Origin: Archaeoglobus neptunius | GTDB lineage: Archaea; Halobacteriota; Archaeoglobi; Archaeoglobales; Archaeoglobaceae | DNA length: 64,000 nt | Assembly (NCBI RefSeq): GCF_016757965.1 | Contig: NZ_JAEKIW010000006.1 | Span: forward strand, 1 to 64,000 | Direction of reading: 5' to 3' | Part shown: piece by piece, positions 1-64,000 of the stretch | Layout: each line of letters starts with the position of its first letter | Position numbering within the stretch: position 1 is the stretch's first letter | Notes under the pieces: generated by a model | Database searches by the model: none | What the model was told of the DNA's origin: nothing | The model's input: the letters and a program-made list of their open reading frames with translations, nothing else | Program-made: the position numbers and the translations under genes

Positions 1-427
1 TGTCGGCTCTGGTTTTTATGCCCGCTACATCACTTCCCGCCTGAGGCTCGGTGTAGCAGGCTGCGCAGATTTTCTCTCCCTTGGCAAGTGGTGGGAGGTA
101 TTTCTTCTTCTGCTCCTCGTTGCCGAAAGCTAAAATCTGTTCTGAGCCGAAAGTAGTCGAGAGCATCTGTCCCAATCCGCCATCAACCCTCCAGAATTCT
201 TCCACTACAAGGCATGAGTCCAGAACACCCATCCCCTGCCCGCCGTATTCTTCCGGGATCGACATTCCGATAAACCCGAGCTGGGCTGCCTTCTTCCAGA
301 GCTCGAACGGGAACTTCTCCTCTCTGTCGCACTCCTCGGCATAGTTCGGAAACTCCTTCTCTGCAAACTCTCTCGCCGCCTCTTTTATCGCTTTCTGGTC
401 CTCGCTCAGAATGAATTCCGATAGCAT
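1..427 (-). CDS. acyl-CoA dehydrogenase, 5' part (runs off window)
   Basis: The first 142 residues of an acyl-CoA dehydrogenase are present; the 3' end lies outside the window. These flavoenzymes oxidise acyl-CoA to trans-2-enoyl-CoA and pass electrons to ETF. Seen: the helical N-terminal domain opening MLSEFILSEDQKAIKEAARE, an IPEEYGG motif near residue 60 typical of the family, and CYTEPQAGSD near residue 130, which corresponds to the FAD-binding loop before the beta domain. The ATG at 425-427 follows a TATA-like element by about 25 bases, so the transcript is probably leaderless. Substrate chain length cannot be judged without the C-terminal catalytic part. Confidence 0.9.
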   Translation of the reverse strand, partial: MLSEFILSEDQKAIKEAAREFAEKEFPNYAEECDREEKFPFELWKKAAQLGFIGMSIPEEYGGQGMGVLDSCLVVEEFWRVDGGLGQMLSTTFGSEQILAFGNEEQKKKYLPPLAKGEKICAACYTEPQAGSDVAGIKTRAD

Positions 428-448
428 AAATCATGTGGTTAGTGGTGG

Positions 449-458
449 GTATAAACCT
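449..458 (-). promoter_or_regulatory. TATA-like element of acyl-CoA dehydrogenase gene
   Basis: GGTTTATACC on the minus strand lies 22-31 bases before the ATG at 427. This is the spacing expected for an archaeal TATA box whose transcript starts at or next to the start codon. Confidence 0.5.
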
Positions 459-529
459 TTCGAATTTTGTCAGAATTTCTGGTTGAACTTTATACATGAT
501 TTTCCGGTATTCGGTAAAAATTTCGTGTA

Positions 530-3500
530 TTAAGAAATGCTTTTGATCTCTTCGTAGAGCTCATCCAGAGCTCGTACAAAATCAACCTCTCCCTTCTCAA
601 CCGCATCCATTCTGTTCTCAAGGTCTCTGGTTCTCTTTTCCGAAACAAACTGCGAGTACCTGTCCATGAGGTATGTGTAAACATCAACACCGAGTTTTGT
701 CGGAATGACTCTGCCATATCTGTCCTTCACATAATTACGGGCAAAGAGTCTGTCAACTATCGTGGCGTAGGTGGATGGTCGGCCTATTCCTCTCTCCTTC
801 ATCATCTGAATTATTTCCGCCTGAGTTAGGGGATGTGCTTTTGGGACCCTCCTAATTTCAGCCCTGACGACGAATTCTCCTGTGGGTAAATCCTTCCTGA
901 CCCAAACCGACCTGTAGAGATCGTACGCTCTACCTCTGGCCTCCACAATCCTTTCTTCCTGCACACTCCTTCCGTCAAACTCTATAACGTACTCCTTTAC
1001 CCTCACTGTGAAGGGCTTGGACTGTGAGGCCATAAATCTGCGAAAAATTAAGTCATACAGGGCGAAGTGCTCCCAACCAAGTCCTTCAGCAACTATAACA
1101 CCTTCGTGGATAAGTCTGCGAAGGCCATCCTTGTCGAGGGGTCTTGTTGGTCTTATACATTCGTGTGCCCCCCCTTCTCCCCATCCTCTACCCGAAAATT
1201 CTTTTCCGAGATACTCTCTTGCTATCATCTGTCCAGCATCGCTAACCCTTGTTGAATCCGTCCTGTGGTAGGTGATAAGACCGTTCTCAAATAAATCCTG
1301 GGCAACCTGCATCGTTTGCTTCACAGAAAGCTTTAATATCCTGTTTGAATCGCTCAGCAGGGTCTCAGTTGTGTACGGTGGTAGTGGAATCCTCAGCTCC
1401 TCCCTTTCGCCTTTCAGTTTGATTTTCAATTCAAACTCTTCCCTATCATGCTCAAGAACCAGATCAAGGTCTCTGACAATGGCAATAGTCTTCTTCTCCT
1501 TTGAATCCCTGTATCTCTCTATTATCCATCCGAGGACTGGAGTCTGCGCTCTTCCGGCAGACAGGTTGCGATTGTTAAACCTGTTCCACAGCTTCTGACT
1601 CAGCACAAAACCTATCCACCTGTCCTCAACCCTCCTCACAATCTGAGCCCTCACGAGATCTTCGTTGATTTCCCTGAGTGAATCAAAAGCTTCGAGAACA
1701 GCTTTTCTTGTCACCTCATGAAACTCTGCTCTTTTCACCTCTCCACACCCTGAGAGCAAATTTTTCAGATCCCATGCAATTTTCTCACCCTCGGTATCGG
1801 GATCCGTGCCTATTATGATGAACCCGGCATCATGGGCAAGCTTCCTGATGGCGTTGATCCTATCCTTTGAATCGTCAATATCATCGCTGCTGCACTTCGG
1901 ACAGCTTTTCCTCTCCTCGGTGAACTGGTATCCGCAATTCCGGCATCTTTTGATTGAGGCATAGATGGGTACGAATTTTCCATTCACAACCACTCCATGA
2001 AAACCCCTGTTCGTTATGAGGTCTGTGATGTGACCGATGCTCGCCGTGACCATGAGAACATACCTCTCCATTGGCACCTCATAAACAACCGCACCGTTCA
2101 GGATCTTAACACTCGGTCTGCCGAAAAAGCGGGAAATCTGTCTGGCCTTCGTGGGACTCTCCACAATGAAAAGAGCTGGTTTTACAAGATCAAACTCTTC
2201 TTTCCTCCTGTACCTCTCTCTGCTTTCGTCAACCTCTTTCACGAGAGCATCAAAATCGACTTCTTCAATTTTTTTGAATTCTATGTCATAGTACCTGGCC
2301 CTCTCAATGAAAGCTGACAGAAGCTCCGTGTCGTTTTCAAGAAGAAAGGACGCTCCCTTCGTCAGACCACCAGCAAAGAGTCTTGAGGTTCTACCGGAAC
2401 CCTGAATGTACGTTCTGATATCCGGAAACAGTATTTCATTTTTCCTCACCACCACATCTTTTGCGTCTGGCCTGTAGTTCTCCATTGCCTCTTTCACCAG
2501 TTCTCTCAGCTCCTCCCGGGATATTTTTTCTATATACGGCAGAATCCTCTCAATTTCGGGATGACTGCGGTAGATCATGGCCAGAATCCTGAGCATTGGA
2601 AGACTGAGAGAATCGAGGTCTCCAACTCTGACTTTAAAGGTGGGACAGCCCACAAAAACGGCATATCTTACTCTTTCAGGGAGATCCAGACCTCTAACCA
2701 ATTTTCCGTAATAATGAGCGGTACCTATCAGGTAATCGACCTCCCCTCTGGCAAATCTATCAAAATCATCAGATTTTTCGGCAACAACGATTCCAGTTTT
2801 GAACCTGTCTTTCAACCTCTCGTATATCGATCTGGCATCCTCTGCACTTCTCGCGTAGATTAATCCACCTGTCCCCATTTTTCCGAGAATATACTCTATC
2901 TCCTGTATGCTCTCCTCGTTCACGGCCACATCCTCAATATTTCTGACAGTCAATCTTGATGAACCAATATCAAAGTTAAGAAGGGTTCTGAAAAGTTCAG
3001 CCTTTTTTCCTTTTTTCGCAGTTGCAGTTGACACCATGAGAGATCCTTTTGCCTCACCTTTCCAGCTCCTTGTTTTTTCGTTATAATGGAAACCGAGAAG
3101 TGCCAGAATTCGGTCAATGTTCTTCGATGCCTTTAGAATTGCGTCCACATCATCAACGAAAATGAAATTGAAGGTTCCCAGACCGGCATAATGCTTTGAT
3201 AGAAACTGTGTTGTGGTGATAAGAATTTGGAATCTATCCAGGTTATCAAAAAAAGCCTCTTTTTCCTTCTTACCAAGCCTGGCGTGGTAATATCCGATAT
3301 TAATACCCTCACCAAACTCATTAACGGAAATTTCAAGCTGTGCTTTTTCCGCAAACCCGGAAATTGTTTCCAAAGCCTGATTCACAAGCAATGAAGTTGG
3401 AAAAATAAGATAACATCTCTTACCCTTCAAGGCCAGAAAGAGGGAGACAGCTATGCCGAACGATGTTTTGCCGATACCCGTGGGAGCTGTTGCAGCAAAA

Positions 3501-3718
3501 CTCTCACCTCTGAGAACTCTTTTCGCCCAGAGTTTCTGAATCGATCTCGGCTTTCCGACACATTTCTCGAAAAACGATACGAACCTTGCTACCTCATCAT
3601 CCTCCTCTCTCCTGCAAAGTTCCCCCTTCTTTGCAGTACATACAGCATGCTCGATTTCATCTGAGCTTAAATCACCGCCACAAACGGGGCAGAGATTTGC
3701 GTAAAGGACGTCGGGCAT
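530..3718 (-). CDS. rgy: reverse gyrase
   Basis: Fused helicase/topoisomerase IA that introduces positive supercoils into DNA; it is the hallmark protein of hyperthermophiles. From the preferred ATG at 3718 it has 1062 residues, a normal length without an intein. In order: an N-terminal zinc finger (Cys near 10, 13, 27, 35), Walker A APTGIGKT near 80, a DDVD helicase box near 190, the topoisomerase TOPRIM start FIVESPTKA near 517, a second zinc motif CRNCG/CPKC near 600, and the catalytic tyrosine in ITYHRTDSTR near 816. An upstream in-frame ATG at 3757 would add 13 residues but would sit in or beyond the AT-rich promoter, so I prefer 3718. The gene is divergent from the flavoprotein gene at 3766. 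Confidence 0.97.
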   Translation of the reverse strand: MPDVLYANLCPVCGGDLSSDEIEHAVCTAKKGELCRREEDDEVARFVSFFEKCVGKPRSIQKLWAKRVLRGESFAATAPTGIGKTSFGIAVSLFLALKGKRCYLIFPTSLLVNQALETISGFAEKAQLEISVNEFGEGINIGYYHARLGKKEKEAFFDNLDRFQILITTTQFLSKHYAGLGTFNFIFVDDVDAILKASKNIDRILALLGFHYNEKTRSWKGEAKGSLMVSTATAKKGKKAELFRTLLNFDIGSSRLTVRNIEDVAVNEESIQEIEYILGKMGTGGLIYARSAEDARSIYERLKDRFKTGIVVAEKSDDFDRFARGEVDYLIGTAHYYGKLVRGLDLPERVRYAVFVGCPTFKVRVGDLDSLSLPMLRILAMIYRSHPEIERILPYIEKISREELRELVKEAMENYRPDAKDVVVRKNEILFPDIRTYIQGSGRTSRLFAGGLTKGASFLLENDTELLSAFIERARYYDIEFKKIEEVDFDALVKEVDESRERYRRKEEFDLVKPALFIVESPTKARQISRFFGRPSVKILNGAVVYEVPMERYVLMVTASIGHITDLITNRGFHGVVVNGKFVPIYASIKRCRNCGYQFTEERKSCPKCSSDDIDDSKDRINAIRKLAHDAGFIIIGTDPDTEGEKIAWDLKNLLSGCGEVKRAEFHEVTRKAVLEAFDSLREINEDLVRAQIVRRVEDRWIGFVLSQKLWNRFNNRNLSAGRAQTPVLGWIIERYRDSKEKKTIAIVRDLDLVLEHDREEFELKIKLKGEREELRIPLPPYTTETLLSDSNRILKLSVKQTMQVAQDLFENGLITYHRTDSTRVSDAGQMIAREYLGKEFSGRGWGEGGAHECIRPTRPLDKDGLRRLIHEGVIVAEGLGWEHFALYDLIFRRFMASQSKPFTVRVKEYVIEFDGRSVQEERIVEARGRAYDLYRSVWVRKDLPTGEFVVRAEIRRVPKAHPLTQAEIIQMMKERGIGRPSTYATIVDRLFARNYVKDRYGRVIPTKLGVDVYTYLMDRYSQFVSEKRTRDLENRMDAVEKGEVDFVRALDELYEEIKSIS

Positions 3719-3732
3719 GTAATATGGTGACC

Positions 3733-3748
3733 TTAAAAATATATATTT
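3733..3748. promoter_or_regulatory. shared AT-rich core of divergent promoters
   Basis: The run TTAAAAATATATATTT lies 15-30 bases from the proposed reverse gyrase start (3718, minus) and 18-33 bases from the GTG start of the flavoprotein (3766, plus). Only 47 bases separate the two starts. Both TATA boxes must therefore sit in this run, and both mRNAs are probably leaderless or nearly so. Confidence 0.55.
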
Positions 3749-3765
3749 CGTCCCCAACTTCTGCT

Positions 3766-4845
3766 GTGAAAACCCTTATTGTGGGTGGTGGACCGGCCGG
3801 GTCGCTCACAGCCATAATGCTCGGCAAAAAGTCGGATGTTGTGATTGCCGAGGATCACCAGAGTCCAGGATACCCTGTCCAGTGTGCAGGTCTGATTAGC
3901 GACATCTGTTACAAAAAGTACGGAGAGTTTTGCAAAATTAAGAAAGCCATGGAGAACGAGATAAAGGGAGCTTTCTTCTTTTCACCATCCGGGAACCACA
4001 TTGAAGCTAGGGGAAAGGCGTATGTCGTTGAAAGAAAGATTCTTGACGCCATGCTGTTTGAAAAGGCATCGGAAAAAGCAGATGTTTTTATTAAATCAAA
4101 GGTTCGGTTTAATGGCAGGAAGGCTGTAATTGGGAATTCAGAAATTGTGGCAGATATAATAGTGGGCGCAGATGGAATAGGTTCTGCGGTGGCAAAGAAC
4201 TTTGGGTTCGAACAACCAGGAGTATTTACAGCCGTTCAGGCAGAGATGAAGTTCGAACCCCTCGATGATGGTTTTGTGGAGCTCTATTTCGGCTGGTCTG
4301 ATTTCTTCGCCTACGCAATACCCCTCGGAGATACGGCCAGAATCGGAGTAATAAGCAGAAACGATCCTTACAAACTCTTCAAAAATCTTATTGAGAAGCA
4401 TCCATCCGTTTCAGAAAGAATTAAAGGAAGTGTCATCGAGTTAAACGCCGGAGGATTTCCGGACAGACTTGTAAATTTCGTAAAAGGGAATGTGGCACTT
4501 ATCGGCGACTCTGCAGGAATGGTAAAACCCTACACCGGGGGAGGGCTGTACTATCTGCTTGTTGCCGCAGAAACACTGAATGAGACCTTCCCAAATCTCG
4601 AGCTTTACAGGCAACTATACCTGAAAAGACTGGGAAGAGAATACAGGTTCGGAGAGAGAATAAGAAGGCTCTACTCCCTTGACAACAGAAGTATGGAGGA
4701 GCTTTTCAGACTGATGCGGGACTTTGATTTCAGGGGTGTGCATATGGACAGTCCGTCAACTCTGCTGGCCTCAACCTTCAAAATCCTCCTGCGACTCTTG
4801 AAGAATCCCGGAATTGCTTTTTCTGTAATCAGACTCTTATTATAA
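3766..4845 (+). CDS. geranylgeranyl reductase family FAD-dependent oxidoreductase
   Basis: FAD flavoprotein of the geranylgeranyl reductase/halogenase-like superfamily (359 residues from GTG). In archaea, members reduce the isoprenoid chains of membrane lipids or of menaquinone. Seen: a dinucleotide-binding GGGPAG at residues 7-12; VQCAG near 40, matching the conserved P-Q-C-A-G region of archaeal members; and a second FAD motif IGDSAGMVKPYTGGG near 245-260, where GD contacts the ribityl chain. A longer open frame extends upstream but crosses the divergent promoter and lacks homology-like sequence, so the GTG at 3766 is preferred. The 3' end overlaps the convergent ModE-like gene by 17 bases. 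The exact substrate is not determinable here. Confidence 0.82.
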   Translation: MKTLIVGGGPAGSLTAIMLGKKSDVVIAEDHQSPGYPVQCAGLISDICYKKYGEFCKIKKAMENEIKGAFFFSPSGNHIEARGKAYVVERKILDAMLFEKASEKADVFIKSKVRFNGRKAVIGNSEIVADIIVGADGIGSAVAKNFGFEQPGVFTAVQAEMKFEPLDDGFVELYFGWSDFFAYAIPLGDTARIGVISRNDPYKLFKNLIEKHPSVSERIKGSVIELNAGGFPDRLVNFVKGNVALIGDSAGMVKPYTGGGLYYLLVAAETLNETFPNLELYRQLYLKRLGREYRFGERIRRLYSLDNRSMEELFRLMRDFDFRGVHMDSPSTLLASTFKILLRLLKNPGIAFSVIRLLL

Positions 4846-5215
4846 CAAACTCTCCATCCTCAACAGATCTGCCAACCACCTTCCCATTCTCAATTCTGAT
4901 TCTCAAAAAATCGCCCGACACTAACCTGTTTATAAGGCCCTCATAGAACTCGTAGTACTCGACAATTTCTCTGCCTCTCTTTGTTAAAATCGTCCTCCCA
5001 CCTTTGCTTCCACCCTTCGAACTGCTAACCACCGGCCCCACAACCTTTTCCATTTTTTTTATATACCCCCACACATACCTGTAGGACATCCCGAGTTTCT
5101 TACATGCGGCAGAAATCGAACCCTCAGTTTCTATGGCTCTCAAAATTTTTGCCCCACCCTTCCCGATCACATGCTCGCCTTCCTTCTCAATCCATATTCT
5201 AAATTGAACATTCAT
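4829..5215 (-). CDS. ModE-type winged-helix DNA-binding protein without a molybdate domain
   Basis: A 128-residue protein with the N-terminal LysR-like HTH of ModE. AISAACKKLGMSYRYVW-like sequence (here GSISAACKKLGMSYRYVW, about residues 32-49) is the family signature, followed by a wing with GGSKGGRTILTKRG near 68-81. In ModE this domain binds operators of molybdate transport genes. The molybdate-binding TOBE/MOP repeats are absent, as in many archaeal members, so the effector is unknown. The C-terminal 30 residues look like a small beta extension. No molybdate transporter is nearby. The 3' end overlaps the convergent flavoprotein gene by 17 bases. Confidence 0.8.
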   Translation of the reverse strand: MNVQFRIWIEKEGEHVIGKGGAKILRAIETEGSISAACKKLGMSYRYVWGYIKKMEKVVGPVVSSSKGGSKGGRTILTKRGREIVEYYEFYEGLINRLVSGDFLRIRIENGKVVGRSVEDGEFVIIRV

Positions 5216-5234
5216 AAAGTATTTTTGGGGCCTC

Positions 5235-5246
5235 GGATTATAATTC
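5235..5246 (-). promoter_or_regulatory. TATA-like element of ModE-type gene
   Basis: Minus-strand GAATTATAATCC lies 20-31 bases before the ATG at 5215, fitting a leaderless archaeal promoter. Confidence 0.45.
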
Positions 5247-5285
5247 GGTTTCTGTGTGGCTTCCTGAAAAACTGAAGAGTGAAAG

Positions 5286-6152
5286 CTACAGTCCCCTCAT
5301 CCATTCGGGTTTAAGAACGTCAGGGTGAGAGATAGCATAGTCTATCGCTTTCAGAAGCTCATTTTTATCATCGGGCAGATTCCCCTTCAGGGGAAGATAA
5401 TTGGACGCATGGTTGCACCTGAAGATCGTTCTTGCCTCGATCCTCTCGACCATCCACCTGAGTTCGAACAGATTTTCAACTGCGTTCGGCAGGATAAACT
5501 CCCCCCTTTTTATCTTAACATACAGGGGTGTGTTGGGAACTGGCATGTAGGTGAGGACCCCGGTGTATTCAGGATTGATTCTGTTAAGAAGTTTTGCAGT
5601 ATTTCTTGCGTTCTCGTAACTCCTCTCTTTCCCGCCAATTCCTGTCATAACAGTTACTGACAGATCAAAACCGCATTCATGGCCTTTCTGACAGGCTTCA
5701 GCTATTTCATCTGAAGTTACACCTTTGCGAATTTTTTCGAGAATTGTATCGTCTCCACTCTCAACTCCAACATAAAGAAGTTTGATTCCGGCTTTCCTCA
5801 ATTTCAAAAGCTCGGATTTACTTTTCTCCAGCAAATCCTGCGGTGTTGCATAACAGCTTATCCTCTCCAGATCGAAAAGCGAATTTGCATACTTTGCGAT
5901 ATCCAGAAGGAAATCCGTGTCAGCAGCCAGAGCGTTGCCATCGGCCAGAAATATTCTGCTAACGTTTCCGTAAATCTTTTTGGCCATTTTGAAATCTTCC
6001 TTCACTTCATCACTGTCTCTAACCCTGAACTTTTTCATTTTGTACATCCCGCAAAACGTACATCTGTTCCACGAACACCCGATGGTTGCCTGAACTATAA
6101 GGCTGAACGCTTCACTCGGTGGCCGGAATACCGGTTCCTCATATCTCATCAA
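5286..6152 (-). CDS. radical SAM protein with a CX4CX2C cluster motif
   Basis: 288-residue radical SAM/B12-less type enzyme. The cluster-binding motif is GCSWNRCTFC near residues 25-34, read as Cys-X4-Cys-X2-Cys rather than the canonical CX3CX2C. Other radical SAM landmarks follow: LADGNAL near 70, a GVESGDD glycine/acid motif near 130 (SAM ribose binding), and VTVMTGIGG near 170. The C-terminal part has no extra ferredoxin-like cluster. It belongs to the broad COG1032/Elp3-like oxidoreductase group; the reaction is unknown. It lies 16 bases downstream of the DUF166 gene in the same orientation, so the two are likely co-transcribed. Confidence 0.8.
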   Translation of the reverse strand: MMRYEEPVFRPPSEAFSLIVQATIGCSWNRCTFCGMYKMKKFRVRDSDEVKEDFKMAKKIYGNVSRIFLADGNALAADTDFLLDIAKYANSLFDLERISCYATPQDLLEKSKSELLKLRKAGIKLLYVGVESGDDTILEKIRKGVTSDEIAEACQKGHECGFDLSVTVMTGIGGKERSYENARNTAKLLNRINPEYTGVLTYMPVPNTPLYVKIKRGEFILPNAVENLFELRWMVERIEARTIFRCNHASNYLPLKGNLPDDKNELLKAIDYAISHPDVLKPEWMRGL

Positions 6153-6168
6153 TCATCCAATGACGGAA

Positions 6169-6966
6169 CTAAATAAGACTCTTTCCCAGACAGACGATCT
6201 CCTTAAAATGATCGGGGACAAATTTTTCCGCATCGATTCCAGCGGCAATGCTGAACTGATAGACCATTATATAGCCTGCAAGATGGAAAGGTGCCTCCCT
6301 AAGCTCTACATCCCTGTCCATGCTCGCCATGCATGGATAGGCGCATTGATGCTGGTGTATTTCTTTCCAAAATTCATTTAGACTATCAATAATAAATCCG
6401 CTCATTCTCTTTGCCACATAGAAAGCTGAGCCGCAGGGATCGCTTCTCAAAACCTCGATCCTCTCAATTCTTTTTTCGTTCATTTCAACTCTGAACTCAG
6501 GCCTTCCAACACCGAACTCGTTGCAAAATCTGGATATGACCTTTCCTTCAGGGGTTAGCGCACAAAAAGGCTTAGGTGACGAGAACTCAATTCCCTGCTC
6601 TTCACATTTCTCTTTCAACTGCTTCCTCAACCCCGGCAGGCACCAGTTCTGGTTGCAGGCGGGAACGATCATGGCCTTAAATTCTCCTATTTCCGGAAGA
6701 GAAACAAGAATGTCGGGATGGACATTTATCGCAACAACAACATCACATTCAAAGGGCTCAACAAATTTCTCAGGTTCCTCAATGTAAAGGCCGAGGTCCT
6801 GACTGAGTTCCCTCACATAAACAATTTTTGAGCTGTAGTCATGTCTCTTGCAGTAATCACATCCATTGATTCCACACGCCCCGAAAGTCGGGCAGAGATA
6901 CGGATATGCAAGGTTGCTTACAAATCTTCTTCCAAAGTCACCGCTGTAAACGACCCCGAGACGCAC
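6169..6966 (-). CDS. DUF166 family protein
   Basis: 265 residues matching the archaeal/methanogen DUF166 family (COG1810), whose biochemical role is not established. Many cysteines are visible, including CPTFGACGINGCDYCKRH near residues 25-42, PACNQNWCLPGL near 102-113, and SDPCGSAFYVAKRM near 175. This suggests metal or Fe-S binding. The N-terminus MRLGVVYSGDFG resembles a Rossmann-type opening. The gene precedes the radical SAM gene by 16 bases, which suggests a shared pathway. The start at 6966 is the only good ATG ahead of the conserved N-terminus. Confidence 0.8.
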   Translation of the reverse strand: MRLGVVYSGDFGRRFVSNLAYPYLCPTFGACGINGCDYCKRHDYSSKIVYVRELSQDLGLYIEEPEKFVEPFECDVVVAINVHPDILVSLPEIGEFKAMIVPACNQNWCLPGLRKQLKEKCEEQGIEFSSPKPFCALTPEGKVISRFCNEFGVGRPEFRVEMNEKRIERIEVLRSDPCGSAFYVAKRMSGFIIDSLNEFWKEIHQHQCAYPCMASMDRDVELREAPFHLAGYIMVYQFSIAAGIDAEKFVPDHFKEIVCLGKSLI

Positions 6967-7010
6967 GTTGGTTTTTAGCCTGTGCGGTAATATTGTTTTT
7001 GGTGCACATT

Positions 7011-7020
7011 AGTTTTAAAC
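7011..7020 (+). promoter_or_regulatory. TATA-like element of DUF362 gene
   Basis: An AGTTTTAAAC-type element lies about 25-34 bases before the ATG at 7045. It sits in the 78-base divergent gap between the DUF166 and DUF362 genes. Confidence 0.4.
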
Positions 7021-7044
7021 TCCTGACGTTCAAAATATCCTGAC

Positions 7045-7869
7045 ATGAAGGTATTAGTCGAAAGGGTCGGGAATTATGATAGCACTAAAAATTTTGTAGA
7101 GAGAGCCTTTGAAACTTTCAATTTCAGGGCAAAATACCTCAAGCCAAACTTTCTCAAACACGACAGTCCTGAAAAAGGATGTATAACTCATCCCGAGTTG
7201 ATAAGGGCGACAGTTGATGTGGCACGTGAATACGGAATGGATCTGACGATAATCGAAGGAGGGTTCTACAAAAAATCTTCTGAGAAATGCTTCGAGTATT
7301 TCGGGTTACGGAAGATTGCTGAATGTGTCAACCTCAACACAGATGAATTCATCGAAGTAAAAATCGGTGGCAAAGTCCTGAAGAAGATAAAGATTGCCAA
7401 AACTGCGTTTAAAGCGAAAAAGGAAGGTTACATATCTGTCCCCAAGCTCAAGGTTCATCACCTGACAAAGGTCACACTGGGGATCAAGAATAACATGGGG
7501 TTTTTGAAGAAGCCCGCTGTTTATATGCATCCCAACATTCACAACAAGCTTGTCGACCTTCTGAGCTTCATAAAACCCACATTTACAATAATAGACGGTG
7601 TTATTGGTGGAACGAATTCAGAAATGCGTCCAAAACCGGTAAAGCATGGAGTTCTGATAGCAAGCGACAGTGTGATAGCTGCAGACGTTGTTGCTGCGAG
7701 ACTCATGGGCTTTTCTCCAGAAGAGGTGGAGCACATCAGGATCGCCATGGAAAGGTACGGTATTACGGAGAAGGAGCTGGAGATCATCAGCAATCCAGGA
7801 ATAGAGAAGCTGAGAAAGGAATACTCGCTGTCACTTTCAAGCAGAATGCTGGGCAGACTGAGGATCTAA
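7045..7869 (+). CDS. DUF362 domain protein
   Basis: 274-residue member of the DUF362 family (COG2006), common in anaerobes and often fused to or near 4Fe-4S proteins; function unknown. Seen: KPNFLKHDSPEKGCITHP near residues 33-50, where the K-P-N and T-H-P elements are family landmarks; KVHHLTKVTLGIKNNMG near 138-154; and TIIDGVIGGTNSEM near 180. No ferredoxin domain is attached, so this is the short form. It stands alone and is convergent with the GNAT gene, overlapping it by 33 bases at the 3' end. Confidence 0.8.
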   Translation: MKVLVERVGNYDSTKNFVERAFETFNFRAKYLKPNFLKHDSPEKGCITHPELIRATVDVAREYGMDLTIIEGGFYKKSSEKCFEYFGLRKIAECVNLNTDEFIEVKIGGKVLKKIKIAKTAFKAKKEGYISVPKLKVHHLTKVTLGIKNNMGFLKKPAVYMHPNIHNKLVDLLSFIKPTFTIIDGVIGGTNSEMRPKPVKHGVLIASDSVIAADVVAARLMGFSPEEVEHIRIAMERYGITEKELEIISNPGIEKLRKEYSLSLSSRMLGRLRI

Positions 7870-8427
7870 CTCTTTTTTCATCAGATACCACTGTCTGAAA
7901 CCGAAATTCTTTTCAGCAAATCTGTGATCGATCATCTTCTCAATTTCAAAACCATATTTTGTGAAAAGTCCGATTCCTGCATCGTTATCAACCGACACAT
8001 AAACCTTCAGTAACCTCAGCCGTTTCTCACTTGCATCCTCAACTATCCTTTCAAGAAGTGCTGAACCAGCTTTACAGTTTCTACGGAGAGGGGAGACCGC
8101 AATAAAGTTAATGACACCCTCTCCTCTCTTGGGTTTTGGGCAAAGATAGCGAATTAGGAGTGAAGTCTTCAACCCCCTGACGAATCCCAGTTCCCTCTTC
8201 AAGAAATCCGAAATGGGGGTGTTTCCAGAGGAATAGGACGCAAATCCGATAATTCTCCCCTCCTCAACCACGAAGCAGTTTTCAGTGTACTGGCCAAAGA
8301 ACTTGAAAAAGAGCTCCCTCGCAAGCTCAATATCTCCAAAAATACCGTTTAACTCCCGTTCAAAAGATAAAATCAGAATCCTTGCAGCATCTTTTGAATC
8401 ACGGGCTTCGAGGTTTCTGACTCTCAT
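7837..8427 (-). CDS. GNAT family N-acetyltransferase
   Basis: 196 residues with the GNAT fold. The N-terminal strand and helix (MRVRNLEARDSKDAARILI) are followed by a central beta strand at about residue 105 (GVINFIAVSPLRRNCKAGSALL), which contains the acetyl-CoA-binding R/Q-x-x-G/A-like turn in degenerate form (RRNCKAGSA). The C-terminal part has the usual NDAGIGLFTKYGFE element near 145-160. The substrate is unknown. The start overlaps the 3' end of the upstream aminotransferase gene by 29 bases on the same strand, so they are probably one operon; the 3' end runs 33 bases into the convergent DUF362 gene. Confidence 0.82.
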   Translation of the reverse strand: MRVRNLEARDSKDAARILILSFERELNGIFGDIELARELFFKFFGQYTENCFVVEEGRIIGFASYSSGNTPISDFLKRELGFVRGLKTSLLIRYLCPKPKRGEGVINFIAVSPLRRNCKAGSALLERIVEDASEKRLRLLKVYVSVDNDAGIGLFTKYGFEIEKMIDHRFAEKNFGFRQWYLMKKELDPQSAQHSA

Positions 8428-9529
8428 ACTCCCTAAAAGCTTTTACCGCTTTTTTCAGGTTTTCCATCGAATTTGCATAGCTGATTCGCACATAGGTTTT
8501 GTTGTGAGTACCGAAAGGCAGACCCGGTGTAACGGCGACCCCAAATTGCAGCAGCTTCTCGATAAATGCCATGCAATCCTCATTCACATTTACAAACATG
8601 TAGAAGGCTCCTTCAGGCTTTACAACCTCATAAATTTCACTCAGTTCTGAGTACACATAATCTCTGCGCCTTCTGAACTCGGAAACCATTTCCGAAACGA
8701 TTTTGTCAAACAAACCATCTCCAATCACATCAGCGACAGCCTTTTGTGCAAAGGCAGGTGCACACACCCCGTTGACCTGATGAACCTTCAGCATTGAGTC
8801 CAATAGGCTCTCACCGGCTATCGTGAATCCTATCCTCCATCCGGTCATCGAGAGGGACTTGGAAAATCCATTCACCACAACGACGTTCTCATACCCGGCC
8901 AGAGAAATCGGTTTTGCATCATAGTGTATCTGATCGTAAATCTCATCACTTATCACAACAGCATTGTAGTCCGAGGCTATCTCAACTATTTCCCTTAGCT
9001 CCTTTTTCCCGGCCACAACACCTGTCGGATTGTTTGGATAGTTGAGAAAAATCACGCTGACATCTCTATCCATAACCTCGTTTATTCTGTCTGGATCCGG
9101 CTTGAAGCCTGTATCGTGTGTCCTGACCTCCTCTATCCTTGCCTCGCATAGTTTTGCATAGGTAAAATAGCTGAGAAAATTGGGTGTCGGGATGATAACC
9201 CTACTTCCCCGCTCAATTAGAGCAAGAGAAGCGTTCATCAGTGCCTCACTGCCACCTGCAGTAATCATCACATCCGATGTGGGTACTCCGTACCTCTCAG
9301 CGATAACCTCCCTAAGCTCATCAAGACCGAAGTTGGATGTATAATGTGTGTATCCGGAATTCATGGCAGCTACAGCTCTTTCAATAACCTCTCTGGGAGT
9401 GCTGAAATCGGGCTCGCCAATGGTCAGACTGACGATTTCTCTGCCCTCTTTTCTTGCCCTTTCAACAATCTCAAACATCCTTCGTATCATTGAGGTTGAT
9501 ATTTCTGATAATCTTGCAGCTTCTCTCAT
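8399..9529 (-). CDS. class I/II PLP-dependent aminotransferase (aspartate aminotransferase-like)
   Basis: 376-residue fold type I aminotransferase. Seen: GEPDFSTPREV near residues 38-48 (substrate carboxylate loop), GGSEALMNA near 94 (phosphate-binding region), NYPNNPTGV near 165 with the ring-stacking Asn, SDEIYDQI near 195 (Asp to the pyridine nitrogen, Tyr to O3'), and the Schiff-base lysine in GFSKSLSMTGWRIGF near 223. The length is typical of the archaeal AspC/AroAT group, which transfers amino groups between aspartate, glutamate, alanine or aromatic substrates; which one cannot be decided here. It overlaps the following GNAT gene. Confidence 0.9.
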   Translation of the reverse strand: MREAARLSEISTSMIRRMFEIVERARKEGREIVSLTIGEPDFSTPREVIERAVAAMNSGYTHYTSNFGLDELREVIAERYGVPTSDVMITAGGSEALMNASLALIERGSRVIIPTPNFLSYFTYAKLCEARIEEVRTHDTGFKPDPDRINEVMDRDVSVIFLNYPNNPTGVVAGKKELREIVEIASDYNAVVISDEIYDQIHYDAKPISLAGYENVVVVNGFSKSLSMTGWRIGFTIAGESLLDSMLKVHQVNGVCAPAFAQKAVADVIGDGLFDKIVSEMVSEFRRRRDYVYSELSEIYEVVKPEGAFYMFVNVNEDCMAFIEKLLQFGVAVTPGLPFGTHNKTYVRISYANSMENLKKAVKAFREYESQKPRSP

Positions 9530-9577
9530 CGTCAGTGAGTTGTTTGATAGTTAAAATACCTTTTTGAAAACAACAAA

Positions 9578-9587
9578 GCTTAAAAGG
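9578..9587 (+). promoter_or_regulatory. TATA-like element of FAD dehydrogenase-tldD-tldE operon
   Basis: GCTTAAAAGG lies 26-35 bases before the ATG at 9613, consistent with an archaeal BRE/TATA promoter and a very short leader. Confidence 0.45.
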
Positions 9588-9612
9588 CCTCTCAATACTA
9601 AGCTCAAAATGT

Positions 9613-11016
9613 ATGAAATTTGACGTCATAATAATAGGCGCCGGACCTGGAGGAATGTTTGCAGCCTACAAGCTTGCAGGAAAGCTTAACACTGCGATTT
9701 TCGAGATGGGGCGGGATATTTCAAGCAGAAAGTGCCCAAGTGATCTGTCAGAAAGCTACTGCAGCAAATGCAACCCCTGCAACATCACATCCGGAGTTGG
9801 TGGAGCTGGAGGTCTCTCCGACGGTAAGCTGAACTACGTTAACCCCGAGTACCCATCAAGCTTCTCTGTGGGTGGTGATTTTGACTTTCTGGATCCCAAA
9901 TACCTTATAGAAAAAATGAACGAAGTTGATCAGATTTTCCTTAAACATGGCGCTCCGGACGAGATCTACGGTGAGGATCCGGAAAGAATTAACGAATTTT
10001 TAAAGAGGGCGAATGCCGCTGGAATTGAGTTCGTACCTCTCAGACAGAGACACGTGGGGAGCGATGAACTTCCCAAGGTGGTAAAAAGTATCGAGGACAG
10101 GCTAAAAAAGGAGGGTGTCAGAATCTACACCCGAAAAACCGTTGTTGACATCGATCCAGAGAAGAAAATTGTCAGAACAGATAAAGGTGAGGAATACGGA
10201 TACGACCACCTCATAATAGCGGTTGGCAGAAGTGGTGCAAGCTGGCTTGAAAGCTGGACAAAGGAGTACAGTATAGAGGTGGCGGAGAATTCAAAGGCTA
10301 TCGACGTTGGTGTCAGGGTGGAAGTTCCCGCTTCAATAATGGACGACATCACTTCAACGATCTACGATCCAAAGCTGAGAGTTACAACGAAGAGGCATGA
10401 TGATTACATGAGGACTTTCTGCACATGTCCGAGAGGGTGGGTAATAAGGGAGGACTACGGCGACTTTTGCCTTGTCAACGGCCACAGCAAGGCTAGGGAG
10501 AAGACAAACAACTCCAATTTCGCTCTTCTTGGACACTACGAGTTTACGGAACCTTTTGATGAACCCAACGAGTGGGGTAGAGACCTGGCAAGGATCACAA
10601 CAAAGCTGGGCGGAGGGAACCCGATTGTCCAGAGGCTGAAAGATCTGAGGCTGGGAAGAAGGAGTACGGAGAGCAGGATAAGAAACAACAGGCTTGTAAA
10701 ACCAACTTTAAAAACAGCAATACCGGGAGACATCAGCCTTGCCTATCCGGGGAGAGCAATAGATGACATACTCGATGCGCTTGAGAGGCTTGACAAGGTC
10801 ATTCCGGGAGTGGCTGATGACTCCACCCTCCTTTACGCTCCGGAGGTGAAATTTTACTCCTTAAAACTGAAGGTCGATGAGTGGATGAGGACAAGCATTC
10901 CATACATTTACGCTATAGGTGACGGGGCAGGGGTAAGCAGGGGAATTGTTGGAGCAGCGGTAACAGGCCTGATTGCAGCCGAGAGCATATTGAAAGAGAG
11001 AGGGATGGACGGATGA
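9613..11016 (+). CDS. FAD-dependent dehydrogenase (COG2509 type)
   Basis: 467-residue flavoprotein of the uncharacterised COG2509 family. Seen: the N-terminal FAD motif IIIGAGPGGMFAA at residues 6-18; a cysteine group (CPSDLSESYCSKCNPC, residues about 35-52) characteristic of this family and possibly metal-binding; then GVGGAGGLSDGKLNY near 56-70; and a C-terminal second FAD-binding motif YAIGDGAGVSRGIVGAA near 435-450. Family function is not established; it is a distant relative of geranylgeranyl reductases. The stop overlaps the tldD start by 4 bases (ATGA), so translation is coupled. Confidence 0.85.
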   Translation: MKFDVIIIGAGPGGMFAAYKLAGKLNTAIFEMGRDISSRKCPSDLSESYCSKCNPCNITSGVGGAGGLSDGKLNYVNPEYPSSFSVGGDFDFLDPKYLIEKMNEVDQIFLKHGAPDEIYGEDPERINEFLKRANAAGIEFVPLRQRHVGSDELPKVVKSIEDRLKKEGVRIYTRKTVVDIDPEKKIVRTDKGEEYGYDHLIIAVGRSGASWLESWTKEYSIEVAENSKAIDVGVRVEVPASIMDDITSTIYDPKLRVTTKRHDDYMRTFCTCPRGWVIREDYGDFCLVNGHSKAREKTNNSNFALLGHYEFTEPFDEPNEWGRDLARITTKLGGGNPIVQRLKDLRLGRRSTESRIRNNRLVKPTLKTAIPGDISLAYPGRAIDDILDALERLDKVIPGVADDSTLLYAPEVKFYSLKLKVDEWMRTSIPYIYAIGDGAGVSRGIVGAAVTGLIAAESILKERGMDG

Positions 11017-12290
11017 ATTTTTACGATATCAGAGAGATAGAAGCCACATCCCTCACCATTCAGCTTGAGAACGGAAAAATAGAGAAGCCAAAATACGATC
11101 ATGCGAAAGCCAAAGGATTCAGGGTTCTGAAAAATGGGTTCTGGGGCATATTTGAAGGTGATGTTCCCGATGAGGTGGGCATAAAAATTGCTGAAGGAAA
11201 CGCAGTTTTTGAATCGGATTCCGAAATTGCCGAGAATATTTCCGAGGGAAGGTATGTAATGAAGGTGAAGGTCAGACCGGAGGATGTGCCCATTGAAGAG
11301 AAAGTTGAGCTTTTAAAAGATCTCGAGAAGATTATAAGAGACGTGTGTGTCAGCACCAAAGTTGTTTACTTTGAAAACAGTCGAGTTTTCCGGTACGTTG
11401 ATTCGTGCGGGTCTGAAGTCGAATATACAGTTTATCGAACCGGTGTCTCCATAACAGGAGTCGGAAAGGGTAAAACTCTTCAGTTTCTCTCAAGAAGGTT
11501 GATGAAAGCAGGTGGTTTCGAAGTGCTGAAAAATGCCGTTGAAACTGCCGAAGAGGTGAGAAAAATACTACCGAAGCTCGCCAACGCTGGTTCTCCTCCT
11601 TCAGGAGAGATGAATGTTGTGATGGATCCGAGCCTTGCAGGCGTGTTTGTTCACGAAGCTTTCGGGCATGCTGTAGAGGCTGATCACGTCCTTCAGGGCG
11701 CAACAGTTCTTGAAGGCAGGTTGGGTGAAAGGGTTGCAGACGAAAATGTCAGCATCATAGATGACCCCACCCTACCGGAATTTGGCTTCTTCCCCTTTGA
11801 CGACGAGGGGATTAAGGCAGAGAAGAAGGTTATTGTGGAAAACGGAATTTTAAAGAGCTTTCTTCACAGCAGAGAAACGGCAAAGAAGCTTGGAGGACGG
11901 GCGGGAAATGCAAGATCCCAGGGGGTAGAAATTCCGATAGTAAGGATGAGCAACACGTACCTCGCACCTTCTGACTACACTTTTGAGGAGTTGCTCGAGG
12001 AGTGTGGAGAGGGCGTCTATCTTGTTGGATCGAGGGGGGGCGAAACCAACCCATCCACCGGCTATTTCCACTTCAACGCACAGTACGGATACCTGGTGAA
12101 GGGGGGTGAGCTAAAGGAGATGGTGAGGGATGTCTCGCTGGCCGGAAATACTCTTGACATTTTAAGAAACGTCAAAATTGGCAGCAGAATAGACTTCGAT
12201 CCGGGATTCTGCGGTAAGGCCGGACAGCTTGTACCCGTTTCCGATGGTTCCCCCCATGTTCTCTGCAAAGCAACGGTAGGTGGAGCCTGA
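11013..12290 (+). CDS. tldD: TldD metalloprotease subunit
   Basis: 425-residue TldD. In bacteria it forms a heterodimer with TldE and degrades unfolded or leader peptides, as in microcin B17 maturation and CcdA turnover. The zinc protease motif HEAFGH is intact at residues 214-219 (HExxxH); the third metal ligand is expected in the C-terminal half. A GNARSQGVEIPIVRMSN-like conserved block lies near 300. It begins inside the stop of the preceding FAD dehydrogenase gene, and its own stop overlaps the TldE start by 1 base. The natural archaeal substrate is unknown. Confidence 0.92.
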   Translation: MNFYDIREIEATSLTIQLENGKIEKPKYDHAKAKGFRVLKNGFWGIFEGDVPDEVGIKIAEGNAVFESDSEIAENISEGRYVMKVKVRPEDVPIEEKVELLKDLEKIIRDVCVSTKVVYFENSRVFRYVDSCGSEVEYTVYRTGVSITGVGKGKTLQFLSRRLMKAGGFEVLKNAVETAEEVRKILPKLANAGSPPSGEMNVVMDPSLAGVFVHEAFGHAVEADHVLQGATVLEGRLGERVADENVSIIDDPTLPEFGFFPFDDEGIKAEKKVIVENGILKSFLHSRETAKKLGGRAGNARSQGVEIPIVRMSNTYLAPSDYTFEELLEECGEGVYLVGSRGGETNPSTGYFHFNAQYGYLVKGGELKEMVRDVSLAGNTLDILRNVKIGSRIDFDPGFCGKAGQLVPVSDGSPHVLCKATVGGA

Positions 12291-13468
12291 TGGACTGGGA
12301 GGTGTATCACTACAGAACCAGAGGGATCTCTGCCGAGATCGAAGCGGGAAAACTGAAGGTTATTGAATCATACGCAGAGTCTGGCTTTGCGGCAAGGGTT
12401 ATCGTGAAAGGGAGAGTTGGATTCGCGTCCTCGGCAAGCAGAGAGGAAGCAATCAAAATGGCTGAAAAGATAGCGAAAATTTCCGAAGACGTTCTGGACG
12501 ACTTTCCCTCAGGGAGATTCCGAAGAGTCGAGGGGATCTATGACAGAAGGGTTGAGGATATCGATTCAAATTTTCTGAAGGAGGAATATGAAAGATTAGT
12601 GAGCTCAATCAGCAGAGCAAAGATTTCCTCGGCAAAGATTGCTCATGAGATCGAAGAGGTAGAAATAGAGAACTCCTACGGACTGGAGTGCTACGAAAAA
12701 TCCACCATATCGTCAATGCTCGTAGAGACTGTACATGATGGAGGAAGTGGCTATGAAGTCTGCGACAGCAGAACTGCTGAGCTTGAAATAGAGGAAACTG
12801 CAAGAAGAGCAGAAGAACTTGCACTTGAATCTTCGAGGGCCAGAAAAATTGAAAGTAGTGTGTATGACATCGTGCTCGAGCCGATAGCCGTTCATCAGCT
12901 ATTCTTCTATTCGCTCTACCCATCATTCTCTGCCGAGAACGTTGAAAAAGGCAGAAGCAGAGTTAGAATCGGAGATAAATACGGTGAGATAACGATCATT
13001 GATGATCCCACAGTGAGGGGCGGGTTGGCAAGCTGCAGCTTTGACGATGAGGGTGTCAATACAGTCCCGACCACGCTTATGGAAAATGGTGTAGTCAGGG
13101 GATATTACTCGGACTGGAAGCATTCAAAAAAGTACGGAATAACTGCAAATGGATTCAGAATGGAAAATACGGGCTATCCCTCTCCCATGCCCAGTAATAT
13201 TGTAGTAAAGGCGGACGATACTGACGAGAGTGAAAAATGTATCATAATTCACTCTCTTATCGGTTCTCACACTGCAAATCCGATAAGCGGAGATTTCAGC
13301 CTGGAGGTTATGAACGCAAATTACAGAGGGAGTGCCGTTAAGGGAATGATGATCTACGGCAATATTTTTGACATGCTGAAGAGGCTGGAAGGGGAGCTCG
13401 GCGAAGTCAGACAGATCGAGAACACGATCACAAAATCCCTTAAATTTGGCAAGATAAGAATAATCTAA
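12290..13468 (+). CDS. pmbA: TldE/PmbA protease partner subunit
   Basis: 392-residue TldE/PmbA, the non-catalytic partner that shapes the chamber of the TldD-TldE protease. It has the same two-domain fold as TldD, but the HExxxH position is replaced (LEPIAVHQLFFYSL near residues 195-208), as expected for TldE. Other shared blocks include DDPTVRGGLASCSFDDEGV near 237-255 and GSHTANPISGDFSLE near 323. The tgATG junction with tldD suggests coupled translation and a fixed ratio. The 3' end overlaps the convergent gene at 13465 by 4 bases. Confidence 0.9.
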   Translation: MDWEVYHYRTRGISAEIEAGKLKVIESYAESGFAARVIVKGRVGFASSASREEAIKMAEKIAKISEDVLDDFPSGRFRRVEGIYDRRVEDIDSNFLKEEYERLVSSISRAKISSAKIAHEIEEVEIENSYGLECYEKSTISSMLVETVHDGGSGYEVCDSRTAELEIEETARRAEELALESSRARKIESSVYDIVLEPIAVHQLFFYSLYPSFSAENVEKGRSRVRIGDKYGEITIIDDPTVRGGLASCSFDDEGVNTVPTTLMENGVVRGYYSDWKHSKKYGITANGFRMENTGYPSPMPSNIVVKADDTDESEKCIIIHSLIGSHTANPISGDFSLEVMNANYRGSAVKGMMIYGNIFDMLKRLEGELGEVRQIENTITKSLKFGKIRII

Positions 13469-13899
13469 AAAGATTTCAAGAAGAAAATTGTCAGGAAGAG
13501 CAGAAAGATCATGACAAGAATCAGAAGAAAAATATCTCTCGTCAGTCTTCCGAGTCTTTTCTTATCCTCTCTCCTCAGAACCTGAAACTCAAGAGTCTTG
13601 CTGGTTACACCGTACCCCGCCTTTCCCTTAAACCGCACTTCAAGCTTGTGCTTGGCCGCAAACGACACGGGAAAGGAAAAAGAGAACATTCCATAACTGT
13701 TGGTTTCTGCATTGCCCAGCTCCCTACCATCCAGATAGATATAGACTCTGGCATTTTCAAGCGGAATCCATGATTTCTTTTTCTCATCGTAGTAGGTAAG
13801 CCATCCCTCCACAGTAACGGTGTCTCCTTCTGCAGGAGCTGCATCCAGGAAGTGGGCCGATATCCTTGTTTTACGGGAGTATGAATCTGAAGAAAACAT
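13465..13899 (-). CDS. C-terminally anchored protein with a beta-sandwich (Ig-like) domain, pilus cluster
   Basis: 144 residues, not recognised as a named family. The body (residues about 10-105) reads as a carboxypeptidase-regulatory or Ig-like beta sandwich: EGWLTYYDEKKKSWIPLENA, VYIYLDGRELGNAETNSYG, then FSFSFPVSFAAKHKLEVRF, which is a typical 'added argument, delta to next strand' pattern. A basic stretch (RREDKKRLGRLTRD) precedes a single C-terminal membrane helix of about 22 hydrophobic residues ending FFLKSF. Its start overlaps the end of the GspF/TadC-like gene by 29 bases, so it is translationally coupled to the secretion/pilus machinery and probably an accessory envelope component. 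Confidence 0.7.
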   Translation of the reverse strand: MFSSDSYSRKTRISAHFLDAAPAEGDTVTVEGWLTYYDEKKKSWIPLENARVYIYLDGRELGNAETNSYGMFSFSFPVSFAAKHKLEVRFKGKAGYGVTSKTLEFQVLRREDKKRLGRLTRDIFLLILVMIFLLFLTIFFLKSF

Positions 13900-15727
13900 A
13901 AACTATCACCACCAGAATGAAGACATGCTTTAAGCCAGATTCCAGCTTTCCCTCACCCATCAGGCCGGCCATAACTCCAGAGGACGCACCAACAATAAGA
14001 GACGTTTCCAGAAACGTTCGTTTTATTTCCGCCATATTGATACTCATCACATTCAGCATGGGTGTTGCCTCAACCGGTGTAAAGACTGACAGCATGTTCT
14101 GGATCAGGACATAGGCGGTGTACAGAAAGACAGCAAAAGATAAATAGATAATTATAATGTACATGCTCATCTGTGCCCTGATTCTGTCTCTGACCTCGAT
14201 TTCCAGCTCGGAATACATGGATGCCGTTATCAGAGCCTCTCTTATGCTTGGGGTGGACTCTATTGCTCTTATAAGGAGGGATATCGCCCTGGTGAAAATG
14301 GGGCTTTTCACCCTTCTCTCGATCTTTTCAAGTGCCGATGTTATCAGACCTCCCCATTCGATCTCTCTCTTTATTTTTCTGATTTCTCTGCCCAGAATAC
14401 CGAGTTCAGTATCAGAAAGGTGGCGTAGAGCCTCAACGACGTTGAGACCCGCTTCGTTTAGAGATGCAAGCTGTTTCAAAAATTCTGGCAGCTCCTTCTC
14501 CATTTTTCTCAAAACTCTTTCTTTGTACTCGATGAAAACAATGGATGGAAAGATAACAGTCGAGAGAGTGGCAAAAATCAGAATATCGTAGTCGATTTTT
14601 CCGTAAGCAAGGAAGAAAAATATCGCAGCGGGGAGGATCAGGTAAAAGGACAGGGCTCTGAGTGTTAGAGTGTACACTTCCTCCGTAAATGGTCTCGTTA
14701 AAAACTTCCATATTTTTCTCAGCCTGAGCCTGAAACTGTCAACCTTAAACCCGGGTGGCCTGTCTGCAATTTTCATGTCAAGAATTTCCACTTCTTCCCT
14801 TTTCTCTCCAAATCCTGCCGATTCACTTGGAATGGCCGATCTTATCAACCAGATGACGAGAAGGGTGCCAAGAGGAATAAACGTGTACATGACGAGCTTG
14901 AACACGTTGAGCGCACCGCCACCCACAAGCTGAAACACCACAAGCACGGTAAGGAAAAAGAGGGGGGCAACGATGAAAAGCGCCAGGTATATTTCTGCAA
15001 ACACCTGCAGGGTTTCAAGGAAAAGAGTGTAATAAGTCTCCCGCTCCGACAGAAACTGTTCTGATTTTGCCCTCAAATACTCAACAACATCGCCTCCTCC
15101 CTCATATACATTGAGAAAGTTCTCAAGAAACGTTTTCAGCCTGTCAGATGGTGTGGTCTCGGCAACCTGCTTTACGGCTGTGTAAACGTCCGCACCAAAT
15201 ACATCCACCAGAAGGACTATTCTCTCAAACTCCCTGCTGATCTCACCAAAAACGTCCCTGTTCTCCGCTATAAACTTGAAAATGGAAATAAGGGGTACAC
15301 CACCCTTAGCCATTCCCAGCATCATGTTGACCGCATGGGGTAAAGAGGAGTCAATTTTGCTTTTTCTCACGTTGGTCACGTAGTAAGGATACGAAAGGAT
15401 GAGATATCTTGTAAATCCAAATGCGAGGATCGCAAATCCCGCACATAGGGCGATTTGGATCTTCCAGTACTCCACCACAAAGCCCCTGATAACCAATAAC
15501 TCTTCCGGCTTGATTATCTCCGAAATCAGATAACCGAGCATGGTTCCGGGAACCGTGGCAAGAAGTGGATAGAATATGGCAATTGCCAGTATTTCAGATA
15601 TCGTGTATCGAAGCCTAGACCTTTCAAGTGCACTCAGGAGATCCGAATACTTCTCTGGCTTTCCATTCACACGCTTTCTGTAAAATCTTCGGAGAGATAA
15701 CGGCGAGTAAAGAATCGGCTCGCTCAT
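13871..15727 (-). CDS. type II/IV secretion platform membrane protein, two GspF/TadC domains
   Basis: 618-residue polytopic membrane protein, the inner-membrane platform of archaeal type IV filament or secretion systems. Two tandem GspF-type units are visible. Each has a cytosolic helical domain (VNMMLGMAKGGVPLISIFKFI near residues 133-153; LKQLASLNEAGLNVVEALR near 411-429) followed by paired membrane helices. Total predicted segments are about eight to nine. It overlaps the upstream ATPase gene by 4 bases and the downstream anchored protein gene by 29. No pilin or prepilin peptidase lies in the window. Confidence 0.85.
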   Translation of the reverse strand: MSEPILYSPLSLRRFYRKRVNGKPEKYSDLLSALERSRLRYTISEILAIAIFYPLLATVPGTMLGYLISEIIKPEELLVIRGFVVEYWKIQIALCAGFAILAFGFTRYLILSYPYYVTNVRKSKIDSSLPHAVNMMLGMAKGGVPLISIFKFIAENRDVFGEISREFERIVLLVDVFGADVYTAVKQVAETTPSDRLKTFLENFLNVYEGGGDVVEYLRAKSEQFLSERETYYTLFLETLQVFAEIYLALFIVAPLFFLTVLVVFQLVGGGALNVFKLVMYTFIPLGTLLVIWLIRSAIPSESAGFGEKREEVEILDMKIADRPPGFKVDSFRLRLRKIWKFLTRPFTEEVYTLTLRALSFYLILPAAIFFFLAYGKIDYDILIFATLSTVIFPSIVFIEYKERVLRKMEKELPEFLKQLASLNEAGLNVVEALRHLSDTELGILGREIRKIKREIEWGGLITSALEKIERRVKSPIFTRAISLLIRAIESTPSIREALITASMYSELEIEVRDRIRAQMSMYIIIIYLSFAVFLYTAYVLIQNMLSVFTPVEATPMLNVMSINMAEIKRTFLETSLIVGASSGVMAGLMGEGKLESGLKHVFILVVIVYVFFRFILP

Positions 15728-17259
15728 ACCATCTCACCAAGTCTGGACATTGCCAGTTCCGGATTGCGATAGTAGGCATGGATAAGTTTGGTAACACGTT
15801 TGTAGTCCCTAACTCCCTTCTTAACCATCATCTCAAGATACTGCTTCCGATTTTGCAGCTCCTCGTACACCTCCTGAACGCTTGTTCCCATGATGTCAGC
15901 AATCTTTTCTATTTTTTTCGGCATTCCCACCTCAACATGCTCATCAGCCTTTGGATCCCATTTAACAAACTGATTTACAAGCAGGTTCTTATCAACAGGG
16001 TCAATACCCAGTATTTCGTTTACCTCCTTGGTTCTCCTGAACCTCGTAGCACCTTTCACCCACATCGTCTGAACAAGCGCAATGTCCAGAAACTGGAGCA
16101 TGCTCCTCGGAACCTTCAATGGTTCGCTTTCTAGTCTGTAAACCATCTGGTTGACATCTCCAGCATGCAGAGTTGAGTAACTTGCATGACCCGTAGACAT
16201 CGCCTGAAACAGGGTCTGTGCTTCCTTACCCCTCACTTCTCCCACCACAATATAATCCGGCCTCTGCCTCAATGCTGCCTTCAGCAGGTCGTACATGTCT
16301 ATTTCTCCCTCGCCAACACCCACTCTCGTCACCTCCGCCAGCCAGTTCTCGTGATACAGTTTGATTTCCCGGGTGTCCTCAATTGAAACGATTTTGGCCT
16401 CGGGAGGGACGAACATGAGAATGGCATTGAGGGTGGTTGTTTTGCCGCTTGCCGTCTCACCGACAACTATTGCCGAAAACTTGTACTCTATTGCAAGCCA
16501 CAGATAAGCAAGGACTCCCGAAGGTACGGTTCCCTTTTCTATAAGGTCCACCGGCGTTAGGGGTTCAGCCGTGAACTTTCTTATGGTGAAACTTGAACCG
16601 TGAGGGGTTACTTCCGTTCCGAAAGTGGCCTGAAGTCTGCTTCCATCTGGCAACGTTGCATCAACTATCGGACTGGCAAGAGAGATATGCTTTCCACTCC
16701 TCTGAGTCAATCGCAAAACCATCCTGTCAAGTCTTTCCTTGTCAAGCACTATATTCGTTTCGATATTTCCGTATTTTTGATGATAGATGTATATGGGAAT
16801 GTTGTAGCCATCGCAAGAGATGTCTTCAACGTTGGGGTCTTCCATCAGGGGATCTATCACACCATAACCGAAGAAATCGCGGAAAAGATAATAAAGCATT
16901 CGTGAATAGAAATTATCATCCAATTTTACAGCATATTCTCTGGAAAGTCTGTTTATATTCCCGACAAGAACTTCCGCCCTCTCCTCAATATCAACAGAAA
17001 CATCACGAAGCACCAGCACTCTTTTGAGATCTGAAAAGAGGGTTGAGATCATCTGAGCTTCCTCTGGTCCGACGGTTGGCTCCAGTATATTGTAATAATC
17101 CCTGAACTCCTCCTCTTTTTCCACGATTACGGCCTTTATGAATGGTTCCTGGATCCAGTACTCATCCACAACTCTGTATTTCTCATCCAATTTTACGGAA
17201 TCAAGTAAATTTCTGTCCCTTACGTACTTCCTTAGAATGTCATAGTGGTTTCTCACCAT
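15724..17259 (-). CDS. type II/IV secretion system ATPase (GspE/TadA/FlaI superfamily)
   Basis: 511-residue secretion ATPase that powers assembly of type IV pili, archaella or related filaments at the cytoplasmic face of the membrane. Seen: an N-terminal domain of about 200 residues; an FTIRKF element near 237, typical of archaeal members; Walker A GETASGKTTT near 268-277; an Asp-box EDTREIKL near 296; Walker B DYIVVGEVRG near 335; and a His box with TGHASYSTLHAGD near 352-366. It starts an apparent three-gene operon with the platform protein and the anchored Ig-like protein. It lacks archaellum neighbours (FlaB, FlaF, FlaG, FlaH, FlaJ), so a pilus or adhesion function is more likely than motility. 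Confidence 0.9.
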   Translation of the reverse strand: MVRNHYDILRKYVRDRNLLDSVKLDEKYRVVDEYWIQEPFIKAVIVEKEEEFRDYYNILEPTVGPEEAQMISTLFSDLKRVLVLRDVSVDIEERAEVLVGNINRLSREYAVKLDDNFYSRMLYYLFRDFFGYGVIDPLMEDPNVEDISCDGYNIPIYIYHQKYGNIETNIVLDKERLDRMVLRLTQRSGKHISLASPIVDATLPDGSRLQATFGTEVTPHGSSFTIRKFTAEPLTPVDLIEKGTVPSGVLAYLWLAIEYKFSAIVVGETASGKTTTLNAILMFVPPEAKIVSIEDTREIKLYHENWLAEVTRVGVGEGEIDMYDLLKAALRQRPDYIVVGEVRGKEAQTLFQAMSTGHASYSTLHAGDVNQMVYRLESEPLKVPRSMLQFLDIALVQTMWVKGATRFRRTKEVNEILGIDPVDKNLLVNQFVKWDPKADEHVEVGMPKKIEKIADIMGTSVQEVYEELQNRKQYLEMMVKKGVRDYKRVTKLIHAYYRNPELAMSRLGEMV

Positions 17260-17304
17260 TAAAGTGTGTTATAGTTTCAAAAGATATATTTTTTTCTTGC
17301 AGAT

Positions 17305-17586
17305 CTACAAGTCCGGGAGGTCCCACCTCTGGCTTGGATCTCCTTTCAGATATTTCTCAACGAGCCTTTCCTCAATGTCCACATCAAAGAGGTTCGCTAT
17401 ACTTAAAACCATAAACATAACATCCACAAGCTCTTCCATCACCATCTTCTTTTCACCCTTCCTCACTGCCTCTGCGAGCTCCCCCACCTCTTCAAAGAGC
17501 ACTGCCAGTAGGAAAAGCGGTCCACTTTTTGAGTCCACAGAATAGTACTTCTTCCTGATGGCCTTCCGGATTTCCGCTACTTCCAT
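17305..17586 (-). CDS. MazG-like nucleotide pyrophosphohydrolase
   Basis: 93 residues from the ATG at 17586. MazG-type all-alpha NTP pyrophosphohydrolases hydrolyse nucleoside triphosphates to monophosphates, removing damaged or excess nucleotides. The metal-binding motif is visible as FEEVGELAEAV (E-x-x-E, residues 31-41) and EELVDVMF (E-x-x-D, residues 51-58), with helices between. A longer frame from 17787 lies inside qmoC and is not credible. It lies 22 bases downstream of qmoC and may be read through from the qmo operon, although no functional tie to sulfate reduction is evident. Confidence 0.85.
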   Translation of the reverse strand: MEVAEIRKAIRKKYYSVDSKSGPLFLLAVLFEEVGELAEAVRKGEKKMVMEELVDVMFMVLSIANLFDVDIEERLVEKYLKGDPSQRWDLPDL

Positions 17587-17608
17587 AAAAAAGATTGAGA
17601 GTATATGT

Positions 17609-18748
17609 TTATTTTTGTGGTTCTCTGCCAACACTTTTCGCCCATGTGTAGGCAAGTGTTCTGTAAACCCAGTGGGCAAATTTGGAGTATGGTGCATATG
17701 CAACGAGTGAGAAGACCAGAACAAGATGCACCAAGTACATGTAGTACGCCGCAGTGCTCCCTGCATATCTAAGCGCCTCAACTCCAACTCCTGTCAGGCC
17801 TACAGCGAAGATTGTTGAGAGAAAGATCCAGTCAAAGTACGTTCCATACCCCACCTTTTCATTGGCAAACCTTGCAACTATAACCCAGCCCGAACCAAAA
17901 ATCAGCAGGATCGCACCGAGATTGCCGAGAATCTTCACCGGATCGGAGAGCGGTAATGCAAGTTCCTCGACGCCAAATCCATAAATATAAACAATGTCTC
18001 CCAGCGTTGCAATGCCAAGAATGATGAACCCCCAGAAAATCATGAAATGTGCAAAAAAGCGATATCTGGAAGTTCCACACTCGGCGAACCGTGAATGTTT
18101 CAGAACGTCAATAACCGACCAGAACAAGCATTCGATGAACCTGGGGCTCGCCCGCACCACCTCAAGTTCTGCATTTTCCCCTAGCCTGTACTCGTAAATC
18201 TTTGAGACATCTGAGTTCACAGCATTCCAGAACCGATACGCCCCTATCGCTGCAACCAGAAGTGCCCATCCTCCCACGGCAAAACCTGCAAGCTCAACGT
18301 GAAGCTGGGGAATGAAGTTGCCTATAACTATCTCTCCTTCCGGAACCTGTGGATTGACAAGTGCCATGTATATCAGTGTCAAAATTACGGGTATTGCAAG
18401 GTAAACAACCAGACCATAAGGCCTTAGCAGAATCTTCGCAAAAAAGGATGGGAATGCAAGCTCCTGAATGACCTTTGCCCTTACCGCCCCAAGAACCTCT
18501 CCTGGCTTCGCACCTCTTGGGCAGTACTCACTACAATCGTTGCACTGATGACAGAGCCACAGGTCTGCATCCCCGATCAGTTTCTCTTTCAACCCCCACT
18601 GAGCCCAGATCATCTCTTTTCTGGGAAACGGATTTTCTTCAGGACTCTGCGGACAGATGACGCTGCAGGTGGCACACTGATAGCACTTTCTAAGCGTTTT
18701 ACCTCCAAATCCTACCACATCCCTAACAAACTGCGCATCGACCTCCAT
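17609..18748 (-). CDS. qmoC: QmoC, membrane subunit of quinone-interacting oxidoreductase
   Basis: 379 residues combining an HdrC-like iron-sulfur domain with an HdrE/NarI-like cytochrome b membrane domain. Two 4Fe-4S motifs are clear: Cys 22, 25, 28, 32 and Cys 66, 69, 72, 76. About six membrane helices follow from residue 105, with histidines suited to haem b ligation (for example FAHFMIFWGF near 225 and YLVHLVLVFS near 345). In sulfate reducers, QmoABC moves electrons from menaquinol towards APS reductase. It lies 8 bases after qmoB on the same strand, the third gene of the operon. Confidence 0.93.
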   Translation of the reverse strand: MEVDAQFVRDVVGFGGKTLRKCYQCATCSVICPQSPEENPFPRKEMIWAQWGLKEKLIGDADLWLCHQCNDCSEYCPRGAKPGEVLGAVRAKVIQELAFPSFFAKILLRPYGLVVYLAIPVILTLIYMALVNPQVPEGEIVIGNFIPQLHVELAGFAVGGWALLVAAIGAYRFWNAVNSDVSKIYEYRLGENAELEVVRASPRFIECLFWSVIDVLKHSRFAECGTSRYRFFAHFMIFWGFIILGIATLGDIVYIYGFGVEELALPLSDPVKILGNLGAILLIFGSGWVIVARFANEKVGYGTYFDWIFLSTIFAVGLTGVGVEALRYAGSTAAYYMYLVHLVLVFSLVAYAPYSKFAHWVYRTLAYTWAKSVGREPQK

Positions 18749-18756
18749 ACTCCACC

Positions 18757-20997
18757 TCAGAACCCTTTATACGGGTTCGCACCAATTTCCATGATCTGCT
18801 TGACGAAATTGTCGATTATTTCTGGAACTTTGTCCCACTCGTTTATAGATATTTCCACGACCTGTACTCTTTCTTTCTCGAGCATCAACCTCTCCAGAGT
18901 CTCGGAGACGTTCTCCATTCTCCTGTTGGCAAGCTCACTCCCTCTGATAAAGTGGCACTGGTAGTCTTCCCCATACTTGCACCCGATAAGCAGAATTCCG
19001 TCAATTCCCTTCGAAAGGGCATCCGCTATGAACACGGTATTCACCGATCCGAGACATCTTACCGGTATCACTCTTGCCAGCGGACTGTACTTCACCCCGT
19101 TCAATGCGGCCATGTCAAGTGCCGGCAATGCGTCATTTTCACAGGCGAACACTACAAAGCGGAACTTGTCCTCTGCCCCCTCGTCCCAGTTGGGATCAGG
19201 CACATAGATCGACTTAACCGCCGATGCCATCTGATCAATGCTGTAAGTCTTGAAGCTGATGATCCTTTCCGGACAGGCACCAAAGCATATACCACACCTT
19301 CTGCATCTGAGCGGGTTTGGCATTGGGGTACCCTTTTCATCCTCATCAAGGGCACCAAATGGACATTCCTCGGTACACCTCTTACACTGCGTACAGCGCT
19401 GCAGGAAGAAGTTTGGAAAGTCTATATCACCTGTTCTTGGAAACGTCGTCTTACCCTCTGCAACCAGCTCTACGGCCTGAATGGCCTTCAAAGCCGCACC
19501 TTTGGCATCATCAATGCACGATGCTATTTCCATTGGCGCTCTTACGGCTCCAGCAGCGTAAATTCCAAGTCTTCTGCTCTCATACGGGAAGCAGATGTAA
19601 TTTGAGTCCGGAAATCCGTACTTGAGCGTCGGAAGTTCCGGGCCCTGCCTGTACTGCAGGTTCAGTATATGGCCGACCTGTTTCAGAACCTCGACATCCT
19701 CTTCGCTCTTTATCGAATGTGGTTCGGCAATGTGCTTGTAGGGCACAGTCTTTTCATCCGGGAACTCCTCCTTTACCGTGTACAGCCCCCTGAGAGTTGA
19801 TACCATCCCAGTTGCGAGAACGACCAGATCCGCTTTTATAGCCACATCCTCTCCAAGCAGGGTGTTCGTAACCTCGACAACGATCTTTCCTCCTTCCTCC
19901 CTGATATCCTTAATTTCACCCTTGGTCAGAAATATGCCATCATCCTGCTGCATTTCCTTGTAGAAGTCTTCCCAAAGCCCCGGAGTTCTCATATCCTTGT
20001 AAATTATGAACGCATTTCCATCTGAAAGTTCTCTGACGTATTTTGCCTGTTTCAAGCTCACAAGACAGCATACCGAAGAGCAGTATGGCAGGTGGTTTTC
20101 GTCCCTCTGTCCGGCACACTGAATGAACACCACATTCTTTGCTTCTCTTCCATCAGACTTTCTCAGGATCTTACCATTTTTTGCCATTTCCTCAAATTCC
20201 AGATTCGTCACCACATCGGCGTACTTACCGTAACCGAGCTCTTCAAGATTTGTTGCATCGTAGGGTTTCCAGCCGGTGGCAACAACAATACCACCCGCTC
20301 TGAACTCTACCTTGTTACCATCCTGATCAAGGATAACATCAAACATTCCCGGCTGACCGCTGATTGATTCGATCGTGGCCGAGGTGTAAACCTCGATGTT
20401 CTCGTTGCTTTTGACCTCATCAATTAGTCTGAAAACAACCGGCTCTTCTGTTTGAAGGAACGGTGGAGTTGTGGGGAGGGTTTTGTAGTATCTGGCAACC
20501 CATCCACCAAGTTCTGGCTCCTTCTCAACCAGATATGCTTTGTATCCTGCCTTTGCAATTTCGAGAGCGGCGGTTAATCCGGTAACCCCCCCTCCAACAA
20601 CAAGTATATCCTTGGAAACTTCCTCTATGTACGGTTCCGGTTTCTCCGCTTTCTGTGCTTTGGTTATCGCAATTCTGATATAATCTTCAGCAAGTTCCTG
20701 TGCATGCTCATCAATTTCATGGCTCCATACCACTCCCTCTCTCAGATTTGCCCTCTCCACATATTTGCCATCAAATGCAAAGACCCCGGTTTTTACACGT
20801 GGTGAACATGCAGCTATAACAACCGCATCCAGCTCTGAGAGATCAGTCTCAATCAATTCAACTCCTTCTTTTGAGCACAGATGAGGATGAACCTTTGCCT
20901 CAATGCCAAATTCCTCTTTTGCAACATTCTTCAGTCTATCGATATCGAGTTTATCAATATCACAACCCGTGCAGATATACACACCCACTTTCTCCAT
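18757..20997 (-). CDS. qmoB: QmoB, HdrA/MvhD-like flavoprotein subunit
   Basis: 746 residues. The N-terminal 120 residues form the HdrA-type cap with Cys 11, 41 and 64. An FAD domain begins at VVGGGVTGLTAA (133-144). Conserved heterodisulfide-reductase-type segments include QCAGQRDENHLPYCSSVCC near 304-322. Two ferredoxin clusters follow at about 535-580 (CTQCKRCTEECP and CRRCGICFGACP). The C-terminal ~130 residues are MvhD-like, with CLGSVN and CKYGEDYQCHF, and bind a 2Fe-2S cluster in relatives. This is the classical QmoB architecture. It lies 4 bases downstream of qmoA. Confidence 0.94.
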   Translation of the reverse strand: MEKVGVYICTGCDIDKLDIDRLKNVAKEEFGIEAKVHPHLCSKEGVELIETDLSELDAVVIAACSPRVKTGVFAFDGKYVERANLREGVVWSHEIDEHAQELAEDYIRIAITKAQKAEKPEPYIEEVSKDILVVGGGVTGLTAALEIAKAGYKAYLVEKEPELGGWVARYYKTLPTTPPFLQTEEPVVFRLIDEVKSNENIEVYTSATIESISGQPGMFDVILDQDGNKVEFRAGGIVVATGWKPYDATNLEELGYGKYADVVTNLEFEEMAKNGKILRKSDGREAKNVVFIQCAGQRDENHLPYCSSVCCLVSLKQAKYVRELSDGNAFIIYKDMRTPGLWEDFYKEMQQDDGIFLTKGEIKDIREEGGKIVVEVTNTLLGEDVAIKADLVVLATGMVSTLRGLYTVKEEFPDEKTVPYKHIAEPHSIKSEEDVEVLKQVGHILNLQYRQGPELPTLKYGFPDSNYICFPYESRRLGIYAAGAVRAPMEIASCIDDAKGAALKAIQAVELVAEGKTTFPRTGDIDFPNFFLQRCTQCKRCTEECPFGALDEDEKGTPMPNPLRCRRCGICFGACPERIISFKTYSIDQMASAVKSIYVPDPNWDEGAEDKFRFVVFACENDALPALDMAALNGVKYSPLARVIPVRCLGSVNTVFIADALSKGIDGILLIGCKYGEDYQCHFIRGSELANRRMENVSETLERLMLEKERVQVVEISINEWDKVPEIIDNFVKQIMEIGANPYKGF

Positions 20998-21001
20998 TAT
21001 T

Positions 21002-22216
21002 TCACCTCCTAGCGAGCTGTATTGCCTTCAGAGCCGCTGCCGTTGCGCTTTCATTTGCTGAGGCAACCTCCATGGGCATCGCCGCTACCCCTGCAGGGAA
21101 TATCCCCGGTTTTGGTTTAACAAATCCATATTCGTCAAGATCTATTCCGGGAATTGGATCTATCGCAGGCTGCATTCCGGTGGCAAGTACAACCATGTCC
21201 ACTTCTCTCTTGGTCTTTACTCCGGTAAGGGTATCTTCTGCTGTAACCACAAGCCTGCCATCTGCCTCCTCAACCTTCGCCACCTTCCCCTTGATCAACT
21301 CAATGTTCTCGTCGGCCTTGACTTTGGTAAAGAAGTCCTCATACCTGCCAAAGGCCCTGATGTCTATGTAGAAGATGTATATCTTTGCATCGGGATACTG
21401 CTCTCTGACGTACGTTGCCTGCTTCAAACTTGCGAGACAGCAAATTGCTGAGCAGTATGGCAGGTGGTTTTCATCCCTGCTTCCGGCACACTGAACAAAG
21501 GCTATTGTTTCAATGGGCCTGCCATCCATAGTCTGTATTTTTCCACCTGTTGGACCGTTGAGTGATGCGAGTCTTTCCATTTCCATGTTGGTGATGACGT
21601 TTTTGAATTTTCCATAACCCAGATTGTCGAGTTTGGTTGCATCGTAGGGCTTCCAGCCGGTGGCTACTACGATTGACGAAACATTAAGATCTATGATCTT
21701 CTCCTCTTCATTGAGATCAATGGCATTGTATTTGCAGGCAGAAACGCACTCCCCACACTTGTCGCAGTACCTGTCATCAATGTAATACTTAAAGGGCATT
21801 GCCATAATCGTCGGAATATCGATGGCTTTTTTCGTTTTCAGGCCAAAGTTGTAGTCGTCAGGCACCTCAACAGGACACACATCCCTGCATGCACCACATG
21901 CCGTGCAGTTATCGTTCACGTATCTCGGTTTCAGCCTGACCTTTACAAAGAAGTTCCCCTCCTCGCCAGATATTTCCAGTACCTCTGCACTGGTGAAGTA
22001 CTTCAGTTTCGGTGTGCTCTTCATCCTTTTGAACAGAATTTCCAGCCCGCAGAAAGGTGGACAGAGCTTTGGAAAGTACTTGTTTAGCTGAGAAACTCTG
22101 CCTCCAAGATACGGGTTCTTTTCCACAAGAATTACATCATAGCCGGTTTCAGCAGCTTCAATAGCAGCAGTTAAACCAGCAATTCCGCCTCCTATAACAA
22201 GTATCTCGCCAGCCAT
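21002..22216 (-). CDS. qmoA: QmoA, HdrA-like flavoprotein subunit
   Basis: 404 residues from the ATG at 22216. HdrA-like FAD protein of the Qmo complex, which links the quinone pool to APS reductase in dissimilatory sulfate reduction. Seen: FAD motif IGGGIAGLTAA at 8-18, CPPFCG at 52-57, and two 4Fe-4S motifs (Cys 104, 107, 110, 114 and Cys 151, 154, 157, 161). A GTG three codons upstream would fall within the Shine-Dalgarno AGGTG, so the ATG is chosen. First gene of qmoABC. Internal segments are shared with QmoB, reflecting their paralogy. Confidence 0.94.
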   Translation of the reverse strand: MAGEILVIGGGIAGLTAAIEAAETGYDVILVEKNPYLGGRVSQLNKYFPKLCPPFCGLEILFKRMKSTPKLKYFTSAEVLEISGEEGNFFVKVRLKPRYVNDNCTACGACRDVCPVEVPDDYNFGLKTKKAIDIPTIMAMPFKYYIDDRYCDKCGECVSACKYNAIDLNEEEKIIDLNVSSIVVATGWKPYDATKLDNLGYGKFKNVITNMEMERLASLNGPTGGKIQTMDGRPIETIAFVQCAGSRDENHLPYCSAICCLASLKQATYVREQYPDAKIYIFYIDIRAFGRYEDFFTKVKADENIELIKGKVAKVEEADGRLVVTAEDTLTGVKTKREVDMVVLATGMQPAIDPIPGIDLDEYGFVKPKPGIFPAGVAAMPMEVASANESATAAALKAIQLARR

Positions 22217-22222
22217 AGCTAA

Positions 22223-22227
22223 CACCT
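22223..22227 (-). promoter_or_regulatory. Shine-Dalgarno site of qmoA
   Basis: AGGTG on the minus strand lies 6 bases before the ATG at 22216. It shows that qmoA has a led transcript and decides between this ATG and the in-frame GTG at 22225. Confidence 0.6.
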
Positions 22228-22260
22228 GACCCCTCTTTCATCCACCCAGCTTGAAGAGAA

Positions 22261-22270
22261 GTTAATAAAT
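22261..22270 (-). promoter_or_regulatory. TATA-like element of qmoABC operon
   Basis: Minus-strand ATTTATTAAC lies 45-54 bases before the qmoA ATG. Transcription would start about 20-25 bases ahead of the start codon, leaving room for the Shine-Dalgarno seen at 22223-22227. Confidence 0.5.
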
Positions 22271-22325
22271 GTATCGAAATTAAGCCGTATTCGAAATCCC
22301 GAACTTCTTGAAATTTTCCAGAAAA

Positions 22326-22334
22326 ATTTATAAG
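22326..22334 (+). promoter_or_regulatory. TATA-like element of DUF22 gene
   Basis: ATTTATAAG lies 24-32 bases before the TTG start at 22358. It shares the 141-base gap with the divergent qmo promoter. Confidence 0.45.
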
Positions 22335-22357
22335 ATTAATTGTTTATTTGAGAGTGC

Positions 22358-23629
22358 TTGAGGGCAAAAATATCGTACTGGGTTAACGGAATCGGGAGCA
22401 GGATTGACGAGCTGGAAACCGAACTCAAACCAGTGGGATACAGAATGGCTCCAGTAACACAGCTTAAGGCCCTCATTGCAGACGAAGATGTGACAGTAGA
22501 AAGGGGGGAGCCTACAATTGTGAAGATAAAACTCATTGAAACGCCAGAAAACACAATAGTGGGACCGCTGCACATCATGAGGCACGCGCTTGGTTCAGTT
22601 GTTGATGTTATTGAGTGCGGGATTCCTGGCAGAGTTGAGGATGAAAAATGCATAAATAACGTATTCTTTCTTCCGGTTGAAAGTGGAGAAATTAAAAGGG
22701 GCGATTTAATTGGCGTGTTAAAGATATTCTTCGTCAGAACGGGATTGCTCTCCAGATTGATACATTTAAAACCTCCAAAACCGGAAATTACAGGCGAGAG
22801 GATAAGAACTTTTCTCACATGGAGGGATGACAGCAACATATACAGAGAGGAAATAGAGGCCGAATTTACAGATTATACCAGAACTCACGTCGGGATGTGG
22901 AAACCTATAATTGCAAAAGATAAAATAGCTGTCAGAAGGGGGGAAGTGGTAAGAATTCCTGTTGAAGAAATTGAACTGCCACCAAATACCGTTGTTACAC
23001 CTCTCGGAATTCTTTTCAATGCATATGGATCTCTGATAGACATTGTGGAGCTTGGAAAACCTTCAAGGGTGGAAAACAGAAAAACGATTAGCCAGGCGGT
23101 ATTTCTACCAACCAGCGATGGTGTTGTTGAGGAGGGAGATATTATCGGTATCATTAATGTATATTTTGTTGGTTCAGATGCTCTTGAAATACCTGAAGAG
23201 GAAAAGAGTGAGGCCCAGATTGTCTACAGAGTCGGAAAGGGTATTGTCAGAATTACCACCACCACAGAACCTCTGGTATTCAGGAGAAAAGATACCGCAT
23301 ACTGGGAAGCGGTAATAGCAAAGGAGGACAGAAAGCTGAAAAAAGGGATTGCGGAGTTCATTTCAATCGAACCCATCAGACTGCCAGGGTATACAATAAC
23401 ATACCCGCTCAATACGATGTGGCACGCATGCGGAAGTATAGTGGACGTGGTCGTGAATGGTCTGAAAAGAGTCGAAGAGGAAAGGGTGGTTGATAAAGTC
23501 GTCTTTCTTCCATTAATAGACGGAGAAGTTAGAGAAGGCCAGCTCCTTGGAATACTGAACGTATTTAGAATCGGTATGGCAGAAATGCCTTTTCTTCCGG
23601 ATTTCTTCCTGAAACCCGAATGGATTTAG
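22358..23629 (+). CDS. triple DUF22 domain protein
   Basis: 423 residues made of three tandem copies of DUF22, an archaeal domain of unknown function found in one to three copies. The repeats cover about 1-135, 140-285 and 290-423. Each carries the same C-terminal block: HALGSVVDVIECG with FFLPVESGEIKRGDLIGVLKI (near 77-122), NAYGSLIDIVELG with FLPTSDGVVEEGDIIG (near 220-262), and HACGSIVDVVVNG with FLPLIDGEVREGQLLG (near 362-400). No signal peptide or membrane segment is present. The only suitable start is TTG, with no clear Shine-Dalgarno. The gene overlaps the longest Bud32 frame by 10 bases. Confidence 0.8.
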   Translation: MRAKISYWVNGIGSRIDELETELKPVGYRMAPVTQLKALIADEDVTVERGEPTIVKIKLIETPENTIVGPLHIMRHALGSVVDVIECGIPGRVEDEKCINNVFFLPVESGEIKRGDLIGVLKIFFVRTGLLSRLIHLKPPKPEITGERIRTFLTWRDDSNIYREEIEAEFTDYTRTHVGMWKPIIAKDKIAVRRGEVVRIPVEEIELPPNTVVTPLGILFNAYGSLIDIVELGKPSRVENRKTISQAVFLPTSDGVVEEGDIIGIINVYFVGSDALEIPEEEKSEAQIVYRVGKGIVRITTTTEPLVFRRKDTAYWEAVIAKEDRKLKKGIAEFISIEPIRLPGYTITYPLNTMWHACGSIVDVVVNGLKRVEEERVVDKVVFLPLIDGEVREGQLLGILNVFRIGMAEMPFLPDFFLKPEWI

Positions 23630-23664
23630 CAACATTTATTTTCGGGGGTTGCCTATCTCCTGAC

Positions 23665-24252
23665 GTGAAGGTTTACCTCGGAGGAGAGGCGGAGGTCAGA
23701 ATTCTGGAAGATGTTGTGATAAAAAAGAGGAAGGCCAAAAAATACAGGATAGAGGAGCTTGACAGAGAGCTGAGATTTCGGAGGACAAGGAATGAGGCAA
23801 AGATAATTTCCAGTGCTCGGAGATCGGGCGTTCCAACACCCATTATTCTGGATGTGGATAATGACACCATAGTGATGGAGAGGATAAAAGGTACGCCTGT
23901 GAAGGACTGCATGAGCGAAGAGGTGAGCATGGAAATCGGAAAATGCACGGCCAGACTTCACAAAGCCGGAATAATCCATGGCGATATAACCCCCATGAAT
24001 CTCATTCTGTACGGAGGCAGGATATACTTTGTCGATTTTGGTCTTGCATTTTACGACAGCAAAGTGGAGCCGATGGGCGTTGATGTTCACGTATATTTCG
24101 AATCACTGAAAGCAAGCTTTGAAAACTGGGAAAAGCTCAGAGACTCTTTCATAAACGGTTATATCGAGGCTGGAGGCAACATAGAGGTTATAGAGAGGGC
24201 AAAAGAAATAGAAGAGAGGGGAAGATACGTTGAAAGAGTTGGAATGGGTTGA
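23665..24252 (+). CDS. bud32: Bud32-type KEOPS kinase/ATPase
   Basis: 195 residues from GTG at 23665, or 210 residues from an ATG at 23620 that overlaps the DUF22 stop. Small RIO-like kinase of the KEOPS complex, which makes the universal t6A modification at position 37 of ANN-reading tRNAs together with Kae1, Cgi121 and Pcc1. Seen: GGEAEVRI near the N-terminus (phosphate loop region), the invariant lysine in VVIKKRKAKKYR, the catalytic HGDITPMNL near 125 and the metal-binding VDFGLAFYDS near 143. The later start gives the usual family N-terminus. Bud32 is separate from Kae1 here (30170), not fused as in some archaea. Confidence 0.88.
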   Translation: MKVYLGGEAEVRILEDVVIKKRKAKKYRIEELDRELRFRRTRNEAKIISSARRSGVPTPIILDVDNDTIVMERIKGTPVKDCMSEEVSMEIGKCTARLHKAGIIHGDITPMNLILYGGRIYFVDFGLAFYDSKVEPMGVDVHVYFESLKASFENWEKLRDSFINGYIEAGGNIEVIERAKEIEERGRYVERVGMG

Positions 24253-24255
24253 GAA

Positions 24256-24266
24256 GCTTTATATGC
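24256..24266 (+). promoter_or_regulatory. TATA-like element ahead of chorismate synthase gene
   Basis: GCTTTATATGC lies about 60-70 bases before the ATG at 24327, implying a leader of roughly 35 bases. The element partly overlaps the last bases downstream of bud32. Confidence 0.4.
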
Positions 24267-24326
24267 TCCCTTTCTGAAAAATACCATGTCCACATATACT
24301 GAAAAAGCTTCGTAGGTTGGGATAAG

Positions 24327-25409
24327 ATGAACGTATTTGGTACTTTGCTCAGAGTCACAACATGGGGTGAGAGTCACGGTAAGGCTGTAGGCTGTGTGAT
24401 CGATGGTTTTCCTGCAGGTTTTAAGATAGATAAAGAATTTATCCGAAGGGAAATGGAAAGGAGGAGGCCTGGCGGTAAGTTTGCGTCCAAAAGGAAAGAG
24501 GTGGATGAAGTGGAGATACTGTCGGGGGTGCTCGATGATGTTACACTCGGAACCCCGATATCCATGGTGATCTGGAACAGGGATGTTGACTCCAGGCCGT
24601 ATGAGGAGCTGAAAACTGTCTTCAGGCCGGGACATGCCGATTTCACATATCATGCAAAATTTGGTATTCGGGACTGGAGGGGTGGCGGAAGGGCTTCCGC
24701 AAGAGAGACGGCTGGCAGGGTTGCCGCAGGTGCTCTGGCAAAGCTGCTGTTAAACAGGTACGGGATAAAAATTCTCGGTTATGCACGGGAAATTGCAGGT
24801 GTAGGCTGTGAAATTGATGATGTCGAAAAGGCATTCGAAATTGCCGAGAAGAGTCCGCTGAGAATGCCCGACAGAAGTGCAGAGGTGGAGGCTGAGAAAA
24901 AACTGAAGCAGGCAATAAGCGAGGGTGACAGTGTTGGAGGTATCGTGGAGGTAGTTGCGAGAAATGTACCTCCGGGAATCGGAGAACCGGTTTTCGGTAA
25001 ACTCGATGCCTATCTTGCATATGCTGTGATGGGAATCCCTGCAGTGAAGGGTGTCGAGATTGGATCGGGTTTCAAACTTGCAAAAATGAAGGGAAGTGAG
25101 AGCAATGATGAAATCGGATTAAAGGATGGAAAAATTAAGTTCAAAACGAACAATGCTGGTGGAATTCTTGGCGGGATATCCAACGGAGAGGATATCGTTA
25201 TAAGGGCTGCCATAAAACCGACTCCCTCCATATCCAGAAAGCAGAAAACAGTTGACTATGGAAGTATGGAAGAGGTTGAGATAAGCGTTAGGGGCAGACA
25301 TGACCCATGCATAGTCCCAAGAGCTGTTCCTGTGGTTGAGGCAATGGTTGCCCTGACTATCGCAGACAGCATGATGATTCAAGGGCTCATTCCGAGAAGC
25401 TTTCGGTGA
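24327..25409 (+). CDS. aroC: chorismate synthase
   Basis: 360 residues. Last step of the shikimate pathway: anti-1,4-elimination of phosphate from EPSP to give chorismate, requiring reduced FMN. Seen: GESHG at 14-18 (family signature), [20 protein letters not shown] near 93-112 with the conserved His, [17 protein letters not shown] near 113-130 (second signature), and [17 protein letters not shown] near 320-336. The length is normal. No other aromatic pathway genes lie in the window. The DUF429 gene starts 34 bases downstream. Confidence 0.95.
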
Positions 25410-25443
25410 AGGAATAAATACAACCTGTTACCTAAAATCTAAT

Positions 25444-26031
25444 GTGTACTGCGGGATCGATGTTGGACTTAAGAGATGTCATGCTGCTGTTATTTCTGAC
25501 AGATTAGAATTTTCCGGCCTTTTTGAGGAACTCAGGTTAGACAATATCATGGCCGCGGGGATAGATGCTCCACTGAGTTTTCCAAGCAGAGGGTCCTTCA
25601 GAGAGTGCGAAAAACTGCTGCTAAAGATGGGAATCCGGCTCTTTCCCTCCGGTGCTCCATTTTTCAGGAAAATCGCCATTAGAGGGATGGAAATTGCCGA
25701 AGAACTTAGAAATATTGGGATCAGAGTTTATGAAGTATACCCCTATGCAACAAGAGTGATTCTGAACATAGCTCCCAGAGCCAAGAAACGGAAAAAGGAA
25801 GGGCTAATGGAAATTCTTGGCTCTCTTTCGAGATGGGTTGAGATTGATGCCGTCTCACACGATGAAGCTGATGCGATTATCGCCGCATTAACGGTCAAAA
25901 TGTACGAGGAAGGCAAGGGTGTGATGCTGAAGGGATCGGATGGAGAAATTATCGTTCCGATGGATCCAACACAGTTAAGACTGAGTTCAGATGGTAAAAT
26001 TAATAATCGCCGTGAGTATGGGAATGTATGA
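25444..26031 (+). CDS. DUF429 (RNase H-like fold) protein
   Basis: 195 residues beginning at GTG. Matches the DUF429 family, predicted to adopt an RNase H-like nuclease/ASKHA-type fold; activity unproven. Seen: CGIDVGLKRCHAAVI at 3-17 (first acidic strand), GIDAPLSFPSRGSFRECEK near 40-58 with a second acidic residue, VYEVYPYATRVIL near 95-107, and SHDEADAIIAALTVKM near 138-153, where the D-E-x-D cluster would complete a metal site. The stop overlaps the next gene (DUF89) by 4 bases. Confidence 0.8.
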   Translation: MYCGIDVGLKRCHAAVISDRLEFSGLFEELRLDNIMAAGIDAPLSFPSRGSFRECEKLLLKMGIRLFPSGAPFFRKIAIRGMEIAEELRNIGIRVYEVYPYATRVILNIAPRAKKRKKEGLMEILGSLSRWVEIDAVSHDEADAIIAALTVKMYEEGKGVMLKGSDGEIIVPMDPTQLRLSSDGKINNRREYGNV

Positions 26032-26894
26032 AAATTTCCCCACTCTGCCCATCATGCCTGCTCAGCAGAGTATATTTCGAAGCCAGGCTTGTGACTGACG
26101 ATGACGAATTGATTTCAAAATGTGTTGACAACTCCCTGAAAATCCTTTCGAAAAATTTTTCGAAACGTCCCGTGAACGCTCACCTTGCAACCAGAATACA
26201 CAGAGAGGTGTACGAAATACTCGGTGTTGAAGACCCATACGCTCAGGTAAAAAACAGAGCCAACAGGGTTGCAAAGGAAGTTCTCCATGTTGCGGAGAAA
26301 ACTGTAAGAGAGTCAGATAACCCTTTTAAAACTGCCGTCATCATATCGATAATTGGAAACAACTTTGACTACGGGGTTAGCGGGCACAGGGTTGTTGAGA
26401 TGAACTTCCATGAGTTTCTGACAAAAAAGCTTGAAGAGGGTCTTGCGGTGGACGATGTTGAAAAACTGGAGGATTTCTGCAGCGGTAAAGTTGTCTATCT
26501 CACCGACAACGCAGGAGAAATATTTTTCGACACCCTTCTTATGAAAGAAATCAAAAAAAGATCATCAAGACTCACCGTCGTTGTGAGAGGAAGGCCGATA
26601 ATCAGTGATGCCACAATAGAGGATGCGAAACTTGCTGGGGTCGATAAAATTGCCGACGAAATTCTGACGAATGGAAAGGGTGCCATCGGGATAATCAGGG
26701 AAGAACTACCCAAAAGAACGTTAGATCGTCTGGAAGAGGCAGATATAATAGTCGCAAAAGGGATGGCAAATTACGAATGTCTCTCAAATTCGGAATTCAG
26801 ACCGATAGCATTCCTTCTGACTGCCAAATGCCATCCGGTCGCCAAGGACATTGGAGTTAAGGTTGGGGAGATGGTGGCGAAGGTGGTGAAATGA
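26028..26894 (+). CDS. DUF89/ARMT1-like metal-dependent phosphatase
   Basis: 288 residues of the DUF89 family (COG1578), whose characterised members are metal-dependent damage-control phosphatases acting on sugar phosphates and phosphorylated cofactor intermediates. Seen: N-terminal CPSCLLSR at 6-13, giving the archaeal subfamily's Cys pair; GNNFDYGV near 108-115; LTDNAGEIFFDTLL near 155-168, containing the conserved Asp-Asn metal ligands; VVRGRPIISDATIEDA near 185; and a late KGMANYECL segment near 245, also family-typical. The stop overlaps the next gene by 4 bases. Substrate unknown. Confidence 0.82.
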   Translation: MKISPLCPSCLLSRVYFEARLVTDDDELISKCVDNSLKILSKNFSKRPVNAHLATRIHREVYEILGVEDPYAQVKNRANRVAKEVLHVAEKTVRESDNPFKTAVIISIIGNNFDYGVSGHRVVEMNFHEFLTKKLEEGLAVDDVEKLEDFCSGKVVYLTDNAGEIFFDTLLMKEIKKRSSRLTVVVRGRPIISDATIEDAKLAGVDKIADEILTNGKGAIGIIREELPKRTLDRLEEADIIVAKGMANYECLSNSEFRPIAFLLTAKCHPVAKDIGVKVGEMVAKVVK

Positions 26895-27469
26895 ATCCAC
26901 GGGAACGATCCCTGATAGACCTTTTCGCAGCTATGGAAGATTTTGCAGGTCCCGCACTGGAGTGCAACTACTACCCATGTCACTTTGACGGCCAGGACTG
27001 CTCCATCTGCTTCTGTCCATTTTACCCCTGTCTGATCTACCAGCTTGGTGGTGAACTGGTAGTGTCTTCGTCAGGCAGATATGTGTGGAGCTGTAAAAAC
27101 TGCACCTGGATTCATGAGAAGGAAAACGTGGAGGAAATAGTAACCTACTTCACAGCGTTTCCTAGACAGCTTCTTGTTGAGGAGGGGTGGCACTTTTTCA
27201 GCAAAAGTCTTCAGGAAATCATTTTTGGAGAAGAAGTTGGGTGGTTCGAAAGCCGGGCATACAACCTGATGCCGGCCAATTTCTTCAACAAAACGTGTGA
27301 AACCGTTGTTGAGGGCGAGTTCCTTGATGTGATCCTGCACGGATTTGAGATAATTTCTGTCAGAAGGATTGTATCTCCAGAAGAAGCAGAGGGTGTAATA
27401 ATCCCCAAAAAGTCTGGAGAAACCCTTATCGGACTTATAGAGGGGGAATTCGTCAGATGTACCTTATAA
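26891..27469 (+). CDS. cysteine-rich zinc-finger-like protein (COG2158 type) with unknown C-terminal half
   Basis: 192 residues. The first ~80 carry a cysteine-rich small domain: ALECNYYPCHFDGQDCSICFCPFYPC (about residues 22-47) and SCKNCTWIHEKENVEEI near 66-83. Nine cysteines are arranged to bind zinc or Fe-S. In methanogens and Archaeoglobus this domain occurs near or fused to cobalamin-type genes, but its activity is unknown. The remaining ~110 residues are not recognised and contain VSPEEAEGVIIPKK near 165. It overlaps DUF89 by 4 bases and the Brix gene by 13. Confidence 0.7.
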   Translation: MNPRERSLIDLFAAMEDFAGPALECNYYPCHFDGQDCSICFCPFYPCLIYQLGGELVVSSSGRYVWSCKNCTWIHEKENVEEIVTYFTAFPRQLLVEEGWHFFSKSLQEIIFGEEVGWFESRAYNLMPANFFNKTCETVVEGEFLDVILHGFEIISVRRIVSPEEAEGVIIPKKSGETLIGLIEGEFVRCTL

Positions 27470-27921
27470 CCACCTCAAGAAGGCCCGGGAGAAAAACAAG
27501 AAGATTTGCAAAGGTCATTGCAAGATTTTTCAACTGGAGGTACATCAACAGGGGTAAGCTCAGCCTGAAAGACCTGAAATCGATCTCAGAGGATTTCTGG
27601 ATTATTTCAGAAGTTAAGGGAAATCCAGCAATAATGATCCTATTCAGAAAAGGTGATGAGGTACTGAGAATGGGCTTTACGGTTAGCAATATCAAAAAGG
27701 TCAAAATGGACGACAGTGCTGTAGTATTCAGGGGAAAATCCCAGATAGACCCTCTTATTTTCGGTGCCGTCCCTCAGACCAGGGTTGGAAAGAAACTTGC
27801 CAGAAAGGTCAATTTCACAAAAAAAGTTGTGGTCAGAGGCAATTTATGGCAGTTTTTTTATGGTAACGAGTTGCTTATGACGATGAAAATTCTTTATTTC
27901 AAAATCCAAAACTCTCACTGA
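27457..27921 (+). CDS. Brix domain ribosome biogenesis protein
   Basis: 154-residue single-domain archaeal Brix protein (Imp4/Brix superfamily), predicted to bind rRNA during large or small subunit assembly. The opening LITTSRRPGRKTRRFAK (residues 3-19) is the family signature, followed by RYINRGKLSLKDL near 28-40. The C-terminal strand pairs include VVFRGKSQIDPLIFG near 88-102. The 5' end overlaps the preceding cysteine-rich gene by 13 bases; the 3' end overlaps the convergent bifunctional nuclease gene by 23. It is the last gene of the cluster that starts after aroC. Confidence 0.85.
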   Translation: MYLITTSRRPGRKTRRFAKVIARFFNWRYINRGKLSLKDLKSISEDFWIISEVKGNPAIMILFRKGDEVLRMGFTVSNIKKVKMDDSAVVFRGKSQIDPLIFGAVPQTRVGKKLARKVNFTKKVVVRGNLWQFFYGNELLMTMKILYFKIQNSH

Positions 27922-28342
27922 AGTCCATAAACTCTGGTGGAAGCTCATCGTTTCCTGCCTCGTCCATAACCTCTTCCTCAACAAATATCGGGCAGGATAG
28001 CCGAAGTGCGATGGCAATGCTGTCACTCGGTCTTGCATCAACCTCTATTGTCTTATCATCCTGCTTCAGAACAAGCCTGGCGTAAAAGGTGTTGTCTATC
28101 AGATCATCAATTACTATCTTCTCGACCTTGGCATTCAGCTTTCCTATAACATCCACCATCAGGTCATGAGTCATGGGTCTGGGAGGAATGTCTCCTTGAA
28201 GAGCATAATATATCGAAAGAGCTTCGGCTATTCCAATGTATATCGGCAAAATCCTACCATCCTCCGTTCTAAGAACAACTACGGGAGATTTCCCAAAAAC
28301 ACTTTTCACGGCAAACAAACCAAACACTTCTGCCAGCAACAC
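27899..28342 (-). CDS. bifunctional nuclease family protein (DUF151)
   Basis: 147 residues of the DUF151/BFN family, whose characterised plant and bacterial members have DNase and RNase activity. Seen: PVVVLRTEDGRILPIYIGIAEA near residues 20-40, the PRPMTHDLMVDVI block near 53-65 (T-H-D-L signature), and EVDARPSDSIAIALRLSCPIFV near 100-121 (R-P-S-D-x-I-A-L signature). The acidic tail EEEVMDEAGNDELPPEF follows. The family is frequent in hyperthermophiles. The AT-rich palindrome at about 28363-28378 lies upstream and could hold its promoter. Confidence 0.85.
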   Translation of the reverse strand: MLLAEVFGLFAVKSVFGKSPVVVLRTEDGRILPIYIGIAEALSIYYALQGDIPPRPMTHDLMVDVIGKLNAKVEKIVIDDLIDNTFYARLVLKQDDKTIEVDARPSDSIAIALRLSCPIFVEEEVMDEAGNDELPPEFMDFSESFGF

Positions 28343-28388
28343 AAATCAATCTACGTTGCAAAAATATTAAATATTTTTTGCTGGGGAG

Positions 28389-28889
28389 TCAAATGTTTTC
28401 TCCCTTATAAATTCCCCGGTACTCCTCAGTTTCGGATGTAAGCCTAATAAACACGAGCTGAACGATTCTGGCGTTTCTCGAAAGCCATATTCCTGCTTCG
28501 TTGTAAACCACAATTCCCACCTCACTCCTGCCCTCATATCCGGCATCCCAGACGGCTGTCAGAACGTTTGCCCCGCATCTCACCAAGGTTGATCTCGGCC
28601 GTGCTATGGCCATCAAATCCCTTCCGATCTTCACCACCTCGTTAAGATACGCTCTGTAAACCCCTTTTGGAAGATAAACCCAATCTCCGAACTTTATCTC
28701 CTCTAAGTCTGGAAGTTCCCTTCTGCTGTTATCGAAATCAACCCTGCCACAACCCCTCAGCTTTGCCACAGCCTTCAATGTACAGTCAAAGCCGTTGGGC
28801 TGCAACTGCGTTTCAAGATCCACATAATCCCTGATCAGCCCTTCTTCCACGATCCTTCTCCTGATCTCATCCTTCGATAGAACGGCCAT
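28389..28889 (-). CDS. dut: deoxyuridine triphosphate nucleotidohydrolase (archaeal dCTP deaminase/dUTPase family)
   Basis: 166 residues of the trimeric dUTPase/dCTP deaminase superfamily. It removes dUTP, giving dUMP for dTMP synthesis. Seen: RPRSTLVRCGANVLTAVWDAGYEGR (about 98-122), which contains motif 2/3 with the phosphate-binding R-S-T and the metal-binding Asp before GYEGR, and a C-terminal motif RGIYKGENI. Archaeal dUTPases and dCTP deaminases are hard to tell apart by eye. The archaeal dUTPase family has this length and this G-x-Y-x-G-E-N-I tail, so I favour dUTPase. Confidence 0.85.
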   Translation of the reverse strand: MAVLSKDEIRRRIVEEGLIRDYVDLETQLQPNGFDCTLKAVAKLRGCGRVDFDNSRRELPDLEEIKFGDWVYLPKGVYRAYLNEVVKIGRDLMAIARPRSTLVRCGANVLTAVWDAGYEGRSEVGIVVYNEAGIWLSRNARIVQLVFIRLTSETEEYRGIYKGENI

Positions 28890-28908
28890 GCAGAAAGTTA
28901 AACAGAAT

Positions 28909-29256
28909 CTAATATTTCTTTCTCTTCAGAATATCATCCACAAAATCAACATAAAACGTGTCAATTTCATCGTAACTCTTTATAATTTTGGCAACTTCAA
29001 CGGCAATTATGTGGGAGCACGGCTTTAACCCTTTAAGATTAACCAGAAAATCAGGGCATGTGCAGGAGTTTTCCTCAACAATGTACTCTTCCTTACCAAC
29101 CACCACAAAAAAGTCCCTGTACTTCTTAACCCTCCCCTCCCTCACGTACTCAAAAGCCTTCTCGCCTCTCCTGCCAAAATTGAGAAGCAGGGCCTTGTAA
29201 AGCTCATATTCATTACTGCTCTTTGCGGCCCTTACGACCTCACTCGGTAGATACAT
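28909..29256 (-). CDS. SWIM zinc finger domain protein
   Basis: 115-residue protein whose core is a SWIM zinc finger, CTC-x14-CSH near residues 64-82 (pattern CxCxnCxH). SWIM domains bind DNA or protein partners and occur in bacterial and archaeal SWI2/SNF2 ATPases and in stand-alone archaeal proteins. The N-terminal 50 residues (helical, rich in Arg/Lys) may pair with the partner. It overlaps the end of the DUF2150 gene by 17 bases and lies 19 bases upstream of dut. Function not assigned. Confidence 0.82.
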   Translation of the reverse strand: MYLPSEVVRAAKSSNEYELYKALLLNFGRRGEKAFEYVREGRVKKYRDFFVVVGKEEYIVEENSCTCPDFLVNLKGLKPCSHIIAVEVAKIIKSYDEIDTFYVDFVDDILKRKKY

Positions 29257-29791
29257 CTATCTTGCTCAATTCCATTACCGAATTTATCGCATCTACCCCG
29301 TCAAGCCATATCAGAACCTCGCTATCCTCCGGTAGATCAAGTTCCGGGAGCTGTTCACCCTTAATTACCTTTGCCCCTATCCTCGCAACCGCATCAAGAG
29401 AGGCTTCTAGGTTTCCCTTCTTTTCGCCTGCCAGTGCATCCTTTACCAGAGAGGCAAAATCCTTTCTGCTGAACTTCCCCTCAAAGTAATACCTGAACGA
29501 GAGCAGTGCAGCCCTAATGCTCTCCAGTGTGAACTGGTAGAGCTCATTTTTCAGTTCATCCCCAAAATCATGGTTTGAGAGGATCCCGGTTATTTTGTCT
29601 ATTTCCCTCAGAGCATCTGCTTTCTTGATTTCTCGCTCTTTAACGGCCCTGACGAGATTGAAACAGGCAATTATCATATCTTCCAGCATCTGGTCGAATA
29701 CCGAGAATGTATCTGGATCGTCTTCTTTAATCTCGGTTTCCTCGATTTTTCGAATCCAGTTGTTCAGTCTTGACTCACTGTAAAACTCCAT
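29240..29791 (-). CDS. DUF2150 family archaeal protein
   Basis: 183 mostly helical residues matching DUF2150, an archaeal family of unknown function. The opening FYSESRLNNWIRKIEE, then DPDTFSVFDQMLEDMIIACFN near 25-46, is characteristic. The protein is acidic, has no cysteines in the core and no signal peptide, and is presumably cytosolic. The first gene of a likely operon with the SWIM protein and dUTPase; its promoter would lie in the 70-base divergent gap with the DUF5611 gene. Confidence 0.72.
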   Translation of the reverse strand: MEFYSESRLNNWIRKIEETEIKEDDPDTFSVFDQMLEDMIIACFNLVRAVKEREIKKADALREIDKITGILSNHDFGDELKNELYQFTLESIRAALLSFRYYFEGKFSRKDFASLVKDALAGEKKGNLEASLDAVARIGAKVIKGEQLPELDLPEDSEVLIWLDGVDAINSVMELSKIDVSTE

Positions 29792-29861
29792 AAAAATAGT
29801 TGGTCAGGAGATTATAAGAATTTTGATAAAACTTTTTTAATCTGAATCCATAAAGCCGGTC

Positions 29862-31304
<1,443 letters not shown>

Positions 31305-31305
<1 letters not shown>

Positions 31306-31628
31306 TACGCTCCCTCCTCAGATACCTCTTCACCTGCTTCTCCCTCACCGGACGCCTTGAGATTTCTCTCTATGATGTGATCTTCCTCAATAGACTTTAA
31401 ATCGTCCACTGTGTCGTATATCTTAACGTAGCTTTTCGCCTCCGTTTTACCGAACTCGGTTTTTATGTAATCTACTACAACTCTTTCAATCTCCGCATTC
31501 ATCAGGCCCGCTATTTTCGCTCTGACATCATGTCTTGAAGGCGTCTTTCCCTCAAAGCTAAGCCGGCAGTAAACTTCCCTTCTCCTGAGCAGCGGGTTGT
31601 ATCTCTCACTCTCCACGTAAACCTCCAA
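31305..31628 (-). CDS. rps24e: 30S ribosomal protein S24e
   Basis: 107 residues. Seen: [28 protein letters not shown] (residues about 9-36), where N-P-L-L-x-R-x-E and the T-P-S-R motif are the S24e signature, then [22 protein letters not shown] near 51-72. The acidic C-terminal tail is longer than usual ([14 protein letters not shown]). It overlaps the dephospho-CoA kinase gene by 23 bases and S27ae by one, in the common archaeal order. Confidence 0.93.
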
Positions 31629-32196
31629 TCAAATCACCTCCTGTCAAATACCTTAGCTCCTCGCAATCTTCAACCACTTCCATCCTTCTTAAGAGGTTGA
31701 GTATTAGAATTTTCTTGTCAACATCTACCTTCAAAGCGACAACACCCTCTCGAGGCTGACCATAAATAATGAGCGAATTTTCAGGGAGGAGAATCCCAAG
31801 AGGAACCACAGCAAGATCTTCCTCTCCGTCTACGAAAACCATGACTTTTTTTCCATCATCAGCCAGTTCCACGGCTTTTTTCAAATCCGAAATTAGTCTG
31901 CAGGAAACATATCCGGCAGGATTCCAGGTTTCAATTCTTTCATCAAAAACCTCGGTTTCAAACTCTACGCTATCCTCCCTCAGGGTTTTTCCGTCAATAA
32001 CTGCAATATCCGGAATCACGCCAACCTTCACGGCTGATGCTGAAACAAGGTCTCCAACACAGCACAGAAGTCTGCAATCACCTATCTCCTCGACCTCAAG
32101 TATCAGCCTCTCACCACTGCCCCTGTACAGTTTCCCATGAGGCTTTGCAAACTCTTCTCTCATGTTTTCCGGTAACCTCAGACCTCTGAGCCTCAT
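31606..32196 (-). CDS. GTP-dependent dephospho-CoA kinase (DUF359)
   Basis: 196 residues of the DUF359 family, shown in Thermococcus to be the archaeal dephospho-CoA kinase using GTP; it catalyses the last step of coenzyme A synthesis. Seen: [24 protein letters not shown] near residues 48-71 (G-D-x-V and D-x-x-x-x-D elements near the active site), [14 protein letters not shown] near 92, and [23 protein letters not shown] near 120-142, which is the most conserved block. It lies in the Rpo7-Spt4-DPCK-S24e-S27ae cluster shared by many euryarchaea. Confidence 0.9.
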
Positions 32197-32385
32197 CTAG
32201 CCAACTCTTAAGGCGTATTTACCCGGGATCTTAATTTCCAGTCTTTTTGCTATTTCACTTTTCTCCGGGTCGATTATTACAACATACCCGTACCACTCTT
32301 TTGTCAGCTCAGTGCTCCCGCAATTTTTGCAGATTGAGGAATCCATACTTATGAATTTGCAGTTTCTGCATGCAAGCTCAGCCAT
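32197..32385 (-). CDS. spt4: Spt4 / RNA polymerase subunit E''
   Basis: 62 residues. Archaeal Spt4, the zinc-binding partner of Spt5 that keeps RNA polymerase processive. The zinc finger is CRNC...CKNC (Cys 6, 9, 18, 21), followed by the conserved strand YGYVVIIDPEKSEIAKRL. The length is typical. The start overlaps the last base of the rpo7 stop. Confidence 0.93.
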   Translation of the reverse strand: MAELACRNCKFISMDSSICKNCGSTELTKEWYGYVVIIDPEKSEIAKRLEIKIPGKYALRVG

Positions 32386-32954
32386 TACAGTTCACTCTCC
32401 TTTTCCATCTTTTCAATATCTTCATCAATCCACTTCAGGGCTCCAAGCCACGGCTGACGCATTGTCAAACCAATTTTACTCTTTTCCGGTTCCCTCTCCT
32501 TCAAACTCAAAGAGACGATCCTGGCCCTGACGTGATCGCCTTCCTGCAGTACCTTCTTCGTTTCTCTACCCACAAGACGTTTGTTCTTTTCATCAAAAAC
32601 CATGTAATCGTCGGTAACCTGGCTCATGTGCAGGAGAGCATCAAAAGGACCGATTGAGACAAAGGCCCCAAATTCAACAATCTCAATTACCTCCCCTTCG
32701 ACGACCTCCTGATGAATCGGTTTAAAGCATATTGCATTGAAAGTGACATCAAAATAAACAGCTCCGTCTCCTTCTATTATCCTTCCCTCCCCCACGTCCT
32801 CTATACTCTCAATTCCAATAATCATGCCGTATTCCCTATCAAGCCTCCCCTCAAACTGCTCCCATAGGAGAGAGTTGATTACCGCCTCGAGATCCTCTCC
32901 AAGTTTCGATGGTGGTACCCTTACCGTATCACGGAGCTTTATACGTGCATACAT
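32385..32954 (-). CDS. rpo7: RNA polymerase subunit Rpo7 (E')
   Basis: 189 residues. Rpo7 forms the stalk of archaeal RNA polymerase with Rpo4 and helps open-complex formation and RNA exit. Seen: the N-terminal tip domain (MYARIKLRDTVRVPPSKLGE), YGMIIGIESIEDVGEGRII near 43-61, and the S1/OB RNA-binding domain from about residue 82 (EIVEFGAFVSIGPFDALLHMSQ). First gene of the Rpo7-Spt4-dephospho-CoA kinase-S24e-S27ae-Kae1 operon. Confidence 0.94.
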   Translation of the reverse strand: MYARIKLRDTVRVPPSKLGEDLEAVINSLLWEQFEGRLDREYGMIIGIESIEDVGEGRIIEGDGAVYFDVTFNAICFKPIHQEVVEGEVIEIVEFGAFVSIGPFDALLHMSQVTDDYMVFDEKNKRLVGRETKKVLQEGDHVRARIVSLSLKEREPEKSKIGLTMRQPWLGALKWIDEDIEKMEKESEL

Positions 32955-32990
32955 AAAATCATCACCGCAGGTTTTGCTCGTATGTGAGGC

Positions 32991-33004
32991 AATATAAATT
33001 TAAC
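32991..33004 (-). promoter_or_regulatory. TATA-like element of the rpo7 operon
   Basis: The minus-strand run AGTTAAATTTATATT lies 37-50 bases before the rpo7 ATG. A GGTGAT Shine-Dalgarno-like sequence sits between the two at about 32960-32965, so the mRNA probably has a short leader. Confidence 0.45.
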
Positions 33005-33056
33005 TAAGGCGAGACATGTTGATGATAGTAAGCTTGAGTATTTTTAAAAGATCAGA

Positions 33057-33068
33057 AAATTTAAATAC
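33057..33068 (+). promoter_or_regulatory. TATA-like element of exported protein gene
   Basis: AAATTTAAATAC lies 21-32 bases before the ATG at 33089, supporting that ATG over the upstream TTG at 33074. Confidence 0.5.
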
Positions 33069-33088
33069 ATACTTTGATAAGCAGAGTC

Positions 33089-33517
33089 ATGGTTGTGAGA
33101 AAACACATGCCGGTTATACTGATGCTCATATTAGCACTTGCAGGTGTTTCAGCAACAATGGTGTACTTCTCCTCAAAAATAACAGTTGACATACTCCCGA
33201 ATGACATGAAGGTGAGCCCATCTTCATTCAGCCTGGATATCGCCGCAGGAGGGCACTACGTTAAGAAAATAACCATTAAAAACTACGGAAAAGAGAGGAG
33301 GGTCTATTTTGAGGACACCGTTGAGGGTACGGATCCCACAAAGATCGACATTTCGTACCACAGAGAAGATGGCACCAGCATTTCCAGCAGCAACAGGCTG
33401 CTAATCCCTGCCGGAAACAGAGATAATCCATCAGAGATTACAATAAACGTGCATATCGATGTTGATGAAGATGCACCCTCCGGTTCATACTCGATCTTTA
33501 TCTCCTCAAAGGGCTGA
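33089..33517 (+). CDS. small exported beta-sandwich protein
   Basis: 142 residues from the ATG at 33089. Not recognised as a named family. An N-terminal hydrophobic segment (MPVILMLILALAGVSATMVYF, after the basic MVVRKH) is a signal peptide or membrane anchor. The rest (about 100 residues) reads as a single beta-sandwich: VSPSSFSLDIAAGGHYVKKI, ERRVYFEDTVEG, ITINVHIDVDEDAPSGSYSI. This resembles the extracellular domains in which sugar- or pilus-associated proteins limit beta edges. A TTG 15 bases upstream could extend it, but the TATA spacing favours the ATG. It stands alone. Confidence 0.72.
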   Translation: MVVRKHMPVILMLILALAGVSATMVYFSSKITVDILPNDMKVSPSSFSLDIAAGGHYVKKITIKNYGKERRVYFEDTVEGTDPTKIDISYHREDGTSISSSNRLLIPAGNRDNPSEITINVHIDVDEDAPSGSYSIFISSKG

Positions 33518-33526
33518 CCCCAAAAA

Positions 33527-33538
33527 ATTAAAAATACC
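33527..33538 (+). promoter_or_regulatory. TATA-like element of FtsZ-like gene
   Basis: ATTAAAAATACC lies 19-30 bases before the ATG at 33557, the normal position for a leaderless archaeal gene. Confidence 0.45.
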
Positions 33539-33556
33539 TTTTGAGTAAGGGCAAGA

Positions 33557-34060
33557 ATGGGAAAAATAGCACTTGTTTCCCTTGGAGGGGCGGGAACGGC
33601 TATAATGAGAGAAATAATCAGACTATCCGAAAAGGATTACGACATGTTCAATGTAAACAGCAGGAAGGTACTCGAAGGACCAAAATTTTACGGGTTTGAG
33701 GAGATCGAGGTTCTTGCTGATGAATTGAAGGATTACGAATGCGTGGTCATGACCGCCGGACTCGGATCCACCGGTGGGGATGCGCTCGTTAAGCTTCAAT
33801 CCTGCCTAAAAGATGTTAGGAAAGTCTGTTTTGTTGTGTCCCCATTTTACTTCGAGATAGACAGGCTTATGAGATCAAGAAGTCAGATCAGCCAGATACT
33901 GACCGGAAGTTTTGAGGGGGCTGTGGTGGGGCTGAACTCCATACTATCCGGAGAACTGGAGGAAAACGCAGATACCAGAAAGGCTCTGGAAGAAGCAATA
34001 AAAAAGTTTGACAGGGAGATGGCATCAATGATCCTGGACATGATGATGGAACTTGAATGA
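33557..34060 (+). CDS. miniature FtsZ/tubulin-like GTPase-domain protein
   Basis: 167 residues, about half the length of FtsZ or CetZ. Sequence features follow the tubulin N-terminal domain in order: a T1-like loop SLGGAGTAI at 8-16, a T3-region stretch DMFNVNSRKVLEG at 29-41 (compare the I-N-T-D of FtsZ), a T4-like loop MTAGLGSTGGDA at 65-76 (FtsZ has T-A-G-x-G-G-G-T-G-T-G), and VVSPFYFEIDRLMRS near 93-107, like the R-P-F-x-F-E region. T4 is degenerate and the C-terminal FtsZ domain with the T7 loop is missing. Polymerisation by the usual mechanism is therefore unlikely. It overlaps the longest frame of the following regulator. Family assignment is by eye. Confidence 0.6.
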   Translation: MGKIALVSLGGAGTAIMREIIRLSEKDYDMFNVNSRKVLEGPKFYGFEEIEVLADELKDYECVVMTAGLGSTGGDALVKLQSCLKDVRKVCFVVSPFYFEIDRLMRSRSQISQILTGSFEGAVVGLNSILSGELEENADTRKALEEAIKKFDREMASMILDMMMELE

Positions 34061-34094
34061 AAAAGGTTATCTACTTGAATGCAATTTTTCACCG

Positions 34095-34562
34095 ATGATT
34101 GACGAAAAAAATCTAAAAATTATGGAAGGTATTGCGAAAGGGTTGTCACTTGATGAGATCGCCGAATATGCCGGGGTATCAAAGAAGACAGCGTACAACA
34201 GGATTAAAGTTCTTGAAGACATGGGAGTAGTTAAAAAGGTTAAGAGGACATGGGAAATTGATTACAAAAAGGCCGACTGCGATACGATCGGGATTCTGCT
34301 CCTTGGGGTGCACAACGACTACGAAGGTTTGCAGAAGATAACATCGAGACTTCAGAAATTTGACTTTGTAGAGAAAATCTACAAACTTGTTGGATCAAAC
34401 TACAACCTCCTAGTTGTGGTGAGGTACAAGAATCTCAAAGAACTTGTTTCGGAGGGCGAAAAGTTTTTCGAGTGGCTGCAGAAGAGCGGTATAAAAATAG
34501 ACTCAATGGCCCAGTTCGTCGGTGAGACGATAAAAGACAGCCAGAGGACGATTCTGGTGTAA
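34095..34562 (+). CDS. Lrp/AsnC-like winged-helix regulator
   Basis: 155 residues from the ATG at 34095; a TTG at 34053 would add 14 and overlap the FtsZ-like gene. The N-terminal HTH is LSLDEIAEYAGVSKKTAYNRIKVLEDMGVVKKV (about residues 17-49). The C-terminal ~85 residues form an Lrp-type RAM domain (IGILLLGVHNDYEGLQKI near 75-92, then KIYKLVGSNYNLLVVVRY near 107-124), expected to bind a small ligand and mediate oligomerisation. It probably shares an mRNA with the FtsZ-like gene. Target and ligand unknown. Confidence 0.82.
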   Translation: MIDEKNLKIMEGIAKGLSLDEIAEYAGVSKKTAYNRIKVLEDMGVVKKVKRTWEIDYKKADCDTIGILLLGVHNDYEGLQKITSRLQKFDFVEKIYKLVGSNYNLLVVVRYKNLKELVSEGEKFFEWLQKSGIKIDSMAQFVGETIKDSQRTILV

Positions 34563-34647
34563 ACTTTATTACAATTTTGTAGTAAGAAATTGAACTTTTT
34601 GAAACCATTTGAGAAATTTTAGCCGGATAAGTGGAATAAATCAAGAA

Positions 34648-34659
34648 AAATTTAAATAT
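34648..34659 (+). promoter_or_regulatory. TATA-like element of HCDH/ECH gene
   Basis: AAATTTAAATAT lies 21-32 bases before the ATG at 34680; the TATA spacing fits a leaderless start. Confidence 0.5.
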
Positions 34660-34679
34660 GATCATGATTAAAGCCATCT

Positions 34680-36632
34680 ATGAAGGTTCTGGTTGTTGGA
34701 GCAGGTACGATGGGGCATGGAATCGCTGAAGTCTGTGCCCTTTCTGGATTTGAAGTGATTCTGTGTGATATCAATGAGGATGTTCTGAAGAACGCAATGA
34801 ACAGGATAGTGTGGAGCGTTAGGAAGCTCGAGTCAAAAGGAAAGATAAAAAAGTCAGACGAAATAATAAAAAAGATAAAAACAACCACAGACCTGGCAAA
34901 TGCTGCGAAGGAGGCTGATTTCGTAATTGAGGCTGTTGTGGAAAAAACAGAGGTAAAGCATGAGATATTCAAGATCCTCGATGAAAACTGCCGAGAGAAT
35001 GTGATACTATCAACAAACACCTCAACAATCCCGATAACCGACATTGCAAGCGTAACAGGGAGAAAGGACAGGGTTGTTGGACTGCACTTTTTCAATCCTC
35101 CAACGCTTATAAAGCTTGTCGAGATCATTAAAGGTGAAGAAACGTGTGACGAGACGGTCAAAAAAACAATAGAGTTCGCAAGGTCTATCGGAATGGATTA
35201 CGTACTGGTTGAAAAAGATGTTCCGGGATTTTTGATAAACAGAATAAACATAAGGGTGTTCGTTGAAGCCATAAGACTTCTTGAGGAAGGTTTCAAGCCA
35301 GAACAGATTGATGCCTCGGTTAAATACAGAGCGGGGCTTCCAATGGGTCTTTTTGAAGTTGTAGATTTCAGCGGTGTTGACACCGTTTACAACGTTCTTC
35401 AGGAGGTTAGAAAGAGAGGTTTTGAAGTTGTAGTTCCGGAAATGCTTGAGAATATGGTCAGAGAGGGCAGACTCGGAATGAAAACTGGAAAAGGATTTTA
35501 TGAATATTCCGGGTTCTACGCCAGGGCAAAAATTTCAAAAGACCTTGCTTACACCATAAATCCGATACAGATTCTCGCACCCGGTATAAACGAGGCAGCA
35601 TGGTTGATAAGAAACGGGATCGCAACCAGAGAGGATATAGACAAGGCTACGGTTAAGGGAATGGGGTACCCAAAAGGCATTCTTGACTTTGCTGACAGCT
35701 ACGGACTGGACAGAGTTGTGGTAGTTCTTGAAACGAGGAAGGGGAAAACAGGACTAAAGGAATACATCCCGGACCCGCTGCTTACTGAAATGAAGGAAAA
35801 GAAAAAGCTCGGAAAGAAAACAGGAGAGGGTTTCTATAAGTGGAACTACGAACTGCTGGACTTCGGACCTGTCAGATACGAAAAAAGGCATAACTATGCG
35901 ATGATCACCATGCGTCGACCTGAGAAACTTAATGCACTAAATGAGGAAATGTGGAAAGGGCTGACCGAAGCTTTCAGGAGGGCAAAAGAGGATAAGGACG
36001 TGAGAGCTGTTGTTATAACCGGAGAAGGAAGGGCATTTTGTGCTGGAGACGACATAGCTGTAATGGGATCGTGGAAAAGCTTCAGAGATGGGGTTGAGTT
36101 TTTCGACAACGTTGCCATGCCGTTAGTTGATGAGCTGGCAAATTACGACAAACCCATAATAGCTCTGGTAAATGGCAATGCTTTTGGAGGAGGAATGGAG
36201 CTGAATATGTTCTTCGACATAGTAATAGCGAGTGAAGACGCCAGTTTTTCAATCCCTGAAGGTCTTATCGGTGCCATCCCTCCACTCGCCTCATCTTTCG
36301 GCTACGCTCTCTTCGGAAGAAAAATAGCGAAGTATGCACTGACCGGAGACCCTATGGACCCCATGGAGGCCAGAGAACTTGGTCTTGTTGACGTCATTGT
36401 TCCCAAACAGTGTCTGGAAGACGCAGGAATAGAGTACGTAGACAAGGTGTGCAGAGTCGCACCTCTCGCAGCCAGGGCGATAAAGAAGTCCATGAACGCA
36501 GTCAGACAGCTTTACAGGAATCCACTTGAGATCGCAGGAAGGGAAATAGAGCTTTTGATACCAACTGAAGATTTCTCTGAAGGAATGAAAGCATTTGTAC
36601 AGAAAAGGAGGCCTGAGTGGAAAGGAAAATAG
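34680..36632 (+). CDS. 3-hydroxyacyl-CoA dehydrogenase / enoyl-CoA hydratase fusion
   Basis: 650 residues. Bifunctional enzyme: a crotonase-type hydratase converts enoyl-CoA to (S)-3-hydroxyacyl-CoA and an NAD-linked dehydrogenase oxidises this to 3-oxoacyl-CoA. The dehydrogenase comes first, with NAD motif GAGTMG at 7-12, HFFNPPTLIKLVEII near 138-152 with the catalytic His, and a second helical domain from about 185 to 380. The crotonase domain starts near 395: FCAGDD near 448 (oxyanion hole), GGGMELN near 500 and IPEGLIGAIPP near 525. The two catalytic glutamates, in GGGME and PEG, are both kept. The archaeal HCDH-ECH order is opposite to bacterial FadB. Confidence 0.93.
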   Translation: MKVLVVGAGTMGHGIAEVCALSGFEVILCDINEDVLKNAMNRIVWSVRKLESKGKIKKSDEIIKKIKTTTDLANAAKEADFVIEAVVEKTEVKHEIFKILDENCRENVILSTNTSTIPITDIASVTGRKDRVVGLHFFNPPTLIKLVEIIKGEETCDETVKKTIEFARSIGMDYVLVEKDVPGFLINRINIRVFVEAIRLLEEGFKPEQIDASVKYRAGLPMGLFEVVDFSGVDTVYNVLQEVRKRGFEVVVPEMLENMVREGRLGMKTGKGFYEYSGFYARAKISKDLAYTINPIQILAPGINEAAWLIRNGIATREDIDKATVKGMGYPKGILDFADSYGLDRVVVVLETRKGKTGLKEYIPDPLLTEMKEKKKLGKKTGEGFYKWNYELLDFGPVRYEKRHNYAMITMRRPEKLNALNEEMWKGLTEAFRRAKEDKDVRAVVITGEGRAFCAGDDIAVMGSWKSFRDGVEFFDNVAMPLVDELANYDKPIIALVNGNAFGGGMELNMFFDIVIASEDASFSIPEGLIGAIPPLASSFGYALFGRKIAKYALTGDPMDPMEARELGLVDVIVPKQCLEDAGIEYVDKVCRVAPLAARAIKKSMNAVRQLYRNPLEIAGREIELLIPTEDFSEGMKAFVQKRRPEWKGK

Positions 36633-36645
36633 TTCTTCTTTTTTT
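36633..36645 (+). terminator. T-rich tract after HCDH/ECH gene
   Basis: TTCTTCTTTTTTT directly after the stop codon resembles the T-rich termination signals of archaea. No hairpin is evident. Confidence 0.35.
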
Positions 36646-36790
36646 AAAAATAGGTTGGTCATTTTCCTTCCAAAATCAAACCTCGGCCAAGCTGCGACAG
36701 CATAGCCCCTCGAACATTTGTGTAAGCGTCTTAATGGTCTGTCAATTGTTGATGAGTACCATGTATACATTATGAACACTTGATAAAAAA

Positions 36791-36800
36791 TTTTATATGC
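36791..36800 (+). promoter_or_regulatory. TATA-like element of PHA synthase operon
   Basis: TTTTATATGC lies 33-42 bases before the ATG at 36833. It is within the 200-base gap after the HCDH/ECH gene, so the PHA operon has its own promoter. Confidence 0.5.
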
Positions 36801-36832
36801 AGTTAGATGTCAAAATACAGTGGTGATGGAAT

Positions 36833-37147
36833 ATGGAGTACTCGGACATTGTTGAGACCATGAGGGGGCTATACAAAATGGGCTTTGCAAGTGGGAAAAC
36901 AACCCTGGACCTGATGAAGGTCGGAATGGACAGCTACGTGAACATGTACGGCATACATCTCAGCCATTTTCTGCCTTCTGAGAGCTTTGAGAGTGTGAAA
37001 AAGACGATGGATATCTACCTTGACTCGCAGGCGAAAGTTTTGGATAACTTCAAGAAACTTCTGGAACAGATCGAAAAGCAGCAGGACGAGATATTCAACA
37101 GGCTGACTGAAATAAGCAAGACCCCGGAGAAGAAAAAATCCAGTTAA
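36833..37147 (+). CDS. small helical protein of the PHA operon (putative phasin-like)
   Basis: 104 residues, all predicted helical, with no signal peptide or cysteine. The second half (FESVKKTMDIYLDSQAKVLD, then LLEQIEKQQDEIFNRLTE) has heptad-like spacing, as in a coiled coil, and the tail is lysine/serine-rich. It is not similar enough to name. It starts the operon that ends with PhaE and PhaC, 25 bases before the PhaE-like gene. Small amphipathic helical proteins at this position in PHA operons are often granule-coating phasins, so that is the working idea, by context only. Confidence 0.55.
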   Translation: MEYSDIVETMRGLYKMGFASGKTTLDLMKVGMDSYVNMYGIHLSHFLPSESFESVKKTMDIYLDSQAKVLDNFKKLLEQIEKQQDEIFNRLTEISKTPEKKKSS

Positions 37148-37160
37148 TTTTTAATTTTTT

Positions 37161-37166
37161 GGAGGT
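37161..37166 (+). promoter_or_regulatory. Shine-Dalgarno site of PhaE-like gene
   Basis: GGAGGT lies 6 bases before the ATG at 37173, a strong site that fixes this start. Confidence 0.7.
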
Positions 37167-37172
37167 CTGATC

Positions 37173-38054
37173 ATGATTCAAGACCACGATTATTTCATGA
37201 ACCCCTTGCCCAAAGAGTCCCTGGAGCTGATCAAGAGAAACATGAAAATAAGAGATGTTTTAAAAAAGATCTATGCAGATTACAGATCCAATCTGAAGCC
37301 CAATCCCAAAGATTTTGAGACAATTTTCAACGAGATATTCAGGTACTTCTTCCGACCGCTTGAAACTGCAATTTTGGGGACAATGCAGATGATACTTCTG
37401 CTGCCAACAAGGAAAAACATGAGGCTGTTTGAAATATACGGTGATACCCTCCATGCATACGAGGAGCTTTTAAAATCGATAAAAGACCATCTGGAACTGA
37501 CAATGAAAGCTTACGAAGTGTTTTTTGCGGAACCAATCAAAAATGTGAAAGACTTCATGGTGGATAACGAGCTGGAACTGCACGAGTTTGAAATATACAG
37601 ACTTGTTGCTGATTATCCATACACCATAACTAACAGGGCAATCATGCATATCTCAAAATCCTTCGATTCGTGGGAGAGATTCTCCGAAGCCTATTTTCTG
37701 TTCAAGGGCCTGATGAAGGAGACGTACATGAGAGCCGTGAGTGATTTCATTACTGCCATGAAAGATGGGGTGTTTGAAAATTATTCAGATTTTGCAAATG
37801 AATTCTACAGCATTGCTGCGTCACATTTCGACCTGCTGCTGAAATCTGATGAATACCTGGAGGTCCAGAGAGAGATGAACTCAAGTTTAATGGATCACAT
37901 TTTCCACTTCAGAAGATTTGCCGAAGAAGTCTTGGAAAACAATCCCGCAAGTCCTTTTGCCACACTGAACCAGATCGACGAAGCTTACAGAAGGATATCC
38001 GATCTGAGAAGGAAGATTCTCGAACTTGAGAGAAGGCTTGAAACCGGACCCTGA
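37173..38054 (+). CDS. phaE: PhaE-like subunit of class III PHA synthase
   Basis: 293 helical residues, matching the PhaE family in length, helical content and position directly before phaC. PhaE is the non-catalytic partner that activates class III PHA synthase. A C-terminal heptad-like helix (YRRISDLRRKILELERRLE, about 270-288) is typical of PhaE proteins, which end in a coiled coil. The middle (NPKDFETIFNEIFRYFFRPLE near 48-68; WERFSEAYFLFKGLMKETY near 164-182) is weakly related to known PhaE. There are no catalytic motifs. Assignment rests partly on context. Confidence 0.75.
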   Translation: MIQDHDYFMNPLPKESLELIKRNMKIRDVLKKIYADYRSNLKPNPKDFETIFNEIFRYFFRPLETAILGTMQMILLLPTRKNMRLFEIYGDTLHAYEELLKSIKDHLELTMKAYEVFFAEPIKNVKDFMVDNELELHEFEIYRLVADYPYTITNRAIMHISKSFDSWERFSEAYFLFKGLMKETYMRAVSDFITAMKDGVFENYSDFANEFYSIAASHFDLLLKSDEYLEVQREMNSSLMDHIFHFRRFAEEVLENNPASPFATLNQIDEAYRRISDLRRKILELERRLETGP

Positions 38055-38059
38055 GGTGA
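38053..38059 (+). promoter_or_regulatory. Shine-Dalgarno site of phaC (TTG start)
   Basis: GAGGTGA lies 4 bases before the TTG at 38064 and overlaps the phaE stop. It supports the TTG as the phaC start and suggests translational coupling. Confidence 0.6.
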
Positions 38060-38063
38060 AAAT

Positions 38064-39035
38064 TTGCTCCAGCTTCCCGAAATCAAACCGGGAACGTGCG
38101 AATATGAACTTGAAATAGAAGACTGGCTGTTCAAACTTGCCCATTTTAAATCAAAACCTCGATACAGGGTGCCGATCCTTATTTGCTACGCCTTCATAAA
38201 CCGCCCCTACATTCTTGACCTCAACAGGGAGGTCAGTGTAATAAGCAGAATGCTCGACGCTGGTCTCGATGTATGGCTGATAGACTGGGGATATCCCTCA
38301 AGGGCAGACAGGTTTTTGGAGCTTTCTGACTATCTGGATTTCATCGAAACCTGTATCGAACACATTACCGGAAAAAAAGGGGTCGAGAGTATAACCCTTC
38401 ATGGATACTGCCTCGGTTCGACGTTGGCCGTCATATACTCCTCCATATTCCCTGAAAAAATAAAAAATCTCGTCCTTCAGGCACCTGCAGTTGACTTCTA
38501 CACCACAAACACCCTGGCCCAATGGGCCAGAACAATTGAACCCGAAAAGATAGCCAGAGCTCTGGGAAACGCCACAGGAGATTTGCTGAATCTGTCATTC
38601 TTACTTGTTGATCCAATAAGACTGGTGGTCGGAAAATACCAGTCTCTTTTAGACAATTCCGAGAACACCGATTTCTTGAGAACGTTTCTTTATATGGACT
38701 GCTGGATCTTCGATTCACCGGCAGTTCCCGGCAACGTCTACGTGGAATACATAACCCGATGGTACCACAGAAACGAGGTGATTGAGGGGTTGTTCGAATA
38801 CAGAAACAGAAAGGTTGATATCAACAATCTGACCATGCCCACGTTGATCATCGCAGGGCAGAAGGATCACATAACACCCCCCGAATCGGCAAGCTCCTTT
38901 TTTGAAAGAATACCATCAAAGGACAAGAAACTGATTCTATCGGACAGGGGTCACATCGGACTGACGGTAAGCAAAAGCTCTCACAGAAAGATCTGGCCAG
39001 AAGTTATAAGATGGATTGTGGAAAGATCCCGCTAG
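38064..39035 (+). CDS. phaC: class III poly(3-hydroxyalkanoate) synthase PhaC
   Basis: 323 residues, TTG start. Alpha/beta-hydrolase enzyme that polymerises (R)-3-hydroxyacyl-CoA. The lipase-like box is GYCLGS at 114-119 with Cys 116 as nucleophile; Asp 269 lies in AGQKDHITPP and His 298 in DRGHIG. The spacings Cys-Asp 153 and Asp-His 29 equal those of the Allochromatium vinosum class III enzyme (Cys149, Asp302, His331). Also seen: VWLIDWGYPS at 70-79, matching the family's D-W-G-x-P block. The N-terminus is about 33 residues shorter than in A. vinosum. No dedicated (R)-specific reductase or hydratase gene is in the window. Confidence 0.88.
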   Translation: MLQLPEIKPGTCEYELEIEDWLFKLAHFKSKPRYRVPILICYAFINRPYILDLNREVSVISRMLDAGLDVWLIDWGYPSRADRFLELSDYLDFIETCIEHITGKKGVESITLHGYCLGSTLAVIYSSIFPEKIKNLVLQAPAVDFYTTNTLAQWARTIEPEKIARALGNATGDLLNLSFLLVDPIRLVVGKYQSLLDNSENTDFLRTFLYMDCWIFDSPAVPGNVYVEYITRWYHRNEVIEGLFEYRNRKVDINNLTMPTLIIAGQKDHITPPESASSFFERIPSKDKKLILSDRGHIGLTVSKSSHRKIWPEVIRWIVERSR

Positions 39036-39105
39036 CCTGCTGGATTGTAAAATTTTAACTCAAAATCCCGGAAATGTCGGTGGTGCACACTTTCAGAACA
39101 AACTC

Positions 39106-39115
39106 TTTAAAAACC
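39106..39115 (+). promoter_or_regulatory. TATA-like element of PUA protein gene
   Basis: TTTAAAAACC lies 17-26 bases before the ATG at 39132, consistent with a leaderless transcript. Confidence 0.45.
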
Positions 39116-39131
39116 ACACCATAATTTCTGC

Positions 39132-39596
39132 ATGCGACGAAGGAGGCTGAGGAAAAAGGAGGCCAGGAGAGTTGTTTCCGAGGTTAGAGAGACTGCAGGA
39201 GTTGAGGTCGCAGGCGACATGGATGAGATCGATTTCGGTAACATCAAGATAATCCTGGTGGATAATGAGCCCGTTCTGCTTGAATACGATGGAAAATACT
39301 ATGTTTCTGTCTATGGAGCCATCAAACTCAAACCTGAGAGATACAGAGTGACCGTAGATGAGGGTGCGCTTAAATTCGTGATGAATGGTGCCGATGTTAT
39401 GAAACCCGGAATTGTCTTCGCAGATGAAAGGATTAGCGAAGGGGACTTTGTCTACGTCACCGTTGAGGGAAAGGAGAGTCCAATTGCCGTGGGAGTTGCC
39501 CTGTGCGATGGAAAAGAAATGGTCGGTGGAAAGGGCAAGGCCGTGAAGAACATTCACCACCTGAAGGATAAAATCTGGAGATATTTCTTTGGGTAA
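39132..39596 (+). CDS. PUA domain RNA-binding protein (DUF1947-PUA type)
   Basis: 154 residues. The N-terminal ~75 residues correspond to the DUF1947/pre-PUA domain (very basic opening MRRRRLRKKEARRV, then IDFGNIKIILVDNEPVLLEYDGKYYVS near residues 36-62). The C-terminal PUA domain begins near 78 (VDEGALKFVMNGADVMKPGI, V-x-x-G-x-x-x-x-x-x-G-A-x-x-x-P-G-I signature) and ends in a strand with AVGVALCDGKEM. It resembles archaeal MCT-1-like proteins; binding to tRNA or rRNA is expected but the target is unknown. Confidence 0.85.
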   Translation: MRRRRLRKKEARRVVSEVRETAGVEVAGDMDEIDFGNIKIILVDNEPVLLEYDGKYYVSVYGAIKLKPERYRVTVDEGALKFVMNGADVMKPGIVFADERISEGDFVYVTVEGKESPIAVGVALCDGKEMVGGKGKAVKNIHHLKDKIWRYFFG

Positions 39597-39626
39597 AGTT
39601 AAAATTATCTGAAGTTACCTTTTTAC

Positions 39627-39860
39627 ATGGCTCTTGGATTCGTCCTAATAAAGGTCTCACCGGGAAAAGAAAGAAGAGTTTACGATACCATTGCCAGACT
39701 TGAGGAGGTTGAAGAACTCTATCCTTTGTTCGGGGAATACGACCTGATAGCCAAGATAGTCGTTAGAGATTTCGAGGAGCTGAGCGATGTTGTTGTGAAC
39801 AAGATAAGATCAGCCGATGGTGTCATTGAAACGAAAACACTGACAGGGGCGAAATTCTGA
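39627..39860 (+). CDS. stand-alone Lrp/AsnC ligand-binding (RAM) domain protein
   Basis: 77 residues made only of the Lrp-type effector/oligomerisation domain, with no HTH. LGFVLIKVSPGKERRVYDTIARLEEVEELYPLFGEYDLIAKI-like strands and helices (about 2-45) end with DGVIETKTLTGAKF. Such 'demi-regulators' bind amino acids or form mixed oligomers with full Lrp proteins. Its stop overlaps the next gene's start by one base, so a functional link with the ACT-domain protein is likely. Confidence 0.85.
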   Translation: MALGFVLIKVSPGKERRVYDTIARLEEVEELYPLFGEYDLIAKIVVRDFEELSDVVVNKIRSADGVIETKTLTGAKF

Positions 39861-40519
39861 TGTTAAAAGGGCTGAGAATTATAGCCGATAACAGAATTGG
39901 GGTACTCAGGGATCTGACGGCAGTTATAGCAGAGGAAGGGGGAAATATCACCTTTGCCCAGACTTTCCTGATTAAACATGGAGAACATGCCGGAAAGGCC
40001 CTGATCTACTTCGAAATTGACGGTGGTAATTTTGGAAATATCGTCGAAAAGGTCAGGAAGTTTGATTACATAATAGAGGTTGAGGAAGAGGAACCGTTTG
40101 AAAGGGTATTCGGCAAGAGGATAATCATCCTCGGTGGTGGGGCTTTGGTTTCGCAGGTTGCCATTGGTGCGATAAGCGAGGCTGACAGACACAACTTACG
40201 GGGAGAGAGGATCAGTGTAGACACCATGCCTGTTGTGGGTGAAGAGGAAATAGCAGAGGCTGTAAAGGCCGTCTCCAGACTTCACAGGGCCGAAGTTCTC
40301 GTACTCGCCGGTGGAATAATGGGGGGCAAGATTACTGAGGAGGTAAAGAAGTTGAGAAAAAGTGGAATAAGGGTGATTTCGCTGAACATGTTTGGCAGTG
40401 TTCCCCATGTGAGTGATGTCGTCATCAGCGACCCTGTGATGGCCGGTACCATAGCAGTTATGCACATAAGCGAGAAGGCAAAGTTTGACATTGACAGGGT
40501 GAAGGGGAGGCGGATTTAA
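39860..40519 (+). CDS. ACT domain protein with DUF5612 C-terminal half
   Basis: 219 residues. Residues 1-75 are an ACT domain (LRIIADNRIGVLRDLTAVIAEEGGNITF: the D-N-x-G-V-L-x-D-L/I signature), which usually binds amino acids. Residues about 85-219 match the archaeal DUF5612 family: IIILGGGALVSQVAIGAI near 88-105, then VDTMPVVGEEEIAEAVKAV and VLVLAGGIMGGKITEEVKKL, resembling a nucleotide-fold or periplasmic-binding-like unit. Function not established; an amino-acid-responsive role is likely from the ACT domain. It is coupled to the RAM domain protein upstream. Confidence 0.8.
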   Translation: MLKGLRIIADNRIGVLRDLTAVIAEEGGNITFAQTFLIKHGEHAGKALIYFEIDGGNFGNIVEKVRKFDYIIEVEEEEPFERVFGKRIIILGGGALVSQVAIGAISEADRHNLRGERISVDTMPVVGEEEIAEAVKAVSRLHRAEVLVLAGGIMGGKITEEVKKLRKSGIRVISLNMFGSVPHVSDVVISDPVMAGTIAVMHISEKAKFDIDRVKGRRI

Positions 40520-40521
40520 GT

Positions 40522-40531
40522 AAATTTTATC
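40522..40531 (+). promoter_or_regulatory. TATA-like element of cobalamin transport cluster
   Basis: AAATTTTATC lies 24-33 bases before the GTG start of btuC at 40555, in the 35-base gap after the ACT gene. I saw no cobalamin riboswitch-like leader; there is no room for one. Confidence 0.45.
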
Positions 40532-40554
40532 AAATGCCCACTTAACTTGACCGT

Positions 40555-41523
40555 GTGAGATTCACGACAACGATCCTTCTGCTCCTGGGCCTCAACTTTG
40601 CCGTCATACTGCTAGCCCTGAGTGTGGGCAGCGCCGGTTATGATTATCTTTTCAGAATTATTAGCGGCAGCGCTGACGATACCGCAGTAAAGATAGTCTT
40701 CGAATACAGATTGCCCAGACTGCTGCTCGCAATGGTTGCCGGAGCGGCACTGTCATCATCCGGATGCGCAATGCAGGCCCTTTTCAGGAACCCTCTGGCA
40801 GAACCGTACGTACTGGGTGTGGCAAGCGGTGCAAGCGTCGGAGCTGCACTGTCCGTGGCTCTCGGCATTGAGGGAATCTATTCGAGAATGGGGCTCGCAT
40901 TTTCCATAGCTCTACTAACCGCATACATCGTTTACATGATCGGCTCAGCATCCAGATTCAGAGACCAGACTTACGCCATACTCCTTGCCGGAGTGGCCAT
41001 GGCAAGCTTTTTCTCAGGAGTGACGTCGCTGCTCATTTACTTTTCCACTCAAAACATGCATAAGGTAATATTCTGGCTGATGGGTAGCTTCTCCAATCCA
41101 TTCATGGAGGAAGTGCTGTTTGCCCTGCCAGTTACAATCGCCGGCGTCATATACCTGATCGTAACGTCCTGGAACCTGAATGCACTGCTACTGGGAGATG
41201 AACATGCCAGTGCAGTTGGAATTAACGTCGAGAGATACAGAAGGTCACTAATTGCGGTGGTTGCTCTGCTCACCTCAGCAACTGTAGCCGTGAGCGGAGT
41301 GATAGGTTTTGTGGGAATTATAATTCCACACACCATGAGGATTCTGGTCGGAGAGGAGCACCAGAAGCTACTTCCATCAACAGTACTTCTATCAACAGCA
41401 TTCATGCCTGCAATAGACATAATAACAAGGATCTCAACAAACGGCGAGCTTCCTGTGGGAGCAATTACAGCAATGCTCGGAGGTCCTTTCTTCCTCTACC
41501 TGCTGTTAAGGGGATCAGTATGA
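40555..41523 (+). CDS. btuC: cobalamin ABC transporter permease BtuC
   Basis: 322 residues, GTG start, FecCD family permease with about ten membrane helices. Seen: RLPRLLLAMVAGAALSSSGCAMQALFRNPLAEPYVLGVASGASVGAAL (about 52-98), whose R-L-P-R and Q-x-x-x-x-N-P-L-A-x-P motifs are family landmarks; WLMGSFSNP near 178-186; and VSGVIGFVGIIIPHTMRILVGEEHQKLLPST (about 247-277), the cytoplasmic loop that meets the ATPase. It overlaps btuD by 4 bases. FecCD members import B12 or siderophores; the neighbours (CbiZ, BtuF, DUF4430 proteins) point to corrinoids. Confidence 0.92.
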   Translation: MRFTTTILLLLGLNFAVILLALSVGSAGYDYLFRIISGSADDTAVKIVFEYRLPRLLLAMVAGAALSSSGCAMQALFRNPLAEPYVLGVASGASVGAALSVALGIEGIYSRMGLAFSIALLTAYIVYMIGSASRFRDQTYAILLAGVAMASFFSGVTSLLIYFSTQNMHKVIFWLMGSFSNPFMEEVLFALPVTIAGVIYLIVTSWNLNALLLGDEHASAVGINVERYRRSLIAVVALLTSATVAVSGVIGFVGIIIPHTMRILVGEEHQKLLPSTVLLSTAFMPAIDIITRISTNGELPVGAITAMLGGPFFLYLLLRGSV

Positions 41524-42740
41524 AGCTTGTAGTTAAAGGAGTTTCGGTAAGGCTCGGAAGCAAGGAGGTGTTGAAAGACGTAACTTTTGAAGTAAAGGAG
41601 GGGGAGCTTGTAGCCTTACTGGGTCCGAACGGCAGTGGAAAGTCGACAATTCTCAGAACGATATTCGGTTTGCTCAAACCACTCAAGGGAGTTGTGATGT
41701 TTGATGGAAAATGGATTGAAAATATGGAAGAAACAGCCAAGAAACTGGGATATCTTCCCCAGGATACACCTATTACCAACTTAAGAGTTATGGAAGTTGT
41801 TCTGCTCGGAAGGACGCCGTACATGAAAGGTCTGAAGAAGCCGGGTGAGGATGACCGTCGTATAGCGTTAAAGGCTCTAAGAGATGTCGGGATGGAGAAT
41901 ATGGCAGACAGATCTTTCTCGGAACTTAGTGGAGGAGAGAGGCAGAAAGTCATGCTCGCAAGAGTTTTTGCCCAGGAACCACAGATAATGCTGCTCGACG
42001 AGCCAACAGCCCATCTCGATATTGCTGCACAGATTGAGATAATGGAGATTATCAGAAATAAGGTTGATAATGGAATGGCAGCGATAGTTGCAATTCACGA
42101 CATTAATCTCGCATCCTCCTTTGCAACCCGTATTTTAATGGTTAAAGACGGCAAGATCGTTCATGCAGGTAAATCCGTGGATGTCATCACCGAAGAGAGT
42201 ATAAAGTATGTTTTCGGAGCAGATGTGAGTGTAAAAAGATACGGTCGAGGAGTGTACATCGTACCGAAATTCAGGAGGCCAGAGGGGACGGGGAGAGTTC
42301 ATGTCATATGCGGTGGAGGAAGCGGAATAAACATACTCCACATTTTGAGAGAGGAAGGATTCGCTGTGTCTGCCGGTGTGATCAATGTTCTTGACACAGA
42401 CTGGGAGATTGCTTCAGAACTTGGGGAGGTTGTAGACGAGGCACCATTTTCCCAGATAAGCGATTTCTCCCATGACCGAAATCTTAAAATGATTGAAAAA
42501 AGCGATGTCGTAGTTCTCTCAAACCTGAGTGTCGGATGGGGAAATTTCAAGAACCTGCTGGCTGCACTGCATGCTGCAAACATGGGCAAGCTGGTTGTGG
42601 TCAACGAAACCCCATTTAGCGAGCGAAACTTCGCTGGACGTGAGGCAGAAAAAATCTACGAAAAGATTCTGAAAAAGGCAGTTATTGTTAGAAATGAAGG
42701 TGAGATGCTGAATGCCATACGAAAATTACTGGACCGATAG
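41520..42740 (+). CDS. btuD: cobalamin ABC transporter ATPase BtuD with a C-terminal extension
   Basis: 406 residues. The ABC ATPase domain (about 1-255) has Walker A GPNGSGKST at 35-43, the signature LSGGE at 136-140, Walker B MLLDEPT at 157-163 and a switch His near 190. Residues about 262-406 form an extra domain opening GRVHVICGGGSGINILHIL, with EKSDVVVLSNLSVGWGN near 326. This extension is known in archaeal B12 ABC ATPases but its role is not established; a Rossmann-like shape suggests nucleotide or cofactor binding. It overlaps cbiZ by 29 bases. Confidence 0.9.
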   Translation: MKLVVKGVSVRLGSKEVLKDVTFEVKEGELVALLGPNGSGKSTILRTIFGLLKPLKGVVMFDGKWIENMEETAKKLGYLPQDTPITNLRVMEVVLLGRTPYMKGLKKPGEDDRRIALKALRDVGMENMADRSFSELSGGERQKVMLARVFAQEPQIMLLDEPTAHLDIAAQIEIMEIIRNKVDNGMAAIVAIHDINLASSFATRILMVKDGKIVHAGKSVDVITEESIKYVFGADVSVKRYGRGVYIVPKFRRPEGTGRVHVICGGGSGINILHILREEGFAVSAGVINVLDTDWEIASELGEVVDEAPFSQISDFSHDRNLKMIEKSDVVVLSNLSVGWGNFKNLLAALHAANMGKLVVVNETPFSERNFAGREAEKIYEKILKKAVIVRNEGEMLNAIRKLLDR

Positions 42741-43278
42741 CAGAACGCTCATAGTATCGGGAGACTTTTTTGGAGTTAGTACGGGCTTGCTCGGCGGGTG
42801 GGGGAGGGTGAAACATGCGTTTAACCACACCGTTGGCGAAGAGTTTTACAGCTCCGACCCAGTTGAATACCTGCGGAAGACTGCAAAATCCTACAATCTC
42901 AGATCTTATTTTGGTCTGCTGACCTCCGTTCCGATGGATAAGCTAAGCATCACGGGTTACGACAGGGTCACCGTTTTCACAACTGCTGGAGTTAAAAATC
43001 CCAACGAAAGAATTGGGACGATCAACATAATAGCAGTTTTTGAGTGCAGACTGAGCAGAGCAGCGATGTTAAATGCGATAATAACGGCCACTGAAGCAAA
43101 AACAAAAGCACTTCTGGAATCTGGATGCAACTTTACCGGTACCAGCACAGATGCTGTTGTTATCCTTAGCACCCAGAGGGGAAAGTACTACAAATTTGCC
43201 GGTCCCGGCAGCGATGTGGGTGCTATGCTGTGGAAATGCGTGATCGACACCGTTAAGGAAAGCCTAGCAAAATGGTAG
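42712..43278 (+). CDS. cbiZ: adenosylcobinamide amidohydrolase CbiZ
   Basis: 188 residues. CbiZ removes the aminopropanol side chain of adenosylcobinamide to give adenosylcobyric acid, letting archaea and some bacteria remodel salvaged corrinoids with their own nucleotide loop. Seen: LSTGLLGGWGRVKHAFNHTV-type block (here GVSTGLLGGWGRVKHAFNHT, about 22-41), VFTTAGVKNPNERIG near 85-99, and NFTGTSTDAVVIL near 143-155 followed by AGPGSDVG near 166-173, a highly conserved end region. The 29-base overlap with btuD shows coupling to the importer. Its presence implies import of incomplete or foreign corrinoids. Confidence 0.93.
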   Translation: MPYENYWTDSRTLIVSGDFFGVSTGLLGGWGRVKHAFNHTVGEEFYSSDPVEYLRKTAKSYNLRSYFGLLTSVPMDKLSITGYDRVTVFTTAGVKNPNERIGTINIIAVFECRLSRAAMLNAIITATEAKTKALLESGCNFTGTSTDAVVILSTQRGKYYKFAGPGSDVGAMLWKCVIDTVKESLAKW

Positions 43279-43320
43279 CAAATCAACAATTCTTTACAGA
43301 ATATCAACTTTCTTGGAAAA

Positions 43321-43330
43321 TTTTTTAAAG
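43321..43330 (+). promoter_or_regulatory. TATA-like element of first DUF4430 protein gene
   Basis: TTTTTTAAAG lies 22-31 bases before the ATG at 43352. It suggests an extra promoter inside the cobalamin cluster and excludes the upstream start at 43313. Confidence 0.45.
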
Positions 43331-43351
43331 CTGATATCAACCATTTCTGAC

Positions 43352-45181
43352 ATGAGAAAAATAATATTGATATTAATGCTGTTTGTTCTGACGGTTTGTC
43401 TGGCTCAAGCCAGTACTTTTCACGGAGATGACCAGAGAACCGGAAACTTTACTGCCAGTGTCGAGGTGTTACCGTCCCTTAACTGGACAGCTGAGTTGAC
43501 GGGTCTGGTGGACTCCTCACCCGTTTACTACAATGGCCACATTTACGTCACCAACTGGTACGGCTGGGGAACATGGCAGCCGGGATTGTACTCGCTCAAC
43601 GCCACTACAGGGGCGGTGGAATGGAAAAATGATTCAATCACAGGTGCATCATCTGTTGCAGTTTTTGGGGACAAGCTCGTTGTTGGGAGCCTCTCAGGAA
43701 CCCTGTACTACGTCAACATCACCAGTGGGAAAATAGTCAAATCCGTGAAGCTCGAATCCTCGCCATCATGGTGGGGTATAGCCTCCTCCCCACTGGTCTA
43801 CAATGGATCGGTATACGTTACAACTTTCTCAAATGGAACTTTGTGGAAACTGGATGCAGACGGAAATGTCCTTTGGCATTACACCTCGGGCGGTGAGATC
43901 ACACCTTACTCCTCTCCATCAGCATACAACGGGCTGATATTTTTTGCAGGTAATGAAAGCGGGAAGCACGTTCTGATTGCCATAAATGAGAGCGGCGATA
44001 TTCAATGGAAGTTTCCGGTTGATGGCAAGATAACAAACAGCCCGTCAGTTGGAGATGGTAAGGTATTCATCGCAACAAAAAGCAAACTTTACGCCATAAA
44101 TTTTGACGAAAGTGAAGCATGGAATGTTTCGTTCAATGGTACAATATCTACAGCGGCAATTGCATATGGTAACATATACATAGGATCTTCTGATGGCAAG
44201 CTATACTGCTTTGATTCAAACACTGGAAACAAAAAATGGGAATTTGACGCCGGAGGGAAGATTGATTCCTCTCCTGCAGTTGCAAACGGCGTTGTCTACT
44301 TCGCAACAAATACCCCACATGGTACTCTCTACGCAGTTAACGCATTCACCGGAGAACTGCTCTGGTACTACCGCCTGACTCCCCCTTCCGGAAGCTATTA
44401 CAACATCATGTCTTCGCCTTTCATCGCCAACAACAGACTCTTCATAGGTGCTGACAGCGGATACGTTTACTGCTTCAAATCAGGTGTTGTGGAGGTAAAC
44501 GTTACCCTGTACCCCGGCAAGTATACGGAGAGAGCGGGAACAGGCAGTTACGAGGTCAACAGCACATCAGCCCTTGCGGCACTGCACTACGCTAGTCTTG
44601 GAGGAATTTCAGATGGGGCGGAAATCGGATTTAACTATTCCATCAATGATAGTTCTTACACTCAGGACGGCTCTCTGAATGTTTCAGCAATAATGGGCTT
44701 GCAGAACGACGGACTCAAATGGAGGTACTGGGTCAACGATGTCTCTCCTGCAGTGTCCCCCAACAAATACGAACTTTCCAACGGCGACACGATATACTAC
44801 ATTTTTGGAACAGACACACCACCGAACGCTCAGATCATGCTGAAGATAAACGCAAAGGTTATGCCGGCTGGTGTAAACGCCATTACAGTTTCAAACGGTG
44901 CTAGGGGTGGAAACATAACCTCCTGGGTTAATGTAACCTCCACTACAAGCGGCTGGTTTGTAATTGTTGTTAGCGGTACAAACGATAACGGAGAGGCGAT
45001 AGCAGGTATTTCAACAGTCAGACTGAATGCAAATGAGGAGACGCGGGTACCCGTGCTGATACACGTCCCCCAGCTTGCAGAAACCGGGACATACACACTT
45101 TATGCAGGAGTTTACAGATTCGAGGATTACCCGAACAACCCGCTGGTTATCAGCAGCCCGGTTAGCTCCGAGGTGAGCTGA
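43352..45181 (+). CDS. exported PQQ-type beta-propeller protein with a DUF4430 (transcobalamin-like) domain
   Basis: 609 residues from the ATG at 43352. A signal peptide (hydrophobic 4-17, end near AQAS) is followed by about 370 residues of PQQ-like propeller blades: repeated pairs such as DSSPVYYNGHIYVTN, GKVFIATKSKLYAIN, GNIYIGSSDGKLYCFD and SSPAVANGVVYFATN, each followed by G-x-x-x-W. From about residue 390 a DUF4430-like unit appears: NVTLYPGKYTERAGTGSY, TSALAALHYAS and WRYWVNDVSPAVSPNKYELSNGD, matching the intrinsic-factor C-domain pattern with the late G-D-x-I-x-Y/W. A final CARDB-like beta domain ends without an anchor. Between cbiZ and btuF; a corrinoid-binding role is inferred. Confidence 0.78.
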   Translation: MRKIILILMLFVLTVCLAQASTFHGDDQRTGNFTASVEVLPSLNWTAELTGLVDSSPVYYNGHIYVTNWYGWGTWQPGLYSLNATTGAVEWKNDSITGASSVAVFGDKLVVGSLSGTLYYVNITSGKIVKSVKLESSPSWWGIASSPLVYNGSVYVTTFSNGTLWKLDADGNVLWHYTSGGEITPYSSPSAYNGLIFFAGNESGKHVLIAINESGDIQWKFPVDGKITNSPSVGDGKVFIATKSKLYAINFDESEAWNVSFNGTISTAAIAYGNIYIGSSDGKLYCFDSNTGNKKWEFDAGGKIDSSPAVANGVVYFATNTPHGTLYAVNAFTGELLWYYRLTPPSGSYYNIMSSPFIANNRLFIGADSGYVYCFKSGVVEVNVTLYPGKYTERAGTGSYEVNSTSALAALHYASLGGISDGAEIGFNYSINDSSYTQDGSLNVSAIMGLQNDGLKWRYWVNDVSPAVSPNKYELSNGDTIYYIFGTDTPPNAQIMLKINAKVMPAGVNAITVSNGARGGNITSWVNVTSTTSGWFVIVVSGTNDNGEAIAGISTVRLNANEETRVPVLIHVPQLAETGTYTLYAGVYRFEDYPNNPLVISSPVSSEVS

Positions 45182-47625
45182 TGCGCTGGAGCCTGATCTT
45201 ACTATTTCTGGTTTTTCTCCTGCCACATGCATCGGCCCTCACACTTACCGTTAGCGGTGGATGTCTCAACAATCAGGTCACAGTTACAACAGATGAGAAG
45301 GCCACGATAATATTCAGAATGAATGGAGGAACTCCAGTTTTTTCAGAATCATCCCCTGACAGTCCAGCGTACTACATTCCCAGAATCACCGGAAATCTCA
45401 ACATCACCGCCATTTCGGACGGCGATAGTACCACCAAAATTCTGACGATCTCATCATGCCAGAGCAGTGGAGGTGGAGGGGGAAAAGCTGTCACAGTTCA
45501 GCAGAACGTCCTACCCTATGGAACGTTTGAAGTTCTCGGCAAGGAAGTTGAGTGGAGAACTGCATATGGAGCACTTAAGAAGGCATCCGAAATCATGGGA
45601 TTTTCGGTAACTCCCGAACTTACAGACTGGGGGATTTTTGTAAAATGCATTAAAGATCTTTGCAGGGGTGACATTGGTGAGACTTCTGGATGGATGTACT
45701 GGGTTGACTATCCGGATAAACCCATGCCCGGCGTTGCGGCAACTGACTACAGGATCTATCCGGGAGATGAGATTGTATGGTACTTTTCCCGCAGCATGAG
45801 TGACAGTCCGGAGAGCTCGCCCTACAGAATTTACATCAGCATAGGAGATAATTACGACATCAGCGTGAGTATGGTGTGGCCCTCAAAGGTACCTCCAGTA
45901 GCCGATTTTACCTACTCCCCATCCAATCCAATTGCTGGTGAGGAGGTTATCTTCAACGCATCAAACTCCGTGGATGACGGGCAGATTACGGACTACATCT
46001 GGAATTTTGGAGACGGCAAAGGTGCCAGAGGTGTAACTGTAACGCACGTCTACACCAACCCCGGCAGTTACAAAGTTACGCTGACTGTTTACGACAACGA
46101 TGGTCTTTCAGACACCATAACCAAGGAGATAAACGTCAGTCAGCCCGGCATATTCGTCAATACAACAAATCAGACCATAGTCATTCAGCCGGGTAAAGTG
46201 AAGATTGTGCTCTCAGACAATGTTACCGAAAACCTGTCCATTACCGGTCTCACTCTTGAATCGGAGAATGCTGCCAGGGTCACCATATCCAAAGCCCATG
46301 CACCTCCCGGAATTATATACGGTACATTTTACAGGTGTTTCGAGATAAAAGCAAATGAGTCGCTCAAAGCCAGGATCGATTTCAGAGTGCCGAAAGACGC
46401 TGCCGAAGGCAGGAATGTTGTACTCATGAAGTACAACGGAAGCTGGTTCGAACTTCCCACCAAGAAAACGGGCGAGGACAGTGATTACATCTACTACTCT
46501 GCTGAAACCCGATCATTCAGCGTGTTCGCCATAACCATCAAATGGAATGACTTTCCCCTGAACTCAAGCAATGTAAGCATTCAGAAAGCATTGAAGTGGC
46601 TCAGGTCAATTCAGAACAGCGATGGAGGGTTTGCCAATCCTGGAGAGAACAGCAGCGTTGCAAAAACAGCATGGGCCATCATGGCTATAGTTGCGGCCCA
46701 TCAGGACCCACACAAGTGGACAAAAAACGGTAAAAGCCCAATTGACTTCATGAGGGAGAGACTGAAAAAGGAAGTGGACACCATGGGTACAGAGGACTAC
46801 GCCAGAACGATACTGGCTCTTGTCTATGCAGGCGAGAATCCGAAAAACTTTGCTGGAATTGATCTTGTAGGCAAATTGAAGTCCAGCATCAAGGATAACG
46901 GACAGATAGGAGACTTCGTATACAAAACAATCTGGGGAATACTCGCACTCACATCAGTTGGTGAGAATGTTTCCAAATCCGCAGAATGGCTGAAAGCGCA
47001 GCAAAATCCGGACGGCGGATTTTCATGGAAGGTTGGTGGAAAGAGTGATTTTGACGACACGGCTGCTGCAATAGAGGCATTAATCGCTGCAGGAGAGCCA
47101 AAGGATTCAGAATGTATCATCAAAGCTCTGAAATATCTGAAAGAAGGGCAGAACGATGATGGTGGGATGAGATACTTCGGAAGCTCTGCCAGTAATGCGG
47201 CAAGTGATGCATGGACAATACAGGCGCTTGTTGCTGCCGGTGTCAATCCCGCAGAATGGAAGAAAAACAACATCAGCGTAGTTGATCACCTGCTGAAACT
47301 CCAAACAGAGGAGGGATACTTCAGATACACCGAGTATCAAACTTCAAACCCCGGCTACATGACGGTCAATGCCATTATGGCTCTGCTTGGAAAGCCACAT
47401 CCCATAAGGATTAACGCCTCAATTGCCACGACTACAGCACCCACACCAACCGTGACCACCACAGCTCCAGAGACAACCCAAACTCCAACGGTAAAGACGA
47501 CCACCCAGGCCGTTCAAACCGTGACAACTGAAACCAAACCCACTCCCGGATTCTCCGTAATATCTGCCATAATGGCGATAGCTGCAATTACAGCGTTTGG
47601 AGCGATTGGGGGTAGAAAAAGATGA
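45181..47625 (+). CDS. surface-anchored intrinsic-factor-like protein: DUF4430, PKD, pre-PGF, alpha/alpha toroid, PGF-CTERM
   Basis: 814 residues. Order seen: signal peptide 1-19; beta domain 20-95; DUF4430-like domain about 107-205 (TAYGALKKASEIMG, GWMYWVDYPDKP, YRIYPGDEIVWYF); PKD domain about 238-320 (WNFGDGKG, THVYTNPGSYKVTLTVYDND); a PGF-pre-PGF-like domain about 325-455; a terpenoid-cyclase-like repeat region about 465-735 with SIQNSDGGFAN (477), AQQNPDGGFSW (606), GQNDDGGMRY (656) and LQTEEGYFRY (707); Thr-rich stalk 745-785; PGF-CTERM 788-814 (PTPGFSVISA, hydrophobic helix, GGRKR). Animal intrinsic factor and transcobalamin combine exactly a toroid and this small beta domain around B12. 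Starts on the stop of the preceding gene; overlaps btuF by 4 bases. Corrinoid binding is inferred. Confidence 0.8.
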   Translation: MRWSLILLFLVFLLPHASALTLTVSGGCLNNQVTVTTDEKATIIFRMNGGTPVFSESSPDSPAYYIPRITGNLNITAISDGDSTTKILTISSCQSSGGGGGKAVTVQQNVLPYGTFEVLGKEVEWRTAYGALKKASEIMGFSVTPELTDWGIFVKCIKDLCRGDIGETSGWMYWVDYPDKPMPGVAATDYRIYPGDEIVWYFSRSMSDSPESSPYRIYISIGDNYDISVSMVWPSKVPPVADFTYSPSNPIAGEEVIFNASNSVDDGQITDYIWNFGDGKGARGVTVTHVYTNPGSYKVTLTVYDNDGLSDTITKEINVSQPGIFVNTTNQTIVIQPGKVKIVLSDNVTENLSITGLTLESENAARVTISKAHAPPGIIYGTFYRCFEIKANESLKARIDFRVPKDAAEGRNVVLMKYNGSWFELPTKKTGEDSDYIYYSAETRSFSVFAITIKWNDFPLNSSNVSIQKALKWLRSIQNSDGGFANPGENSSVAKTAWAIMAIVAAHQDPHKWTKNGKSPIDFMRERLKKEVDTMGTEDYARTILALVYAGENPKNFAGIDLVGKLKSSIKDNGQIGDFVYKTIWGILALTSVGENVSKSAEWLKAQQNPDGGFSWKVGGKSDFDDTAAAIEALIAAGEPKDSECIIKALKYLKEGQNDDGGMRYFGSSASNAASDAWTIQALVAAGVNPAEWKKNNISVVDHLLKLQTEEGYFRYTEYQTSNPGYMTVNAIMALLGKPHPIRINASIATTTAPTPTVTTTAPETTQTPTVKTTTQAVQTVTTETKPTPGFSVISAIMAIAAITAFGAIGGRKR

Positions 47626-48554
47626 AAAAATTTTTCATATTACTTTTAATTTCTGCCCTACTCCTTCTATGCGCTTCAAAGCCCGTTGACAATCATGAGC
47701 ACAGATTCAACTTAACGGAGATATTAAATGCCACGCCCGTTGATGATACCGGGCATGTCATAAAAAAAGGACACCCCAAACGCATCGTTTCGCTCGCTCC
47801 AAGCAACACCGAGATTCTCTTTGCCATCGGAGCTGGAGACAGGGTTGTAGGGGTTACGGACTACTGCAATTACCCACCAGAGGTGATTGAGAGGAAAAAG
47901 AATGGTTCACTGGTAAGCATCGGAGGGTACTCGACCATAAACATTGAAAAGATAATATCTTTAAAGCCAGATCTTGTTGTTGCATCCTACGGTAACGGCC
48001 TCGAGAACATCGAAACGCTGAGGAGGTTTGGAATCAATGTCATAGCCTTTGATCCGAGGACGATCGAAGACGTAATGAAAGACATCGTTCTGATAGGAAT
48101 CGCCACCGGAAACTACGAAAATGCCACAAAAGTTGTAAGAGAGATGGCATATAAAATTGAGAATGTGACAAAGTGGGTAAAGAACAAGCCAAAAGTCAGG
48201 GTTGCTCACATACTGTGGTACGACCCGATTTACGTCAGTGGAAAAAACACTTTCATCGACGAGGTCTTCACTCTGGCCAATGGGGAAAACGTGTTCAAAT
48301 TCAGTGGCTGGAAGGTTGTAAGTGTTGAGGATCTGATTGCAGCCAATCCAGACGTCATAATAGTCAGCAGCGGTACGGGTATGAGTGGTGGGAAGGACGT
48401 GGTTTACCAGTGGGTCATCAGCGATGACAGGTTGAAGGATATTAAAGCTGTGAAAAACGGGAGGGTATATGTGGTCAATGCAGATATCATTGATCGCCCA
48501 TCCTACAGGCTTGCAGATGCTGTTGAGATAATAGCGAAACTGATCCACAAGTAA
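47622..48554 (+). CDS. btuF: cobalamin ABC transporter substrate-binding protein BtuF
   Basis: 310 residues. Helical-backbone periplasmic-binding family: HPKRIVSLAPSNTEILFAIGAGDRVVGVTDYCNYP (about 51-85) is the classical BtuF/FecB opening. Later landmarks are LKPDLVVASYGNG near 114-126, YDPIYVSGKNTFIDEVFTLANGENVF near 202-227, and an end block with VYVVNADIIDRPSYRL near 280-295. The N-terminus has a short signal segment with Cys 17 after LLLL, a weak lipobox that might carry a lipid anchor. The ATGA overlap with the DUF4430/PGF-CTERM gene couples expression of the two capture proteins. Confidence 0.9.
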   Translation: MKKFFILLLISALLLLCASKPVDNHEHRFNLTEILNATPVDDTGHVIKKGHPKRIVSLAPSNTEILFAIGAGDRVVGVTDYCNYPPEVIERKKNGSLVSIGGYSTINIEKIISLKPDLVVASYGNGLENIETLRRFGINVIAFDPRTIEDVMKDIVLIGIATGNYENATKVVREMAYKIENVTKWVKNKPKVRVAHILWYDPIYVSGKNTFIDEVFTLANGENVFKFSGWKVVSVEDLIAANPDVIIVSSGTGMSGGKDVVYQWVISDDRLKDIKAVKNGRVYVVNADIIDRPSYRLADAVEIIAKLIHK

Positions 48555-48576
48555 ATGCATCCAAGCGGGAAAGTTA

Positions 48577-48583
48577 CTTATAT
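48577..48583 (+). promoter_or_regulatory. TATA-like element of HARP gene
   Basis: CTTATAT lies 23-29 bases before the ATG at 48606, in the 51-base gap after btuF. An alternative AT-rich run (ATTATAATTTTTTAG) is too close to the start to be the TATA box. Confidence 0.35.
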
Positions 48584-48605
48584 TCACGGAATTATAATTT
48601 TTTAG

Positions 48606-49286
48606 ATGCGCCAAAGATTTGTGCTGGACACAACTGCAATAACAGATGCGGGTCTCAGGATTAAGGAGGGCTATGAATCCCTATGTGAGTCCGCCAATGA
48701 GATACTGAATCTGATAGCTCTTGCGAGGCTTAAACTGGACATAAGCTGCTACATCCCATATCCTTCAGTGTACACCGAACTGACAAGTTTTCTCAAAAGA
48801 TACGGATGTGATGAGGATGTTTTTGCAAAACTCGACACATGGCTGGTAAAGAAGACCCCAAACAGATTTGAGGTCAAGATTCCTGCTGCGATATTCTACG
48901 ACTACATAATAACGGTGAGGCAGAAAATGAACAGGGGCAGAAGACTGGCGGAGGAATACATACTGGAGGCATCTGCCATTACGTCCAAGCTTGAGGACAA
49001 AAGCAACATCGAAGTCGAAATTGGAAGCTTAATATCAAAGTTCAGAGACAAGTACAGGGCTGTGATGAGGCAGGGAATTTTGGACAGTGCTCCAGACCTC
49101 GATGTACTTCTTCTGGCAAAAGAGCTTGAAGCAGGAGTCGTTAGCAGTGACGCAGGAATCAGAAAATGGAGCGAAAGACTGGGGCTCAGATTTGTAGAAG
49201 CTTCAAAGTTTCCAAGAATGCTGAAGGAATATCTGAAATTGATGAATATGGGAGAGTTGAGTGAGGGTGAGGGGAGGTTAGGTTAA
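48606..49286 (+). CDS. RNA-free ribonuclease P (HARP, UPF0278; formerly 'RNA ligase partner protein')
   Basis: 226 residues of the UPF0278 family. The Aquifex aeolicus homologue is a protein-only RNase P that removes tRNA 5' leaders. PIN-like metallonuclease core: FVLDTTAITD at 5-14 with Asp 8 and Asp 14, and DSAPDLDVLLLAKE near 158-171 followed by GVVSSDAGIRKW near 175-186, giving the acidic cluster. The helical insert between (about 75-150) matches the dimerisation spike of HARPs. Archaea with a HARP normally also keep RNA-based RNase P, so its role here is uncertain. It stands 51 bases upstream of the mch start. Confidence 0.88.
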   Translation: MRQRFVLDTTAITDAGLRIKEGYESLCESANEILNLIALARLKLDISCYIPYPSVYTELTSFLKRYGCDEDVFAKLDTWLVKKTPNRFEVKIPAAIFYDYIITVRQKMNRGRRLAEEYILEASAITSKLEDKSNIEVEIGSLISKFRDKYRAVMRQGILDSAPDLDVLLLAKELEAGVVSSDAGIRKWSERLGLRFVEASKFPRMLKEYLKLMNMGELSEGEGRLG

Positions 49287-49325
49287 AAGACAAAAAATAA
49301 AAACTCTTGAGAAATGGTAAGGGTA

Positions 49326-49333
49326 GAGGTGGT
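49326..49333 (+). promoter_or_regulatory. Shine-Dalgarno site of mch
   Basis: GAGGTGGT lies 3 bases before the ATG at 49337. It decides this start over the in-frame start at 49307. Confidence 0.6.
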
Positions 49334-49336
49334 AAA

Positions 49337-50287
49337 ATGTTGAGTGTAAACGAGATTGCCGCAGAAATTGTTGAGGACATGCTGGATTATGAAGAAGAGC
49401 TTAGAATAGAGTCCAAAAAGCTTGAAAATGGTGCTGTTGTAGTGGACTGTGGAGTCAACGTTCCGGGGAGTTACGATGCGGGAATAATGTACACACAGGT
49501 TTGCATGGGAGGTCTGGCAGATGTTGACATCGTCGTGGACACGATAAACGATGTTCCATTCGCATTCGTGACGGAATATACCGATCATCCGGCAATTGCC
49601 TGTCTTGGAAGCCAGAAAGCTGGCTGGCAGATAAAGGTTGAAAAATACTTCGCAATGGGTAGTGGCCCTGCGAGAGCACTCGCCTTGAAGCCGAAAAAGA
49701 CCTATGAGAGAATAGAATATGAGGATGATGCCGACGTGGCAGTCATCGCTCTGGAAGCGAATCAACTTCCCGACGAGAAAGTTGTGGAGTTCATAGCCAA
49801 GGAATGTGATGTTGATACAGAAAATGTATACGTTCTTGTTGCACCAACGGCAAGCATTGTCGGCAGCGTTCAGATATCTGGCAGAATAGTGGAGACTGCA
49901 ATTTTCAAGATGAACGAGATTGGCTATGATCCCAAGCTGATTGTTAGTGGAGCCGGCAGATGTCCGATTTCACCGATTCTCGAGAATGATCTTAAAGCTA
50001 TGGGATCAACCAACGACAGCATGATGTACTATGGCAGTGTTTTCCTGACTGTCAAGAAGTACGACGAGATTCTGAAGAACGTGCCAAGCTGCACAAGCAG
50101 AGATTACGGAAAGCCCTTCTACGAGATATTCAAGGCCGCAAACTACGATTTCTACAAGATTGATCCGAATCTCTTTGCTCCTGCCCAGATCGCCGTCAAC
50201 GATCTTTCAACGGGCAAAACCTACGTCCATGGAAAGCTCAATGCAGACGTGCTGTTCCAGTCCTACCAGATTGTACCGGAAGAGTAA
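49337..50287 (+). CDS. mch: methenyltetrahydromethanopterin cyclohydrolase
   Basis: 316 residues from the ATG at 49337. Mch interconverts 5-formyl- and 5,10-methenyl-H4MPT, a central step of the C1 pathway used by methanogens and, in reverse, by Archaeoglobus to oxidise acetyl units to CO2. Seen: [14 protein letters not shown] near residues 36-49, [21 protein letters not shown] near 78-98, and [13 protein letters not shown] near 111-123, all characteristic. The length is normal. Monocistronic or read from the HARP gene upstream; no other C1 pathway gene is in the window. Confidence 0.94.
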
Positions 50288-50288
50288 A

Positions 50289-50303
50289 CTTCTCTTTCTT
50301 TTT
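50289..50303 (+). terminator. T-rich tract after mch
   Basis: CTTCTCTTTCTTTTT just after the mch stop is a plausible archaeal T-rich terminator ahead of the tRNA gene's promoter. Confidence 0.35.
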
Positions 50304-50311
50304 AATCAGAA

Positions 50312-50320
50312 GATTTATCT
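50312..50320 (+). promoter_or_regulatory. TATA-like element of tRNA-Arg
   Basis: GATTTATCT lies 27-35 bases before the first base of the tRNA at 50347. Confidence 0.45.
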
Positions 50321-50346
50321 TTCCACCTGTCAGAGTGTCATTCGTT

Positions 50347-50418
50347 GCCCCCGTGGGGTAGCGGATATCCTGAGGGGCTGCGGACTCCTCGACCCGGGTT
50401 CAATTCCCGGCGGGGGCA
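50347..50418 (+). tRNA. tRNA-Arg (anticodon GCG)
   Basis: 72 bases without encoded CCA. The acceptor stem GCCCCCG pairs with CGGGGGC, with discriminator A. The D arm contains G18-G19 followed by A20, an arginine identity base. The anticodon stem AGGGG/CTCCT closes the loop CTGCGGA, anticodon GCG reading CGC/CGU. The T arm is CCGGG-TTCAATT-CCCGG. No intron. Variable loop 4 bases. Confidence 0.92.
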
Positions 50419-50455
50419 CTTCCGTGCATTTGCTTGAAGGCCAAGATCCCTAGAG

Positions 50456-50702
50456 CTATTGCAGATCCAGATTGTCAATAACAGACTTCAATTTCCTGAC
50501 CTCTTCAACGTACTTCCGATAGCCCAAGCTCTGTTATGGCCACAACAGTTCTGACACCCCTTGACGTTATGGCCTTCTTTCTCTTTATGTATCCTCTTCT
50601 TTCAAGCCTTGAAAGATGCGTTGATAAACTCCCCCAATCTATCTTTGTGGCTTTAGCCAAATCCCCCTCTGTGATCTCTCTAAAAAGGAAGAGAACAGTC
50701 AT
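50456..50702 (-). pseudogene. winged-helix regulator disrupted by a +1 frameshift
   Basis: Reading from the ATG at 50702 gives a clear HTH_34-like winged helix (LAKATKIDWGSLSTHLSRLE, then RRGYIKRKKAITSRGVRTVV), but the frame ends at 50505 after ELGLSEVR. If one G is removed from the GGG at 50523-50525 (minus strand), the frame continues ELG-YRKYVEEVRKLKSVIDNLDLQ to a TAG at 50456-50458, the usual dimerisation helix of this family. The 5' end is also odd: codons upstream (IFDEDIVNPKRILI) look coding, but no standard start precedes them. Either a decaying gene or a sequencing error. The neighbouring membrane protein gene overlaps its upstream part. Confidence 0.7.
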
Positions 50703-50736
50703 AATCAGTATTCTTTTCGGATTTACAATGTCTTCA

Positions 50737-51348
50737 TCAAATATAGATCACTCTCTCCGCTGTTATGAATTCATGAAGGAACGCTACGAGATAAACCGCC
50801 AGCATCATGCTGATCGCCAGAAGATTTGCCACAAGCGGTGTCACCGAACCTGCAGGAAGGTAGATAAAGATCATGGAGGTGAAAATCAGCGTAATGCCCG
50901 CATACAACATCGTCCTACTCCTCCGTGAAATTAATCCAGCCGCCAGCAATCCAGAACCGAGAGAGGGGTACCATACGACAGAATAGTAGAGCTGCGTGGT
51001 GTGAATGACGAGAGGTAGAATTGAATAGGATATCAGAAAGGGGGCTGTCAGGGCTACGATGATGGCAGCAGCATTTTTCTTCCTGACACCTCTGCCAGGC
51101 GAAATGTATTTCCAAAGGGCAGTGTAAGCAATAAATCCAATAAAACCGGCCATCAGCAGCGAGATAACTACAACCAACCCGGAGATACCGAGCAGAATTA
51201 AAGCGTTGAACAGCATCGTGGAGGAAGCAAATAGTACCCCGAAAATTACCCACGAAAGTGACTGCACAATCCTGACTCTGTATTCTTCCAGCTTTAAAGC
51301 CGTCTCACCCAGTTCTTTCATTTTTTCCACTTCTCCTCCTGTCATCAC
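50737..51348 (-). CDS. polytopic membrane protein of unknown function
   Basis: 203 residues with about six or seven hydrophobic segments (for example SLSWVIFGVLFASSTMLFNA near 30-49, LILLGISGLVVVISLLMAGF near 51-70 and VALTAPFLISYSILPLVI near 98-115) after a charged helical N-terminus (KMKELGETALKLEEYRVRIVQ). Not recognised as a named family. A second possible start is the next ATG, one codon later. It precedes the frameshifted winged-helix regulator on the same strand, a pairing often seen in archaea, where the regulator controls or senses through the membrane partner. Alternatively it is an orphan. Confidence 0.7.
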   Translation of the reverse strand: MMTGGEVEKMKELGETALKLEEYRVRIVQSLSWVIFGVLFASSTMLFNALILLGISGLVVVISLLMAGFIGFIAYTALWKYISPGRGVRKKNAAAIIVALTAPFLISYSILPLVIHTTQLYYSVVWYPSLGSGLLAAGLISRRSRTMLYAGITLIFTSMIFIYLPAGSVTPLVANLLAISMMLAVYLVAFLHEFITAERVIYI

Positions 51349-51436
51349 AAAATATATTGCATCTCCGATATATATACATGGCTAAACTTTTAATTCAAGA
51401 GTTGCAATAATCCCCATTTCTGCAGTGGAATGACTT

Positions 51437-52063
51437 TCAGTCGAGCAAAAGCGAAATGGAGAACCTGATACCTTCCATCAGCGCTTCTAGGTCATCTCGA
51501 ATGCCAGTTCTGGCCCTGAAACTGTCAATATCAAAACATGACTCATAGATCTTTCTGATCTCATCTCGGCTTAGACTCCTGCATACCCTGTTTTTGGCGG
51601 TGATGAGCTGAAAGAAGATATCGTTCATACTGTTGTACTCCTCCGCCCCCTGATCCCTCACCCACTCGCCCACATGCCACTCCATGCTCTCTTCATGACC
51701 CTTGCAGAACTCCTCCCTCACGAGATAATACTGAATTTGATCACCTACTCTGACTCTAGCGAGAGGATAGAGCCTGCATGCAGTGGGTCGATGTGAGTAA
51801 ATCGCGCAGCCCTTCTCGCTGACGAAGGGACACTTTCCACTCATCTTCAGAACAACCACAGGCAGACCTGTAGCCGGACCGATGTGCATTTCAGTGTACT
51901 TTTCAAGGAACCCGGTTGTAGTTACACCCAACCCTCTTGCCATCCTCAGCACGTCATAGGGGGTTAGTGCAATGTTCAGATTCTGACAGCATTCGTTGAA
52001 GCAACTGATTCCGGGATAACAGGAAAATCTGAACTTATCCACAGGCTCGAGTTCCTGGTTCAT
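51437..52063 (-). CDS. YkgJ family cysteine cluster protein
   Basis: 208 residues with the CxxC-type cysteine cluster of the YkgJ/UPF0153 family, presumed to bind zinc or an Fe-S cluster: CYPGISCFNECC near residues 15-26, then GKCPFVSEKGCAIYSHRPTACRLYPLARV near 76-104. The cysteine pattern C-x5-C-x3-CC ... C-x7-C-x9-C is intact. A further pair near 118-160 includes CKGHEESMEW. Function unknown. It follows EF-2 by 15 bases on the same strand and could be the last gene read from the RNA polymerase/translation operon. Confidence 0.82.
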   Translation of the reverse strand: MNQELEPVDKFRFSCYPGISCFNECCQNLNIALTPYDVLRMARGLGVTTTGFLEKYTEMHIGPATGLPVVVLKMSGKCPFVSEKGCAIYSHRPTACRLYPLARVRVGDQIQYYLVREEFCKGHEESMEWHVGEWVRDQGAEEYNSMNDIFFQLITAKNRVCRSLSRDEIRKIYESCFDIDSFRARTGIRDDLEALMEGIRFSISLLLD

Positions 52064-52078
52064 GAAAATAAAAGAATT

Positions 52079-54274
52079 TCAAAGCCCAACAAAATCTTCG
52101 GGCTTCGGAATTTCCAGCTTCAGACCCTTTCTCTTTCTTACCTCCATAACAAAGTCCGTAACGAGATTCTGCGGAACTATCTCGAATCCTGCATGCTCGG
52201 TACTCCAGATTGCCTTTCCTGATGTGGCCCCTCTGATTGCTCCCGCAAATCCGAACATCTCCTTGACGGGTGCTTTTGCTATTATTGTGACCATATCTCC
52301 CTCAGTTTTCATCTCAAGAACCTGTCCTCTTCTTCCCTGAATTTCTCTGGTCACCGCACCCATCATTTCCTGTGGTACTGTGATGAACACCTTCTGGTAC
52401 GGCTCAAGAAGTGACGGGTTCGCCTGAAGTATTGCTGCAAAGATCGCTGATCTTACCGCAGGAATTACCTGTGCAGGACCTCTGTGAACAGCATCTTCAT
52501 GCAGCTTACAATCAACGAGCTTCACCTTCAATCCCATGCACGGTTCTCTTGCAAGCGGTCCCGCCCTCATGGCCTCTCTGAAACCCTCAAGGATGAGCTC
52601 CATGGTCTCATTCAGGTACTGTATACCCTTTGTAACATCACAGAAGAGGTTGCCTTCGTAGTACTCCACTGCTCCAGCAGCCTCCTCTCCCGGTAAGCCA
52701 GCCTCCTGCAAAATTCTTCTCCTCTCCTTCTTATCCATCCTCATGTCGACCGCACCTTCTTTGAAAAGCTGCAGTACCTTCTCCGGGAGAGGCTCAACTA
52801 CAATGTAGAACCTGTTATGCTTGTTTGGCGATTTGCCCTCAACAACAGGGGATGTTGACGTTACGGTCTCTCTGAAAACCACAATTGGTGGCGAGGTTAT
52901 TACCTCGAGGTTGTAGTCCCTTCTGATTCTCTCAACCTTAACTTCCAGATGAAGCTCACCCATACCGCTGATGAGGTGCTCTCCAGTTTCCTCATTCAGA
53001 GTTATGTGGAGTGTTGGATCCTCTTTGGCTATCTTCCTTAGGACTTCAATCAGTTTTGGCAGATCCCTCGGATTTTTGGCCTCGATGGCCATCGTAACCA
53101 CGGGTTCGCTGTAGTGCTTTATGCTCTCGAAAGGTGTGAAATCCTCAATGTTCGTGCATGTTGATCCTGCCACTGCATCCCTGAGCCCAATAACGGCAAC
53201 GATGTTGCCCGCTGGTATCTCGTTAACCTCAACCCTCCTCGGACCCATGTAAAGTCCTACGGTCTGTATCCTGTTCTTCGCCTTTCTGTCAACAATGAAC
53301 AGCTCCTGGCCGGGCTTTAGGGTGCCGCTGAATAGCCTACCTACGGCAATCTCACCTGCCTGAGGTTCAACAACGATTTTTGTTATCATCAGAGCTATGG
53401 GGCCCTTGGGGTCACACTTAACCATTGCCTGTCCAACCTCACTGCTGATATCTCCTTTCCATATAACCTTAATTCTCTCTTTCTGTGCCTCAATCGGTGA
53501 GGGGAGATGCTTGATAACCATATCAAGGACAACACGATATAGCGGGGATTTCTTTGCCAGCTCCTTCACTTTCCCCTCTTTAAGATACTCATAAACCTCT
53601 TTGAATCCGATTCCGGTAATTTTCTGAGCTGGAACGCTGACCGCCCAGTTGTAAAGAGCCGATCCGAATGCAACACTGCCCTCAGAAACCTCAATCTTCC
53701 ATTCCGAATACTTGTCGGGCCTCATTGATTTGATTAGCTTGTTGACCTCCGTAATGACTTTGATTAGCTTCTCCTGCATCTGCTGCGGTGTCAGCTCAAG
53801 CTCTTTTATCAGCCTGTCTACTTTGTTTACAAAAAGAACCGGTTTAACGTTCTCCCTCAAAGCCTGTCTCAGAACTGTTTCTGTTTGTGGCATCACTCCC
53901 TCGACTGCGTCCACAACCACAATTACGCCGTCTACAGCCCTCATTGCCCTTGTAACGTCTCCGCCAAAATCAACGTGTCCCGGAGTGTCTATGAGATTTA
54001 TGAGATAATCCTCACCCTCATATTCGTGAACCATCGAAACGTTGGCAGCATTAATCGTTATACCTCTCTCCTGTTCCTGTTCGTCAAAATCGAGATATAA
54101 CTGCTGTCCCGCGAGCTCCTCACTTATCATCCCCGCCCCTGCGAGCAGGTTATCGCTCAACGTGGTTTTTCCATGGTCAATGTGTGCAACAATACCCATG
54201 TTCCGGATTTGCTCAGGTTTCCACATCAACTCCTTGATTTTATCGACTTTCTTGGCTCTTGCCAATCCCATCAC
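52079..54274 (-). CDS. fusA: translation elongation factor EF-2
   Basis: 731 residues (730 if the second Met starts). GTPase that moves tRNAs and mRNA through the ribosome. Seen: G1 AHIDHGKTT near 32-40, switch [11 protein letters not shown] near 71-80, DTPGHVDF near 97-104, NKVD near 151-154, and the domain IV tip [18 protein letters not shown] near 612-629, whose His is the diphthamide site. No intein. Last of the conserved run Rpo5 to EF-2; it overlaps the S7 stop by 4 bases. Confidence 0.96.
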
Positions 54275-54855
54275 CTCGCTGACTTGGCTACTCTCTCAAC
54301 TTCCTCTTTCTTCGAAACGGCGTAACTCCTGCTTTCATTATTGGCCGCAGCAATAATCTCATCAGCAAGACACTGAGCTATGCTCCTTTTCGACTTGAAC
54401 GCCGCTCTTTTAGCCCCTTCTGCAATATTCCTGAGAGCTATATCGACCCTTCTTGAGCTTGAAGTGTCAACTGCTTTTGGAACTGCAATTCCACCATACT
54501 TCAGCCTGACCACTTCTTCTCTTGGTCCTGCATTGATGATAGCATCAACGAGGACCTGAATCGGATTTTTCTTCGTCTTCTTCTCAATAATCTCAAATGC
54601 CTCCTTAACTATATTGTAGGCGAGAATCTTCTTTCCGGTATTGTAACCTCTCCTCATCATTTTGTTTATCAATCTCTCGACAATGAATACCCTTTGTTTT
54701 GCAAAGGGCGTGTTTGCATGCCTCCCGTGATTGTGGGGAACAAACTTCGGTTCCAGGCAGATGTATCCTTCCAGTGCAGGGTCACCTATCTGAACCTCCT
54801 CTGGATCGTATTTTCCAAACACCAGAAGCTCTTCCTTTGTAAATCCGTATTTCAT
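54271..54855 (-). CDS. rps7: 30S ribosomal protein S7
   Basis: 194 residues. uS7 nucleates the 3' major domain of 16S rRNA and lines the mRNA exit. Seen: [72 protein letters not shown] across about 75-146, with P-R-E-E and R-V-D-x-A-L-R landmarks. The archaeal/eukaryotic-type N-terminal extension of about 55 residues is present. Between S12 and EF-2 as in the classical str operon. Confidence 0.95.
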
Positions 54856-54859
54856 TGCC

Positions 54860-55288
54860 TCACCTCAGTCTCTTTTCTTTTCTTCCCCTCACAAGCTCTC
54901 TCAAACTTGTGTTGTTTACCTTTACCACTTTGTACCTGACTCCTGGAATATCTCCCATGCTCCTGCCCATTCTTCCTCCAATTTTCTCAACAATCACTTC
55001 ATCGTGTTCATCAATGAAATTGATTGCACCATCTCCGGGACAGAATGCTGTTATCTGCCTACCATTCTTTATCAACTGAACTCTAACAGCCTTTCTGATA
55101 GCCGAGTTCGGTTGCCTTGCCTCAATTCCGATTTTCTCAAGCACAATTCCCCTCGCCATTGGTGCACCCTCAAGCGGATCAGCTTTTGCAGCCAGTCCGA
55201 GAGTTCTCCTTACAAACCTCCTGTCACTCCATCTGAACTTCTTCTTCGTCTCGATGAGCTTTCTTGCTGCAAATAACCCTCTACCCAT
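54860..55288 (-). CDS. rps12: 30S ribosomal protein S12
   Basis: 142 residues from the ATG at 55288; upstream Met codons at 55297 and 55294 lie in the overlap with NusA. uS12 sits in the decoding centre. Seen: [35 protein letters not shown] (about 53-88), the family's invariant core with P-N-S-A-x-R-K, and [15 protein letters not shown] near 110-124. The K-P/Q-P-N-S-A region has no visible resistance-type change, though archaeal numbering differs. Confidence 0.94.
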
Positions 55289-55293
55289 ATCCA

Positions 55294-55713
55294 TCACCTT
55301 ACGATCACATCTTCAATATCGTGATGCCTTTTAGCCAGTTCCTTGGCTTTATTAATGTTTTTACCTCCTTTCCCAATCACTATTCCTTTTAAATCCGGAC
55401 TTACACTAACCTGGGCGATCTTCACTCCACCTTTATCCATTAACTTGACGTTAACCTTTATGGGTTTAAAAATGTTGGCTATGAACTCAGCAGGATCTTC
55501 AGAATGCTCGATAATCTCTATCCTTTTTCCTATGAGCTCTTTTGCTCTTTCTACATTTATGCCTCCCTTCCCAATTGCAACACCCATGTCACCTCTTTTT
55601 ACAACGAAAACCACTTTGTCGTCGTAAACCAGGCAGTCCTTTACACTCGCTCCTGTAAGGTTCTCAAAAAGTGTAAGGTATCTGATGCTCTCCGCTGAAA
55701 GCTTGACTCCCAT
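55294..55713 (-). CDS. nusA: NusA-like KH-domain transcription factor
   Basis: 139 residues made of two KH domains, the archaeal short NusA. KH1 has [21 protein letters not shown] near 42-62; KH2 has [20 protein letters not shown] near 113-132; both keep G-x-G-G. The bacterial N-terminal RNAP-binding and S1 domains are absent, as usual in archaea. It is probably an RNA-binding factor of transcription or ribosome maturation. Between L30e and S12. Confidence 0.93.
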
Positions 55714-55731
55714 GCATGACCCTCACAGGGG

Positions 55732-55995
55732 TTACTCTATCTCTTCCGTTATCGCCATCGCTGCAACGCTGAACGGTTTACCACAGAATGCTCCAAGCTC
55801 CATGTTGTTCCCCTCGTAGACCATTACCTTCACATCATAGCTCTTTATGGCCTCAAGAACGTCTTCAGGGCAGTTTGATGCTACAATCACTGCCTTTGCC
55901 TCACCCATCTTCAACGCTTTCAGTGTGCTTTTACTACCCAAGCGATACCCGCCGGTTTTCAATACGGCCCTTATCAAAGATTCCACATCCGTCAT
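55732..55995 (-). CDS. rpl30e: 50S ribosomal protein L30e
   Basis: 87 residues of the L7Ae/L30e superfamily. Seen: [29 protein letters not shown] near 16-44, where G-x-K-x-x-L/T-x-x-x and the I/V-x-A-x-N/D-C-P turn are conserved, and [13 protein letters not shown] near 63-75. The start overlaps the Rpo1C stop by 4 bases, the usual archaeal order. Confidence 0.93.
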
Positions 55996-57140
55996 TTTCT
56001 ACCCCCCAGCTTTAACACAAGCTCTACATCACCTGTACCGAGTTTTATAGGCTGACCAACAATTATATTCTCCGTAATACCCCTCAAATAATCAACCTCA
56101 CCCTTCACCGCAGCATCCAGCAGATTGTTTACCGTCATCTCGAATGCCGCTCTGGCCAGTATGCTCTGCTTTTCTCCCGCAACACCATGCCTTCCTATCT
56201 GCCTCAGCTCCCCATCTGCGGTCATAACATCAGCCACGAGCATTATGTGCCTCGCATCCACCTCCAAACCCTGTTCTTCCAGAGTGTCCAGAGCCTCCTT
56301 GATTATAGCATTCCTTGCTGCTTCAATCCCAAGTACCTCGTATATCTCGTATATGTTATTTGTGGTGGTCCTTGCGAAGTCGACCCCCTTTATTTTCATC
56401 ATCTTCTTCAGGTTTGAACCTTCCGTATAGAGCACATACTCGTTGTCCTCTTTTCTGATGATGACCCTCTTTATCTCCTTCAGTCCCATGACGACGGTAT
56501 CCTTGAGCTTGTCAAAGGCAACCATTAACGCCTTGTAGCTCGGTTCTGTGATCTGAATAATGAAATTACCGCTCTCATCTTCCTCCACCTCGATCTTCAG
56601 AGCCTTTGATATCTTGTTCTTCAGGTCATCCATAGACAGTCCTTTTCTCTCCAGAGCTTTCGAGTCCGGTTTCACTATTATCCTCAGTCTCCTGATGTCC
56701 ACCTCGATGTCCGCAACATCCCTAACGTAAGTTGCCTCAATCCTGTTGGCCACTTCTCTGGCCTTTTCTCTGTCTTTTGCATACTCTGGCAGCAGTCTTA
56801 TGGTCATCATCGGTGTTGACGGATTCTTTCGGACATCAAGGATTTCAATAAGCCTTGGCAGACCGAGTGTAACGTTGATTTCTGCAACACCAGCATAGTG
56901 GAACGTTCTCATTGTCATCTGCGTACCTGGTTCTCCTATGGATTGAGCAGCAACTATACCGGCAGCCTCACCCGGCTCCATCAGATTTGCGAGATAAGCC
57001 TTAAAGCATTTCTCCACCACCTTCTTGGCGTTGGTTTTATTCAATTTATTTCTTTTAAGCTCAGCTTTAATTTCCTCTTTTATAGCAGGAGGAAAAGGAT
57101 ACTCGTTAATTATCGAATCATAATCTACTTCTTTTTTCAT
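55992..57140 (-). CDS. rpo1C: RNA polymerase subunit Rpo1C (A'')
   Basis: 382 residues, the C-terminal part of the largest subunit, separate in archaea. It contains the trigger loop and jaw: [49 protein letters not shown] (about 66-114) with G-E-P-G-T-Q-M-T, and [36 protein letters not shown] (about 300-335) near the active centre. It overlaps Rpo1N by 4 bases and L30e by 4. Confidence 0.96.
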
Positions 57141-59740
57141 TTCTTCACCTCCCCCACGACCTCACGGATGATTCTCCTGACATCAACAGCTTTGCCCCTG
57201 AAGCTCCTCATTGGATCTGTTCCATCCTCTCCATATCTGAACTGAACCAGAGCTCCTGAAGTCTGCTCCCTTACAGTCCCATCATACTCAACTTTTAGAT
57301 CCTGAAGGGCGTTGATCATCCTTCTCTGCAGATAGCCAGACTGAGAGGTTCTGACAGCTGTATCAACAAGTCCTTCCCTGCCTCCAGCAGCATGGAAGAA
57401 AAACTCAACCGGACTCAGACCTTTCTTGTAACTGCTCCTGACAAAACCTCTTGCCTCCGCCCCCAGATCCCCGGGTTTGAAGTGACTGAGAGTTCTGTTT
57501 GTGTAGGTGTACCCTCTGCTTATTCTCTCTCCTCTAACAGACTGCTGACCGATACAGGCAGCCATCTGGGTCAGGTTAAGCATCGAACCTCTAGCACCAC
57601 TTACAGCCATGATAACGGCCGCATTATCCATACCGAGATGTCTCTGAGCTATTTTACCTGCCCTATCTCTGGCTCTTCCAAGCACCTGCATTATCCTCAT
57701 TTCCAGTGTCTCTTCGATACTTCTGCCGGGCATTGGCTCAAGATTGCCATCTCTGTACGCCTTTATCAGCCTGTTCACCTCGTTCTCTGCTTCTTTCAAA
57801 ACCTCGTCAATCTGCATGGCAGCTTCTTTCGGTATATCCTCATCATCGATCCCAACCGTGAAACCAAGCTTGCTTATTATCCTTATTGCAAGCTGTGTCA
57901 TATTATCTATGAACTTCTTTGCCTCGTCCTTTCCGTATTTCCTAGCGATTTCATCGATAATAATGCCTTTAAACGCACCTACAGCTTTTTCATCTATAGT
58001 ACCCTTCAGAAGTTTACCCTTCTCGATTATCACGTAGGCATCGTACTCACAATTCTCCCTCTTACACTCCTCACAGCCCTGACATATCTCAGCTTTGAAC
58101 TCAAGCGTGAGATCCGGTAGTATGAAGCTGAAAATCTCCTTACCTGTGTATTCATCCTTTACAGGAATTTCGGATATCTCCACTGCCCTGAGCAGCTCCA
58201 TTGCTTCTTCCCGGCTGAACTTTTTCTCACCTCTTGTCAGAAGATACAATCCGCTGATATGGTCATGGATGCCGCCGATAATCGGTCCACCGAATCTGGG
58301 AGAAAGAATGTGTTCCTGAACCGCCATCAAAATCTTCGCTTCTGCCTGAGCCTCAAGGCTCTGAGGGACGTGCAGGTTCATCTCGTCACCGTCAAAATCA
58401 GCATTGTATGGAGGGCATACAGCCGGATTCAGGCGGAATGTCTTGTAGGGTAGGACTCTCACGTAGTGAGCCATTATACTCATCCTGTGGAGTGATGGTT
58501 GCCTGTTGAACAGAACGATGTCACCATCCATGAGTTGCCTCTCGACGATCCATCCCGGCTCGAGTTTTTCAGCAAGCTCTTCTTTATTGCTCTCTATCAC
58601 CCTTATCCTCCTTCCATCAGGTCTTACTATGTAGTTCGCCTTCGGATGTTCACTTCTGAGAACAAACTCCCGTGCTATTTCGATATTGCTGGGAGTTACA
58701 AATAGAGGAACCGTGACCTCCTCAGCAATCTCCTTTGGTACTCCAACCTCATTTATACTCAGACATGGATCTGGGCTGATTACAGTTCTGGCGGAGAAAT
58801 TGACCCTCTTACCGGAAAGTGAACCTCTGAAACGTCCTTCCTTTCCTTTCAAACGCTGAGCAAGAGTTTTCAGCGGTCTTCCGCTACGATGTCTTGCAGG
58901 CGGTATCCCGCTTACCTCGTTGTCAAGATACGTTGTAACATGATACTGCAGAAGTTCCCATAAATCCTCGAGAATCTGCTGAGGTGCACCGGCTTCCTTG
59001 TTCTCCATAAATCTCTGATTTATCCTGATTATGTCCACCAGTTTGTGGGTAAGATCATCTTCACTTCTCTGCCCGGTTTCCAGAATGATTGACGGTCTGA
59101 CAGTTACAGGTGGAACAAGCAAAACTGTCAGAACGAACCACTCTGGACGTGAAGCCTTTGGATTCAGCCCGAACGCAGGTAAATCATCATCCGGAATCTT
59201 CTCAAGCCGCTCCCTCACGTCCTTAGGCGTAAGCCTGTGATCCTCCTCGTAGAAAAATGTTGGCTTGTCAAATTTAATTTCGAACTGCTCAGCCCCGCAG
59301 TGAGGACACTTTTTCGCAGCTTTGGTTAACCGGAAGACCTCTTTGATTATATCCTCATAACTCTGGTTTAGCTCCTTCCTTCTCTCAATCTCACTTATGA
59401 ACTTGTCTCTCCTGCTGTCTTTAAGCAGAATTCTGCCACATTCTCTGCAGGTACCGCTGAGGAGTCTTGCTATCATCTTTGCATATCCGACATGAATTAC
59501 AGGGGCAGCAAGCTCGACATGACCAAAATGCCCCGGACACTCTCCCGCCTTTCCACCACAGGTCTTGCACCTCAAACCGGGGTCTATAACCCCAAGTCTT
59601 GTGTCCATAAGTCCTCCGTCAATTGGAAAACCATCATCATCATACGTTTCAGGAGTGATGATCTTTACAACACTCATTCTCCTTATTTCCTGCGGGGAGA
59701 GAACCTCAAACTTTAAAGCAGCTACTCTTTTTGGGATCAT
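57137..59740 (-). CDS. rpo1N: RNA polymerase subunit Rpo1N (A')
   Basis: 867 residues, the N-terminal part of the largest subunit, with the catalytic site. The metal-A loop [14 protein letters not shown] lies near 444-457. Zinc ligands are in [20 protein letters not shown] (about 58-77), with a second CRECG/CPHCG pair near 98-150. [27 protein letters not shown] near 300-326 is the rudder/clamp region. No intein is present. It lies between Rpo2C and Rpo1C. Confidence 0.97.
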
Positions 59741-59750
59741 TATATCACCT

Positions 59751-63105
<3,355 letters not shown>

Positions 63106-63141
63106 GTATTCTCACCTTTTGTTTATTTTCACAAATTTTCT

Positions 63142-63372
63142 TCATACAACCAATCTGTAAAAAACACTCTCACCTGCAGTTAAACTTTTCCGTGTGATCT
63201 TTACTATGTCTCCTACCTTCGCACCAATCTCCTTGACTATCGGGTCATCTGCCTTTATCTTTGGAAGCTGCTCTTTACGGACTCCCAGTACCTTTAGCAA
63301 TTCCTCAGCCTCCTCCTCACTCAGAATTTCATGTTTTGGAACGAGCATGTGATCCTGCAATTTGAACTTCAT
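63142..63372 (-). CDS. rpo5: RNA polymerase subunit Rpo5 (H)
   Basis: 76 residues, the archaeal counterpart of the C-terminal domain of eukaryotic RPB5. Seen: HMLVPKHEILSEEEAEELLK at 8-27 (H-x-L-V-P-x-H-x-x-L signature), LPKIKADDPIVKEIGAKVGDIVKI near 37-60, and a final S-x-x-Y-R-L-V-V. First protein gene of the polymerase operon, 23 bases downstream of tRNA-Lys on the same strand. Confidence 0.94.
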   Translation of the reverse strand: MKFKLQDHMLVPKHEILSEEEAEELLKVLGVRKEQLPKIKADDPIVKEIGAKVGDIVKITRKSLTAGESVFYRLVV

Positions 63373-63395
63373 AGCTATCCTCCTGAGTTTAGATA

Positions 63396-63469
63396 CGGGC
63401 TCGACGGGATTTGAACCCGCGACCGACGGGTTAAAAGCCCGTCGCTCTGCCTGGCTGAGCTACGAGCCC
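63396..63469 (-). tRNA. tRNA-Lys (anticodon TTT)
   Basis: 74 bases, no encoded CCA, no intron. Acceptor stem GGGCTCG pairs with CGAGCCC; discriminator G, normal for archaeal tRNA-Lys. D arm GCTC-AGCCAGGC-AGAGC, anticodon arm ACGGG-CTTTTAA-CCCGT with anticodon TTT, T arm GCGGG-TTCAAAT-CCCGT. It lies directly upstream of rpo5 and may be co-transcribed and then processed out. Confidence 0.95.
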
Positions 63470-63490
63470 TCACGTTATGAAAGGGTGGAG

Positions 63491-63500
63491 GATTTAAATC
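63491..63500 (-). promoter_or_regulatory. TATA-like element of tRNA-Lys/RNA polymerase operon
   Basis: The self-complementary GATTTAAATC lies 22-31 bases before the first base of tRNA-Lys. No separate TATA-like element is apparent in the 23 bases between the tRNA and rpo5, so this promoter may drive both. Confidence 0.5.
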
Positions 63501-63629
63501 TTTTTCGTGGTTCGCAAATAAGTGGCAACCTCCTCCTTTACTCAACAAGCACCACTGTTTCGGAAATCAGATATATCATTTGGAAAACAGAAGAAGTCTG
63601 AAGCGTACAATAAGCATTGAGTCGGGGTG

Positions 63630-64000
63630 GTGCTCCTGTATGCGATCGAGGTGGAGAATCTTGTCAAAAAGTTTGGAGAGTTTGAAGCAGTCAGAGGTAT
63701 TTCATTCAGAGTAAAAAAGGGCGAAATATTCGCTTTTTTAGGCCCCAACGGAGCGGGCAAAACCACAACCGTGCACATCCTGACCACGCTTCTAAAGCCA
63801 ACAGATGGGATGGTCAGAGTTGCCGGTCTGGATGTAGTCAGGGATCCAAAAGAAGTTAGAAAAAGAATAGGTATTGTTTTTCAGGACCCTAGCATTGACA
63901 GAGATCTGACCGCCTACGAAAACATGATTGTGCATGGTGGTGTTTACGGGCTAAAAGGGAGAGCGCTGAAAGATAAAATTAAGATGCTCCTTGAGTTTGT
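63630..64000 (+). CDS. ABC transporter ATP-binding protein, 5' part (runs off window)
   Basis: The first 123 residues of an ABC ATPase of the drug/daunorubicin-resistance (CcmA/DrrA-like) type. Seen: IEVENLVKKFGEFEAVRGISF near 6-26; Walker A LGPNGAGKTTT near 38-48; VRVAGLDVVRDPKEVRKRIGIVFQDPSIDRDLTAYENM, where the Q-loop Gln and the D-P-S-I-D-x-x-L-T stretch are typical of this exporter subgroup. The start is GTG at 63630, or the GTG just before at 63627. The partner permease would lie beyond the window. Confidence 0.88.
   Translation, partial: MLLYAIEVENLVKKFGEFEAVRGISFRVKKGEIFAFLGPNGAGKTTTVHILTTLLKPTDGMVRVAGLDVVRDPKEVRKRIGIVFQDPSIDRDLTAYENMIVHGGVYGLKGRALKDKIKMLLEF

Follow-up and report, generated by a model that had tools for sequence, protein, structure and literature searches.

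A predicted class III-type polyhydroxyalkanoate synthase operon with a candidate phasin in the hyperthermophilic archaeon Archaeoglobus neptunius

Studies of polyhydroxyalkanoate (PHA) in archaea have dealt mainly with haloarchaea, and there are some records from Thaumarchaeota. The functional cluster of Haloferax mediterranei is arranged as HFX_5217(phaJ1)-phaR-phaP-phaE-phaC (PMC4823750), and its products include the main phasin PhaP, the repressor PhaR, and PhaJ1, a granule-bound R-hydratase that acts mainly in mobilisation (PMC4823750, PMC10948481). The locus described here encodes a PhaE-like and a PhaC-like protein together with a small protein, P1, in a member of the Archaeoglobi.

A. 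neptunius is a deep-sea archaeon. The preliminary description of the DNA had taken the host to be a hyperthermophilic sulfate reducer, in agreement with the growth of the type strain at 50–85 °C (optimum 80 °C) and its reduction of sulfate with pyruvate (PMC8322695). The reverse gyrase that it reported was located at 533–3757 (−) of the window, i.e., the whole 64,000-nt stretch that was analysed, and two HdrA-like proteins at 18760–22225 (−) fit its assignment of Qmo. In strain SE56T, P1, phaE, and phaC are collinear and tightly packed on the plus strand at 36833–39035, with intergenic gaps of 25 and 9 nt, and a Shine-Dalgarno-like motif precedes each of the three ORFs, which bears out the operon and the translation signals claimed for it (Table 1). 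The TATA-like element is found approximately 160 nt past the 3′ end of the upstream fusion gene, and its position and this distance suggest that the operon is probably driven by its own promoter. Translational coupling from phaE to phaC is likely, judging from the Shine-Dalgarno motif that overlaps the phaE stop codon. The two genes share one reading frame (37173–39035), in which a single TGA followed by three codons is all that lies between phaE and the TTG start of phaC. Read-through of this TGA would fuse PhaE to PhaC; phaE and phaC of the nearest relative overlap instead.

Table 1. Positions of the features of the operon and of related genes in other Archaeoglobi (L, locus; G, genome; C, contig; plain numbers refer to the window).
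Feature	Position	Strand	Basis or remark
3-Hydroxyacyl-CoA dehydrogenase/enoyl-CoA hydratase fusion (beta-oxidation)	34680..36632	+	genus-conserved 5′ neighbour of operon
TATA-like element TTTTATATG	36791..36799	+	read from sequence; 34–42 nt 5′ of P1 start
Shine-Dalgarno-like GGTGAT of P1	36822..36827	+	sequence
P1, 104 aa, two-helix hairpin, candidate phasin (PhaP position)	36833..37147	+	model, co-occurrence, gene position
Shine-Dalgarno GGAGGT of phaE	37161..37166	+	sequence
PhaE-like synthase subunit, 293 aa	37173..38054	+	PF09712, profile of relatives
Shine-Dalgarno GAGGTGA of phaC	38053..38059	+	sequence; overlaps phaE stop
PhaC-like class III PHA synthase catalytic subunit, 323 aa, TTG start	38064..39035	+	TIGR01836, tree, model
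Cys116 codon (nucleophile), lipase-box motif G-Y-C-L-G-S	38409..38411	+	alignment
Asp268 codon (catalytic Asp)	38865..38867	+	alignment
His297 codon (catalytic His)	38952..38954	+	alignment
phaC relic, last 73 codons, A. fulgidus	L051:7378-7599 = G001:C1:1002377-1002598		
phaC relic, last ~44 codons, congener G004	L052:1921-2055		followed by phaJ
Second, haloarchaeal-like PhaC paralogue	L054:7387-8499, L057:7741-8904, L061:9736-10836, L068:7357-8493, L069:6383-7525		
AbrB-domain proteins with N-terminal extension, 5′ of P1	L054:5682-5963, L057:6056-6331, L058:5927-6199, L061:12281-12553		

The best family for PhaC is TIGR01836 (class III PhaC), with a score of 309 bits (E 3.7e-92) that is below the curated cut-off of 365.3 bits, as are the scores of all 16 Archaeoglobi members. 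In the alignment of these 16 sequences, in which the relatives show 51–75% identity, Cys116, Asp268, and His297 are invariant. The triad had been given as Cys116-Asp269-His298 with spacings of 153 and 29 residues; Cys116 and the spacing of 29 hold, whereas the Asp and His numbers were one too high (residues 269 and 298 are His and Ile) and the first spacing is 152. The 152/29 spacing is common to all aligned Archaeoglobaceae, and the identity with the A. vinosum enzyme that had been claimed was not found, as the aligned bacterial class III enzymes mostly show 153/29, with Plasticicumulans PhaC standing for this class in data sets from which the A. vinosum enzyme is absent. The nucleophile motif is G-Y-C-L-G-S instead of the canonical G-x-C-x-G-G; among the Archaeoglobaceae examined, only the basal g5 lineage keeps the last Gly (GYCLGG), the others having Ser, Thr, or Ala in its place, and the box is likewise an intact GYCLGG in the sister clades. 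Haloferax PhaC2, which carries Ala at the last lipase-box Gly and a short or truncated C-terminus, is inactive (PMC2939530). The changed box, together with the sub-cut-off TIGR01836 scores, is the main doubt about the predicted activity of A. neptunius PhaC as a synthase.

In the maximum-likelihood tree, whose root is weak, as long branches come together in the outgroup, the Archaeoglobi PhaC proteins form a supported clade (100/100) nested within the class III group, to which PhaC of Plasticicumulans also belongs, and this clade is sister to a second archaeal family (f9) plus Chloroflexi (100/98) and apart from haloarchaeal PhaC. A. neptunius PhaC is placed with PHA synthases and not with other acyltransferases, consistent with its assignment in the preliminary description. 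Subject to the weak rooting, this placement with f9 and Chloroflexi does not support the idea that the main PhaC was recently acquired from haloarchaea. The closest solved folds to the AlphaFold2 model of PhaC (pLDDT 79, pTM 0.85) are the PHA synthases of Aeromonas, Chromobacterium, and Cupriavidus (Z 31–33), followed by lipases as the next fold class (Z 25). The dN/dS ratio was 0.05 for PhaC and 0.07 for PhaE in one unsaturated pair, the synonymous sites of the A. neptunius pair being saturated and the latter thus unusable.

PF09712 matches only the C-terminal half of A. neptunius PhaE (E 1.1e-4, below cut-off) and is recognised in several relatives with values of up to E 8e-12; the conserved C-terminus reads NPFATxxQxDEAYrRI-DLrRKixELErR. 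A profile of the relatives matches the gene that directly precedes phaC in haloarchaea, among them the annotated PhaE of Haloferax (E 1.5e-7), and likewise in Chloroflexi, Desulfobacterales, Plasticicumulans, and further families of archaea. From the domain in the relatives and this profile match, a PhaE homologue adjoins phaC, as in class III PHA synthases. Comparison of PhaE with the PDB gave nothing beyond chance coiled-coil matches.

P1 was predicted by AlphaFold2 to consist of two long helices with a short turn between them (pLDDT 89). It has no phasin match in Pfam and belongs to no known family, and a Foldseek search with the model gave no match under E 0.5. A relationship to haloarchaeal PhaP found no support from sequence, with no similarity detected (hhalign probability 0.5), and neither did kinship with PhaE. 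The helical hairpin, the co-inheritance with the synthase, and the position between phaR and phaE in relatives are the traits that fit a predicted phasin. Since PhaP occupies the same place in the H. mediterranei cluster, P1 is probably a phasin that coats the polymer.

Of 59 Archaeoglobi species genomes, 16 encode full-length PhaC, and exactly these also encode P1 and PhaE (naive Fisher p ~1.5e-13, not corrected for relatedness); Ferroglobus placidus and Geoglobus ahangari are among them, and a 17th genome (G006) carries a phaC with a broken frame near a contig end. The preliminary description had regarded the set as unusual for a hyperthermophile; the class III-type pair is indeed there, but it is not peculiar to A. 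neptunius. Conservation of the three proteins in 16 genomes excludes chance, and in five genomes (G011, G045, G051, G053, and G054) P1 is on a different contig from phaEC, so that linkage alone does not explain the co-occurrence. Furthermore, presence and absence vary within five genera, which indicates that joint gain or loss of P1, phaE, and phaC probably took place on several occasions. A. fulgidus VC-16 has lost P1 and phaE, and its phaC relic lies directly 3′ of the dehydrogenase/hydratase fusion gene and is followed by phaJ. Archaeoglobi-like phaC genes (58–63% identity) were also seen on short contigs of two Desulfobacterales MAGs (L081 and L083) and a Hadesarchaea MAG (L076), representing transfer or mis-binning.

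A second PhaC paralogue of 366–387 aa with an intact GYCMGGG box occurs in F. placidus and several uncultured relatives and was not found in the A. neptunius genome; in the tree, it groups with haloarchaeal PhaC (99/88). Just 5′ of this second phaC, three genomes have a gene of 169–179 aa, the size of haloarchaeal PhaE, which may encode a short PhaE on the basis of weak similarity. P1 and the second phaC have a small methyltransferase-like gene between them in three genomes (L054:6276-6845, L057:6639-7211, and L061:11378-11938), and the methyltransferase domain was confirmed in that of L054.

Based on these data, we consider the P1-PhaE-PhaC operon to be a thermophilic PHA granule system (probability roughly 0.77), for which the monomer is probably supplied from beta-oxidation via a PhaJ encoded on contig C8; polymerisation, the phasin role of P1, and the carbon route are what we infer. 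In the proposed mechanism, PhaC would be joined by a helper subunit, PhaE, in a class III-type synthase. His297 and Asp268 would activate Cys116, which could hold the growing chain and polymerise (R)-3-hydroxyacyl-CoA, and the two-helix P1 would coat the resulting polymer. The PhaJ-type MaoC protein of contig C8 may hydrate enoyl-CoA derived from butyrate or long-chain fatty acids, yielding the R form. This protein may also run backwards, as PhaJ1 does in H. mediterranei, returning stored carbon to beta-oxidation on starvation. The strain description of A. neptunius makes no mention of inclusions or granules (PMC8322695).

A MaoC/PhaJ gene adjoins the cluster in many Archaeoglobi genomes, even next to the phaC stumps of A. 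fulgidus and the second congener. In A. neptunius, the orthologue is located on contig C8 beside acyl-CoA ligases, away from the operon, and encodes a MaoC-domain protein (PF01575, E 1.2e-28) that is 40% identical to the MaoC of the haloarchaeal cluster. It carries the full R-hydratase motif FGLVSGDLNPVHFDDGVA. The type strain grows on butyrate and stearate (PMC8322695). The same granule system could instead obtain its monomer via acetoacetyl-CoA reductase (the PhaA-PhaB route), an alternative that concerns the carbon route only and to which the 13 acetyl-CoA C-acetyltransferase genes of the genome description lend some weight (PMC8322695). However, no PhaB-type short-chain dehydrogenase resembling acetoacetyl-CoA reductase was detected in the A. 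neptunius genome at E 1e-15, nor in most PHA-bearing genomes of genus g13, and a pha-type MaoC is present; the PhaA-PhaB route is therefore unlikely, and supply from beta-oxidation through PhaJ is the probable one. Among depolymerases, the patatin type was searched for, and no candidate was found in the A. neptunius genome.

In Archaeoglobi outside the genus Archaeoglobus, a small AbrB-domain protein is encoded directly 5′ of P1, and it shares 37% identity over 86 aa with the AbrB protein preceding phaP in Haloferax. These proteins are the probable archaeal PhaR outside haloarchaea. No phaR was found in the A. neptunius genome or elsewhere in its genus. The module had been called complete, which applies to the P1-PhaE-PhaC core but not to the whole set, as phaR is missing from the genome and phaJ is on another contig. 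An enzyme with a Ser/Thr/Ala box, no PhaR, and an unlinked PhaJ could have drifted from bulk storage, producing only short oligo-hydroxyalkanoates or esterifying another acceptor by the same thioester chemistry. The near-universal box change in Archaeoglobaceae, the loss of phaR in Archaeoglobus, and the phaC stumps of A. fulgidus and its congener, which show that the trait is dispensable, are in favour of such drift. In contrast, the replacements in the box are all small residues, the triad and the operon partners are under purifying selection, and P1 is retained wherever the synthase is retained, which fits granules; drift of this kind is thus improbable, slightly more so than the PhaA-PhaB route. 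It is very improbable that PhaC has been mistaken for a synthase and is in fact an ordinary thioesterase or lipase of the alpha/beta hydrolase superfamily, for although its fold is the common one of that superfamily and its score is under the TIGR01836 cut-off, every relative has Cys and not Ser as the nucleophile, the protein sits within the class III clade, PHA synthases are clearly its best structural matches, and it is constantly paired with PhaE and P1 and frequently accompanied by PhaR and PhaJ.

In the searchable open literature, no paper was found that describes PHA or its genes in Archaeoglobi; broader searches gave incidental matches only, and neither is mentioned in the papers on the A. 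neptunius and G. ahangari genomes. Archaeal class III PhaC was counted from three hydrothermal-vent samples in a genome-mining study whose main text does not name Archaeoglobi (PMC8312272), and some Archaeoglobi phaC genes may be catalogued without comment in its supplementary lists. As read from the genomes, what appears to be new is that hyperthermophilic archaea carry genes for class III-like PHA synthesis, together with an altered lipase box and a novel candidate phasin. We favour, with some reserve, the proposal that PHA granules are formed in Archaeoglobi at 80 °C, with a nucleophile elbow of the synthase that deviates from GxCxGG, a phasin of a new family, and a haloarchaea-like gene order. 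If true, it would mean that a hyperthermophile natively stores polyester and would offer a source of heat-stable synthase, and it would extend the trait to strictly anaerobic hyperthermophiles of vents and the hot subsurface, giving a new view of how they grow on fatty acids and survive from one substrate pulse to the next. A synthase working at 80 °C with a natural lipase-box change would test which part of the motif is needed for catalysis, and a natural comparison, for example between A. neptunius and A. fulgidus, is offered by a single family in which the cluster is complete, lost, or a relic. Carbon storage as a bioplastic at very high temperature is now directly testable.

Among the closest known systems are the PHA synthases of other Halobacteriota (f5, f9, and f23) and Chloroflexi, of which f9 and Chloroflexi, the sister clade, show 45–49% identity and have PhaE 5′ of PhaC; however, GYCLGG is retained in these synthases, and P1 was not found beside them. 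Bacterial class III PhaCE (A. vinosum type, with Plasticicumulans PhaC compared) shares the two subunits of about equal size, the adjacency of phaE and phaC, the Cys-Asp-His triad with His 29 residues past Asp, and the WIFDSP and DWGYP motifs, whereas the Archaeoglobi system differs in its Cys-Asp spacing (152 versus 153), the GYCLGS box, and the additional phasin-like P1 of no known family. Compared with H. mediterranei, Archaeoglobi PhaC is short (323 aa) and is devoid of the C-terminal extension of approximately 150 aa, PhaE is long (approximately 290 versus 182 aa), P1 is unrelated to PhaP in sequence, the lipase box departs from the canonical form, and the closest PhaC clade is another than the haloarchaeal one. 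The two clusters nevertheless have homologous PhaJ, AbrB-type PhaR, PhaE (weakly similar), and PhaC in common, with the candidate phasin P1 in the place of PhaP. Several relatives of A. neptunius retain the haloarchaeal gene order; phaJ-phaR-P1-phaE-phaC in G. ahangari is the order of the H. mediterranei cluster, and this shared order is the strongest argument for P1 as a phasin and for an operon serving PHA granules.

Follow-up and report, generated by a model that had tools for sequence, protein, structure and literature searches.

A putative cell-surface corrinoid capture cluster with transcobalamin-type beta-grasp domains in Archaeoglobus neptunius

The cluster studied here lies in a window of 64,000 nucleotides of Archaeoglobus neptunius (contig NZ_JAEKIW010000006.1, positions 1 to 64,000), and on its forward strand the genes of a corrinoid ABC importer stand together with those of two predicted surface proteins. 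All open reading frame coordinates of the original prediction were verified, and its naming of btuC, btuD, cbiZ and btuF was borne out by Pfam. The gene btuC (40555..41523) encodes the permease (FecCD, 2.1e-85), btuD (41520..42740) an ATPase of 406 aa with a C-terminal extension (ABC_tran, 1e-34), cbiZ (42712..43278) an adenosylcobinamide amidohydrolase (PF01955, 1.4e-42) and btuF (47622..48554) the corrinoid-binding protein (Peripla_BP_2, 3.6e-40), which is probably a lipoprotein, judging by an LLLLC lipobox seen by eye. The CbiZ family has an established role in corrinoid salvage, and cbiZ is present in a single copy in the genome (one PF01955 match). The top NCBIfam matches of BtuC and BtuD were the vitamin B12 permease BtuC and the corrinoid ABC transporter ATPase PRK09536 (2.6e-81), respectively; both fell under the equivalog cut-offs and the substrate is therefore assigned by best match only. 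The top PDB sequence match of BtuF was the Vitamin B12-binding protein 5ysc (3.8e-33), and the nearest characterised relatives of this set of permease, ATPase and binding protein are, by best match, B12-specific.

The genes between cbiZ and btuF, coding for a propeller protein and an 814-aa toroid protein, overlap each other and btuF. The propeller gene overlaps the toroid gene at TGATG (45179-45183), and the toroid gene, originally described as translationally coupled to btuF, overlaps it at ATGA (47622-47625). A TATA-like stretch, TTTTTTAAA (43321..43329, forward strand), recognised by eye 23-31 nt upstream of the ATG at 43352, is possibly a separate promoter of a propeller-toroid-btuF unit. 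Neither a cobalamin riboswitch nor any other Rfam element except a tRNA was detected between 38000 and 50500, and the matches of a sigma-70-type promoter scan, whose model is ill-suited to archaea, were no more frequent than by chance.

The propeller gene (43352..45181, forward strand) encodes a secreted PQQ-type beta-propeller (PQQ_2, 9.5e-41) with about eight repeats, counted by eye, and a C-terminal DUF4430 domain similar to the transcobalamin C-domain (residues 443-496, 44639..44800; Pfam E 1.2e-6). It was listed as a protein of 622 aa with an open reading frame start at TTG 43313, but the true start is very probably ATG 43352, because this Met is invariant in 17 homologues. The DUF4430 domain of this protein had been overlooked in the original prediction. 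A relationship by descent with the propeller BtuG was considered and rejected for lack of sequence support, 3DSM (BtuG2) being absent among the PDB sequence matches to E 0.01.

The toroid gene (45181..47625, forward strand) was characterised by Pfam, NCBIfam and homologue alignment. Its product consists, in order, of a signal peptide, a conserved N-terminal unit, a DUF4430 domain (residues 107-222, 45499..45846; Pfam 128-203, E 3.6e-7, above the cut-off), a PKD domain that is absent from many homologues (237-318, 45889..46134; PKD_4, 6.3e-23), a PGF-pre-PGF-like domain (382-452, 46324..46536; NCBIfam 9e-13, above the cut-off), an alpha/alpha toroid (455-742, 46543..47406; Pfam and predicted structure) and a PGF-CTERM sorting signal (788-814, 47542..47622). 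The combination of DUF4430, PKD and alpha/alpha repeats proposed earlier was recovered by Pfam, and the four Q-x-x-D/E-G-G/Y motifs are present (Q478, Q608, Q657 and Q708). The proposed PGF-CTERM anchor was also supported. The sorting signal, with its PGF motif, hydrophobic stretch and basic tail, was recognised in the homologue alignment, where Gly790 and Phe791 are invariant across 20 homologues, and a gene for archaeosortase A (TIGR04125, E 1.3e-67) is present in the genome; the Pfam PGF-CTERM model gave no score on this protein.

The DUF4430 domains of the two proteins scored 31 and 29.3 bits against a Pfam gathering score of 23.8. Among 177,635 PDB sequences, transcobalamin-1 ranked first for the DUF4430 profile of the 814-aa protein (E 2.3e-5), followed by transcobalamin-2 and intrinsic factor, and hhalign gave a probability of 92% (E 7e-7) with the human transcobalamin beta-domain. 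The model of this domain (pLDDT 93) has strands at 16-19 and 22-25, a helix at 29-40, strands at 44-49 and 52-58 and then more strands, i.e., a beta-grasp fold in which the helix is followed by a hairpin, and the first 15 PDB matches in Foldseek were all transcobalamin or intrinsic factor (probability about 1.0). Residues 107-222 of the 814-aa protein match the type of the transcobalamin C-domain, as proposed originally, and the assignment as a transcobalamin-type beta-grasp domain is supported by sequence profile and predicted structure. DUF4430 alone is no proof of a corrinoid ligand, because DUF4430 loci without any B12 transport gene exist.

The toroid was matched in Pfam by SQHop_cyclase_C (596-721, 1.7e-16) and Prenyltrans (2e-11), and its model (pLDDT 96) shows a 12-helix alpha/alpha fold over residues 455-742. 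The fold proposed for the repeat region was therefore right, but a specific kinship to the alpha-domain of intrinsic factor or transcobalamin was not obtained: the expected PF01122 gave no Pfam match on the cluster proteins at E up to 1, the hhalign probability with the transcobalamin alpha-domain was 2.7% and the top 50 structural matches were all cyclases and prenyltransferases. On these grounds the reading of the toroid as a true alpha-domain of that family was not supported. The structures nearest to it are those of squalene-hopene cyclase, MstE and drimenyl diphosphate synthase, and the toroid could on this account be a surface enzyme, type II cyclase-like or other, whose adjacency to btuF reflects a different pathway. 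Such an enzyme would fit with a DXDD-like motif (residues 623-626) that can be aligned with that of the cyclases and does not vary among 34 archaeal toroids. However, 10 of 18 bacterial relatives have Asn in place of the middle Asp of this motif, no isoprenoid substrates would be expected at the predicted extracellular site, and the linkage and fusions found are with BtuF and ECF transporters; an enzymatic role is very doubtful.

The toroid is strongly linked to corrinoid uptake. Among Archaeoglobaceae, BtuF was present in 33 of 33 toroid-bearing genomes, while the toroid occurred in none of the 12 genomes without BtuF (Fisher p 1.5e-6, uncorrected for phylogeny), and the two genes were adjacent, within 1.3 kb, in all but one of the 33. 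Of the 44 DUF4430 loci that have a toroid, 42 also have BtuF, compared with 3 of the 26 that lack both a toroid and a full propeller. The two toroid loci without BtuF are not at contig ends; one (L062) has no transporter within reach and the other (L139) adjoins a CobN gene. Bacterial relatives of the modules lie in operons with CbiQ-type ECF transporters. Moreover, single polypeptides fusing BtuF to the toroid (10) or to the propeller (4) occurred among 80 loci, with examples confirmed by Pfam, and such fusions are found in other Halobacteriota. DUF4430 and SQHop domains were also found in the genetically tractable Methanosarcina acetivorans. The synteny survey called for by the original prediction thus placed homologues consistently beside BtuF, sometimes fused with it; neither a lack of structural match nor homologues consistently located away from B12 genes, the computational outcomes that would have spoken against it, was observed.

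PKD domains, propellers and PGF-CTERM signals are common in archaeal surface proteins, and the two proteins could be ordinary surface-layer or adhesin proteins that stand beside btuF by chance. This is extremely improbable in view of the conserved adjacency and the BtuF fusions elsewhere. In addition, the whole 2.1 Mb genome has exactly two DUF4430 domains, one SQHop toroid protein and one PQQ_2 propeller protein, and the grouping of domains is beyond chance because all these copies sit in the cluster. The fusions also bear on the role of the toroid. In Methanomicrobiales-type genomes it is the toroid, not DUF4430, that is fused to BtuF, which together with the lack of specific similarity to the transcobalamin alpha-domain would suit a toroid that serves for docking or as a spacer, bringing BtuF to the surface proteins without closing over the ligand, corrinoid being bound by the DUF4430 domains only. 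Such a role is unlikely: numerous polar and aromatic positions of the toroid show no variation in archaea (W513, D522, D578, W585, D623, D625 and D626), beyond the needs of a spacer, and the animal toroid does contact B12 (Burroughs et al. 2007, PMC1796856; PMC11107200).

As to the ligand, the surface complex and the BtuF-like importer might take another tetrapyrrole or a cobalt species rather than cobamides. The genome carries cbiC and may therefore be capable of its own corrin ring synthesis, the PDB matches of BtuF include heme-binding proteins, and BtuC and BtuD do not reach their equivalog cut-offs; a distinct metabolite was raised for archaea by Burroughs et al. (2007, PMC1796856). On the other hand, the corrinoid-acting CbiZ lies within the operon, the heme-binding matches of BtuF are weaker than those to B12 binders, which are its nearest structures, and DUF4430 is nearest to the B12 carriers among all solved structures. 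A different ligand is thus rather improbable.

Taken together, the cluster is very probably, judging from its sequences, a cell-surface B12 catcher, and a two-stage corrinoid uptake system, with a surface clamp followed by BtuF, is the likely arrangement. In the first stage, the 814-aa protein, anchored through PGF-CTERM and archaeosortase, would form a surface complex with the secreted propeller-DUF4430 protein. Extracellular corrinoid would be contacted first by a DUF4430 beta-grasp domain, and the toroid would then shut over it, as happens between the beta-domain and the alpha-domain in transcobalamin and intrinsic factor. In the second stage, the corrinoid would pass to BtuF, which would dock on BtuCD for import, and CbiZ could trim the cobamides or cobinamide that enter, allowing replacement of the lower ligand. 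The alpha and beta domains of transcobalamin come together only upon cobalamin binding (PMC5599065) and the beta domain is the first to bind (PMC11107200); split or permuted modules could therefore still form a clamp. Direct contact between clamp and BtuF is suggested by the natural toroid-BtuF and propeller-BtuF fusions. That Halobacteriota possess a relay of propeller-DUF4430, DUF4430-toroid clamp and BtuF with hand-off by such contact, and that animal and archaeal carriers share the B12-gripping domain, has about an even chance of being true; if so, prokaryotes would have in this relay a counterpart to the animal B12 carriers, one delivering to an ABC importer instead of a receptor. Little is known of how corrinoids cross the archaeal surface layer, and the BtuF fusions offer a testable mechanism of hand-off.

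In general form the idea goes back to 2007, when transcobalamin-like SLBB proteins were described in Gram-positive bacteria and euryarchaea, the Archaeoglobus protein gi 11498993 being named among them (Burroughs et al. 2007, PMC1796856). This prior art had been missed in the original prediction. These proteins belong to the same domain clade, with a toroid on either side, and show propeller and Ig-type fusions and paired SLBB proteins in operons; the Archaeoglobus operon likewise has an alpha/alpha toroid as partner and a further SLBB protein. In bacteria their partners are CbiQ/CbiO (ECF) transporters, whereas in the Archaeoglobus cluster they are BtuFCD and CbiZ. The authors doubted a B12 role in archaea, as archaea often make B12; this doubt is weakened by the BtuFCD/CbiZ linkage and by the BtuF fusions, of which, for toroid or propeller, the text of that paper makes no mention. 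No experimental test of prokaryotic DUF4430 proteins was found in the open-licence literature, and prokaryotic relatives of intrinsic factor, predicted since 2007, have apparently seen no experiment in the searchable literature.

Compared with other importers, the FecCD permease, ATPase and Peripla_BP_2 protein in one operon resemble BtuCDF, although here surface-protein genes lie between btuD/cbiZ and btuF and the ATPase is extended. BtuG of Bacteroides, a surface beta-propeller that works with the outer-membrane transporter BtuB, catches B12 for the importer (PMC6143338) and is likewise surface-exposed and located beside B12 uptake genes; it is seven-bladed, whereas the archaeal propeller is PQQ-type and carries DUF4430. 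With animal intrinsic factor, transcobalamin and haptocorrin the 814-aa protein shares secretion and the presence, in a single chain, of an alpha/alpha toroid with a beta-grasp domain of the transcobalamin type, the order of secondary structures in the beta-grasp domain, as described for rat transcobalamin (PMC11107200), and, with haptocorrin, a WG-[FY]-[VI]-x-C-I-x-x-L-C stretch. The likeness to intrinsic factor proposed originally stands to this extent. However, the animal order of toroid, linker and beta-grasp is reversed, with PKD in between, the toroid has no PF01122 and no cysteine pairs, and the archaeal protein is membrane-anchored and in an operon with an ABC importer. Since its toroid is nearest to terpene cyclases, its order reversed and PF01122 absent, it is not a member of the intrinsic factor family, yet by analogy it plausibly works like intrinsic factor, and the cluster supports an old prokaryotic origin for the B12-gripping domain of animals.

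Six genes lie in tandem, head to tail, on the forward strand: btuC (40555-41523), btuD (41520-42740), cbiZ (42712-43278), the gene of a secreted beta-propeller protein (open reading frame from TTG 43313 to 45181, the true start being very probably ATG 43352), that of an 814-residue protein (45181-47625) and btuF (47622-48554). Pfam and NCBIfam gave the same assignments as the original prediction, which had overlooked a second DUF4430 domain in the propeller protein (residues 443-496, E 1.2e-6). Since the last three genes overlap (TGATG, then ATGA), their translational coupling is plausible, and a TATA-like stretch noticed by eye 23-31 nt upstream of ATG 43352 suggests that they may also be transcribed separately. 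In the whole 2.1-Mb genome, all DUF4430 domains, the sole SQHop toroid protein, the sole PQQ_2 propeller protein and the sole CbiZ are encoded in this cluster; the genome also encodes archaeosortase A, of the enzyme family processing PGF-CTERM proteins. Outside the cluster, two adjoining genes (37173-39035) resembled a class III polyhydroxyalkanoate synthase pair, unexpected in an Archaeoglobus: the match of one to PHA_synth_III_E was weak (E 1.1e-4) and fell short of the Pfam cut-off, and the other encodes an alpha/beta hydrolase bearing a G-Y-C-L-G box.

The DUF4430 of the 814-residue protein had been predicted to match the C-domain of transcobalamin (TC), and both fold and profile place it in that clade. 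The model of residues 100-230 (47 aligned homologues) had a mean pLDDT of 93.4, and its top 15 solved-structure matches were all TC or intrinsic factor (IF), with probability about 1.0 and modest Foldseek E values (1e-3 to 0.1). Independently, when the sequence profile was compared with PDB chains, the best hit was human transcobalamin-1 (E 2.3e-5), and transcobalamin-2 and intrinsic factor came next. The local alignment of DWGIFVKCIKDLC in the window with SWGPYITCIQGLC in human haptocorrin is striking, and both cysteines of this stretch show conservation of 90% or more across the archaeal sequences.

The alpha/alpha repeat region was likewise borne out, as residues 452-750 were modelled (pLDDT 96.3) as an alpha6/alpha6 toroid of twelve helices. 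Its supposed specific likeness to intrinsic factor was not supported. The closest structures were squalene-hopene cyclases, MstE, drimenyl diphosphate synthase and prenyltransferase beta subunits, IF and TC were absent from the top 50 structural matches, and aligning its profile with that of the human TC alpha-domain (human sequence identical to 2bb5 over 290 residues) gave a probability of 2.7%. A specific relationship to the IF/TC alpha-domain is thus unsupported, and on the modelled structure the two can only be said to share a fold class. A DXDD-like motif (residues 623-626) was invariant in 34 archaeal sequences; its middle Asp was Asn in 10 of 18 bacterial toroids, which argues against acid catalysis as a role of the whole family, though the archaeal toroids may still perform it.

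DUF4430 was matched in 158 of 393 genomes of the phylum, and 80 loci, the best matches listed rather than a random draw, were annotated with profiles built here and BLAST against the window proteins. Among these, a BtuF homologue accompanied 42 of the 44 toroid-bearing loci and 49 of the 54 bearing a toroid, a full propeller or both, as against only 3 of the 26 with neither. DUF4430 alone is thus no marker of B12 loci; the set of DUF4430, toroid and propeller is. Of the five exceptions, three (L063, L072, L171) are short contigs and one (L062) has neither BtuF nor a transporter in reach. The last (L139, 31-10654), with toroid genes and a DUF4430 protein of three copies, adjoins a CobN-type chelatase, a chelatase-type AAA protein and a BtuD-like ATPase, a context that by gene content is still tetrapyrrole or corrin. 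In four loci of large genomes (L136, L137, L138 and L143, family f5), DUF4430 proteins, one with five tandem copies, occur amid other propeller-like surface proteins with no BtuF nearby. A different ligand or function is therefore probable for part of the archaeal DUF4430s.

Within Archaeoglobaceae, the toroid was found in 33 of 55 genomes and a BtuF orthologue in 43; BtuF was present in all 33 toroid genomes, and none of the 12 genomes without BtuF had the toroid (Fisher p 1.5e-6, uncorrected for phylogeny). The toroid ended at most 1.3 kb from BtuF in 32 of the 33, as expected if homologues stay with B12 genes; in the remaining genome (G199) the two are on different contigs. In a single-contig genome of the same genus (G112:C1:1245878-1246794), btuF is read as two matches that overlap (query 4-192 and 187-310), which resembles a frameshift, the rest of the cluster being intact. 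In one close relative (L039 9123-11027, L073 6714-8618), the propeller-DUF4430 gene shares no more than about 40-44% identity with that of the window, against 70-80% for its neighbours, as if the gene had been swapped in place. In a contig labelled as a Candidatus Nitrosotalea MAG (L110) the reading frames of the cluster are broken, which may reflect contamination or poor sequence quality.

That the surface proteins act together with BtuF is best supported by the reshuffling of the modules, through which BtuF remains their constant companion. In Methanomicrobiales (Methanocalculus, Methanoculleus, Methanofollis; L102-L108, L116), toroid and BtuF form a single polypeptide, typically of 650-690 residues, and the DUF4430s are carried by other proteins encoded upstream, in most cases the propeller protein. 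A single chain of BtuF, propeller and DUF4430 is encoded at L169 and L170 (Halobacteriota family f7), and in Methanosarcinales and Methanophagales MAGs (L095, L098) DUF4430 and toroid are separate neighbouring proteins. In Clostridia-type loci (L113, L114; in the order DUF4430, DUF4430, CbiQ, double ATPase, toroid, ECF S-component) these capture modules serve another kind of transporter.

Such permuted or split arrangements would be workable, because the TC domains join only when cobalamin is present, through a small interface (PMC5599065), the beta-domain binding first and the alpha-domain then closing (PMC11107200). In the proposed path, a corrinoid outside the membrane would first meet DUF4430, the toroid would close, BtuF would receive the ligand, BtuCD would import it and CbiZ would remodel it. 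What the analysis shows for the cluster is its parts list, its predicted folds and its linkage; a corrinoid ligand is suggested by the TC kinship of DUF4430, by CbiZ and by BtuF, whose closest structures are B12-binding proteins (5ysc, E 3.8e-33).

Burroughs et al. (2007; PMC1796856) defined the DUF4430-type clade, had already seen its toroid, propeller and Ig-domain fusions, named an Archaeoglobus protein and described SLBB pairs in operons. They proposed B12 scavenging for bacterial members with CbiO/CbiQ and suggested a distinct metabolite for archaea, since these often make B12. The host genome does contain cbiC; nevertheless, corrinoids are favoured for the archaeal proteins as well by an operon that joins BtuFCD to CbiZ, by how strictly BtuF accompanies the modules and by the fusions. 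The surface propeller BtuG of Bacteroides can catch B12 and pass it to the importer (PMC6143338), although a PDB sequence search found no relationship between it and the window propeller. Unlike the animal IF/TC family, the 814-residue protein lacks PF01122 (the alpha-domain family) and has another module order, and on these two features the cluster fails to qualify as a member. It is nonetheless real, conserved and functionally coherent, and in all likelihood it works like an intrinsic-factor system.
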